Shown here: positions 1 to 38,356 of the stretch, in pieces
Position numbering within the stretch: position 1 is the stretch's first letter
Layout: each line of letters starts with the position of its first letter
From: an uncultured Oscillospiraceae bacterium
GTDB taxonomy: Bacteria; Bacillota; Clostridia; Oscillospirales; Oscillospiraceae
Direction: 5' to 3'
Length of the DNA stretch: 38,356 bases
Assembly: GCA_944387125.1 (NCBI GenBank)
Contig: CALXDT010000035.1
Coordinates: 1-38,356, forward strand
Notes under the pieces: generated by a model
Databases searched by the model: none
The model's input: the letters and a program-made list of their open reading frames with translations, nothing else
Told to the model about the DNA's origin: nothing
Program-made: the position numbers and the translations under genes

Positions 1-198
1 GCTCCCGCTCCCAAAGCCGCCCTCCCCGGACCCCTCCCGGCGCGCTTCTCGTTCAGATTGTGCTGGACAGAAGATTGTTTGTATTGGATTTCGGACGATG
101 GCAATAAGGACAACTTTTTGGATGGGGAACGTCTGTACCAATATAGGGCACAGAAATTTCCTTTGCTGCATAAAGTCGATAAGCATATTTCTTTTTAA
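1..198 (+). CDS. 3' end of an unknown gene (partial)
   Basis: Frame 1 is open from the first base to a TAA at 196-198, giving at least 65 residues with no start inside the window. The last 45 or so residues look like a genuine protein end, rich in aromatic and charged residues (LYWISDDGNKDNF, then LYQYRAQKFPLLHKVD). The first 17 are Pro/Ala-rich and come from a very C-rich stretch (1-50) that contrasts with the AT-richer remainder, so the edge could be a chimeric join or a low-complexity linker. I recognise no family. The coding call rests only on the open frame and a plausible composition. Confidence 0.4.
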   Translation, partial: APAPKAALPGPLPARFSFRLCWTEDCLYWISDDGNKDNFLDGERLYQYRAQKFPLLHKVDKHISF

Positions 199-844
199 GA
201 AACTGTGATGTATCAGACATTAACCAGCATAAGAGGAAAGCTCCACCATGCCGAAGGCTTTTGCAGAACAGGTCGAAGAAATGTAGAGAGCGTCAGCCCC
301 ATAAAAGCCAGTGCCTCCATTCCAGCCCAATTCCCAGTGACCCGTGGAACGGATCGGCGGTATCAAAATGCCCCTGCGGATCAATTTCATGACAGCCGAA
401 TCCTTTGGATTTAGCCAGCAAATAAGGAAAGAAAACGGTATTCCCTTCATTTGCTGCGGCACGTCAACACCTTTGGAAATCTGGTTAAGCATATGGAAAT
501 GGCTCACATCTGCCAGTAGACGGAAAATGGGTCAACATTTTCTGCAGGGGCGCACCCCAGGGTGGTCTCTCTTGCCCCTTCGGGGCAATTCACCTTCTGT
601 ACCTGGCAGAAAATACCTCTCAGGCTGCGCAGTGTGCCAGTTGTACGCCTCTGGCGTGCAGGGAGTGCGCGGCAGAGCGCAGCCCCTTTGTTGGAAAGCC
701 GGGACGCACTGACCCGGCCGGAAGTATGGAAAGGCTTTTTTTCCGGAACGCGCCCTTCGACACCATCTTTCCCGCGCGCAGGTGTATACTGAAAGCCTGG
801 TGAATACGGCCTTGGGTCAAACAGTTTACAAAGGGGGAGCGAGC
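199..844. other. Gene-poor, probably degenerate stretch
   Basis: No frame here combines a credible ribosome site, a start and protein-like composition. Two overlapping opposite-strand frames of about 95-120 codons (220-507 minus, 344-712 plus) exist, but neither shows a family signature. The only clear structure is a short hairpin at 572-588 with a TTGCCCC/GGGGCAA stem and no T-tract. From about 540 the composition returns to the GC-rich style of the rest of the window. The stretch may hold the remains of a decayed gene. Confidence 0.5.
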
Positions 845-1402
845 ATGGGAAAGCGTTTTTTTCTGGCGGTTGTGAGTTGGGTGCTGATCTGGATAGTGCC
901 CCTGCAGGCGCTGGCGGAGGAGGAGACCGGAGGAATCCGGGTGACTATGCCCGGGGAAGGGGCAAGCGTGTTAACCCTGTACCGGGTGGGTGAGGAGGCT
1001 GAGGGGGGATATCGGATTCTGGATGCCTTCGGCGGCGGAATGGTTCAGAAGAAGGATGCCTATTCCCCCCACCTGGCCAAGCTGCTGGCGGGAGAAGCCG
1101 CAGAGGGAGGATACAGCCAAACCATGGACAAGGAAAACAGCGCCGAGTTCAATTACCTGACCCGGGGCTTGTACCTGCTGGTACAGAGCCAGGCGGAGGC
1201 GGGCGCAAGCTCGGTACGGCCGTTCCTGCTGTCGATCCCCTTTGAGGGGCAGTGGTATGTCCGTTCCTACCCGGATCCCCAGCCGATTTTTGTGGAATCC
1301 CCCAAAACCGGCCAGCACCCGGCGCCGATCCTCGGGGCGCTGGTCATGGTAGCATCGGCACTGGGGCTGGCTGTCTGCGCGGGCAGCCGCCGCAGGAAAT
1401 AG
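845..1402 (+). CDS. Small secreted surface protein with sortase-type C-terminal signal (pilin/SpaA-like)
   Basis: A 185-residue protein with an export signal at residues 1-25 (MGKRFF, hydrophobic run, LQALAEE cleavage region). The middle (30-150) has the layout of small Gram-positive pilin/SpaA-like domains: an initial beta-strand ending in LTLYRVG, a stretch ending in FNYLTRGLYLLVQ, then a PFLLSIP strand. The C-terminus has SPKTG at 152-156, a hydrophobic span at about 161-180 and an RRRK tail, which is the layout of a cell-wall sorting signal of the LPXTG type with a variant motif. ATG 845 is chosen over an upstream in-frame GTG because AAGGGGGAG lies just before it and the signal peptide begins there. 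No sortase or partner pilin is nearby. The family call is inference from layout. Confidence 0.65.
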   Translation: MGKRFFLAVVSWVLIWIVPLQALAEEETGGIRVTMPGEGASVLTLYRVGEEAEGGYRILDAFGGGMVQKKDAYSPHLAKLLAGEAAEGGYSQTMDKENSAEFNYLTRGLYLLVQSQAEAGASSVRPFLLSIPFEGQWYVRSYPDPQPIFVESPKTGQHPAPILGALVMVASALGLAVCAGSRRRK

Positions 1403-1421
1403 CACGGCTTACCCGGGGAAA

Positions 1422-1461
1422 AGCACCGGACTTCGGAAGGAAGTCCGGTGCTCGGCATTTT
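1422..1461 (+). terminator. Probable terminator after the surface protein gene
   Basis: A perfect 13-bp stem, AGCACCGGACTTC (1422-1434) with its complement (1440-1452), and a 5-nt loop. A short TTTT follows at 1458-1461. It lies 20 nt after the stop at 1402. Confidence 0.6.
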
Positions 1462-1462
1462 G

Positions 1463-1487
1463 GGGGTGCTGCCAAAGGCAGCACCCC
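1463..1487 (-). terminator. Probable terminator of the minus-strand Cys-rich protein gene
   Basis: GGGGTGCTGCC (1463-1473) pairs perfectly with 1477-1487 across an AAA loop. It lies 36 nt beyond the stop of the minus-strand gene ending at 1523. On the minus strand it is followed by CAAAATG rather than a clean T-run, so it may act together with the adjacent hairpin. Confidence 0.45.
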
Positions 1488-1522
1488 TTCCTTTGGCGGC
1501 AAGGCCGATGGACGCGGCGGTT

Positions 1523-2344
1523 TTATGTGCAGCTGCAGGAACCGTCCGTCTGCCGGTCGCAGCCGGTGGGGGAGAACTGCTGGGCAGGGAAGGGGATTCT
1601 GCTGAACATTTCGCAGGGATCCTCGGTGCAGCAGTTTGCGGAGTCGCAGCACTCCTTGGAGGGGATGCTGTACTCCAGCACCGGAACGACAATCTGGGCA
1701 TCCCGCTCCAGCCGGACAATGGAGAACTGCCCCAGGGTGACAAACAGGCGCCGCTGGCCGCCGGAGAGCATCAGCTCTTCGTCATACAAAGAACGGATCC
1801 CGCCGGGGATCTGGGCGGTGACGGTGTCGTTGGCGCAGTCGCACACGTCCAGCACTTTGGACGAGAGCACTATGGGGTCAAGGGCTTCCACCACGGCGGT
1901 GGGACGGTTGGCATAGACCTTGGTCAACCCGTCCGGCTCGCTGATGCGGGTATCGCTGCGGAAAATGTGGGCACGGCTGTCCTCTCCGCAAAGCACGGCG
2001 CGCTTGTTAAAGACGGCCAGACCGTACAGGGCGGTGGGACGGCAGGAGCCCACCACCGCGTCCGCCAGGATGCGGTAGTAGAAGGTGATGTCGATACAGT
2101 AGTGATTCCGATCGAACGCTACCGGCTCCACATCGATGTAGGTGTACAGAAGCTCCGCGCTGCGTACCCGGACATTGGCGGCGGAGTCCAGAAGCTGCTG
2201 GGAGCCGCAGGTGAGATAGACCCGAAGATCCTCGATGCAGTCCTTATCCCGACAGGAGTCGGTGATCTTTTGGGTGTGGATGGACAGAGCCTGGCTTTGA
2301 CCCGAGGGATCACAGCGCAGGGCGTCCGAGGTTTGCTCTGACAT
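1523..2344 (-). CDS. Conserved clostridial protein of unknown function with Cys-rich tail
   Basis: A 273-residue protein with no signal peptide and no membrane span. It resembles a group of conserved hypothetical proteins in sporulating Clostridia, recognised from the block DKDCIEDLRVYLT at about residues 33-45 and the later YTYIDVEPVAFDRNHYCID strand pattern. It looks beta-rich. The last 45 or so residues contain eight cysteines in clusters (CC, CC, C, C, C, C), which suggests metal binding or disulfide cross-linking. The start at 2344 is supported by GGGAGG 8 nt upstream. A spore coat or spore-associated role is conceivable from the Cys-rich tail and the sporulating host, but nothing in the sequence proves it. 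Codon use matches its neighbours. Confidence 0.6.
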   Translation of the reverse strand: MSEQTSDALRCDPSGQSQALSIHTQKITDSCRDKDCIEDLRVYLTCGSQQLLDSAANVRVRSAELLYTYIDVEPVAFDRNHYCIDITFYYRILADAVVGSCRPTALYGLAVFNKRAVLCGEDSRAHIFRSDTRISEPDGLTKVYANRPTAVVEALDPIVLSSKVLDVCDCANDTVTAQIPGGIRSLYDEELMLSGGQRRLFVTLGQFSIVRLERDAQIVVPVLEYSIPSKECCDSANCCTEDPCEMFSRIPFPAQQFSPTGCDRQTDGSCSCT

Positions 2345-2518
2345 AAGGTTAACCTCCCGTGTTGAGAATAAGCAAAGGCGCTTATAGGACAGTTTATGCG
2401 CAGATACCGCGGAAGTGCAAGCGGATTACCCATTGTATTCCGGGCCGGGGGAGCCCCGGCAGGGTTCCTAAGCAGGCACTATTTACACGAATCTTAAGAA
2501 ATGACGGGGGTTTCTGCC

Positions 2519-2547
2519 TTGCATTTGTCCGGGTATGGAGATAAAAT
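2519..2547 (+). promoter_or_regulatory. Sigma-A promoter for the XRE-like regulator
   Basis: TTGCAT (2519-2524), a 17-nt spacer, then TAAAAT (2542-2547), 66 nt before the ATG at 2614. Apart from this the 2345-2613 gap holds only the minus-strand start region and no other clear feature. Confidence 0.6.
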
Positions 2548-2613
2548 GAAGAAAAGGAACAAATCCGGCGGCCAATGGGTGAAAAACGCCGGGGAGCATA
2601 AGGAGGGCGGCGT

Positions 2614-3135
2614 ATGGCCAGAGCATCTACCAAAGCAAATAAGAATATCTACCATTTGACCAGGGAGCACCTGAAGCTGACCCGGGAGGAAGCGGGGGAT
2701 CTGCTGGAGATCATTTCTCCGGAGCGCATTGAGAAAATTGAGAACGAACGGACGCTCCCCCACCCGGATGAAGTTTTGACCATGGCGGAGAAATATAAGC
2801 AGCCCAGTCTGTGTAATTATTACTGTGCCAACCAGTGCCCCATCGGGCAGCAGTATGTGCCGGAGGTGAAGGTGAAGGATCTGGCGCAGATCGTTCTGGA
2901 GATGCTGGTCTCCCTGAACTCCATGCAGAATAAGAAGGAACGGCTCATGGAGATCACTGTGGACGGAGAGATATCCGGGGATGAATTGGCGGACTTTATT
3001 TACATCCAGCAGGAATTGGAGCGGATTTCCATTGCGGTGGAGACGCTGCAGCTGTGGTCTGAACGGATGCTGGCCACCGGGAAGATCGACCCGGAACAAT
3101 ATCGGGCCTATCAGGAAGCGGGATCCCGGGGCTAA
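2614..3135 (+). CDS. XRE-like helix-turn-helix protein with conserved Cys segment
   Basis: A 173-residue cytoplasmic protein. Residues 12-62 fit a Cro/C1-type helix-turn-helix: LTREEAGDLLEI (helix 2), ISPERIEKIENERTLPHPDEVLTMAEKY (recognition helix and following helices). Next comes NYYCANQCPIGQQY (68-81), with Cys at 67, 71 and 75, which could be a metal or redox site. A helical C-terminal half (85-170) probably dimerises. The start has AAGGAGG 8-9 nt upstream. It has its own promoter, and the next operon starts about 125 nt later. This looks like a recurrent clostridial single-domain regulator; its target and signal are unknown. Confidence 0.7.
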   Translation: MARASTKANKNIYHLTREHLKLTREEAGDLLEIISPERIEKIENERTLPHPDEVLTMAEKYKQPSLCNYYCANQCPIGQQYVPEVKVKDLAQIVLEMLVSLNSMQNKKERLMEITVDGEISGDELADFIYIQQELERISIAVETLQLWSERMLATGKIDPEQYRAYQEAGSRG

Positions 3136-3182
3136 TCTGCTGAAATCGGAGAGATAACGCCGCTATTTTGCGAATCCTGTGG

Positions 3183-3211
3183 TTTACTCCTGCGCCCAAA
3201 GGCAGTACAAT
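3183..3211 (+). promoter_or_regulatory. Sigma-A promoter of the four-gene membrane operon
   Basis: TTTACT (3183-3188), a 17-nt spacer, then TACAAT (3206-3211), about 50 nt before the small TTG-start gene. Confidence 0.6.
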
Positions 3212-3259
3212 ATAACCATACAGGAAGCACGGTGCACCTGGAGGAAGGGAGGCGCGCGT

Positions 3260-3364
3260 TTGGGAGTCAAAGAACGAATTTTGTCCATTCGGATCCTGGA
3301 AAAGATCCGGCGGTATCCGGACTGGGCAAGGATCCTGGGAATCCGGGGATCCGATACAGCGTAA
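3260..3364 (+). CDS. 34-residue conserved-looking basic protein, TTG start
   Basis: This short frame begins with TTG at 3260-3262, 7 nt after GGGAGG. It encodes MGVKERILSIRILEKIRRY and ends PDWARILGIRGSDTA, an amphipathic basic helix followed by a short tail. It stops 10 nt before the next start and lies behind a good promoter, so it heads the operon. I believe similar small proteins with a KERILSIRLLEKI-type opening occur in other Clostridia, but I cannot verify that here. The function is unknown. Confidence 0.5.
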   Translation: MGVKERILSIRILEKIRRYPDWARILGIRGSDTA

Positions 3365-3374
3365 GGAGGTTGGT

Positions 3375-3599
3375 ATGTTGGAAGTGTTGACGTTGGCGGT
3401 ATTCTTTTGGCTGCTGTTCAAGGGAATCGGTCTGGCGCTGAAGCTCACCTGGGGCGCCGCGAAGATTTTTGCCGGGATCCTGATGGCGATTGCGCTGCCG
3501 CTGCTGGTGCTGTGCCTGGTGTTTGCCGGAGGGATTCTGCTGCTGCTTCCCCTGGCGCTGGCGGGGATTGCCGTGGGGATCCTGAAAATCTGCGTGTAA
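3375..3599 (+). CDS. 74-residue membrane protein, two predicted spans
   Basis: A very hydrophobic 74-residue protein with one span at about residues 4-26, a short GAAKI turn, and a second long hydrophobic stretch at 31-70 that may cross the membrane once or twice. AAGGAGG lies 7 nt upstream of the ATG. It sits between the 34-residue gene and the TIGR00266 gene in one transcription unit. I recognise no named family; it may be a small membrane partner of the downstream proteins. Confidence 0.6.
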   Translation: MLEVLTLAVFFWLLFKGIGLALKLTWGAAKIFAGILMAIALPLLVLCLVFAGGILLLLPLALAGIAVGILKICV

Positions 3600-3630
3600 A
3601 CCACAGAAAATTTGGAATGGAGGAGAAAAC

Positions 3631-4308
3631 ATGCGTTACGAAATAAAAGGCGGGAGCTTCCCGGTGGTGGTCTGCTACCTGGAAAACGGAGAACAGATGA
3701 TCACGGAAAAAGGATCCATGGTTTGGATGAGCGCCAATATGCAGATGGATACCCGGGGCGGCGGCTTGGGAAAGATGTTCTCCAAGGCGCTTTCCGGGGA
3801 GAGTATGTTCCAGAACATTTACACAGCCAGGGGAGAGGGAATGATCACCTTCGGCTCCAGCTTCCCCGGGCAGATTAAGCCCATCATCATTGAACCGGGC
3901 CGGGAGATGATCCTGCAAAAAAGCGCGTTTCTGGCTGCGGAAACCGGGGTGGAGCTGTCCATCCACTTCCGTAAAAACCTGGGCTCCGGCTTCTTTGGCG
4001 GCGAGGGCTTCATTATGCAGCGGCTGTCCGGCAGAGGAACGGCCTTCGTGGAGATTGACGGGGAGCTGGTGGAGTATGAGCTGAAGCCGGGGCAGCAGAT
4101 GGTGGTGGATACCGGCAATGTGGCGGGATTTGAGCCCAGCGTGCGGATGGATATCCAGCAGATCCAGGGACTGAAAAATATGTTCCTGGGAGGGGAGGGG
4201 CTGTTCAACACCGTTCTCACCGGCCCCGGCCGGGTGTGGCTCCAGACCATGCCCATCTGCAATGTGGCTGCGGCCATCAGAGCATACATCCCCTCGGGAA
4301 ACGGTTGA
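3631..4308 (+). CDS. TIGR00266/AIM24 family protein
   Basis: A 225-residue soluble protein matching the TIGR00266 (AIM24-related) family, whose usual length is about 220-260. Hallmarks are the opening MRYEIKGGSFPVVVCYLENGE, the EKGSMVWMSANMQMDTR segment (about 31-48), repeated beta-strand and Gly-rich turns (GGGLGK, GSGFFGGEGF), and the late FLGGEGLFNTVLTGPGRVWLQT block (about 188-208). The fold is a double-stranded beta-helix-like barrel; the molecular function in bacteria is not settled. GGAGG precedes the ATG by about 7 nt. It is followed 34 nt later by a DUF975 membrane protein in the same operon. Confidence 0.85.
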   Translation: MRYEIKGGSFPVVVCYLENGEQMITEKGSMVWMSANMQMDTRGGGLGKMFSKALSGESMFQNIYTARGEGMITFGSSFPGQIKPIIIEPGREMILQKSAFLAAETGVELSIHFRKNLGSGFFGGEGFIMQRLSGRGTAFVEIDGELVEYELKPGQQMVVDTGNVAGFEPSVRMDIQQIQGLKNMFLGGEGLFNTVLTGPGRVWLQTMPICNVAAAIRAYIPSGNG

Positions 4309-4342
4309 TTGGAATGGGCTGTAACGGAGAAAGGAGGACAGA

Positions 4343-5119
4343 ATGAATTATTCGTCGGATTTTAAACGCATGGCGCTGGACGCGCTGCGGGGACGCTGGC
4401 TCCTTGCGGTGGCGGCGGGACTGGTGGCCGCGCTGCTGGACAGTGCCGACAGCGGCGGTGTGAAGATCAATCTGGACATCGAGGATTCCGGGGCCAGCGC
4501 CGGGTTCGAGGTGGCCGGTCAGAGGATTCTGTCCGTGGGGGACGAGGGATTCCAGGAGGCGGGGATGCTGCTGGCAGGAGGCGCTGCTTACATCATCCTG
4601 GCGGCGCTGCTGATGGCGGCGGCATTCTTTGTGCTGGGAAGCATCATCCGAATTGGATACCACCGGTTTAATCTGGAACTGATTGACCGGAAGAACCCTT
4701 CCTTTGAAATGCTGTTTCAGTATTTCCCCCATTGGAAAACCGCATTTGCTGCCAGACTGCTGGAAAGCATATATATTGTCCTGTGGTCGCTGCTGCTGGT
4801 GATCCCGGGTATCGTCGCTTCCTACAGCTATGCCATGACCGGATACATTTTGGCGGAGAACCCGGAGCTTTCTGCCGGCGAGGCGATCACCCAATCCAAG
4901 GAAATGATGTACGGCCACCGGTGGCGGCTGTTCTGCCTTCACTGGAGCTTCATCGGCTGGGAGATCCTCAGCATCCTGACTTTGGGCGTGGGAAGTCTGT
5001 GGCTGCGCCCCTACAAGCAGGCGGCCGCAGCGGCATTCTACCGGGAGGTCTCCGGAACCGGCCGGCCGGATCCCGGGGCGCTGCCCCAGGAGGGCGAGCC
5101 GGGCAGTCCGGAACTGTGA
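4343..5119 (+). CDS. DUF975 family integral membrane protein
   Basis: A 258-residue membrane protein of the DUF975 family. N-terminal signature: DFKRMALDALRGRWLLAVAAGLVAALL (about 6-32), the usual K/R-x-x-A-R-x-x-L-x-G-x-W opening. Predicted spans lie at about 20-34, 80-103, 142-165 and 205-222. The diagnostic later block is GIVASYSYAMTGYILAENPELSAGEAITQSKEMMYGHRWRLF (about 155-195), followed by a C-terminal cytoplasmic tail. AAGGAGG lies 6 nt before the ATG. It is last in the operon with TIGR00266 and a strong terminator follows. The family role is unknown; it is thought to be a membrane-remodelling or transport-related protein, which is not testable here. Confidence 0.85.
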   Translation: MNYSSDFKRMALDALRGRWLLAVAAGLVAALLDSADSGGVKINLDIEDSGASAGFEVAGQRILSVGDEGFQEAGMLLAGGAAYIILAALLMAAAFFVLGSIIRIGYHRFNLELIDRKNPSFEMLFQYFPHWKTAFAARLLESIYIVLWSLLLVIPGIVASYSYAMTGYILAENPELSAGEAITQSKEMMYGHRWRLFCLHWSFIGWEILSILTLGVGSLWLRPYKQAAAAAFYREVSGTGRPDPGALPQEGEPGSPEL

Positions 5120-5139
5120 CCTGAATCAGACAAACGTAC

Positions 5140-5174
5140 AAAAAAGCGGCTGTTTTCGCAACAGCCGCTTTTTT
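5140..5174. terminator. Bidirectional intrinsic terminator between DUF975 and galM
   Basis: AAAAAAGCGGCTGTT (5140-5154) pairs perfectly with AACAGCCGCTTTTTT (5160-5174) around a TTCGC loop. The A-run and T-run make it usable on both strands. Confidence 0.9.
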
Positions 5175-5191
5175 AACAGGAGAGCGTGTAA

Positions 5192-5216
5192 GGAAAGGCG
5201 CTTTCCGCTTTTTTTT
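5192..5216 (+). terminator. Back-up terminator, plus strand
   Basis: GGAAAG (5192-5197) pairs with CTTTCC (5201-5206), followed by GC and eight T residues (5209-5216). The stem is short, but the T-run is strong and it directly follows the main terminator. Confidence 0.5.
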
Positions 5217-5268
5217 ACGATTTCTTGATGAAATCCCCATGCTGGGGACAGCGCCGCCGGAGGCGGCT

Positions 5269-6288
5269 TTAATTCCAGGAGAATTGGTAGACGGTTTCGC
5301 TGTGATAACGCTCCTTGGCGGGGGTGATGGGCTGAGGCCAGCTGCTGTGGTGCAGGCAGTCGGGGTAATACTGGGTTTCCAGAGCGACCCCGGCGTTTTT
5401 GCCGTAGTGGACGCCGCCCTTGCCGGTTTCATCCAGGAAGTTGCCGGAGTACAGCTGAATGCCCGGACAGTCGGTAATCACGGCCATGGATCTTCCGGAC
5501 ACCGGGTCGCAAAGGGTGGCGCAGGGGTTGCAGAACACCTCAAAGTTGTGGTCATAGCCCCCTTGCAGGTGCAGCGGCTCATAATCCTGGTCAATGTCCT
5601 GCCCCAGGGGCTTGGGCTTGCGGAAATCCATGGGGGTGCCCTCCACCGGCTGCAGCTCGCCGGTGGGGATGTTCTGGGCATCGTCGGGATTGAAGAACCG
5701 GCCGGGGATGGTCAGCAGCTGATCCATGGCGGCATCCGTCTTATCATGGCCGGCCAGATTGAAATAGCTGTGGTTGGTCAGGTTAAAGACGGTATCCTGG
5801 TCGCAGCGGGCGTCGTAGCAGATGCGCAGGCGGCCGCCGTGCTCCAGAGCATATGTGACCCGAATGACTGCGTTGCCCGGGAAGCCCTGATCTCCGTGGG
5901 GGCTTTCCAGCTCCAGAACAATGGCGCTTTCGGTATGCTCCACCACCTTCCACATCCGCTTGAAATAGAAATCCGGACCGGAGTGCAGATTATTCCCGTT
6001 TTCGTTGGGGGACATGGCATAGGTTTTTCCGTTCAGCACAAAGGAGGCGCCCTTGATCCGGTTGGCGTTGCGGCCTACAGTGGCGCCCAGGCAGCCGCCG
6101 CCGTTGGCATAGCCGATGCAGCTGTCGTGCCCCAGCACCACATCCGCCAGCCTGCCCTCCCGGTCAGGGACAAAGAGCTTTACCAGCGTGGCGCCGTAGT
6201 CGGACACAGCGGCGGAAAGACTGCCGCAAGCGATGGTGTACAGCCCGGCGGTTTCCCCGGAGGGCAATGTGCCAAAATATTCTTTCAT
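5269..6288 (-). CDS. galM: Aldose 1-epimerase (galactose mutarotase)
   Basis: A 339-residue cytoplasmic protein of the GalM family, close to the usual 340-350. It interconverts the alpha and beta anomers of galactose and related sugars, feeding the Leloir pathway. Visible hallmarks: GRNANRIKGASF, then NGNNLHSGPDFYFKRMW containing the first active-site His, NLTNHSYFNLAG with the second His, the DQDY/GGYDHNF segment, and near the C-terminus GVALETQYYPDCLHH with the catalytic Glu. The ATG at 6288 is chosen over upstream in-frame Met codons because AAAGGA lies 9 nt before it and the family N-terminus (KEYFGTLPSGE) starts there. No other galactose gene is in the window. It reads divergently from nrdD. 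Confidence 0.93.
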   Translation of the reverse strand: MKEYFGTLPSGETAGLYTIACGSLSAAVSDYGATLVKLFVPDREGRLADVVLGHDSCIGYANGGGCLGATVGRNANRIKGASFVLNGKTYAMSPNENGNNLHSGPDFYFKRMWKVVEHTESAIVLELESPHGDQGFPGNAVIRVTYALEHGGRLRICYDARCDQDTVFNLTNHSYFNLAGHDKTDAAMDQLLTIPGRFFNPDDAQNIPTGELQPVEGTPMDFRKPKPLGQDIDQDYEPLHLQGGYDHNFEVFCNPCATLCDPVSGRSMAVITDCPGIQLYSGNFLDETGKGGVHYGKNAGVALETQYYPDCLHHSSWPQPITPAKERYHSETVYQFSWN

Positions 6289-6352
6289 GAAATTTCGTCC
6301 TTTCATTTTTTGTCTGGAAAAAGAGAACGTTATGTAAAGAGCCTGCCCTTTG

Positions 6353-6381
6353 ATTATACTATATTGCCGGAAAGATTTCAA
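6353..6381 (-). promoter_or_regulatory. Sigma-A promoter of galM
   Basis: On the minus strand TTGAAA (6381-6376), a 17-nt spacer, then TATAAT (6358-6353). It would give a leader of about 58 nt. Confidence 0.75.
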
Positions 6382-6420
6382 ACCTTTCTTTGCGGATTCG
6401 GAAAGAATGGAAACTTTCCG
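6370..6420. promoter_or_regulatory. Two inverted repeats overlapping the galM promoter
   Basis: GAAAG-N9-CTTTC at 6370-6388 covers the galM -35 region. CGGAAAG-N8-CTTTCCG at 6399-6420 lies just upstream of it. Their centres are about 30 bp apart (three helical turns), as expected for a pair of operators bound by one repressor or activator. The regulator is unknown. Confidence 0.4.
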
Positions 6421-6482
6421 GCCTGACTGGAAGAAATTTCCCCCTGGCGGAAAATGAGAACTTTTTGCCGCTTAAAAGACGT

Positions 6483-6530
6483 ATACTACATTTGGTATTC
6501 GGCACTTGACAAACCCACAAGATATTGTAT
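6483..6530 (+). promoter_or_regulatory. Tandem NrdR boxes at the nrdD promoter
   Basis: Two 16-bp sites, 6483-6498 and 6515-6530, separated by 16 bp. Against the NrdR consensus acaCwAtATaTwGtgt, the second (core CAAGATATTG) matches nine of ten core positions. The first (core CTACATTTGG) keeps all the capitalised core bases. The spacing equals the known NrdR arrangement of two boxes about 31-32 bp centre to centre. The second box overlaps the -10 spacer, which fits ATP/dATP-controlled repression of nrdD. Confidence 0.65.
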
Positions 6531-6533
6531 AAT
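6506..6533 (+). promoter_or_regulatory. Sigma-A promoter of nrdD
   Basis: TTGACA (6506-6511), a 16-nt spacer, then TATAAT (6528-6533): consensus at both hexamers, 50 nt before the ATG. An inverted repeat GATATT-GTAT-AATATC (6521-6536) overlaps the -10. Confidence 0.88.
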
Positions 6534-6583
6534 ATCTCGGGCGTAAAAAATTGTGCCCAGCATCATGCCCAGGAGGAAGAAAT

Positions 6584-8761
6584 ATGAAGATCATCAAGCG
6601 AAACGGCGCGGAGGCTGCCTTTGATATTGAGAAAATCGCCATGGCTGTGACCAAGGCCAATCTGGCGGTGGACGAGAAGGTGCGCATGACCCCGCTGCAG
6701 ATCCGGCGGATCTCGGAGAGTGTCGCCCTGGCCTGTGAGGAGACCGGCCGAAGCCCCGCCGTGGAGGAGATCCAGGATCTGGTGGAAAAGGCCATCATGG
6801 CCCACGGCGCCTTTGAAGTGGCCAAAGAGTACATTACCTACCGGTATACCCGCAATCTGCTGCGGCAGTCCAATACCACCGACGACCGGATCCTGAGCCT
6901 GATTGAGTGCAACAACGAAGAGGTCAAGCAGGAGAACGCCAACAAGAATCCCTCTATCAACGCTGTCCAGCGGGACTACATGGCCGGCGAGGTAAGCAAG
7001 GACATAACCCGCCGGATTCTGCTGCCCCGGGATGTTGTGGCGGCCCATGAGGCGGGGATCATCCACTTCCATGACTCGGACTACTATGCCCAGCATATGC
7101 ACAACTGCGATCTGGTGAATCTGGAGGATATGCTGCAGAACGGAACGGTCATCTCCGGCACCCTCATTGAAAAGCCCCACTCTTTTTCCACTGCCTGCAA
7201 CATCGCCACCCAGATCATCGCGCAGGTGGCCTCCAACCAGTATGGCGGCCAGTCCATCTCTCTGACCCATCTGGCGCCCTTTGTCCAGATCAGCCGGGAT
7301 AAGATCCGCAGAAGCGTGGAAACGGAAATGCAGATCTTCGGCATCCGCCCGGATGAAGAAACCATCTCCCAGGTGGTGGAAACCCGTCTGCGGGAGGAAA
7401 TCCGCCGAGGCGTTCAGACCATTCAGTATCAAGTTGTGACACTGATGACCACCAACGGTCAGGCGCCCTTTATCACGGTGTTCATGTACCTGAATGAGGC
7501 CAGAAACGACCAGGAGAAGAAGGATCTGGCCATGATCATCGAGGAGACTCTGCGCCAGCGTTACGAGGGCGTGAAAAATGAAAAGGGCGTCTGGATTACC
7601 CCTGCCTTCCCCAAGCTGATCTATGTGTTGGAGGAGGACAACATTGGGGAAGGGACTCCCTACTTCTACCTGACCCGGATGGCTGCCGAGTGCACCGCCA
7701 AGCGGATGGTTCCGGACTATATCAGCGAGAAAAAGATGCTGGAGCTGAAGGTGGACATGAACGGCCAGGGGCACTGCTATACCTGCATGGGCTGCCGCTC
7801 CTTCCTGACCCCCTATGTGGACCCGGAAACCAATCAGCCCAAGTACTACGGCCGGTTCAACCAGGGGGTAGTCACCATCAATCTGGTGGACGTGGCGCTG
7901 TCCTCCGGCCGGGATATGGACAAGTTCTGGACCATCTTTGATGAACGGCTGGAGCTTTGCCATAAGGCGCTGCTGTGCCGCCATGAGCGGCTGAAGGGCA
8001 CGCTGTCCGACGCCGCCCCCATTCTGTGGCAGTACGGCGCGCTGGCGCGGCTGAAGAAGGGGGAGCCCATCGACAAGCTGCTTTACGGCGGCTATTCCAC
8101 CATCTCCCTGGGGTACGCGGGGCTTTACGAGTGCGTCAAGTACATGACCGGAAAGTCCCACACCGACGAAGCGGCCAAGCCCTTTGCGCTGCAGGTGATG
8201 CAGCATATGAACGATGCCTGCAAGGGCTGGAAGGCGGCGCACAACATTGATTTCTCCCTGTACGGCACCCCGCTGGAGTCCACCACCTATAAGTTCGCCA
8301 AGTGCCTGCAGAAGCGCTTTGGCATGATCCCCGGGATCACGGACAAGTCCTACATTACCAATTCCTACCATGTTCATGTGGCTGAGCCTATTGATGCCTT
8401 TACCAAGCTGTCCTTTGAGGCGGAGTTCCAGCAGCTTTCTCCCGGCGGCGCCATCAGCTATGTGGAGGTGCCCAATATGCAGCAGAACATTGACGCGGTG
8501 CTGGAGCTGATGCGGTTCATCTACGATAACATTATGTATGCTGAGCTGAACACCAAGTCCGACTATTGCCAGGTCTGCGGCTTTGACGGTGAGATCCAGA
8601 TCCGTGAGGACGACGGGAAGCTGGTTTGGGAGTGCCCCCAGTGCGGCAACCGGGATCAGAACAAGATGAACGTTGCCCGGCGCACCTGCGGTTACATCGG
8701 TACCCAGTACTGGAACCAGGGCAGAACCCAGGAGATCCGGGATCGGGTGCTCCATCTGTAA
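6584..8761 (+). CDS. nrdD: Anaerobic (class III) ribonucleoside-triphosphate reductase
   Basis: A 725-residue glycyl-radical enzyme that makes dNTPs from NTPs without oxygen. An ATP-cone occupies about residues 1-95 (MKIIKRNGAEAAFDIEKI, then VEEIQDLVEKAI), the allosteric domain for ATP/dATP. The NrdD barrel follows, with GQGHCYTCMGCRSF holding active-site cysteines. Near the end come a four-Cys zinc site (YCQVCGF, ECPQCGN) and the glycyl-radical motif RRTCGYIG, Gly703 being the predicted radical residue. AGGAGG lies 8 nt before the ATG. The activase gene nrdG, often adjacent, is absent here: the next gene is convergent and a terminator follows. Control by NrdR is likely from the boxes upstream. 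Length and motifs are intact. Confidence 0.96.
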   Translation: MKIIKRNGAEAAFDIEKIAMAVTKANLAVDEKVRMTPLQIRRISESVALACEETGRSPAVEEIQDLVEKAIMAHGAFEVAKEYITYRYTRNLLRQSNTTDDRILSLIECNNEEVKQENANKNPSINAVQRDYMAGEVSKDITRRILLPRDVVAAHEAGIIHFHDSDYYAQHMHNCDLVNLEDMLQNGTVISGTLIEKPHSFSTACNIATQIIAQVASNQYGGQSISLTHLAPFVQISRDKIRRSVETEMQIFGIRPDEETISQVVETRLREEIRRGVQTIQYQVVTLMTTNGQAPFITVFMYLNEARNDQEKKDLAMIIEETLRQRYEGVKNEKGVWITPAFPKLIYVLEEDNIGEGTPYFYLTRMAAECTAKRMVPDYISEKKMLELKVDMNGQGHCYTCMGCRSFLTPYVDPETNQPKYYGRFNQGVVTINLVDVALSSGRDMDKFWTIFDERLELCHKALLCRHERLKGTLSDAAPILWQYGALARLKKGEPIDKLLYGGYSTISLGYAGLYECVKYMTGKSHTDEAAKPFALQVMQHMNDACKGWKAAHNIDFSLYGTPLESTTYKFAKCLQKRFGMIPGITDKSYITNSYHVHVAEPIDAFTKLSFEAEFQQLSPGGAISYVEVPNMQQNIDAVLELMRFIYDNIMYAELNTKSDYCQVCGFDGEIQIREDDGKLVWECPQCGNRDQNKMNVARRTCGYIGTQYWNQGRTQEIRDRVLHL

Positions 8762-8777
8762 GCGTGCATGAAAAACC

Positions 8778-8816
8778 TTCCGGTTCCGCCGAGACCAACG
8801 GCGGAACCGGAATTTT
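8778..8816 (+). terminator. Terminator of nrdD
   Basis: A 14-bp perfect stem, TTCCGGTTCCGCCG (8778-8791) with 8799-8812 and a 7-nt loop, then TTTT. A second small hairpin, CCTGTGAA (8817-8824) with TTCACAGG (8834-8841), follows at once. The rest of the 8842-8962 gap holds no recognisable feature. Confidence 0.8.
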
Positions 8817-8962
8817 CCTGTGAAAGCTGCGCATTCACAGGAAACCTTCAAAACAAATGCCCGCCCCCGCCCCTTGCGGGGCAGCCGGGGCGGATGCATA
8901 CAGAATTCCCATGCGGTCTGCCCATTCATGGATCGTTTCACCGATCGTCGGCATAGGAATTG

Positions 8963-9004
8963 AAAAAACGCCCGAATGCGGACGGCCTGTCCGCATTCGG
9001 GCGT
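8963..9004 (-). terminator. Terminator of the NlpC/P60 gene
   Basis: A 16-bp perfect stem (8968-8983 with 8989-9004) and a 5-nt loop. On the minus strand it is followed by a run of six T residues (the A-run at 8963-8968). It lies 26 nt beyond the stop at 9030. Confidence 0.9.
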
Positions 9005-9029
9005 ATTGTTTCAGGGGGAAAAGCCGGGA

Positions 9030-10022
9030 TCAGCTCATCCGGCGGGCGCCGTAGTAGTGATTGGCCCAGTAGCCGCTGGCCAGATCGGAATAGGATACTG
9101 TGGAGCGGGAGTTGGGGGCGTGGATAAACTGTCCGCCGCCGGCATAGATGCCCACGTGGGAGATGCCGCTGGCATATGTATTGGCGAAAAATACGATGTC
9201 TCCCGGCTGAAGATCGGCCTTTGCCACGGCTGTACCCTGCTGGTACTGGCTGGAAGGGGTACGGTAGGGAGAGAATCCCAGCTGCTTCAGAACATAGTAG
9301 ACAAAGCCGGAGCAGTCAAATCCGCTGGGAGAGGCTCCGCCGTAGACATAGGGGGCACCCAGATATTTTTGCGCCTCTGCCAGAATCTGAGCGCCGGAGG
9401 CGCTGCCGGTGTTACCGGCGGAAGCGGAGGAACTGGTTCCGTTCAGAGCTGCTCCGCTGGGGGCGACACCGGTGGATTTGCCCCGGCGGTAGAATTTCGG
9501 GGAATTGGGAGAGGCGTTGTTTTCATAGGGAATTTCTGTCAGCTCCAGGAAGTCGCTGCGGATGTAGCAGATCTGGCCGTTGTAGATGACCTTATACCAG
9601 CCGTTGTTGATGCCGATGATGTAGCACTTGGCTCCCTGGGAAGCGGTGGCCACCACGGTGTGGGACGTGGAGGGGCCGGAGCGGAGGTTGACGCCGCTGC
9701 CGACCACCTGTCCATAGCCCAGCTCCGCGTTTTCACGGGTGAGCACGTCCAGATAATCCGCGTGCATATAGCCTTCCTGGAGATTGTAAATCACTTTATA
9801 CCACTGGCCTTCCTTGCTTACAGCAACCACGCACTCGTTGGACTGGGCAGTGGCCAGAATGTCGGATGTGGTATTGGGGGCGCTGCGCAGCCGCAGGGAA
9901 GTGGCGTTGACAAAGCCGATGCCGTACATGGTCTCGCCGGCAGCGGACGCGGGAACAATCAGTGCGGTGACGGTCAGAACCATCACCAGGGTCAGGGTGA
10001 ACAGTCTTCTTGCGATCTTCAT
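9030..10022 (-). CDS. Secreted SH3-SH3-NlpC/P60 peptidoglycan endopeptidase
   Basis: A 330-residue exported cell-wall hydrolase. Signal peptide 1-28 (MKIARR, hydrophobic core, VPASAAG). Two bacterial SH3 repeats follow: about 33-92 (VNATSLRLRSAPNTTS) and 105-162 (GSGVNLRSGPSTSHT). A Ser/Gly/Ala linker at 170-208 leads to the NlpC/P60 domain, about 210-329, with Cys237 in FDCSGFV, His289 in HVGIYAGG and His301 in FIHAPN as the catalytic residues. Such enzymes usually cleave D-Glu-diamino-acid bonds in stem peptides; that substrate is inferred from the family. The ATG at 10022 is preceded by GGAGG about 5-6 nt upstream. It lies 181 nt after the 96-aa gene and is probably cotranscribed from the palindrome-bearing promoter. 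Confidence 0.92.
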   Translation of the reverse strand: MKIARRLFTLTLVMVLTVTALIVPASAAGETMYGIGFVNATSLRLRSAPNTTSDILATAQSNECVVAVSKEGQWYKVIYNLQEGYMHADYLDVLTRENAELGYGQVVGSGVNLRSGPSTSHTVVATASQGAKCYIIGINNGWYKVIYNGQICYIRSDFLELTEIPYENNASPNSPKFYRRGKSTGVAPSGAALNGTSSSASAGNTGSASGAQILAEAQKYLGAPYVYGGASPSGFDCSGFVYYVLKQLGFSPYRTPSSQYQQGTAVAKADLQPGDIVFFANTYASGISHVGIYAGGGQFIHAPNSRSTVSYSDLASGYWANHYYGARRMS

Positions 10023-10203
10023 ACGTTTCCTCCGTCTTTACAAAGTGTGCGCGCCAGCGGGAGATCCGCAAAAGCGGCGGCTTTGCGCCGACGCTCGCTG
10101 TCCGGGGCATGGATCCTGCCGGAGGGCAGGGATCCGGCTCCGGCGCACACATCAGGTCAGGCAGCTGCTGCGGTTGATTTGCGTCTGCCTGGAAATGGCA
10201 GGC

Positions 10204-10494
10204 TTACTTGCCTGCCAGAGCACGCTCCAACCACACGCAGCCCAGATCCAGGGCGGTGTAGAAGCCGTCTTTTTCGCTTTTCTTTACAATACGATCCCGG
10301 CTCCTTGCCGCGGGGTCGGTCAGCTGCAGCTGAACGGAGACCCGGGTAGCCAGATCCAGATCGCCCACCTTCTTGCTTTCCAGAATCTGGAGCATGACGA
10401 TGTGGCTGTCTGCCATGGAACCGTAATAAACAAGGTTGTCTTTGCGCATCAGCGGATGCCCCTTGTACATGAGAACGGATTGTTCTTCAGCCAT
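10204..10494 (-). CDS. Conserved hypothetical protein, 96 residues
   Basis: A small soluble protein opening MAEEQSVLMYKGHPLMRKDN, followed by LVYYGSMADSHIVMLQILESKKVGDLDLATRVSVQLQL, which suggests an alternating beta-strand fold. A basic helical stretch (SRDRIVKKSEKDGFYTAL) and a short C-terminal helix follow. GGAGG lies about 6 nt upstream of the ATG. It looks like an unnamed clostridial protein; the composition is ordinary and I cannot assign a function. It is the first gene behind the promoter at 10526-10554, upstream of the NlpC/P60 gene. The 181-nt gap between them contains only a bulged hairpin (10111-10135). Confidence 0.65.
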   Translation of the reverse strand: MAEEQSVLMYKGHPLMRKDNLVYYGSMADSHIVMLQILESKKVGDLDLATRVSVQLQLTDPAARSRDRIVKKSEKDGFYTALDLGCVWLERALAGK

Positions 10495-10525
10495 GAAAGA
10501 TACCTCCTGTACAAAATGTAATCAG

Positions 10526-10554
10526 ATTGTAACATGTTGTTACAAGAATGTCAA
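10526..10554 (-). promoter_or_regulatory. Promoter of the 96-aa/NlpC genes with palindromic operator in its spacer
   Basis: On the minus strand TTGACA (10554-10549), a 17-nt spacer, then TACAAT (10531-10526). Inside the promoter lies the perfect inverted repeat TTGTAACAtgtTGTTACAA (10528-10546), which also matches the GlnR/TnrA pattern TGTNA-N7-TNACA. A protein bound there would block RNA polymerase, so this is a likely repressor operator. The identity of the regulator is inference. Confidence 0.75.
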
Positions 10555-10704
10555 GGATTTTCTTAAGATATCAGGGAAAATCCCAGGAATTTGGAAACAT
10601 TTCCTGAAAAAGAGATTAAAGAAAAAAAGACGGAGGGAAAGTATGAGATTGTCAAGGTGCGCATTGGCCGCCGGAAAGGCCATGCAACGGCCCGGGGCGG
10701 TTCA

Positions 10705-10740
10705 AAAAACAAGAGGCCTTTGCTGTTGCAAAAGCCTCTT
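10705..10740 (-). terminator. Terminator of ireB
   Basis: AAGAGGC (10711-10717) pairs with GCCTCTT (10734-10740), with an inner TTTGC/GCAAA stem and a TGTT loop. On the minus strand a GTTTTTT run follows. It starts 10 nt past the ireB stop. Confidence 0.8.
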
Positions 10741-10749
10741 GGCTTTGGG

Positions 10750-11004
10750 TCAGTCCTGTACGAACAGGTAATCCCGGATCAGCACTTGCAGCAGCTCATC
10801 CCGGTCGATTTTGCAGATCATGCTCCGGGCGCCGTTGTAGTTGGTGATGTAGGTGGGATCTTCCGTCAGCAGGTAGCCGACGATCTGATTGATGGGATTG
10901 TATCCTTTTTCCGTCAAGGCTTCATACACAGTCCGGAGAATGCGGCGCATACTCTCTTTATCCTCGTTGGCTACGGTAAATTTCTGGGTACTTTGATCCA
11001 TCAT
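10750..11004 (-). CDS. ireB: IreB family regulatory phosphoprotein (UPF0297)
   Basis: An 84-residue protein of the UPF0297/IreB family, usually about 80-90 residues. The family core is intact: [56 protein letters not shown]. In Enterococcus faecalis IreB is a substrate of the Ser/Thr kinase IreK and tunes cephalosporin resistance and envelope homeostasis. AGGAGG lies 9 nt before the first of two adjacent ATG codons. In many Firmicutes the gene sits in front of ruvX and yrzB; here it stands alone with its own promoter and terminator, downstream of pheT. Confidence 0.9.
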
Positions 11005-11043
11005 GGTATTCAGCCTCCTTACAGGTAGATTTAGAATGCTGTC

Positions 11044-11072
11044 ATTATACCCGAAATGCGCCTGACTGTAAA
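11044..11072 (-). promoter_or_regulatory. Sigma-A promoter of ireB
   Basis: On the minus strand TTTACA (11072-11067), a 17-nt spacer, then TATAAT (11049-11044), about 40 nt before the ATG. No convincing terminator separates it from pheT, so read-through is possible. Confidence 0.8.
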
Positions 11073-11160
11073 GGGCTGAAACCGGAATTTTTTGTTAATT
11101 CTTGCACAATTCCAGAAAAAGACAGGAAAAAACAAATAATTTGGTTTCCATAACTTCGGA

Positions 11161-13548
11161 TCATCTCAGAGAAGCGTCCAGCTTTTCCTTTAAAGCGTCC
11201 AGCACCTTGGTGATCACGGACTCGGAATCCGCATCGGTCAGGGTGCGGTCGTCAGCACGCAGCTCCAGGGAGAAAGCCATGCTCTTCTTGCCCTGGGGAA
11301 CGCCGGCGCCCCGATAGATGTCGAACAGCTTGACGCTTCTGAGCAGCTTGCCCGCGGCGGCAGTGATGGTATCCTCCGCCTGAGCAACTGTCACGGCCTC
11401 GGCGCAGATCACCGACAGATCCCGCCAAACGGTGGGATACTTGGGCAAGGGCGTATAGGAGGCGTCGGGAAGACGGAAGTCCAGCAGCTTGGTGAAGTTG
11501 ATTTCCGCACAGTACACGTCTGTGTCAATTCCGTAATTTCCGGCCACCAGCGGATGGATCTGACCCATCACGCCCACCTCCGTGCCGTCAATGGTCAGCT
11601 TGGCGCAGCGGCCGGGATGGAAGCTGGGATTGTCGGACACAGCGGTGTAGGCAGGCTTTCTCAGCCGCAGACCGGAGAAAAAGGCTTCCAGCTCGCCCTT
11701 CAGGGTAAAGAAGGTCTCACCGGCGCCGTAGGTGCCCAGAACCAGCATCTTGGGTTCTTCCGGCAGCGTCTGGCCGGCAGCGGGCAGGTAGATCTTGGCC
11801 AGCTCGTAGAGCTTGACCTCCTTATTGTGGTAAGCATTGTTCCGGGACAGGATCTCCAGCATGGAGGGAAGGGCAATTGTGCGCATAATGGAGGTATCCT
11901 CTCCCAGCGGGTTCTGGATCTGCAGGGCATTGCGCAGAGGAGAATCGGCGCTGAGACGGATCTGGTCGAAAATGCCCGGGGAGACGAAGGAGTAGGTGAT
12001 GATCTCGCTGTAGCCCATGCCCCGGCACAGGGTGCCGGCTTTGGCTTCCAGGAGCATCTCCGGGGAATAGCCGCCCTGGGTGGAGTTTTTGAAGGAGGTG
12101 GTAGGGATCTCGTTGTAGCCGTAGGAACGGCCGATTTCTTCCGCGATGTCCGCCATCAGGTTCAGGTCGGGACGGAAGGAGGGAACCAGAATGGTATCGC
12201 CTTCCACAGGGATCTCCAGCAGGTTCAGATACCGGATCATATCCTCTTTGGAGATATTCGTGCCCAAAAGCCGGTTGATTTTGTCACACTCCAGCGGCAG
12301 GGTATGCTCCTCGGGCACATGGTTGATGACATCGATGGTGCCCTCCAGCACATCGCCGCAGCCCAGCAGCTCCACCAGTTCGCAGGCTCGCTGCACGGCG
12401 GGAATGGTCATCATGGGATCCAGGTTCTTTTCAAACTTGCCGGAGGCCTCGGTGCGCATGCCCAGCGCCAGAGCGGTCTGACGGATGGAGGTGCCGTTGA
12501 AGTTGGCGGATTCAAATACCACCATGGTGGTGTCCGCCACGATCTCGGAGTTTTCGCCGCCCATGATACCGGCCAGGCCGATGGGCTTGTTGTCGTCGGC
12601 AATGACCAGCATCCCGGGTTTCAGCTCCCGGACGGTGCCGTCCAGCGTGACCAGGGTTTCACCGGCTTCCGCTTCCCGCACCACGATCTTTCCGGAGGAG
12701 ACATAGCGGTAGTCGAAAGCGTGCATGGGCTGGCCGTACTCCAGCATCACATAGTTGGTGATGTCCACAATGTTGTTGATGGGGCGCACACCGTTGACCC
12801 GCAGCCGCTGGCGGAGCCACTTGGGGGAGGGACCTACCTTTACATTGGCCACCATCCGGGAGGAATACCGGTTGCACAGCTCCGTGGCGGGAACCTCCAC
12901 GTCCAGATAGTTGTAAACATCCCCGGCATCGCTGCCCTTTACCACAGGCTCGTGATGCTTCATCTTCATCCCGAAGGCGGCGGCGGCTTCTCTGGCCAGG
13001 CCGATGATGGAGTAGCAGTCGGGGCGGTTGTTGGTGATCTCGAAATCCACCACGGTGTCGTCGTTGCCGATAACCAGATTGATGTCGTCGCCGGGCTTGC
13101 AGTCCTCGCCATTGAGGATCCAGATGCCGTCGGCGCAGGCGTCGGGCAGATCGTGCTGGGTCAGCCCAAGTTCGGCAAAGGAGCAGAGCATGCCGTTGGA
13201 CTGGACGCCCCGGAGCTTGCCCTTGGTGATGTGGACGCCTCCCGGCAGCCAGGAGTTATGCAAAGCAGTGGGAACCAGATCCCCCTGGCGGACATTCTGG
13301 GCGCCGGTGACGATCTGCACAGGCGCTTCCTGCCCCACGTCCACCTGGCAGATCCACATATGGTCGGAATCCTCATGGCGGACGATGGACAGCACCTTAC
13401 CTACCACCACGTTTCGGATGTCCGCATCCAGCCGCTGGCAGGTTTCCACCTTCTGGCCGAACACCGTGAGGGTTTCGGCAAACGCTTTATCGGACACATG
13501 GCGCAGATCCACAAATTCTTCGTTGAGCCATTTTCTGTTGAGCTTCAT
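11161..13548 (-). CDS. pheT: Phenylalanyl-tRNA synthetase beta subunit
   Basis: A 795-residue subunit of the heterotetrameric enzyme that charges tRNA-Phe, of normal length for the long bacterial form. Domains in order: N-terminal helix [15 protein letters not shown]; OB-fold tRNA-binding domain at about 40-150 ([26 protein letters not shown], then [11 protein letters not shown]); B3/B4 editing domain at about 210-380 ([24 protein letters not shown]-type block, GIMGG); B5 domain around 400-470; catalytic-like core; C-terminal FDX-ACB domain ([18 protein letters not shown] onward, about 700-795). It follows pheS after 14 nt, with GGGAGG before its ATG. Expression is governed by the T-box upstream of pheS. 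Confidence 0.97.
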   Translation of the reverse strand: [795 protein letters not shown]

Positions 13549-13562
13549 CTTATCTTCCTCCC

Positions 13563-14606
13563 TTAGAACTGGTTCAGGAACCGCACGTCGTTGTCGAAGA
13601 TCAGCCGCAGGTCATTGATTTTCAGCCGCCCCATGGCCATCCGCTCCAGACCCATGCCGAAGGCAAAGCCGGAGTATTTTTCCGGATCGATGCCGCAGTT
13701 TTTCAGCACCTCCGGGTGCACCATTCCGGCGCCCAGCAGCTCGATCCAGCCTTCGCCGTGGCAGGTGGAGCACACCTGACCGTTGATCTCTCCGGTGCCG
13801 TGGCATTTATGACACTGCATATCCATTTCACAGCTGGGCTCAGTGAAGGGGAAGTGGTGGGGGCGGAACCGCATGGCGGACTCCGTGCCGTAGATCCCCT
13901 GCATCATGGTGATCAGCGCGCCCTTCAGGTCGCCCATGGTGATGTGCTCGTCCACCACCAGACCTTCGATCTGGTGGAACATGGGGGAGTGGGTGGCGTC
14001 GGCCTCGTCCTTCCGGAACACCCGGCCGGGAGCCAGCATGCAGAAGGGAGGCTTGTGGTTCTCCATAAACCGGATCTGCATGGGGCTGGTCTGGGTGCGC
14101 AGCAGGACGGTGTCCCCATCATCAAAATAGAAGGTATCGGAACGATCCCGGGAAGGGTGCCCCTCCTCAATGTTCAGCCTGGTAAAGTTGTAGCTGGCCA
14201 GCTCCACCTCGGGGCCGTCCACCACCTGATAGCCGAGGCCGACGAAAATGTCCTTGATCTGCTGAAGCACCTGGTTCATGGGGTGCTGATGTCCCAGAGG
14301 GACGGCTTTGCCGGGAATGGTCACGTCAATGGCCTCCGCAGCCAGCTTGGCCTCCAAAGCGGCGGCATGGATGGCGGACTTCCGCTCCTCCAGCTTTGTC
14401 TCTATGGAAGCGCGGACGGAGTTGGCCAGCTGGCCCATCACCGGGCGTTCCTCGGGAGAGAGCTTGCCCATCTGCTTCAGCACGGCGGTCAGCTCGCCTT
14501 TCTTGCCCAAAAGTTTTACCCGCAGTTCCTCCAACGCGGCAGGGGTCGCGGCGGCTTCCAGGGAAGCCAGAGCATTGCGTTTGATCTGCTCCAATTGTTC
14601 TTTCAT
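13563..14606 (-). CDS. pheS: Phenylalanyl-tRNA synthetase alpha subunit
   Basis: A 347-residue class II synthetase catalytic subunit. An N-terminal coiled-coil (residues 1-85, MKEQLEQIKRNALASLEAAA) is followed by the catalytic domain: motif 2 around GRVFRKDEADATHSPMFHQIEG and motif 3 GFAFGMGLERMAMG. A four-Cys insertion (CHKCHG, CSTCHGEGW) precedes the LGAGMVHPEVL block, as in other Firmicute PheS. The ATG at 14606 has AGGAGG 7-8 nt upstream, while longer in-frame starts would run back into the T-box terminator. It is first in the pheST operon. Confidence 0.97.
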   Translation of the reverse strand: MKEQLEQIKRNALASLEAAATPAALEELRVKLLGKKGELTAVLKQMGKLSPEERPVMGQLANSVRASIETKLEERKSAIHAAALEAKLAAEAIDVTIPGKAVPLGHQHPMNQVLQQIKDIFVGLGYQVVDGPEVELASYNFTRLNIEEGHPSRDRSDTFYFDDGDTVLLRTQTSPMQIRFMENHKPPFCMLAPGRVFRKDEADATHSPMFHQIEGLVVDEHITMGDLKGALITMMQGIYGTESAMRFRPHHFPFTEPSCEMDMQCHKCHGTGEINGQVCSTCHGEGWIELLGAGMVHPEVLKNCGIDPEKYSGFAFGMGLERMAMGRLKINDLRLIFDNDVRFLNQF

Positions 14607-14639
14607 ATTGATTCCTCCTGTAAGGCTTTCTTTTTCCAT

Positions 14640-14907
14640 CAAAAAAGCCCATTTTCCGGAACAGCGGGACGAAAGGAAGCCTTCCGCGGTACCACCCGCA
14701 ATTCGCTGAAAATGAGCGCGCTTTTCGGATGCAGACACATCCAAGACCGATAACGAGGTCAGCCGTCCGTCCCTACTTTTCTTTCAGGCGGCAGCTCCCG
14801 GGAGAAAGCCCTGCATTGCACCCAAGCGGCTCACACCATCCCGCTTTCGCTGTGGGGGCAGTCCCAATGCCAGGCAGCCCGATCCTTGCATTTTTCATAT
14901 CTCGGTT
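14640..14907 (-). promoter_or_regulatory. T-box riboswitch controlling pheST
   Basis: On the minus strand the leader contains the T-box core GGGTGGTACCGCGG (complement at 14684-14697), which pairs with the uncharged tRNA acceptor end. It ends in a T-run (A-run at 14641-14646) just before the pheS ribosome site. Upstream are a stem I-like apical segment (GATGGTGTGAGCC) and the AAGTAGGGACGG linker typical of T-boxes. A TTC triplet at 14806-14804 is the best candidate specifier and fits Phe. Low charged tRNA-Phe should favour antitermination. Confidence 0.9.
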
Positions 14908-14936
14908 ATCGTAGCACATTCCCGGGAATTATGCAA
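14908..14936 (-). promoter_or_regulatory. Sigma-A promoter of the T-box/pheST operon
   Basis: On the minus strand TTGCAT (14936-14931), a 17-nt spacer, then TACGAT (14913-14908). The spacer contains the perfect 12-bp palindrome ATTCCCGGGAAT (14918-14929). Confidence 0.7.
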
Positions 14937-14962
14937 GTATTTTTTCCTCGTTTGCAGGATGC

Positions 14963-14991
14963 TTGACGAAAAAACCCCGCTATGGTATGGT
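14963..14991 (+). promoter_or_regulatory. Sigma-A promoter of nnrD
   Basis: TTGACG (14963-14968), a 17-nt spacer, then TATGGT (14986-14991), about 70 nt before the ATG. It is divergent from the T-box promoter, with 26 bp between the -35 elements. Confidence 0.7.
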
Positions 14992-15059
14992 AAAAACAAA
15001 CGGTAAGGAATCGGAACCCTGCCCGGGGCCCGGGCGGGAAGAGAAAGGAGCGGCGGGCT

Positions 15060-15908
15060 ATGGTAAGAAAGCAGCTGGATCGGGAAGCGGTTCGGGCGCT
15101 TCTGCCCCGGCGGGATCCCCAGGGGCACAAGGGCAATTACGGAAGGCTCCTGCTGCTGTGCGGCAGCAGGGGATACACCGGCGCGGCGTATCTGGCAGCG
15201 ATGGGCGCTTTGCGGTGCGGAGCCGGACTGGTCTACCTGGGGGTGCCTGAGAGCATTTACGCCATTGCGGCGGTGAAACTCACGGAACCGGTGGTGTTTC
15301 CCCTGCCGGACGATCACGGACGGCTCAGCGCCGAGGCAGCGGAGGAAGTCTCCGGCCGCCTGGAGCAGATGGACGCGGTGCTTCTGGGCTGCGGACTGGG
15401 ACAGTCGCCGGGGGTTTTCGCGGTGGTGAAGCGGGTTCTGAGAGAAGCAAAATGTCCTGTGGTTCTGGATGCCGACGGCATAAATGTGCTGAGCGGGCAT
15501 AAGGATATACTGCTGGAAAGAAACGCACCCACCATCCTCACGCCGCACCCGGGGGAATTTGCCCGGTTTGGGGGCAGGATCGGCGCGGACCGGATGACCG
15601 CGGCGGGGATCTATGCCCGCCAGTGGAACAGCATTGTGGTTTTGAAAGGCCATGGCACCTGCGTCACCGACGGAACCACCGGCTACCGCAATCCCACAGG
15701 GAATCCGGGCATGGCAGTGGGCGGCAGCGGCGACCTGCTGGCCGGGATGATCACGGGACTGCTGGGGCAGGGGCTGAAGCCCCTGGAAGCGGCGGCCTGC
15801 GGCGTCTGGCTCCATGGGGCGGCGGGAGATCTCTGCGCCCAGGAGCTGGGGCAGTATGCCATGCTGCCTACGGATATGCTGATGCGGCTGCCCGGGCTGC
15901 TGCCATAG
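15060..15908 (+). CDS. nnrD: ADP-dependent NAD(P)H-hydrate dehydratase
   Basis: A 282-residue ribokinase-fold enzyme that repairs hydrated NAD(P)H using ADP (NnrD/CARKD family). Visible: HKGNYGRLLLLCGSRGYTGAAYLAA near residues 23-47, PVVLDADGINVL, TPHPGEFARF, and the nucleotide-binding block NPTGNPGMAVGGSGDLLAGMI with the catalytic Asp. The NnrE epimerase domain often fused at the N-terminus is absent, so this is the stand-alone kinase-fold form. AAGGAG lies about 9 nt before the ATG. A lipoprotein and mazF follow. In Bacillus-type genomes nnrD, a YdcC lipoprotein, alr and mazEF are neighbours, so this looks like a reduced version of that order. Confidence 0.92.
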   Translation: MVRKQLDREAVRALLPRRDPQGHKGNYGRLLLLCGSRGYTGAAYLAAMGALRCGAGLVYLGVPESIYAIAAVKLTEPVVFPLPDDHGRLSAEAAEEVSGRLEQMDAVLLGCGLGQSPGVFAVVKRVLREAKCPVVLDADGINVLSGHKDILLERNAPTILTPHPGEFARFGGRIGADRMTAAGIYARQWNSIVVLKGHGTCVTDGTTGYRNPTGNPGMAVGGSGDLLAGMITGLLGQGLKPLEAAACGVWLHGAAGDLCAQELGQYAMLPTDMLMRLPGLLP

Positions 15909-15957
15909 GCGTCCTTTCCGCAATTCGCGCCCTTCGGGGCGAAATGGGGGACTTGCC

Positions 15958-16515
15958 TTGAAAAAAGCCTGTTTGGTGCTGCTGATCCTGCTGCTGACCG
16001 GCTGTTCCGGCGAATCGGAGCAGCTGGATCGGGGAATGCAGCTGCGATCCCGGCTGCTGAAAGCGCCGGAATGCCGGTTCGATGTGTGCATAACCGCGGA
16101 TTATGGGGACAAGCTGTACAGTTTCTCCATGTGCTGTCAGGGAAATGCGCAGGGAGATGTTTCGTTTACGGTTGCGGAGCCGGAGACCATTGCCGGGATC
16201 ACCGGCCGGATTTCCGATACCGGCGGGCAGCTGACCTTTGACGATGCGGCGCTGCAGTTTGACCCAATGGCCGACGGCCAGATTACGCCTGTGATGGCTC
16301 CCTGGATTTTTCTGAAGACCCTCCGGGGAGGATATCTGACGTCGGCCGGACAGGAGGGAGAACTGCTGCGGCTGTCCATAGACGACAGCTATGCCGACGA
16401 CGCGCTGCATCTGGATATCTGGCTGAACCAGGAGGATGTACCCGTTCAGGGACAGATCCTCTACGACGGACGAAGGATCCTGTCGCTGACGGTCACAAAT
16501 TGGGTCATTGGGTAG
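15958..16515 (+). CDS. Lipoprotein, possibly YdcC/GerS (LolA-like)
   Basis: A 185-residue exported lipoprotein starting at TTG 15958 (GGGGG about 8 nt upstream), where the lysine-rich signal peptide begins. The lipobox LLTGCS places the lipidated Cys at 16. The mature part looks all-beta: RFDVCITADYGDKLYSFSMCCQGNAQGDVSFTVAEPETIAGIT and the strands after it have the pattern of LolA-type half-barrel lipoproteins. Position supports that reading: YdcC of Bacillus and GerS of Clostridioides difficile are LolA-like lipoproteins beside nnrD/alr genes and act in sporulation or germination. The family link is inference. It lies 49 nt after nnrD. Confidence 0.65.
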   Translation: MKKACLVLLILLLTGCSGESEQLDRGMQLRSRLLKAPECRFDVCITADYGDKLYSFSMCCQGNAQGDVSFTVAEPETIAGITGRISDTGGQLTFDDAALQFDPMADGQITPVMAPWIFLKTLRGGYLTSAGQEGELLRLSIDDSYADDALHLDIWLNQEDVPVQGQILYDGRRILSLTVTNWVIG

Positions 16516-16563
16516 CATTCTGGAAGATCTGTGCATAGGATGTTGTGGATGGGCTGCTGTATA

Positions 16564-16614
16564 AAATCCATACATTTGTGGGAGAATAGCTCTAACCGCG
16601 TTACATATGGATTT
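16564..16614 (+). promoter_or_regulatory. Widely spaced inverted repeat upstream of mazF
   Basis: AAATCCATA (16564-16572) and its exact complement TATGGATTT (16606-16614), 33 nt apart, lie in the 140-nt gap before mazF. It could be an operator pair or the base of a leader stem. I see no convincing sigma-A promoter in this gap. Confidence 0.35.
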
Positions 16615-16655
16615 CATCCGGTAGCGCAGGGAATTATGCACGGAGCGTGAAGACA

Positions 16656-17027
16656 ATGAACGAAGCATCAGTGAAACGCGGTGATATTTTTTACGCCGAT
16701 TTGTCGCCGGTGGTGGGAAGCGAGCAGGGGGGCACCCGGCCTGTTTTGATCGTTCAGAACGATACCGGAAACCGGCACTCGCCTACGGTGATCGCTGCGG
16801 CCATCACCAGCCAGACCGGAAAGGCCAGACTTCCCACCCATATCAATATCAGCGGGGGCAGCGTGGGTCTGAGCAAGGATTCCATTATTTTGCTGGAGCA
16901 GATCCGTACCATTGACAAGCGCCGTCTGCGGGAGCATATGGGACACCTGGACGAGAAGCAGATGGCCATGGTGGATGACGCCATTGCGGTGAGCTTTGGT
17001 CTGCCCGGAGGCAGCCGGGCAACCTGA
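16656..17027 (+). CDS. mazF: MazF/PemK family endoribonuclease toxin without a visible antitoxin
   Basis: A 123-residue protein of the MazF (NdoA) family, an mRNA interferase. The signatures are complete: KRGDIFYADLSPVVGSEQGGTRPVLIVQNDTGNRHSPTVIAAAITSQ at residues 6-52, with the conserved Arg in GGTRPV and Thr/Ser positions of the active site, then LSKDSIILLEQIRTIDKRRL at about 72-91. ATG 16656 is preferred over GTG 16647 because GGAG lies 10 nt upstream of the ATG and only 1 nt from the GTG. No MazE-like frame is seen in the 140 nt upstream, where NdoAI is normally encoded. The upstream gene is a lipoprotein. Confidence 0.93.
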   Translation: MNEASVKRGDIFYADLSPVVGSEQGGTRPVLIVQNDTGNRHSPTVIAAAITSQTGKARLPTHINISGGSVGLSKDSIILLEQIRTIDKRRLREHMGHLDEKQMAMVDDAIAVSFGLPGGSRAT

Positions 17028-17065
17028 CAGAGCCTTCAAAGGGTTCCTGGGGAAGAGGGAAAATT

Positions 17066-17124
17066 GCCGCCGGAGGGTTCTTATAGGGGGCTGGTTTCTC
17101 CCCCGAAAGCCGGGAACCGGCGGC
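17066..17124 (+). other. Structured RNA element after mazF
   Basis: Three nested helices: GCCGCC (17066-17071) with GGCGGC (17119-17124), GGTTC (17076-17080) with GAACC (17114-17118), and GGGGG (17086-17090) with CCCCC (17100-17104). No T-run follows. It lies between mazF and the 127-aa gene and may be part of that gene's leader. Confidence 0.45.
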
Positions 17125-17172
17125 GCGTCTGAAACACCAAAGGCTTATCAGGCGATTCCTTGGCATAGCGCA

Positions 17173-17203
17173 GCCCCCTGCGGCATAGAATGCGGCAGGG
17201 GGC
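17173..17203 (+). promoter_or_regulatory. Hairpin that contains the ribosome binding site of the 127-aa gene
   Basis: GCCCCCTGC (17173-17181) pairs with GCAGGGGGC (17195-17203). Inside, after a G-G mismatch, GCAT (17183-17186) pairs with ATGC (17190-17193) around AGA. The 3' arm holds the only Shine-Dalgarno-like sequence (AGGGGG) 7 nt before the ATG at 17211. The hairpin could mask translation, or act as a weak terminator for mazF (GTTTGTT follows). Confidence 0.55.
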
Positions 17204-17210
17204 GTTTGTT

Positions 17211-17594
17211 ATGGAAGGAACATATGGTGTGTATTTGGGCAAGCAGCTGATGGGCAAGGTTCAGGTTCTGCGCCAGGGGCTTTACTACCGGTTTATCTGC
17301 CGGTGCCGGATCACCGGGGATGTGATCTGCCGCCTGGGGGTGATCTGCCAGGGAAGGCAGGAGAATCTGGGGGTGGTGATTCCCATGGACGGCGGATTCG
17401 GACTGGATACCCGGCTTCCGGTAAAGCGGCTGGGGGAGGGGGAGATGGAGTTTGTTCTGATCCCCAAATGGGCGGCGGGGGAAGGCAGGTTTGTGCCCAT
17501 CTACCCGGACGAGCCCTTTGGCTACATTGAAAAGCTGAAGGACGCGTATCTGACCCGAAAGGACGGGCAGCTGGGAATCATTCTCCCGGGGTGA
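17211..17594 (+). CDS. Conserved-looking protein of unknown function, 127 residues
   Basis: A soluble beta-rich protein: MEGTYGVYLGKQLMGKVQVLRQGLYYRFICRCRITGDVICRL at the start, then alternating strands around LGVVIPMDGGFGLDTRLPVKRLG, and a C-terminal FGYIEKLKDAYLTRKDGQLGI. I cannot name a family. Translation-friendly composition, codon use like its neighbours and a ribosome site 7 nt before ATG 17211 support it as a gene. A longer frame from an ATG at 17190 lies inside the hairpin and lacks a ribosome site. It converges on exoA with only 3 nt between the stop codons and no terminator there, so the two mRNAs probably overlap. Confidence 0.6.
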   Translation: MEGTYGVYLGKQLMGKVQVLRQGLYYRFICRCRITGDVICRLGVICQGRQENLGVVIPMDGGFGLDTRLPVKRLGEGEMEFVLIPKWAAGEGRFVPIYPDEPFGYIEKLKDAYLTRKDGQLGIILPG

Positions 17595-17597
17595 TGG

Positions 17598-18353
17598 TCA
17601 AAGATCCAGCGTCAGCCCTACCGGGCAGTGATCCGAACCCAGGATCTGGGGATAGATTCGAGCCTCGCGCAGCTTGTCACCGAGCCGCTGGGAGATCAGG
17701 AAATAGTCGATTCGCCACCCGGCGTTGTTTTTCCGGGCGTTGAACCGGTAGCTCCACCAGCTGTAGGCGCCCGCCGCGTCCGGATTCAGATGCCGGAAGG
17801 TATCGATGAATCCGGCGTCCAGAAGCCTGCCGAAGCTCTCCCGCTCCTGGTCGGAAAAACCGGCGCTGCCCCGGTTGGAGGCGGGATTTTTCAGGTCGAT
17901 CTCCTGATGGGCAACGTTCAGATCGCCGCAGGCGATCACCGGCTTATGCTGATCCAGTTTTTTCAGGTGACTGCGGAAGGCTTCGTCCCATTTCAGCCGA
18001 TGGTCAATCCGGGCCAGCTCCGGCTGGGCATTGGGCGTATAGCATGTGACCAGATAAAAGCCGGGATATTCCAGGGTAATCAGCCGCCCTTCGGTATCCA
18101 GATCCTCCACGCCCACGCCGAAGGTTACGGCCAGAGGCGCGGTTTTGGCGAATACGGCGGTGCCGGAATAGCCTTTTTTCTGGGCATAGTTCCAATATTG
18201 GGTATAGCCGGGCAGATCCAGCTGGATTTGTCCGGCTTGCAGTTTTGTCTCCTGCAGGCAGAAAAAATCCGCGTCAAGCTGGGAAAAGGTTTCCAGAAAG
18301 CCCTTTCCCACACAGGCTCGCAGGCCGTTTACATTCCAGGAAATAAAGTTCAT
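17598..18353 (-). CDS. exoA: Exodeoxyribonuclease III / AP endonuclease
   Basis: A 251-residue EEP-family nuclease that cuts at abasic sites in base-excision repair. Motifs: MNFISWNVNGLRA (Asn), CLQETKLQ (metal-binding Glu), TCYTPNAQ (Tyr), CGDLNVAHQEIDLKNP (Asp and Asn), and at the end WRIDYFLIS and GSDHCPVGL (catalytic Asp-His). Length and residues are typical. Its ATG overlaps the stop of the upstream GerMN lipoprotein gene by 4 nt (ATGA), so it is translationally coupled as the last gene of a five-gene minus-strand operon. Confidence 0.96.
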   Translation of the reverse strand: MNFISWNVNGLRACVGKGFLETFSQLDADFFCLQETKLQAGQIQLDLPGYTQYWNYAQKKGYSGTAVFAKTAPLAVTFGVGVEDLDTEGRLITLEYPGFYLVTCYTPNAQPELARIDHRLKWDEAFRSHLKKLDQHKPVIACGDLNVAHQEIDLKNPASNRGSAGFSDQERESFGRLLDAGFIDTFRHLNPDAAGAYSWWSYRFNARKNNAGWRIDYFLISQRLGDKLREARIYPQILGSDHCPVGLTLDL

Positions 18354-18838
18354 TGGGTTTCCTCCGTTGTGGCTGGGGTCACGTCATCGTACAGGGTCAG
18401 GCTGTCCGGGGTCATGGTAATGGAGCGGGCGCCGCTGGTGACGGTGACAACCTCGGCGCCGGTCAGTCCTGCGCAGGTCAGAGTCAGGCAGGCGCAGGCC
18501 AGGGACAGCTCCGCGTCAGACAAATGGGCGGAGGCCTCGTTCAGCTCCAGATGGATGGAGGTGGAACCCTGCTCCACGGACAGAATCCGAACATCCTTGG
18601 GAAAGGGGGAGCGGAGGTCTTCCTCGCTGGGGCCCATCAGATACAGAGCCAAAAGGTAGGACAGGCTGTCCCGGTGCCCCACCGCCTCCCGAACTTCCGC
18701 GGAGATTACGCCGCTGGAATCGCTGTATTGATAGGTCTCCCGCAGGTAGTAGAATATCACCGGCTCGTTATAACGGCTGCTGATGCCGCAGCCGGAAAGC
18801 GCCAGACAAAGGAACAGACAAAGCAGCCGCTTTCTCAT
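18350..18838 (-). CDS. GerMN-domain lipoprotein
   Basis: A 162-residue lipoprotein: signal MRKRLLCLFLCLALSGCG with lipidated Cys17. A single GerMN domain covers about 27-150, recognised by VIFYYLRE at the start, LLALYLMGPSEEDLRSPFPKDVRILSVEQGSTSIHLELNEASAHLSDAELSLACACLTLT in the middle, and VTVTSGARSITM near the end. GerMN domains occur in the spore protein GerM and in LpqB, the lipoprotein partner of the MtrAB two-component system in actinobacteria. It overlaps both neighbours by 4 nt: the histidine kinase upstream and exoA downstream. This suggests it works at the membrane with the kinase, which is inference from position. Confidence 0.88.
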   Translation of the reverse strand: MRKRLLCLFLCLALSGCGISSRYNEPVIFYYLRETYQYSDSSGVISAEVREAVGHRDSLSYLLALYLMGPSEEDLRSPFPKDVRILSVEQGSTSIHLELNEASAHLSDAELSLACACLTLTCAGLTGAEVVTVTSGARSITMTPDSLTLYDDVTPATTEETQ

Positions 18839-20292
18839 GAATCCACCTCCGTATCAAAGGCAGGGAAGACCACGGTAAAGGTGGTGCCGCTGCCTACTTT
18901 GCTGGCAATGCGGATTTCTCCCCGGTTGCGCTGCACGATGGTGCGCACAATGGCAAGCCCCAGACCGCTGCCGCCGGTAGCCCGGGAGCGAGCCTTATCC
19001 ACCCGGTAGAACCGCTCAAAAATATGATCCACAGCGTCTTCCGGGATGCCCATGCCGGTGTCGCTGACTTCCAGGTAGGCGTTTTCCTCATCCCGGTAAA
19101 GCCGCACGGTCAGGCTGCCGCCGGGAACATTATATTTTATGCCGTTTTCCATGAGATTGAAGACGATCTGATACAGGTCGTCCTCCAGGATCAGAACCGG
19201 GCAGTCCTGCTCCAGCTCCAGGCGGATGGATACCTGCGCCTTGATGGCGTTTTGCCGGAGCATCCGCGCCACCCGCTGCACGGTAGGCGCCATGGGGATG
19301 ATCTCGCTTTCGTCGCTGGACATGCCCTCCGCTCTGGTCAGGGACAGCAGCTTCTCGGTCATGCGGTTCAGACGCTCCGCCTCGCTGCTGATATCCTCCA
19401 CAAATTCCCGGACGGTAGCCAGATCCATATCATACTGCAAAATGGAATCCGCCAGCAGTTTAATGGAGGCCAGAGGCGTCTTCAGCTCGTGGGAGGCGTC
19501 GGAGACAAAGCGGCTGCGTTTTTGCTCAGAGGTTTGCAGGCGTTCCGTCAGGTCGTTGAATTCGTTGCCCAGAATGGTCAGTTCGTCGTTGCCGCCCATG
19601 GTGACTTTATGGGTATAGTCTCCCTGCTGAATGATGCGCATGGAGGTCATGATCTTGTTCAGCCGCCGGGAGAAGGCGTTGGAAAAGGCCAGAGAGAACA
19701 GGATAACCACCAGTTCCAGCAGAAACGTAATCCGCAGAACGGTAACTTGCAGGGAAGCGATCAGCGCGCCCTGGGCGGTGTCGTACTCGGTCATGTAAAC
19801 ACAGCCCACCACAGTGCCGTAGTAGACAATGGGCGTGGCCGCCCGGGAATCCAGTACGCCGTCGTAGTACCGGGAGATGAAGACGTCATTTCCGGTGGGG
19901 GTGTCTTCGTTCACTTCCATGGCGGTGAGAATCTCCGGCAGCAGGGCATAGGTGTCTGCGGCGGTGCCGCTGCTGTCGTAGAGAACCCGGCAGCTTTGAT
20001 CTGTGACGATCAGCCGGGTGATTTTCAGGCTTTCCATCTGCTCCACAGTGCTTGTGACCGCGGAAGAGGTCATCACGTCCAGCGTGGCGATCTCGTCCGA
20101 GGCCAGGAGACACTTTTCGATCATGGACGCGCTTTTGCTTTGATAGAACAGCCGCTGACTGACGTCGGAACAATATATGTTCAGAATCAGCAGCACCACA
20201 AAGGTGATGACCACATAGGTCATGGAATAGCGGAACTGGGTTTTGATATAACCCCGATGGGTGTTTTTCTTATTTTCGGAAATAATAACCAA
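18835..20292 (-). CDS. Membrane sensor histidine kinase (HAMP-HisKA-HATPase)
   Basis: A 485-residue two-component kinase. TM1 about 25-39, an extracellular sensing region of about 140 residues (40-180), TM2 about 181-203, HAMP 204-256. The HisKA box is SDASHELKTPLASIKLL with phospho-acceptor His268. The ATPase domain shows LMENGIKYNVPGG (N box), VSDTGMGIP (G1), IFERFYRVDKARS (F box) and GSGLGLAIV (G2). The layout matches PhoR/WalK-type kinases without a PAS domain. The best start is TTG 20292, which overlaps the response regulator gene by 23 nt. The extracellular part resembles no domain I can name. It is translationally coupled to the GerMN lipoprotein. Confidence 0.93.
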   Translation of the reverse strand: MVIISENKKNTHRGYIKTQFRYSMTYVVITFVVLLILNIYCSDVSQRLFYQSKSASMIEKCLLASDEIATLDVMTSSAVTSTVEQMESLKITRLIVTDQSCRVLYDSSGTAADTYALLPEILTAMEVNEDTPTGNDVFISRYYDGVLDSRAATPIVYYGTVVGCVYMTEYDTAQGALIASLQVTVLRITFLLELVVILFSLAFSNAFSRRLNKIMTSMRIIQQGDYTHKVTMGGNDELTILGNEFNDLTERLQTSEQKRSRFVSDASHELKTPLASIKLLADSILQYDMDLATVREFVEDISSEAERLNRMTEKLLSLTRAEGMSSDESEIIPMAPTVQRVARMLRQNAIKAQVSIRLELEQDCPVLILEDDLYQIVFNLMENGIKYNVPGGSLTVRLYRDEENAYLEVSDTGMGIPEDAVDHIFERFYRVDKARSRATGGSGLGLAIVRTIVQRNRGEIRIASKVGSGTTFTVVFPAFDTEVDS

Positions 20293-20950
20293 CGCCCCAC
20301 TTCGTTAAAATATATTTTGGTTCAGCCGGATTTTCTTCCAATTTCTCCCGCAGACGGCGGATGTGCACATCCACGGTGCGGATATCGCTGCGGTATTCGT
20401 AGGCCCAGATGGTGTCCAGCAGCGCCTCCCGGGAATAGACCCGGTTGGGATTGCGCATAAGGAACTCGATCACATCAAATTCCTTGGCGGTCAGATCCGC
20501 CAGAACGCCGCTGCGGTAGGCGTTCCTGGCGTCCAGATCCAGGGTGATGGTGCCAATGGAAAGGGTTTTCCCGGTTTCCTGCTTTTTGCTGCTCCCCGCC
20601 CGGCGCAGCAGCGCCCGGATCCGGGCCTTCAGCTCCAGAATGTTAAACGGCTTGGTGAGATAGTCGTCCGCTCCGTAGTCAAAGCCCATGAGCTTGTCCA
20701 TGTCATCGGCTTTGGCGGTAAGCAGGATGATGGGAACGTCGGAAAACTCACGGATTTTGGAGCAGGCGCTCAGCCCGTCCAGATTGGGCATCATCACGTC
20801 CAGCACCACCAGATCCGGATTCTCCTCCTGCACCATACGGACGGCTTCCAGACCGTCGCTGCCGGTGATGACCTCATAGCCTTCGTTTTGCAAATTGAAG
20901 CGAATGCCTTTGACCAGCAGCGCTTCGTCGTCTACCACTAAGATCTTCAT
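20270..20950 (-). CDS. OmpR/PhoB family response regulator
   Basis: A 226-residue regulator. Receiver domain 1-115 with acidic pair Asp7-Asp8 (VVDDEA), phospho-acceptor Asp51 (VVLDVMMPN), Thr78 region (LLTAK) and Lys100 (LTKPFN). Winged-helix DNA-binding domain about 130-225 (LTAKEFDVIEFLMRNPNRVYSREALLDTIW, then IRTVDVHIRRLREKLEENPAEPKYILTKWGVGYYFRK). All key residues are present. It is the partner of the overlapping histidine kinase downstream, and starts 2 nt after the ComEA-like gene stops. The resemblance is to WalR/MtrA-type envelope regulators. Confidence 0.95.
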   Translation of the reverse strand: MKILVVDDEALLVKGIRFNLQNEGYEVITGSDGLEAVRMVQEENPDLVVLDVMMPNLDGLSACSKIREFSDVPIILLTAKADDMDKLMGFDYGADDYLTKPFNILELKARIRALLRRAGSSKKQETGKTLSIGTITLDLDARNAYRSGVLADLTAKEFDVIEFLMRNPNRVYSREALLDTIWAYEYRSDIRTVDVHIRRLREKLEENPAEPKYILTKWGVGYYFRK

Positions 20951-20952
20951 AG

Positions 20953-21339
20953 TTATTCTCCAATCGTGATCAGATACCGTATTTCATACCAGCAGCTTTC
21001 GTCAATGCCTTTCACATTGCGAATCTCCCCGGGGGAGGTAAAGCCTCCCGTGTCCTCACGATAGTCAAGGATCCGCTGGGCGAGGGTCTCCCCAATGCCG
21101 GGAAGGGTCGTCAGCTCCCGCATGGTGGCGGTGTTCAGGTCAATGGGAAAGACCACCGGATCCGTTGCCCCGGTGCCGGTCTCGGCGGCGGTTTCTGTGG
21201 GAGGCGCGGTCTGCAGTGCCGACGGCACAGACAGCTGCACCGACGGCGGATTCTGATTTCTGCCCAGGAAAAATCCCAGGGTGAATCCGGCAAAGGCCAG
21301 AGCCAGGGCGGCGAACAGGGAGAGGTGGTGATTTTTCAT
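20953..21339 (-). CDS. ComEA-like helix-hairpin-helix membrane protein
   Basis: A 128-residue protein: membrane anchor about 7-25, a Pro/Thr/Ala-rich linker (28-65), then a tandem helix-hairpin-helix DNA-binding unit [47 protein letters not shown] (about 66-112). That unit is the ComEA hallmark for binding double-stranded DNA outside the membrane. It is shorter than Bacillus ComEA (about 205 residues) and lacks the extra N-terminal domain. comEC and comEB are not here; instead it leads a two-component operon. GGAGG lies about 9 nt upstream of the ATG. DNA uptake is a possibility, not shown. Confidence 0.88.
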
Positions 21340-21357
21340 GGGATCATACCTCCCGCA

Positions 21358-21386
21358 TTGACTAGTGTGGGAAAAGATGCTATAAT
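21358..21386 (+). promoter_or_regulatory. Sigma-A promoter of the D,D-carboxypeptidase/UDG genes
   Basis: TTGACT (21358-21363), a 17-nt spacer, then TATAAT (21381-21386). Predicted start is near 21393, 60 nt before the ATG. Confidence 0.82.
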
Positions 21387-21395
21387 ACGAACACC

Positions 21396-21424
21396 ATTAT
21401 ACACGATTTTTCACTGCCGGACAA
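21396..21424 (-). promoter_or_regulatory. Sigma-A promoter of the comEA-like/two-component operon
   Basis: On the minus strand TTGTCC (21424-21419), a 17-nt spacer, then TATAAT (21401-21396). Its -10 faces the plus-strand -10 with only 9 bp between them. Confidence 0.78.
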
Positions 21425-21453
21425 GTCCGGCAAGCCAATAATGAGGGCAAAAT

Positions 21454-22992
21454 ATGAAAAAAATGAAATGCATATCCCTTCTTCTGTGCATGAGTCTGCT
21501 GCTGCAGGCGCTGGCGATCACCGGCACCGCCGCGGAAACCACCGGCGCCCCAGTGGAAACCGCCGGCGCTGCCACGCTGCCTTCGGAGCAGGCATCCGCG
21601 CAGACCCAGAGCACACAAGCCGCCGAGGATCTCCCTTTCGGAACCGCCTGCGTGCAAAACGGATGCCGCACCATCGAGGGCATGGTTCCCCTGGCCGGCA
21701 GCGACCGGAAGCTGGAAAGTGCCCAGGCGGCCTTTTTGTACGAGGTCGATACCGGCACCGTGGTGTATTCCTATAATCCGGATGTGAAGATATCCCCGGG
21801 CAGTTTGACCAAGCTCGTCACCGGCATGGTGGTTTTGCAGCACTGTGAAATGGATGAGATCGTCACCATCACAGGCGATGTCCACCGGCGCCCTGCCGGC
21901 TCCATCCACGCGGGGCTGAAAACCGATGAGGAAATCTCCGTGAAGGATCTGATTCACTGCCTGTTGCTGGAATCCGCCAACGACGCTGCCATCGCCCTGG
22001 CCGTTCATGTGGCCGGAAACCAGTCTTCTTTCATTACCCTGATGAACCAATGGGTCACAAGCATTGGCTGCACCAATACCCAGTTTGAATCTGTCCACGG
22101 CCTGGATGACAACAGCATGACCAGCGCCCGGGATATGGCCAGGATTATGATGGCGGCCAACGAAAATGAGACAATGGTGGAGATTCTGGGCACCTTGTCC
22201 TATACGGTGGGCGCCACCAACAAAAACGAGGAGCGCAGCTTCCGTACCGGCAACTACATGATCGATAAGGGCAACATCGAGGACTTCCAGGACAGCCGGG
22301 TGACAGGCGGTATGTTCAGCTATGTCCAGGCTTACGGCGCTTCCCTGGTGGTGTCCATGGAGACCGACCCGGAGGAAGATCCCCCGGGAGAAATGCAGTT
22401 TATCGGCGTGGTGCTGGGCTGTACCCGTACCTTCGACCCGAACCTGGAGTGGAAGGCCATCGTCTACGGCAACTTCAATGAGATGACCGACCTGATGAAG
22501 CTGGGATTCAACAATTTTAAAGTTAACCGGATCATCTACGACGGCATGACCCTGAGCCAGTTTGCCGTCGCCGGCGGTGAGTGCAATGCCGTGGGGCAGG
22601 CGCGGGTGGATATCGACTCCGTTGTGCCCATCAGCGCCAATATGAATAACCTGTATATGACCTTCAATATCACAGACGGCGGCCTGACGGCGCCGGTGAA
22701 GAAGGATGATCTGATTGCCACCATGCAGATCAAGTATCTGAACTCGGTGCTGGCGGAAGCGGAGGTCTATGCCATGGGCAGCGTAAGCGTCGCCGGTGAC
22801 AACGGTGTGACCATTCACGGCACAGAGGTGCAGACCGGAGGCGACGGCTCCGGCGTTCTTTCCGTCATCGGCACCATCTGCGTGATTGTGTTGGGACTGG
22901 TCGCCGCCTATCTGGCGTTTAATTCCTATATGCGTTCGAGAATGCGCGCCCGCCGCCGGAAGAGACGGGCTGACCGCAGGAGGAACTACTGA
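21454..22992 (+). CDS. D-alanyl-D-alanine carboxypeptidase family protein (DacF-like), altered KTG box
   Basis: A 512-residue exported protein: signal peptide about 1-27, an Ala/Thr-rich linker (28-60), a penicillin-binding serine peptidase domain (about 85-310), a beta-rich C-terminal region, and a membrane span near 470-490 with an Arg/Lys-rich tail. Catalytic motifs: SxxK as SLTK (Ser117, Lys120) and SxN as SAN (174-176). The third motif, usually KTG, reads RVTG at 282-285, so the Lys is shifted or lost. The family trims stem peptides of peptidoglycan. The start has only a weak GAGGGC ribosome site. The stop overlaps the next ATG by 1 nt (TGATG). Confidence 0.88.
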   Translation: MKKMKCISLLLCMSLLLQALAITGTAAETTGAPVETAGAATLPSEQASAQTQSTQAAEDLPFGTACVQNGCRTIEGMVPLAGSDRKLESAQAAFLYEVDTGTVVYSYNPDVKISPGSLTKLVTGMVVLQHCEMDEIVTITGDVHRRPAGSIHAGLKTDEEISVKDLIHCLLLESANDAAIALAVHVAGNQSSFITLMNQWVTSIGCTNTQFESVHGLDDNSMTSARDMARIMMAANENETMVEILGTLSYTVGATNKNEERSFRTGNYMIDKGNIEDFQDSRVTGGMFSYVQAYGASLVVSMETDPEEDPPGEMQFIGVVLGCTRTFDPNLEWKAIVYGNFNEMTDLMKLGFNNFKVNRIIYDGMTLSQFAVAGGECNAVGQARVDIDSVVPISANMNNLYMTFNITDGGLTAPVKKDDLIATMQIKYLNSVLAEAEVYAMGSVSVAGDNGVTIHGTEVQTGGDGSGVLSVIGTICVIVLGLVAAYLAFNSYMRSRMRARRRKRRADRRRNY

Positions 22993-23558
22993 TGCTGAAC
23001 TGGCAGGAACTGAAGGAAAAATGTGCCGGCTGCACCCGCTGCGGTTTGTGCGAGACCCGTACCAACGTGGTGTTTGGCACCGGCAATGAGCATGCGGACA
23101 TCCTGTTTGTGGGGGAAGGCCCCGGCCAGCAGGAGGATCTGACGGGAGAGCCGTTTGTGGGTTCCGCGGGAAAGCTCCTGGATGATATGCTGTCCATCAT
23201 TGATCTGGACAGAAGGGAAAACTGCTATATTGCCAACATTGTCAAGTGCCGCCCGCCCCGGAACCGGGATCCGCTGGAAACGGAGCAGGACGCCTGCATC
23301 GGCTACCTGCGCAACCAGACGGCGCTGATCCGGCCGAAGGTGATTGTGTGCCTGGGACGGATCGCCGCCATGCGGCTGATCCATCCGGAGTACCGCATCA
23401 CCCGGCAGCATGGCCAGTGGGAAGAAAAGAACGGCGTGTGGATCACGGCCATCTACCACCCCTCCGCGCTGCTGCGGGATGTGAATAAACGGCCGGAAAC
23501 CTTTGACGATCTGCTGTCCATTCGGGAAAAGCTCCGGCAGGTCGGGGCAAGGGTATAG
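22992..23558 (+). CDS. Family 4 uracil-DNA glycosylase (iron-sulfur)
   Basis: A 188-residue DNA repair enzyme of UDG family 4 (type A), which removes uracil from DNA. Motif 1 is VGEGPGQQED (about 40-49) and motif 2 is HPSALLRD near the C-terminus. Cysteines for the 4Fe-4S cluster lie at 11, 14, 17 and 20 (CAGCTRCGLC) and at 86 and 102; the Cys86-Cys102 spacing fits the family. It overlaps the preceding carboxypeptidase gene by 1 nt and shares its promoter. A ribosome site (AGGAGG) lies 7 nt upstream, inside that gene. The pairing of wall enzyme and repair enzyme mirrors the ExoA/envelope pairing on the opposite strand. Confidence 0.93.
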   Translation: MLNWQELKEKCAGCTRCGLCETRTNVVFGTGNEHADILFVGEGPGQQEDLTGEPFVGSAGKLLDDMLSIIDLDRRENCYIANIVKCRPPRNRDPLETEQDACIGYLRNQTALIRPKVIVCLGRIAAMRLIHPEYRITRQHGQWEEKNGVWITAIYHPSALLRDVNKRPETFDDLLSIREKLRQVGARV

Positions 23559-23563
23559 CTTCC

Positions 23564-23605
23564 AGAGTCTGCCGTGAAGACCTTTCCCGGCAGACTCTGC
23601 TTTCT
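23564..23605 (+). terminator. Terminator after the uracil-DNA glycosylase gene
   Basis: An 11-bp perfect stem, AGAGTCTGCCG (23564-23574) with CGGCAGACTCT (23588-23598), then GCTTTCTTT. It starts 6 nt after the stop. Confidence 0.82.
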
Positions 23606-23692
23606 TTGTTCTGTTCGGGAAGGTTCGGGTTTCGGAACCGGGCTTTTTCCAAGCGCATCCAACCCCGTGACGGGAAACAATTCCACTTATAC

Positions 23693-23849
23693 GGATTCTC
23701 TTTTAAAATCTTTCATCCATTCGGATGAAAGATTTTGTTAGAGAATCCTATGAGACGGAAATCTGTGATTTTCCATTCCGAAAATCACAGATTTGGCAGC
23801 GCCGTAAGGCGATGCCTTCTTGAGGAAAGGGAAATCCTTTCATCAAGAA
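23693..23849 (+). repeat. Array of four back-to-back hairpins in front of nadE
   Basis: The whole 157 nt folds into consecutive stems. (1) GGATTCTCT/AGAGAATCC (23693-23701 with 23740-23748) enclosing a perfect 14-bp stem (23705-23718 with 23723-23736, loop ATTC). (2) A perfect 15-bp stem 23759-23773 with 23780-23794. (3) GGCA-G-CGCC/GGCG-A-TGCC (23795-23816). (4) TTCTTGA/TCAAGAA (23817-23823 with 23843-23849) enclosing GAAAGG/CCTTTC. It ends 30 nt before the nadE ATG. It may be a palindromic interspersed element or a structured 5' leader. The remaining 23606-23692 shows nothing clear. Confidence 0.7.
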
Positions 23850-23878
23850 ACAGCATTAAATTTGTTGGAGGGATCCTT

Positions 23879-25813
23879 ATGCTGGATTTTATTCGCATTG
23901 CCTGCGCCGTACCCGAGGTTCGGGTGGCGGACGTTGCCAAAAATGCCCGGGACATCTGCGCCTATCTGGAGAAGGCCGACGCCCGGGAGGCGGACATTCT
24001 CCTGTTTCCGGAGATGGCGCTGACCGGTTATACCTGCCAGGATCTGTTCTATCAGGACACCCTTTTTCAGGGGGTGACGCAAGGGCTGGAGAGGATTCTG
24101 GCCTGCTCCCGGGAGCATCCGGCGGTGACGGCGGTGGTGGGGCTGCCTGTTCGGATCGGCGGGCAGATGTTCAACTGCGCCGCGGTAATCTCCTCCGGCG
24201 CGGTGCGGGGACTGGCTGCCAAGACCTATATTCCCAACTACAATGAATTTTACGAAAAACGTTGGTTCTCCTCCGCCGCGGATCTGAAGGCGGACGCCGC
24301 GGATCTGGGCGGAACCATCGGACAGGTTCCCATTTGGCAAAAGCCCCTGTTCCGAATCGGAGACGGCACCCTGGTGGGCATTGAGATCTGTGAGGATCTG
24401 TGGACACCGCTGCCCCCTTCCACGATGCTGGCGCTGGCCGGCGCGGAGGTGATTCTGAACCTGTCCGCGTCCAATGAGGCCATTGGAAAGCGGGCCTACC
24501 GGCGGGATTTGGGAAAGCATCAGTCCGCCGCCCTGAACTGCGTTTATGCCTACTGCTCCGCCGGCTGGACAGAGTCAACCCAGGATCTGGTATTCTCCGG
24601 CCAGAGCTTTGTGGCGGAAAACGGCGTGGTGCTGCAGCAGACCCTGGAACCCATTGCCACGGACTATATGCTGGTTCAGGACTGCGACCTGGGGAAAATC
24701 CGGGCTGACCGCAGGAAAAATAAAAGCTATCAGGACGCCGCGGTGCGGTACGGAACCGGAGCCGCGGTGGTGGACACCGGAGCTTCTCCGCTGCGCAGTG
24801 ACGGCAGTTTGTACCCCATGCAAAAGCTGCCCTTCGTTCCCGCGGGAAAGGCGGACAGAAACCAGCGGTGTATGGAAATCTTCCATATGCAGGTGGCCGG
24901 GCTGAAACAGCGGCTTTCGGTTATCGGAGGCGCCGCCGCGGTGGTGGGCATCTCCGGCGGGCTGGATTCCACCCTGGCGCTGCTGGTGGCGGTGGAGGCC
25001 ATGCGCCAGCTGGGGCGGCCGGCCGCCGATGTGCACGGCATTACCATGCCTTGCTTCGGAACCTCCGACCGCACCTACCGCAATGCCTGGGAGCTGATGC
25101 AGACCCTGGGGATCACAAGCCGGGAGATCAATATCCGGGAAGCGGTTTCCCTGCATTTCCGGGATATCGGCCACGATCCCCAGGTGCGCAACGGCACCTA
25201 TGAAAATGCCCAGGCTCGGGAACGCACCCAGATTCTCATGGACTATGCGGGCATGGTGGGCGGCATCGTGGTGGGCACCGGCGACCTTTCGGAGCTGGCT
25301 CTGGGATGGTGCACCTACAACGGCGACCACATGAGCATGTATGGAGTCAATGCCTCCATTCCCAAGACGCTGATCCGCTGGATGATCCAGGAGATTTCGG
25401 AAATACCGGCCTTTGCGCCCTCCGCGGCTGTGCTCCAGGATATTCTGGACACGCCCATCAGCCCGGAGCTGCTGCCCCCCGATGCCCAGGGAAAGATTGC
25501 CCAGCATACCGAGGATCTGGTGGGCCCCTATGCGCTGCATGATTTCTTCCTGTACTATGCCCTTCGATATGGCTTTGCCCCCAAAAAGATCTTTGCTCTG
25601 GCCTGCCGGGCTTTTTCCGGAGAATTCAGCCGGGAGACCATTGGAAAGTGGATGAAGGTGTTCTACCGGCGGTTCTTCACCCAGCAGTTCAAGCGCAGCT
25701 GCATGCCCGATGGGGTGAAGGTGGGTTCCGTCAGCTTCAGCCCCCGAGGAGACTGGCGGATGCCCAGCGACGCGTCCTTCCGCCTGTGGATGGAGGAGGC
25801 AGAGACGCTTTGA
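23879..25813 (+). CDS. nadE: Glutamine-dependent NAD+ synthetase
   Basis: A 644-residue two-domain enzyme that amidates nicotinic acid adenine dinucleotide, the last step of NAD synthesis. The N-terminal nitrilase-type glutaminase domain (1-290) has the catalytic triad Glu45 (FPEMALTGY), Lys115 (AAKTYIPNYNEFYEKRWF) and Cys171 (IEICEDLW). The C-terminal synthetase domain (about 330-640) has the pyrophosphatase loop SGGLDS at 359-364 and GTGDLSELALGW. Length is normal for this class. The ATG at 23879 is preceded by TTGGAGGG 7 nt upstream; an in-frame ATG further up lies inside the hairpin array and is unlikely. No clear sigma-A promoter is visible ahead of the array. Confidence 0.96.
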   Translation: MLDFIRIACAVPEVRVADVAKNARDICAYLEKADAREADILLFPEMALTGYTCQDLFYQDTLFQGVTQGLERILACSREHPAVTAVVGLPVRIGGQMFNCAAVISSGAVRGLAAKTYIPNYNEFYEKRWFSSAADLKADAADLGGTIGQVPIWQKPLFRIGDGTLVGIEICEDLWTPLPPSTMLALAGAEVILNLSASNEAIGKRAYRRDLGKHQSAALNCVYAYCSAGWTESTQDLVFSGQSFVAENGVVLQQTLEPIATDYMLVQDCDLGKIRADRRKNKSYQDAAVRYGTGAAVVDTGASPLRSDGSLYPMQKLPFVPAGKADRNQRCMEIFHMQVAGLKQRLSVIGGAAAVVGISGGLDSTLALLVAVEAMRQLGRPAADVHGITMPCFGTSDRTYRNAWELMQTLGITSREINIREAVSLHFRDIGHDPQVRNGTYENAQARERTQILMDYAGMVGGIVVGTGDLSELALGWCTYNGDHMSMYGVNASIPKTLIRWMIQEISEIPAFAPSAAVLQDILDTPISPELLPPDAQGKIAQHTEDLVGPYALHDFFLYYALRYGFAPKKIFALACRAFSGEFSRETIGKWMKVFYRRFFTQQFKRSCMPDGVKVGSVSFSPRGDWRMPSDASFRLWMEEAETL

Positions 25814-25822
25814 TCGTCAATG

Positions 25823-25866
25823 ATGCCCCGGCATACAGGGTTGATGCTGTACGCCGGGGCATTTTT
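25823..25866 (+). terminator. Terminator of nadE
   Basis: ATGCCCCGGC (25823-25832) pairs with 25853-25862 and an inner TACAG/CTGTA stem, then TTTT. The T-run overlaps the stop codon of the convergent dpaB. Confidence 0.85.
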
Positions 25867-26425
25867 ATCGGAGAAGCGGCTGGATTTGGCGGCCTTCCAG
25901 CGCCGCCGCCATGGCTTCGGGGATGGCCGCAAAATCTGCAACCATGCTGGTGGGCTTTCCCAGGGGATCGTCCTGGCCGAAGGGAACAAAGAAATAGTGC
26001 TTTCTGGACAGGAGCTTGCCGATGTTTTCCGCCGCTCCGGCCAGAGCGTCATTGGTGGATACGGCTATCAGCACCGGGCGGCCATTGCGCAGATGGCTTT
26101 TGGCGGCCATGGTTACAGGGGTGTCGGCAATGGAATGCGCCAGCTTTGCCAGGGTATTGCCGGTACAGGGGGCAATGATGAGAATATCCAGCAGCTTTTT
26201 CGGGCCGATGGGCTCTACTTCGGAAATGGTGTGCAGCGGGTGCCTTTGGCAGAACTGCTGGGCACGGGCGATGTGCTCCTGGGCGGCACCGAATCGGCTG
26301 TCCACCGTGTAGGCGGCATCGGAAAATATGGGGATTATCCGGTGATCCCGGCTCAATTCCTCCATCACGGGGAAGACTTTGCTGTATGTACAAAAGGAAC
26401 CGGTTATGGCAAATCCAATATTCAT
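25865..26425 (-). CDS. dpaB: Dipicolinate synthase subunit B
   Basis: A 186-residue flavoprotein-like subunit (SpoVFB family). With DpaA it converts the dihydrodipicolinate-pathway intermediate to dipicolinic acid in the mother cell during sporulation. Hallmarks: MNIGFAITGSFCTYSKVFPVMEEL at the start, IAPCTGNTLAKLAHSIADTPVTMAAKSHLRNGRPVLIAVSTNDALAGAAENIGKLL in the middle, and the PFGQDDPLGKPTSMVADF block near the end. The start overlaps the dpaA stop by 4 nt (ATGA). Clostridial cluster I species lack these genes and use an alternative, so their presence is informative about lineage. Confidence 0.95.
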   Translation of the reverse strand: MNIGFAITGSFCTYSKVFPVMEELSRDHRIIPIFSDAAYTVDSRFGAAQEHIARAQQFCQRHPLHTISEVEPIGPKKLLDILIIAPCTGNTLAKLAHSIADTPVTMAAKSHLRNGRPVLIAVSTNDALAGAAENIGKLLSRKHYFFVPFGQDDPLGKPTSMVADFAAIPEAMAAALEGRQIQPLLR

Positions 26426-27180
26426 AGCATTTCCTCCATGGTCAGTTGATAAACGGTATTGGCGATCAAATGTCCCGAGGACTCCGGCGCCAGCTTCCCG
26501 GGAAGGCCTCTGGCCTGGATTACATCGGATCCCCCGATCCCCGGCGTGGATGCCAGATCAATTTTGACGCACCGGCGATCCGGTATGGTTTGGGGCAAAA
26601 GCAAATGGGGCACGGTATTGAATACCAGCCGCTGCCGGTGCAGGAGATTCTCCAGCCGGGCGGTATCCGCCGCGCGGTATCCCAGGGCACGGATCATGGC
26701 CTGATCGGTTTCCTTCCGGGCGGCCACTGTCACCTGGGCGTCCAGGGCTTTTAAAAGCCGCGCCAGGCATTTGCCAATGCGCCCCCAGCCGATTACCAGC
26801 ACCGGGCTGCGGGCGAGCACCACCGGCAGCTCTTTGGCAGCTACTTCCAGCGCGCAGTGTGCGGTAATGGCGGCGTTTTCTGCCAGATATCCGGGATCCT
26901 GCAGCAGATCCATCATCGGATAACCTTCCAGAGCCGGGTGGGACAGGTTTCCGCCGATGACGGTAATTCCCGGCGGCAGCATTTCCAACAGAGCGGGGAG
27001 GGAACTGCCGTCCCGCAGCGTTCCGTCCGGGGCGAAGGAGGGAACGTCCAGCAGCAAATGGGTCACTTCAGGGCTGGGGTGATCGATGGTGGGAAAGCCC
27101 GCGTCCTCCAGCTCGGCGCAGGCAAAGCGGCAGGCGGCGGTGGAACCTGCGGGATAGATCAGCATGGACTTCAATGACAT
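26422..27180 (-). CDS. dpaA: Dipicolinate synthase subunit A
   Basis: A 252-residue NAD(P)-binding subunit of dipicolinate synthase (SpoVFA family). Visible: an N-terminal domain with LLLDVPSFAPDG and LPPGITVIGGNLSHPAL, then the Rossmann motif VLVIGWGRIGKCLARLLKALDAQVTVAARK, and IKIDLASTPGIGG-type and HLIANTVYQLTMEEML segments at the end. It is somewhat shorter than the usual 290 or so. The ATG at 27180 sits only 2 nt after AAAGGAG; an in-frame TTG at 27174-27172 has better spacing (8 nt) and may be the true start. It is the first gene of the dpaAB pair and divergent from the DUF4364 gene. I saw no certain sporulation-sigma promoter. Confidence 0.93.
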   Translation of the reverse strand: MSLKSMLIYPAGSTAACRFACAELEDAGFPTIDHPSPEVTHLLLDVPSFAPDGTLRDGSSLPALLEMLPPGITVIGGNLSHPALEGYPMMDLLQDPGYLAENAAITAHCALEVAAKELPVVLARSPVLVIGWGRIGKCLARLLKALDAQVTVAARKETDQAMIRALGYRAADTARLENLLHRQRLVFNTVPHLLLPQTIPDRRCVKIDLASTPGIGGSDVIQARGLPGKLAPESSGHLIANTVYQLTMEEML

Positions 27181-27255
27181 CACTCCTTTGTGCCAGCATA
27201 TGCCGGAGGATGCAGCCGGGTGCCGGGGAGATTTCTGATTTCTTCTGCGCTTCCC

Positions 27256-27283
27256 TTGATTTTTTGATGGCTTTCTGTATAAT
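27256..27283 (+). promoter_or_regulatory. Sigma-A promoter of the DUF4364 gene
   Basis: TTGATT (27256-27261), a 16-nt spacer, then TATAAT (27278-27283), 20 nt before the ATG, so the leader is very short. Confidence 0.7.
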
Positions 27284-27303
27284 ATACCCAAGAGGTGAAC
27301 AAT

Positions 27304-27843
27304 ATGCAAAGACTGGGCTTTATTCACGATATGCTGGACGTTAAGATTCTGATCCTGTTTGTTCTGGCCAGGGTAAACTGCCCGGTGGATCGGCAGCAGA
27401 TCTATGAACTGTGCTATCAGGACGATTCCCTGAGTTATTTTGACATTTGTACGGCCATTCCGGAAATGATCCGCTCCGGGCATTTGACGGAGGTGGAGCA
27501 GGAGCGCTACCAGATCACCGACAAGGGGCGGGAGGACGGGGGCGCCACCCAGGATACGCTGGCCTATACGGTAAAAACCCGGGCGGAAAACGCGGTGGAG
27601 CGCTTCAACCGCCAGACCCGCCGGGGCAGCTACGTGAAGACGCAGGTACAGCCCAGAGGAAGCGGAGAGTATTCGGTGCGGATGTCTCTGGATGATGAAA
27701 TGGGGAATCTGATGAGCATGGAGCTTTTGGCGCCCAACCAGCGTCAGGCGGTGCGTCTGAGCAAGCTGCTGGAGAAAAAGGCCGAAGCGGTGTATAATCT
27801 GACCATGGCGGAGCTGCTCAACGACGAGGACGAGCTGGACTGA
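27304..27843 (+). CDS. DUF4364 family winged-helix protein
   Basis: A 179-residue protein of the clostridial DUF4364 family. The N-terminal half (about 1-80) looks like a winged helix: MLDVKILILFVLARVNCPVDRQQIYELCYQDDSLSYFDICTAIPEMIRSGHLTEVEQERYQITDKGRE, the pattern of PadR/MarR-like regulators with a terminal QITDKGRE wing. The C-terminal half (VKTQVQPRGSGEYSVRMSLDDEM and a final helix LSKLLEKKAEAVYNLTMAELL) is the DUF-specific part. ATG 27304 is used with AGAGGTG 8 nt upstream; a GTG at 27295 lies within that site. The target is unknown. Confidence 0.88.
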   Translation: MQRLGFIHDMLDVKILILFVLARVNCPVDRQQIYELCYQDDSLSYFDICTAIPEMIRSGHLTEVEQERYQITDKGREDGGATQDTLAYTVKTRAENAVERFNRQTRRGSYVKTQVQPRGSGEYSVRMSLDDEMGNLMSMELLAPNQRQAVRLSKLLEKKAEAVYNLTMAELLNDEDELD

Positions 27844-27850
27844 GAAAGAC

Positions 27851-27889
27851 AATGCCCTGTCTGCCGGAAACGGCAGACAGGGCATTTTA
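27851..27889 (+). terminator. Terminator of the DUF4364 gene
   Basis: A 16-bp perfect stem (27851-27866 with 27871-27886) capped by a GAAA tetraloop, then TTAT. Downstream, 27890-28030 holds nothing I can identify. Confidence 0.88.
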
Positions 27890-28038
27890 TCATGGGTGAC
27901 TTGGGCGCCAAAGCATAGCCTGACCTGTCTCTTCCAAAGCCGGCCGCTTTCAGCGCACCGCTTCCCGCGCCCGAGCGGCCTGGGGCTTTCCCCGGCGCGG
28001 ACAGCCGGCATAGATTGCAGTACGCGTGAAAAAACCAG

Positions 28039-28067
28039 TGGAAATATTCAGGGGAATATGGTATATT
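28039..28067 (+). promoter_or_regulatory. Possible promoter of the dTDP-sugar cluster
   Basis: TGGAAA (28039-28044), a 17-nt spacer, then TATATT (28062-28067). The spacer holds the inverted repeat ATATTC-AGGG-GAATAT (28044-28059). The -35 is weak. Confidence 0.4.
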
Positions 28068-28177
28068 GATGATGGATTATCCCGGTCTGCGGCGGGATCG
28101 CAGCGGGAATCAATAACAGGGTCATGGGGTGGGAAAGATCCCGCAGCCATCCGCCAGTCCCTGATGTGGAGGACATT

Positions 28178-29068
28178 ATGAAAGGTATTATTCTAGCAGG
28201 CGGTTCCGGTTCCAGACTGTATCCCCTTACCAGAGTGACTTCCAAGCAATTGCTGCCGGTGTACGACAAACCGATGATCTACTACCCGCTGTCTACGCTG
28301 ATGCTGGCGGGGATCCGGGATATTCTGATCATTTCCACGCCCACGGATACGCCCAGGTTTGTGGATCTGCTGGGAGATGGCAGCCATTTCGGGATCCGGC
28401 TGTCCTACGCGGTTCAGGAATCGCCCGACGGTTTGGCGCAGGCGTTTCTGATCGGGGAGGAGTTTATCGAAGACGAGCCTTGCGCCATGATTCTGGGCGA
28501 CAATATTTTCTACGGCAACGGCCTGTCGGACATCCTTGCCCAGGCTGTGAAAAAAGCCGAAGACGGTCAGGCCACGGTATTCGGATATTATGTTCCCGAC
28601 CCCCAGCGGTTTGGCGTGGTGGAGTTCGATGAAAAGGAACGGGTGCTGTCGGTGGAGGAAAAGCCTGCCGTTCCCAAGAGCAACTATGCCGTCACCGGCC
28701 TGTATTTCTATCCCAAGGGCGTGGCGCGGATGGCCAAAAAGGTGGAAAAATCCGCCAGAGGGGAGCTGGAGATTACCACTTTGAATCAGCTGTACCTGGA
28801 TGCGGGACTGCTGAATGTGAAGCTGCTGGGCAGAGGCTTTGCCTGGCTGGATACCGGCACCATGGACAGCCTCCTGGAGGCGGCGGAGTTTGTACATATC
28901 GTAGAGCGGCGGCAGGGCGTAAAGATTTCCGCGCCGGAGGAGATCGCCTTCCGGGCGGGCTGGATCAGCACCCGGGAGCTGCTGGAGTCGGCGGATCTTT
29001 ATGGAAAGTCACCCTACGGCCATCATCTGCGCCAGGTGGCCACAGACAGATTCAAACGCTTGCGGTAA
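28178..29068 (+). CDS. rmlA: Glucose-1-phosphate thymidylyltransferase
   Basis: A 296-residue nucleotidyltransferase that makes dTDP-glucose, the first step to dTDP-sugars such as dTDP-L-rhamnose. Signature [41 protein letters not shown] at 1-41 (nucleotide-binding GGSGSRL and catalytic region), [10 protein letters not shown]-type Asp motif around residue 108, and [17 protein letters not shown]. Length is typical. The ATG at 28178 has TGGAGGA 4-6 nt upstream; a frame running further upstream lacks a ribosome site. It is first of four genes (rmlA, rmlB, GT61, rmlC). Confidence 0.96.
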
Positions 29069-29093
29069 CAGGCGGAAAGGGAAGGGTAGTTTC

Positions 29094-30113
29094 ATGACTG
29101 TATTTGTAACCGGCGGCGCCGGCTTCATTGGTTCCAACTTTATTTTTTATATGCTGGACAAGTACCCGGACAGCCGGATTGTCTGTCTGGATAAGCTGAC
29201 CTATGCGGGCAATCTCACCACATTGGCGCCGGTGATGAAGAATCCCAACTTCCGCTTTGTGAAGGTGGATATCTGCCGCCGGGACGCGGTCTTCCAGCTG
29301 TTCCGGGAAGAGCAGCCGGATGTGGTGGTGAACTTTGCGGCGGAAAGCCATGTGGATCGCTCCATAGAAAGCCCGGAGGTATTCCTGCAGACCAATGTTC
29401 TGGGCACGCAGGTGCTGATGGACGCCTGCCGGGAATACGGTATCCGCCGGTATCATCAGGTTTCCACCGATGAGGTTTACGGAGATCTGCCGCTGGATCG
29501 GCCGGATCTGTTCTTTACGGAGCAGACGCCCATCCATACCAGCTCCCCTTATTCCGCGTCCAAGGCGGCGGCGGATCTGCTGGTGCAGGCATACCACCGA
29601 ACCTATGGCCTGCCGGCAACCATTTCCCGGTGCTCCAATAATTATGGCCCCTATCACTTTCCGGAAAAGCTGATTCCTCTGATGATTGTCAACGCCCTGA
29701 ACGATAAGCCCTTACCGGTTTACGGCCAGGGTCTGAACGTCCGGGACTGGCTGTATGTGGAAGACCACTGCAAGGCCATTGACCTGATTCTGGAAAAGGG
29801 TCGGGAAGGAGAGGTCTATAACATCGGAGGCCACAATGAGATGCGCAACATCGATATTGTTCGGCTGATCTGCCGGAAGCTGGGCAAACCCGAGAGCCTC
29901 ATCACCTATGTGACGGATCGGAAGGGGCATGATATGCGCTATGCCATTGATCCGGCCAAGATTCACCGGGAGCTGGGGTGGCTGCCGGAAACAAAGTTTG
30001 CCGACGGCATTGACAAGACCATTGCCTGGTACCTGGAAAATCGCCGGTGGTGGCAGACCATCCTCTCGGGTGAGTACCAGGATTACTACCGGCGGATGTA
30101 CGGCAATCGATAA
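29094..30113 (+). CDS. rmlB: dTDP-glucose 4,6-dehydratase
   Basis: A 339-residue short-chain dehydrogenase/reductase making dTDP-4-keto-6-deoxyglucose. NAD-binding GGAGFIGSNF at about 7-16, the DKLTYAGNL substrate-class motif, AAESHVDRSIESP, catalytic STDEVYGDL, and the Tyr-xxx-Lys pair in SPYSASKAAADLLV. The RmlB-specific NNYGPYHFPEKLIPLMI block and NVRDWLYVEDHCKA follow. A GAAGGG ribosome site precedes the ATG and the gap to rmlA is 25 nt. Complete by length. Confidence 0.96.
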   Translation: MTVFVTGGAGFIGSNFIFYMLDKYPDSRIVCLDKLTYAGNLTTLAPVMKNPNFRFVKVDICRRDAVFQLFREEQPDVVVNFAAESHVDRSIESPEVFLQTNVLGTQVLMDACREYGIRRYHQVSTDEVYGDLPLDRPDLFFTEQTPIHTSSPYSASKAAADLLVQAYHRTYGLPATISRCSNNYGPYHFPEKLIPLMIVNALNDKPLPVYGQGLNVRDWLYVEDHCKAIDLILEKGREGEVYNIGGHNEMRNIDIVRLICRKLGKPESLITYVTDRKGHDMRYAIDPAKIHRELGWLPETKFADGIDKTIAWYLENRRWWQTILSGEYQDYYRRMYGNR

Positions 30114-30136
30114 ATTATACGTTTGGAGGTACAGCT

Positions 30137-31417
30137 GTGTACCAGATTGAGGATCGCTATCTGCGGCCGAAGAAGGCCCAGTGGCTGAGAAGAATGTACA
30201 ACACCCCCTTCCTCTGCCGGGAGGAACTTTCGGTCTGGCGGGGAGAAAACGCCGCCGTTCTGCCCCTGCGGGAGATTCCCGGGGAGGATATTCTCTTTGG
30301 ACGGGGCGGCGTGGTGGATCAGAACGGCGACTATGTTCCCCTGTCCGGCATTGAGACCCGGATCATGGGCGCCTATCCCTTTGAGAATCCGGCGTATCGG
30401 GATGAAACGGTGGTATACTGCGGTTATCTGGTAAACCATTGGGGGCACTTCCTGGTGGAGGCCGTGTCCAGACTTTGGTATGCGCTGGAAGAAGGGGTTC
30501 AGGCGGACAAGTATGTGTTCTTTCTGGATGAGGGAGATAAACGGGAGATCCGGGGGAACTTCCGCATGTTTTTCCAGCTTCTGAATATTTGGGACAAGCT
30601 GGAGATCATCAACCGGCCCACCGTCTACCGGGAGGTGATCGTACCGGAGATCGCCTTTCAGTGCATGAAGTTTTACTCTCCCAAGTTCTTGAAGATCTTC
30701 GATACCATTGCCGATCGTATCACCGTTCAGCCCCAGTGGCAGCAGCCGGAGAAAATCTTTTTTACCCGCAGCAATTTCGCCAAAGGGAACCACTTTGATT
30801 TTGGCCTGGATGGGCTGGACAACTATTTCGGAAGGAACGGCTACCTGGTTCTGGCACCGGAGACGCTGACGCTGGAGCAGATGATCTGGTACATCCGGGG
30901 AGCCAAAGAGGTGGCGACCATCTCCGGCTCAGTCCATCACAATATGCTCTTTGCCAGAAACGGCCAGAAGCTGAACATTGTGGAGCGCTTTGTGATCAAC
31001 GATGACCACCAGGTGGGGATCAACCAAATGCGTCAATTGCAGGTGACAAGCATCGACGCCAACTATCACCTGTATACGGTGGATTTGGTGGGGCCTTTGT
31101 TTGTGGGCTATAATCACATTTTGGAGCGGTATACCCGGGATCAGGGTCTGCTGCCTCCGGAGCCGTACTACGCTTCGGAAAAGTACCGGATCAAGTGCTT
31201 CAAGCAGTACATGGAATCCTATCGGGATCACTACCGCTATCGGTGGCATATGGAGCCGTGGTATCCGGAGATCGCGGATTCGCTGTATGAAGCCTATCAG
31301 GACAACTATCCCTACTTCAGAGAATATCTGGACGGGGAAAAGCCCATCTTCCGGGAGCAATATGTTCAGCTGCACTATATCAAGCAGTTTATCAAACGAC
31401 TCACCGGAAAAGTCTGA
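30137..31417 (+). CDS. Glycosyltransferase family 61 protein
   Basis: A 426-residue cytoplasmic protein of the GT61 (DUF563) type. The clearest signature is CGYLVNHWGHFLVEAVSRLWYAL (about 95-117), the N-x-x-H-F-L-x-E motif of GT61, followed by ITISGSVHHNMLFARNG-like block near 265-285 (ATISGSVHHNMLFA). It starts with GTG 30137, 6 nt after TTTGGAGGT. It lies between rmlB and rmlC, so it may transfer a deoxysugar made by this pathway to a surface glycan; the acceptor and the donor cannot be read from the sequence. It is large for the family, with a Tyr/Arg-rich C-terminal extension of about 90 residues. Confidence 0.8.
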   Translation: MYQIEDRYLRPKKAQWLRRMYNTPFLCREELSVWRGENAAVLPLREIPGEDILFGRGGVVDQNGDYVPLSGIETRIMGAYPFENPAYRDETVVYCGYLVNHWGHFLVEAVSRLWYALEEGVQADKYVFFLDEGDKREIRGNFRMFFQLLNIWDKLEIINRPTVYREVIVPEIAFQCMKFYSPKFLKIFDTIADRITVQPQWQQPEKIFFTRSNFAKGNHFDFGLDGLDNYFGRNGYLVLAPETLTLEQMIWYIRGAKEVATISGSVHHNMLFARNGQKLNIVERFVINDDHQVGINQMRQLQVTSIDANYHLYTVDLVGPLFVGYNHILERYTRDQGLLPPEPYYASEKYRIKCFKQYMESYRDHYRYRWHMEPWYPEIADSLYEAYQDNYPYFREYLDGEKPIFREQYVQLHYIKQFIKRLTGKV

Positions 31418-31440
31418 CAGAAATAAAGTGAGCGGGAAAT

Positions 31441-32058
31441 ATGGGACAGATCAAAATTGAAAGAAATATGGCCGGAATCCAGGGGCTGTGCGTGATTACT
31501 CCGGCTGTCCACGGGGACAATCGGGGCTATTTTATGGAGACCTACAGCCAGCGGGATCTGCTGGAAGCCGGTATCGACGCCGTTTTTGTGCAGGACAACC
31601 AGTCCATGAGCACCAAGGGCGTTCTGCGGGGGCTGCATTTTCAGAAGCGGCACCCCCAGACCAAGCTGGTGCGGGTGATCAAAGGCGCGGTCTTTGATGT
31701 GGCGGTGGATCTCCGCCCGGGAAGCGCCACCTTCGGCCGGTGGTACGGGATCGTTCTTACCGAGGAGAACAAAAAGCAGTTTCTGATCCCCCGGGGCTTC
31801 GCCCATGGCTTTCTGGTGCTGTCGGATATTGCGGAGTTCTGCTACAAATGCGATGACTTTTACCACCCGGAGGATGAATCCGGCTTGGCCTGGAACGATC
31901 CGGCCATTGGAATCCGCTGGCCGGAGCTGACCGGCGGCGATACAGGCTCCCCCTCCGGGGACGGATACGCGCTGTCTGACGGGACGCCGCTGAAGCTCAG
32001 CCCGAAGGATCAGAAATGGCCGGGGATAGATGCGCTGCTCCCTCCGCAAGAGCCATAG
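31441..32058 (+). CDS. rmlC: dTDP-4-dehydrorhamnose 3,5-epimerase
   Basis: A 205-residue cupin epimerase of the RmlC family. Hallmarks: DNRGYFMETYSQRDL, VQDNQSMSTKGVLRGLHFQKRHPQTKLVRVIKGAVFDVAVDLRPGSATFGRW with the catalytic His in RGLHFQ, and PRGFAHGFLVLSDIAEFCYKCDDFYHPEDE with the second key region. It has normal length plus a Gly/Ser-rich tail. It is the last gene of the cluster. rmlD, which completes dTDP-L-rhamnose, is not here, so the end product is uncertain. The upstream spacing to the GT61 gene is 23 nt. Confidence 0.95.
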   Translation: MGQIKIERNMAGIQGLCVITPAVHGDNRGYFMETYSQRDLLEAGIDAVFVQDNQSMSTKGVLRGLHFQKRHPQTKLVRVIKGAVFDVAVDLRPGSATFGRWYGIVLTEENKKQFLIPRGFAHGFLVLSDIAEFCYKCDDFYHPEDESGLAWNDPAIGIRWPELTGGDTGSPSGDGYALSDGTPLKLSPKDQKWPGIDALLPPQEP

Positions 32059-32080
32059 GGAAGCGCTTTCAGCCGACAAT

Positions 32081-32125
32081 ATCACGCCCCCTGTTTCGGA
32101 GAATGTCCGAAACAGGGGGCGTGAT
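32081..32125. terminator. Strong hairpin between rmlC and the ANTAR gene
   Basis: A perfect 20-bp stem (32081-32100 with 32106-32125) with a GAATG loop, located between the convergent genes. T-runs are weak on both sides, so it may act mainly as a shared transcript end. Confidence 0.7.
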
Positions 32126-32136
32126 GGCTTTGGGGC

Positions 32137-32721
32137 TTACCCGTAGGTGTTGATGATGTTTTGCGCCGCGTCCCGCTTGGAAATGCAGTGATCCATGGCC
32201 AAACGTTCAATGTAGTGGTGGGCGGCCGGTTCTTCCATGTGCTCTTGGCTGATCAGCAGACATTTTGCGCGGTTGATGATGCGAATCTCCTCCATCCGTT
32301 CCTCGATGGACAGGGTTCTTCGCTCCAACAGACGCAGACGTTCCCTGGCGCTGATCATCCAGCTCAGTCCCTGGCTGAGGGCGGAGCGGGAGGTGGGCTT
32401 TGCCAAAGCGAAAATCCCATGCTCTGCTACCCGGTCATAGATCTCGGGAAAGATCTCCGATTTCACAAACACCAGAACCACCGCAGAATGGCTGCGGCAG
32501 CAGTCAATGGCAAACCGGGTGCCCGCTTCGTCCGGAAGGGGAAGGTTGATGACAATGAAATCATAGTCTCGCTCCGCGGTGCAGCGCTTGGCTTCACTGG
32601 CACTGGCCGCGATACGGACGGGCTGGTACCGGGCAGGGGAGAGCATTTCCTGAAACGCGGTATTAAATTTTTCAGAATTGGATACCAGCAGAACGCTGTA
32701 GACACGCTCAGTTAAGCGCAT
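32137..32721 (-). CDS. ANTAR-domain regulator with degenerate receiver domain
   Basis: A 194-residue protein: a receiver-like domain (about 8-125), a coiled-coil linker (125-147), and an ANTAR RNA-binding domain (about 148-190) with ERMEEIRIINRAKCLLISQEHMEEPAAHHYIERLAMDHCISKRDAAQNIINTYG. ANTAR domains bind dual-hairpin RNA and prevent termination, and ANTAR genes next to glnA are a clostridial theme in nitrogen control. The receiver lacks the phospho-acceptor: the usual Asp is Asn59 (FIVINLPLPDEAG), and the acidic pair near position 14 reads SN. Lys108 remains (ALAKP). It is thus likely controlled by something other than phosphorylation. It follows glnA after 30 nt. Confidence 0.88.
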   Translation of the reverse strand: MRLTERVYSVLLVSNSEKFNTAFQEMLSPARYQPVRIAASASEAKRCTAERDYDFIVINLPLPDEAGTRFAIDCCRSHSAVVLVFVKSEIFPEIYDRVAEHGIFALAKPTSRSALSQGLSWMISARERLRLLERRTLSIEERMEEIRIINRAKCLLISQEHMEEPAAHHYIERLAMDHCISKRDAAQNIINTYG

Positions 32722-32751
32722 ATGTACCCCTCCCCGTGGCTTCAGATTCCG

Positions 32752-33963
32752 TTAAGGATTGCTATAGGCTTCCAAAATCGCCTTGGGGACATGCCGGCGG
32801 ATAAAGTCGCTCTCCTCGGCCAGCATACAAGCCTCTTTCAAGGTTTCCGGCATTTTCCGGTATTGCTTTAAAACCTCCGGATCAGCCCGGTACAGGTTAA
32901 AGTCTGCCGGCTGGGGCAGGGGAAGCCGATTCGCGATGCCGTAAAGACCTGCGTAGATTATCAAGGCAAAGGCCAGGTAGGGATTGGCGGTGGGGTCAGG
33001 GGAGCGCAGCTCGGCGCGGCGGTATTCCCCCACAGCCGCCGGGACGCGAACCAGCTGGCTGCGGTTTTCGCTGGACCAGGATACGTATTTCGGCGCTCTG
33101 TCATGGCCGAACCGCTGGTAGGAGGCGGTCACTGGGTTCAAAAACGCGGTCATTTCCGGGGTTTTGTCCAAAATGCCGGCAATCACATGGGAAAGAGACT
33201 GGCTGCCGTCGGCGGCATTTACAGAGAGGTTGATGTGGAAACCGTTGCCGGGGCGGTTGGTCAAAGGCTTGGGAGAGAAATCCGCATGAAGTCCGTTCCG
33301 CCTGGCGATGGTTTTCACCACCGTCTGGAAGGTCATTACATTGTCCGCTGCGGTAAGGGGATCTGAGTAGCGGAAGTCAATCTCATTTTGACCGGGGCCT
33401 TCCTCATGGTGGGAACACTCCGGCCGGATGCCCATTTGCTCCAGCGTCAGGCAGATCTCCCGCCGGACGTTTTCTCCCTTGTCATCGGGAGCAATGTCCA
33501 TATAACCGGCATGGTCATACGGTTCCTTGGTGGGATTTCCGTCCTGATCCAGCTTAAACAGATAGAATTCTTGCTCCGCGCCAAAAAAGAAGGAAACCCC
33601 CGCCGCTGCCGCGGCAGCCACAGCCTGTTTCAGCAGGTTCCGGGTATCGCATTCGTGGTTCTTTCCGGAAAGATCGGTGATGCTGCTGAACATCCGAACG
33701 ACCTTGCCATGCTCCGGGCGCCAGGGAAGAATGGTCAGGGTTCGGCTCTCCGGTCTCAGGAACAGATCCGAATGGGTTTCGTCCCCAAATCCCCGGATGG
33801 AAGAAGCGTCGAAAGCGATTCCCTGCACAAAAGCCCGGGGCAGCTCCTCCGGCATAATGGAGATGTTCTTTTGTCTGCCAAATACATCACAGAAGGCCAG
33901 GCGGATGAACTTTACGTCATCTTCCTGAACGTAGAGCATAACTTCTTCGTTAGAGTAATTCAT
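32752..33963 (-). CDS. glnA: Glutamine synthetase, short type I form
   Basis: A 403-residue ATP-dependent glutamine synthetase that fixes ammonia onto glutamate. Key blocks are present: FDASSIRGFGD, FFFGAEQEFYLFKL (metal Glu), HHEEGPGQNEIDFRY, KPLTNRPGNGFHINLSV (Gly/His loop), and NRSQLVRVPA plus RRAELRSPDPTANPYLA. It is about 40 residues shorter than the common 440-residue GSI-alpha, and the usual C-terminal helical extension ending in WEREQYLxxY-like sequence is missing. In Bacillus that end helps GS bind regulators. A TGAGGT ribosome site precedes the ATG. The 118-nt gap upstream shows no ANTAR-type double hairpin I can pick out. Confidence 0.93.
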   Translation of the reverse strand: MNYSNEEVMLYVQEDDVKFIRLAFCDVFGRQKNISIMPEELPRAFVQGIAFDASSIRGFGDETHSDLFLRPESRTLTILPWRPEHGKVVRMFSSITDLSGKNHECDTRNLLKQAVAAAAAAGVSFFFGAEQEFYLFKLDQDGNPTKEPYDHAGYMDIAPDDKGENVRREICLTLEQMGIRPECSHHEEGPGQNEIDFRYSDPLTAADNVMTFQTVVKTIARRNGLHADFSPKPLTNRPGNGFHINLSVNAADGSQSLSHVIAGILDKTPEMTAFLNPVTASYQRFGHDRAPKYVSWSSENRSQLVRVPAAVGEYRRAELRSPDPTANPYLAFALIIYAGLYGIANRLPLPQPADFNLYRADPEVLKQYRKMPETLKEACMLAEESDFIRRHVPKAILEAYSNP

Positions 33964-34081
33964 AGCGATACCTCATTTGTTGGGTTCTGACTCCTTGAGA
34001 AACGGATGTTAATGAACCTCTGAATAAATACCCATGCGCTTTCGCAGTGTGCCACCATTCATGAAAGGCTTCGGCGGCATC

Positions 34082-36391
34082 TTACAGAGGTTTGCGGTGC
34101 TGGTACACCCGTTTGAGCTGATCCAGAATATCCGCGTCCGCGGGACAGAAAGAGAAATCGTCGATCTGACTGGGATGGATCCACTGAAGATCCTCGTGCT
34201 CCAAGGCCTGAGGAAGGCCGGAAGGGATCACACAGTGAAACAGCGTCAGGCGGATCAAAATATCCGGGTACTGATGGGTAACTTGCATGAACGGCTCGCC
34301 TACATTCACCGCAACGGCCAGCTCTTCGGCGCACTCCCGGGCCAAAGCCTGCTGCATGGTTTCCCCGGGCTCTACCTTGCCGCCGACAAATTCCCACAGC
34401 AGCCCCCGCGCCTTGCCCTTGGGACGCTGGCAGATCAGGAATTTGTCCTTTTCCCAGATCAAAGCGGCGACCACATCAACCGGTTTTTTCTTCCCCAGAA
34501 CCATGGCGCTGATGGGAGGGATCTGTACGGAATCCTCCGCGGTGCCCAGGGGTGCGGTACCTGCCTGATCCTGGTGAATGAAAATATCCCAGGCTCCCTC
34601 CGGAAGCTGCTGGTGCACCGTCTGGGTATCCGCGTTGAAGATTACATACAATTCCTCCGATGGATCGCTGATGTGGAAGGCTGTTACATGGGGGTTTTCA
34701 CAGGAAACCGGATGGACAGCCTTAAATACGGCGTCTTTGGTGGTCAGACGCAGAACCGGATGGGCTTTTCGGAATGCGATAAGCCCGCGGTAATATTCGG
34801 CGGTTTTCCGGAAGAGGGGCTTATCCAGATCCTCCCACTTCAGGGAGTTGACCTTATCCGGGGAATGATAACTGTTATGGTCAAAGCCGCCCCGTTTGCC
34901 GGGCTTTGTCCGGAGAAATTCTTCTCCCGCCTGGAAAAAGGGGATCCCCTGGGACAGTATGGAGAAAGCGGCGGCCAGGTTGTTCATTTGCGTGCGGACT
35001 TCCACGGGAGCTTCCGGAGCGGCCAATGTGATGCGGTCAAACAGGGTGTTGTTGTCGTGGCAGGAGACATAGTTTATGCACTGGTTCGGCTGAGCCGCCC
35101 AAAGAGGGACGCCCATAAAACAGGCTTCCAGGGTGTCCTTGCAGCAAAGGGCGCCGGTGACATAGCCGGGGTCGGTATTGTAAAATACGGAGCCGCGGAG
35201 AAGATCCCGGATGGTATCGTTGAAAAACGCGAAATCGGGCACCTTCCCGGAGTTTTTCTGAACGGCCAGATCCAAATGGGGCTTGGTTGGATGGGTGTTC
35301 ATCACCCAGCCCTCTCCGTAGAAAATCACGTTGGGATGGGTTTTGTGCACAATCTGGACGATTCGGTTGATGGTATCCACGTCCAGCAGCCCGACCAGGT
35401 CAAAGCGGAATCCGTCAATATGGTATTCCTCCACCCAGTATCTTACAGAATCGACAATGTATTTGCGCACCATGGATCGCTCGGAGGCGGTGTCGTTGCT
35501 GCAGCAGGATCCGTTGGAAAGGGAACCGTCCGGCAGCTCCCGGCTGAAATACCCCGGTACGATCTGATTGAAGCAAAAGCTCTCCGCATCGTAGACGTGG
35601 TTATAGACCACGTCCATAATCACACTGATCCCGTTTGCGTGAAGATCCCTGACCATCTGCTTCATTTCCCGCACGCGCACAGCTCCGTCAAAGGGATTGG
35701 AAGAATAGGAGCCTTCCGGCACATTGAAGTTCACCGGATCGTATCCCCAGTTGAACTGGGGGCTGCTCCGGCTTTCATCGGTATAGCCGTAGTCAAAAAC
35801 CGGCAGCAGGTGCAGGTGGGTAATCCCAAGGGCTTTGATATGATCCAAACCGGTGGGACTGCCGCCTTTGGTTTTGGTGCCGGTTTCCGCAATGCCGGCA
35901 AATTTTCCTTTGTTGCGGATCCGGGAGCTGCGGTGCATGGATAGATCCCGGACGTGCAGCTCATAAATCACGGCGTCGGTCACAGAAGCGCCTGCGTGGG
36001 GATCGGTATCCAGCTCCCAGCCCTGGGGATTCAGCGCGGACATATTCAGGATCATTGCCCGCTCTCCGTTGACGCCGGTGGATTTGGCGTAGGGGTCGCA
36101 GGCTTCGCTCATCTTGCCATCTGCGATTACAAAGTAGGTATAATACAGCCCGTTTAAGTCGCCCTCACCCAAGGCGGTCCAAGTCCCGTTTACATCCGGC
36201 TGCATGGGGATTTGATACAGCAGATCCTCATGGCCGGGCGTGCCGTTTCGGTAAATGTTCACGGTCACTTCCTGCGCGGTGGGCGCCCAAAGACGAAAAA
36301 ATGTCTTTTCAGGACTCCAGGTGGCGCCCAGGTCGCTGCCGGTGTAAGTATACTTTTCTTCGAATTCTCTGGTAGAGTAGAGATCGTGCAT
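34082..36391 (-). CDS. pulA: Type I pullulanase fused to a C-terminal Nudix (MutT-like) hydrolase
   Basis: A 769-residue cytoplasmic protein with no signal peptide. N-terminal CBM48-type domain about 18-110 (GATWSPEKTFFRLWAPTAQEVTV). GH13 core about 140-545 with pullulanase motif FNWGYDPVNF (213-222), DVVYNH (260-265), GFRFDLVGL with nucleophile Asp331, YGEGW with acid Glu360, and YVSCHDNNT (441-449). Beta-sandwich to about 633. Then GKKK (633-636) leads to a Nudix domain, about 637-769, with GGKVEPGETMQQALARECAEELAV as Nudix box (one Gly replaced by Ala). It debranches alpha-1,6 links of glycogen-like glucan; the Nudix half would hydrolyse a nucleoside or sugar nucleotide. Both parts are in one frame. 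AAGGAGC precedes the ATG. Confidence 0.9.
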   Translation of the reverse strand: MHDLYSTREFEEKYTYTGSDLGATWSPEKTFFRLWAPTAQEVTVNIYRNGTPGHEDLLYQIPMQPDVNGTWTALGEGDLNGLYYTYFVIADGKMSEACDPYAKSTGVNGERAMILNMSALNPQGWELDTDPHAGASVTDAVIYELHVRDLSMHRSSRIRNKGKFAGIAETGTKTKGGSPTGLDHIKALGITHLHLLPVFDYGYTDESRSSPQFNWGYDPVNFNVPEGSYSSNPFDGAVRVREMKQMVRDLHANGISVIMDVVYNHVYDAESFCFNQIVPGYFSRELPDGSLSNGSCCSNDTASERSMVRKYIVDSVRYWVEEYHIDGFRFDLVGLLDVDTINRIVQIVHKTHPNVIFYGEGWVMNTHPTKPHLDLAVQKNSGKVPDFAFFNDTIRDLLRGSVFYNTDPGYVTGALCCKDTLEACFMGVPLWAAQPNQCINYVSCHDNNTLFDRITLAAPEAPVEVRTQMNNLAAAFSILSQGIPFFQAGEEFLRTKPGKRGGFDHNSYHSPDKVNSLKWEDLDKPLFRKTAEYYRGLIAFRKAHPVLRLTTKDAVFKAVHPVSCENPHVTAFHISDPSEELYVIFNADTQTVHQQLPEGAWDIFIHQDQAGTAPLGTAEDSVQIPPISAMVLGKKKPVDVVAALIWEKDKFLICQRPKGKARGLLWEFVGGKVEPGETMQQALARECAEELAVAVNVGEPFMQVTHQYPDILIRLTLFHCVIPSGLPQALEHEDLQWIHPSQIDDFSFCPADADILDQLKRVYQHRKPL

Positions 36392-36436
36392 AACGATGAT
36401 GCTCCTTGATGATGAGATTGAGGCAATGTCTCTAGC

Positions 36437-36466
36437 ATTATAGCATAGGGAGGGTGGGGATGTAAA
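36437..36466 (-). promoter_or_regulatory. Sigma-A promoter of pulA
   Basis: On the minus strand TTTACA (36466-36461), an 18-nt spacer, then TATAAT (36442-36437), about 45 nt before the ATG. Confidence 0.7.
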
Positions 36467-36613
36467 GCATTGAGAAGACGGGTTTTTTGTACCATTGAGG
36501 AATTCCGCTGTCAGAAAAAGAGAATTTACAAATACGTATGTACTTTTTTTACATTCCTGTGCTACAATACAATCTGTATCGATTACAATATATATTTAAG
36601 GAGCGTTGAAAAT

Positions 36614-37270
36614 ATGACGTATCAGGAGATCCGTCGGGATGCGGCGGTGAATGTATATATTGCCCAGGCAGATGCCTCCATGAAGGCCCTTGGGTTTACA
36701 GAGCACAGTTTTTCTCACGTTACCCGGGTGGCGGAGCTGGCCGGACAGATCTTGCAGCAGCTGGGGTATCCGGAGAGAACGGTGGAGCTGGCGAAGATTG
36801 CAGGGTATCTCCATGACATTGGCAACGTGGTCAACCGGGTGAACCACAGCCAGTCCGGCGCGGTGATGGCGTTTCGGATCCTGGATCGGATGAATTTTCC
36901 GCCGGAGGAGATCGCGGCCATCGTCACCGCCATTGGAAATCACGACGAGGGAACCGGCGTTCCGGTAAACGCTGTATCTGCGGCACTGTTTCTGGCGGAC
37001 AAATCGGATGTGCGCCGCTCACGGGTACGGCAAAAGGCGGACATTGCTTTGGATATCCATGACCGGGTGAACTATTCGGTAACGGATTCTCGCTTGCGTG
37101 TGGATGTGGAGCAGAAAATTGTGGAGCTGGAGTTGACGGTAGATACCCAGGTCAGCTCTGTGATGGAGTACTTTGAGATCTTTATGAAGCGGATGCAGCT
37201 TTGCAGAAACGCCGCCCGGACACTTGGGCTGACATTTAAGCTGGCCATCAACGGACAGATCCTGCTTTAA
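36614..37270 (+). CDS. HD-domain metal-dependent phosphohydrolase
   Basis: A 218-residue soluble protein with an HD domain about 30-160: HSFSHVTRVAELAGQIL (His near 35), YLHDIGNVVNRVNHSQSGA with the HD pair at 67-68 and His78, and GNHDEG (110-111). The pattern is that of YfbR/YqeK/RelA-like HD hydrolases acting on nucleotides, ppGpp-like signals or phosphoesters; the substrate cannot be told. AAGGAGC lies 10 nt before ATG 36614, and longer upstream frames have no ribosome site. It has an independent promoter region at about 36520-36600 that I cannot pin down. hpf follows about 115 nt later with its own promoter. Confidence 0.85.
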   Translation: MTYQEIRRDAAVNVYIAQADASMKALGFTEHSFSHVTRVAELAGQILQQLGYPERTVELAKIAGYLHDIGNVVNRVNHSQSGAVMAFRILDRMNFPPEEIAAIVTAIGNHDEGTGVPVNAVSAALFLADKSDVRRSRVRQKADIALDIHDRVNYSVTDSRLRVDVEQKIVELELTVDTQVSSVMEYFEIFMKRMQLCRNAARTLGLTFKLAINGQILL

Positions 37271-37311
37271 GGCATTTTAACAAAGTTCACAGTTTCTTTT
37301 CTCTGCGGTAC

Positions 37312-37340
37312 TTGTCAATACTGCCAAAAGGTGGTATAGT
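37312..37340 (+). promoter_or_regulatory. Sigma-A promoter of hpf
   Basis: TTGTCA (37312-37317), a 17-nt spacer, then TATAGT (37335-37340), 45 nt before the ATG. Confidence 0.75.
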
Positions 37341-37384
37341 ATAGTTACACCGGAACACCGGTGACACGAAAGGAGCTGCCGCAT

Positions 37385-37924
37385 ATGAAGTTTCAGTACA
37401 GTGAAAAAAAGGTTAAACTTCCGGGCAATGTCCACGCTTACGCCGAAAAAAAGGTAACAAAGCTGGGACGGTACTTTGAGGAGGATGCGGAAGCGTTAAT
37501 TGTCTTTTCCACGGAAAAGAACCGGAACAATGTGGAGCTGACCGTCCATGGGGCGGGGACCTGGTTCCGGGCAAGCGAAAGCACATCCGATATGTTCGCC
37601 TCTATTGACGCCGCTGTGGGAACCATTGAAGGACAGATCCGCAAAAACAAAACACGCCTGGCACGCCGCCTGAAGCAGGGGGCATTTAACAGAAGCATCC
37701 AGGAGCCAACCTCCTTTGCGGAGGATGCCGGAGAAGATGATTTGCAGATCGTCCGAATTAAGAAGTTCTATTTCAAGCCCATGACCAGAGAAGAAGCGGT
37801 GATGCAGATGAACCTGCTGAACCATAATTTTTTCGCCTTCCGGGATGAAGATAACGGAGGCAGCTTCGCGGTGGTCTACCGGAGAAACGACGGCGGGTAC
37901 GGCTTGATTGACGACGCGGATTGA
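37385..37924 (+). CDS. hpf: Long-form ribosome hibernation promoting factor
   Basis: A 179-residue protein. The N-terminal RaiA/S30AE domain at about 1-100 (MKFQYSEKKVKLPGNVHAYAEKKVTKLGRYFEEDAEALIVF) binds the decoding centre. A charged linker (100-120) is followed by the C-terminal dimerisation domain (about 120-179: IVRIKKFYFKPMTREEAVMQMNLLNHNFFAFRDEDNGGSFAVVYRRNDGGYGLI). That is the long form, which alone assembles 100S ribosomes in stationary phase. ATG 37385 is used with AAAGGAG 9 nt upstream; a GTG 24 nt earlier gives no gain. It is followed by a terminator and then the probable rRNA promoters. Confidence 0.96.
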   Translation: MKFQYSEKKVKLPGNVHAYAEKKVTKLGRYFEEDAEALIVFSTEKNRNNVELTVHGAGTWFRASESTSDMFASIDAAVGTIEGQIRKNKTRLARRLKQGAFNRSIQEPTSFAEDAGEDDLQIVRIKKFYFKPMTREEAVMQMNLLNHNFFAFRDEDNGGSFAVVYRRNDGGYGLIDDAD

Positions 37925-37939
37925 CTTTTGAATGTGGTA

Positions 37940-37972
37940 CATGGGAGCCTGAAAAGGCTCCCATGATTTTTT
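37940..37972 (+). terminator. Terminator of hpf
   Basis: An 11-bp perfect stem (37940-37950 with 37955-37965), GAAA tetraloop, then ATTTTTT. Confidence 0.92.
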
Positions 37973-37983
37973 GAAAAATGGTC

Positions 37984-38012
37984 TTGACAAATGGTGACGG
38001 AGGTGGTAACAT
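37984..38012 (+). promoter_or_regulatory. rRNA-type promoter P1
   Basis: TTGACA (37984-37989), a 17-nt spacer, then TAACAT (38007-38012). First of three evenly spaced promoters with no gene between them. Confidence 0.75.
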
Positions 38013-38091
38013 ATGCAGGCTGTCTGCGAAAGCGGCAGAGCAGGAAACCGGATCCCGTGAAGAAAAAGTTTGAAAAGAGCGAAAAAGATTC

Positions 38092-38120
38092 TTGACAAAC
38101 GGAACGAGATGTGGTAACAT
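38092..38120 (+). promoter_or_regulatory. rRNA-type promoter P2
   Basis: TTGACA (38092-38097), a 17-nt spacer, then TAACAT (38115-38120), 108 bp after P1. The two share the GTGGTAACATAT end and look like duplicates. Confidence 0.78.
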
Positions 38121-38203
38121 ATAAAAGTTGCGTGATGAACGAACAAAGGTTCGGGAGCGCGGCAAAACATCTTCGAAAACTTCGAAAAAACTTGAAAAAG
38201 TTC

Positions 38204-38232
38204 TTGACAAGTTAAAGAAGGCGTGATAGAAT
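38204..38232 (+). promoter_or_regulatory. rRNA-type promoter P3
   Basis: TTGACA (38204-38209), a 17-nt spacer, then TAGAAT (38227-38232), 112 bp after P2. Just upstream is a repeated CTTCGAAAA/CTTGAAAAA tract (38171-38200). Confidence 0.8.
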
Positions 38233-38356
38233 AATCAAGCTAACCGCAAAGGCGGGAGGCGGCTGTACCTTGTAAATTGAATAACGCAGACGAACAAGAA
38301 CACCTTGGACAATTAATGGAATTGTTTAAGCGTAAGCGAAAAACAGCCAACGAAAA
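38233..38356 (+). other. Leader of a probable rRNA operon, running off the window
   Basis: No frame is open. The run CTTGTAAATTGAATAACGC (38269-38287) resembles the conserved TTGAAAACTGAATAA-type leader/antitermination stretch found before Firmicute 16S genes. It is followed by a small hairpin (ACAATT 38309-38314 with AATTGT 38320-38325). The mature 16S start is not reached. Confidence 0.55.

Follow-up and report, generated by a model that had tools for sequence, protein, structure and literature searches.

The window analysed here is a stretch of 38,356 nucleotides from an uncultured Oscillospiraceae bacterium. Positions 34082–36391 of its minus strand were occupied by a single open reading frame of 769 residues, with an ATG start, a TAA stop and no internal stop codons. 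The encoded protein consisted of a type I pullulanase (residues 1–632; 34496–36391, minus strand) followed, with hardly any linker, by a complete Nudix domain (residues 639–758; 34118–34477, minus strand). The original prediction of one 769-residue pullulanase–Nudix protein was thus sustained, all domains scoring above their profile cut-offs. The Nudix-coding part, which had been placed at about 34083–34483, was correct to a few bases.

A promoter-like sequence (TTTACA and TATAAT separated by 18 bases, with an extended -10) lay 46–75 bases upstream of the ATG (36437–36466, minus strand) and matched the consensus at 11 of 12 positions. This assignment is a consensus match only. Eight such sites were found in the scanned 5.4 kb versus 3.5 expected, and the one at the fusion gene was favoured only by its quality and position. 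AAGGAG, resembling a ribosome-binding site by eye, was located 11–16 bases upstream (36402–36407, minus strand), leaving 10 bases to the ATG. The protein began with MHDLYSTREFEEKYTYTG, in which no signal peptide was evident by eye, and it is therefore probably cytosolic.

An open frame of 636 residues ran antisense to the fusion gene (34034–35944, plus strand), probably as a by-product of codon make-up. After the fusion gene, at 32137–33963 on the minus strand, were genes for a glutamine synthetase (PF00120) and an ANTAR response regulator; homologues of both likewise followed the fusion gene in a related genome, G014.

The two halves and their junction

The type I pullulanase profile TIGR02104 matched residues 10–612 with 692.6 bits (cut-off, 504.5), and a CBM48 domain at residues 21–102 (36086–36331, minus strand) exceeded the Pfam cut-off. 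The motif [YF]NWGYDP marks type I pullulanases; it was present as FNWGYDP at residues 213–219, and in 24 of 24 fused rows of the alignment, one further row being cut. Asp331 (35399–35401), Glu360 (35312–35314) and His445-Asp446 (35054–35059, all minus strand) were at the positions originally predicted, and all 25 fused rows retained them. Their catalytic roles are those established for GH13 enzymes.

In a Foldseek search, the top PDB match was the pullulanase of Paenibacillus barengoltzii (TM 0.77 by query, 44% identity), and the best 50 PDB matches were all GH13 enzymes, namely pullulanases, limit dextrinases and isoamylases. The P. barengoltzii PulA (PDB 6jeq) shares the CBM48 domain, the GH13 barrel and the catalytic set with the fusion protein, at 44% identity over the pullulanase part. 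The chains of such known type I pullulanases, however, end where the Nudix domain begins in the fusion protein.

The Nudix half matched PF00293 (NUDIX, residues 639–758) with 61.2 bits and PF14815 (NUDIX_4, residues 641–758) with 78.2 bits, against gathering cut-offs of 21.1 and 35. By its 23-residue pattern, the Nudix box spanned residues 671–693 (34313–34381, minus strand), one residue later than the 670–692 first proposed. It satisfied GX5EX7REUXEEXGU everywhere except at the late Gly, which was indeed replaced by Ala (residue 692) as had been noted.

That this Ala might alter activity was not borne out. Position 692 was A in 19, G in 3 and D in 3 of the 25 fused rows, and A in 16, G in 13 and D in 7 of 36 unfused rows. 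The idea that Ala692 signals lost activity was therefore rejected: Ala is common in the unfused relatives and represents ordinary family variation. No fused row lacked E677, R685 or E686 (25 of 25), and E689/E690 were retained in 24. The exception was G014 (L111:6102–8411, minus strand), where the EE pair was KK (codons AAA AAA), so that the Nudix half there looks catalytically dead. G014 was the nearest relative of the window's protein on both trees.

Scores of the Nudix half fell below the equivalog cut-offs of NudG (NF007834; 97.7 versus 156 bits), the MutT 8-oxo-dGTPase (TIGR00586; 76.7 versus 97.9 bits) and PRK08999. We therefore term it NudG/MutT-like rather than NudG, and its substrate is uncertain. 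The best solved relatives by sequence were 5x1x (MutT), 3ees, 2rrk (CTP pyrophosphohydrolase), 3hhj (MutT), 3r03, 3gwy and 5zrc (MutT2). The 24 solved relatives bore the names MutT, NudG, MutT2, MTH1, NudI or NUDT18, or unspecific ones; judged by these names, the closest relatives were not ADP-sugar enzymes. The Nudix half shared with the MutT, NudG (Orf135) and MutT2-like pyrophosphohydrolases (5x1x, 2rrk, 3gwy and 5zrc) the Nudix box, a MutT-like length and the best sequence matches, but differed in falling below the equivalog cut-offs, in Ala692 and in riding as the tail of a pullulanase.

In one study, the protein of 3gwy (Q5LBB1) preferred 5-Me-CTP, 5-Me-dCTP and 5-hydroxymethyl-dCTP, and the substrates given for NudG were CTP and 5-methyl-dCTP (PMC5158307). 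The substrates of the nearest assayed relatives are (5-modified) (d)CTP or else oxidised dNTPs, and on this likeness the Nudix half probably acts on the same compounds.

The two halves met at GKKKPV (residues 633–638; 34478–34495, minus strand). The predicted in-frame GKKK junction was confirmed, GKKK-PVDVVAAL being read in the window without a stop. Most fused genes followed the consensus [VA]L-x-[KRQ][KR][KR]-PV[DE]VVAAL, and the others carried 0–6 extra residues. In an AlphaFold2 model built from 78 rows (pLDDT 93.2, pTM 0.89), the last pullulanase strand (628–635) was separated by one residue from the first Nudix strand (637–647), and mean pLDDT values over residues 621–650 were 98, 92 and 95. 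The pTM would fit a fixed arrangement of the two domains.

The Val codon of PV[DE] was GTG in 22 of 25 fused genes; at the two Val codons that follow it, GTG made up 31 of 50 (p 0.03, hand count). In the window gene this codon was GTT, and an internal GTG start for a separate Nudix product was rejected for it.

Conservation and origin of the fusion

Conservation with both catalytic sets had been named as a way to check the fusion. Among 136 genomes available for the genus, 25 carried the fusion, including that of the window, with the pullulanase set in 25 and the Nudix EE pair in 24. Twenty-three were full length without stops, at 59–73% identity to the window. G139 had a frame break inside the pullulanase half, and in G063 the fusion gene was cut by a contig end.

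Outside the genus, no fusion was detected in an order sample of 394 genomes, among the matches listed, with two candidates scored per genome. None was detected either in the 19 of 400 family-sample genomes that had a match at E <= 1e-150. In a named genome collection, of which 80 of 163 loci were kept, the Nudix domain was present at four, three fused and one split. These were G138, G131, G149 and G017 again, adding no new case. Two other loci of that collection (L067 and L085) had matches beyond residue 690, and no Nudix domain was found there.

At E <= 1e-20, this Nudix family was matched once, and only once, in each of the 25 fused genomes. In the other 111 genomes of the genus, 41 had a Nudix not fused to pullulanase (twice in G021) and 70 had none at that threshold. 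The contrast between 25 of 25 fused genomes without an extra copy and the 41 of 111 gave a Fisher p of 6e-5, for genomes that are related and incomplete; all are MAGs, in which a second copy could be missed. This suggested that the fused Nudix replaces the free protein rather than adding to it. Further pullulanases were present, among the matches listed, in three of the 25 fused genomes (G083, G091 and G099).

In 14 pairs, many with dS above 1, dN/dS was 0.04–0.17 for the pullulanase part and 0.015–0.17 for the Nudix part (13 finite pairs, one saturated). Both halves are under purifying selection. Together with the lack of a second family copy, this suggested that the Nudix half probably keeps its old job. 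An annotation by best domain only would bury the genome's sole copy of this Nudix in a 'pullulanase'.

In three genomes, G017, G101 and G125, the pullulanase and the Nudix were separate adjoining genes. They overlapped by four bases in G017 (stop/start ATGA) and in G125 (GTGA, with the start codon as read here), and a terminator-like hairpin and T run lay between them in G101. The split pullulanase of G125 (L199) had an extra hydrophobic tail ahead of the Nudix gene. Gene pairs kept apart by a junction stop, which had been set out as a finding that would speak against a real fusion, therefore do exist, but as a sister state beside 25 fused genomes.

On the Nudix tree, the 25 fused domains formed one clade (support 97/83). 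The three split Nudix grouped together as well (98/89); both groups lay in one part of the tree that was itself weakly supported (80/87), and a single clade of fused and split Nudix was not rejected (p-AU 0.47). The fused or unfused state changed once on this tree and at least three times on the pullulanase tree. On the latter, the split G125 was beside the fused G099 (87/92), and G005 and the second G083 copy sat among fused rows; one clade of all fused pullulanase rows was not rejected (p-AU 0.41).

The original prediction had offered, as one reading, two enzymes joined after the loss of a stop codon. The split neighbours and the single clade of fused Nudix domains upheld it: on these trees, a single fusion by stop-codon loss appears to be the simplest account, with a later split or exchange possible in G125.

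Gene order also indicated how the pair may have arisen. Behind the free Nudix gene of G011 came a cytidylate-kinase-like gene and then a series of genes also found after the pair, whether fused or split, in G012, G017, G099 and others. Upstream of it was an alpha/beta-hydrolase-like gene (named by eye), and the same gene preceded the pullulanase in G004, G101, G116, G128 and G076. The pullulanase gene thus seems to have been inserted between the alpha/beta-hydrolase-like gene and the Nudix gene.

Further fusion partners of this Nudix family

In the order sample of 394 genomes, 106 genomes contained the Nudix family at E <= 1e-35, with 110 loci in total. At 27 of these the frame exceeded the query by 100 residues or more; all 27, plus a few with shorter frames, were read for fusions. 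Fusions were confirmed at 20 of the 27 (20 of the 110 overall), counting the window. The other seven long frames were open frames without a partner (G485, G357, G274, G285, G050, G409 and G247).

With the partner N-terminal to the Nudix, the 20 comprised the window's pullulanase–Nudix, six HD–Nudix, two alpha/beta hydrolase–Nudix, one ArsC–Nudix and one AlkD–Nudix. In the reverse order were three Nudix–AlkD, three Nudix–GNAT, and one each with an AP_endonuc_2 barrel, an aldo/keto reductase and an iron-sulphur protein. The genus also had a Nudix–nitroreductase (G085), a Nudix–AlkD (G081) and, in G010, a Nudix joined to a protein without another Pfam match. A barrel–Nudix was found in G1130 of the class sample.

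Partners above Pfam cut-offs were HD in three of four scanned (the fourth, G474, scored 23.2 versus 27.2 bits), ArsC, AP_endonuc_2 in two, DNA_alkylation in five, the nitroreductase, the aldo/keto reductase, GNAT in one of three scanned, and the alpha/beta hydrolase of G189. In G451, Pfam matched the Nudix only, and the iron-sulphur match of G349 was below cut-off. The remaining HD and GNAT calls rest on visible similarity.

The HD partner was a small protein of the HD_4 type, RelA/SpoT-like by eye (L212, L213, L214, L215, L217 and L231, in G375, G421, G503, G317, G486 and G474), with a double zinc ribbon as a tail in one of them. It is possible that these proteins join an alarmone hydrolase to a nucleotide pyrophosphohydrolase. 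The AlkD-like DNA alkylation repair domain occurred in both orders (Nudix–AlkD in L225, L227, L228 and L230; AlkD–Nudix in L229), as would suit a function in maintaining nucleotides and DNA.

For a control, a cytidylate-kinase-like protein, 3 of 53 loci in 84 genomes had a frame at least 100 residues longer, counted by frame length alone. The difference from the 20 of 110 confirmed Nudix fusions (p 0.03) is a weak contrast, because the genomes share ancestry and so do not count as independent, and because only 84 of them were covered by the control.

The other fusions (HD_4, DNA_alkylation, GNAT, ArsC, AP_endonuc_2, nitroreductase and aldo/keto reductase) resembled the window's in having the start of the Nudix domain near the junction. 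They differed in their partners, some of which were C-terminal to the Nudix. As judged from these gene sequences, fusion of this Nudix domain is recurrent and not tied to glucan metabolism. The occurrence of about ten other partner types, at either end, is evidence against a coupling specific to pullulanase.

Multi-domain Nudix proteins such as NadM-Nudix and MutT-ThiE likewise have a Nudix domain on one chain with an unrelated enzyme. They differ from the present case, in which one Nudix family has many partners and the partner is a pullulanase. No description of a pullulanase–Nudix fusion was found in open-licence papers. Some Nudix hydrolases are reported to bear other enzymatic domains (PMC5389931).

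Interpretation of the two-enzyme protein

We interpreted the protein as a conserved two-enzyme chain from one stop-loss fusion, both halves being active and independent and their production tied together, with a probability of about 0.7. A type I pullulanase gene would have come to sit just upstream of a MutT/NudG-like Nudix gene, and the pair would then have overlapped by four bases in some lineages. In one lineage, the stop codon of the pullulanase would have been lost along with the start codon of the Nudix, giving one chain in which the last pullulanase strand is predicted to run directly into the first Nudix strand. From the kept catalytic residues, both halves are inferred to be active. 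The pullulanase half would debranch glycogen or maltodextrin in the cytosol, and the Nudix half would still clear unwanted (d)NTPs by hydrolysis to the monophosphate, its probable substrates being (5-modified) (d)CTP or else oxidised dNTPs. There would be no shared chemistry, and the fusion would merely tie the production of both enzymes.

Alternatively, the Nudix half may be a non-catalytic, regulatory module that binds a nucleotide and tunes the pullulanase. The near-zero linker, the continuous strands of a confident two-domain model and the well conserved motif [KR]K-PV[DE]VVAAL would be expected from such a module, and G014 keeps the fusion though its EE pair is lost. On the other hand, the acidic box is full in 24 of 25 genes, and the fused copy is the genome's only one of its family, so that lost catalysis would be lost function. 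The same domain is also carried by about ten unrelated partners. We consider this explanation unlikely.

Somewhat less likely still is a sensing or control role for a nomadic module. The sequences show that in this order the single-copy Nudix was serially joined to unrelated partners of about eleven types (pullulanase included), on one end or the other. Tethering would putatively let the state of (d)CTP or damaged nucleotides adjust the partner, or put nucleotide cleaning under the partner's growth-linked control.

A coupling of glucan debranching to the hydrolysis of ADP-glucose had been proposed at the outset. Glycogen turnover would then be steered by the joint action of the Nudix on ADP-glucose and of the pullulanase on glycogen branches. 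The genome does provide for ADP-glucose synthesis, since GlgC and GlgA were both over cut-off, close together on another contig (C69). The closest solved relatives, however, are of the MutT, NudG and MutT2 type, and for one of these the assayed substrates were 5-modified (d)CTP. In the same assay study, ADP-glucose activity belonged to another Nudix, Q92EH0_LISIN (PDB 3I9X; PMC5158307), which was absent from the 24 solved relatives. Unfused copies and the fusions to AlkD, HD, GNAT and others occur in other contexts. The coupling was therefore not supported, and we regard it as very improbable.

A stop or frameshift missed at the junction by the assembly would be conceivable with fragmented assemblies and related genomes that do have a junction stop, but 25 genomes of the genus share the fusion in frame across the junction, at 59–73% identity to the window and with a conserved junction sequence, and such an artefact was rejected for the group as having a negligible chance.

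The two-enzyme fusion adds a sugar-polymer enzyme to the known partners of Nudix domains. Both parents are still visible as neighbouring genes, so that the passage from gene pair through four-base overlap to fusion can be traced in one genus. With one single-copy nucleotide-pool domain on many enzymes, neutral hitch-hiking versus the wiring of nucleotide cleaning to other processes becomes testable.

A cytidylate-kinase-like gene (PF13189 by Pfam scan of the G012 copy, L112) lay downstream of the fusion gene, in the same orientation, at 13 of the 25 fused loci, and was absent beside the window's fusion gene. It also occurred in G017 and G125, where the genes are split, and next to the unfused pullulanase in G005. 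Of 33 loci examined with a free Nudix, 2 (G011 and G134) had it directly after the Nudix gene. Its loci, with fused, split or free Nudix, included L113, L117, L118, L143 and L206 besides L112. Such a neighbour would fit a CTP-to-CMP reaction.

MutY was over cut-off in the window's genome. At L207, L218, L134 and L135, a peptide-deformylase-like gene (by eye) adjoined the free or otherwise fused Nudix.
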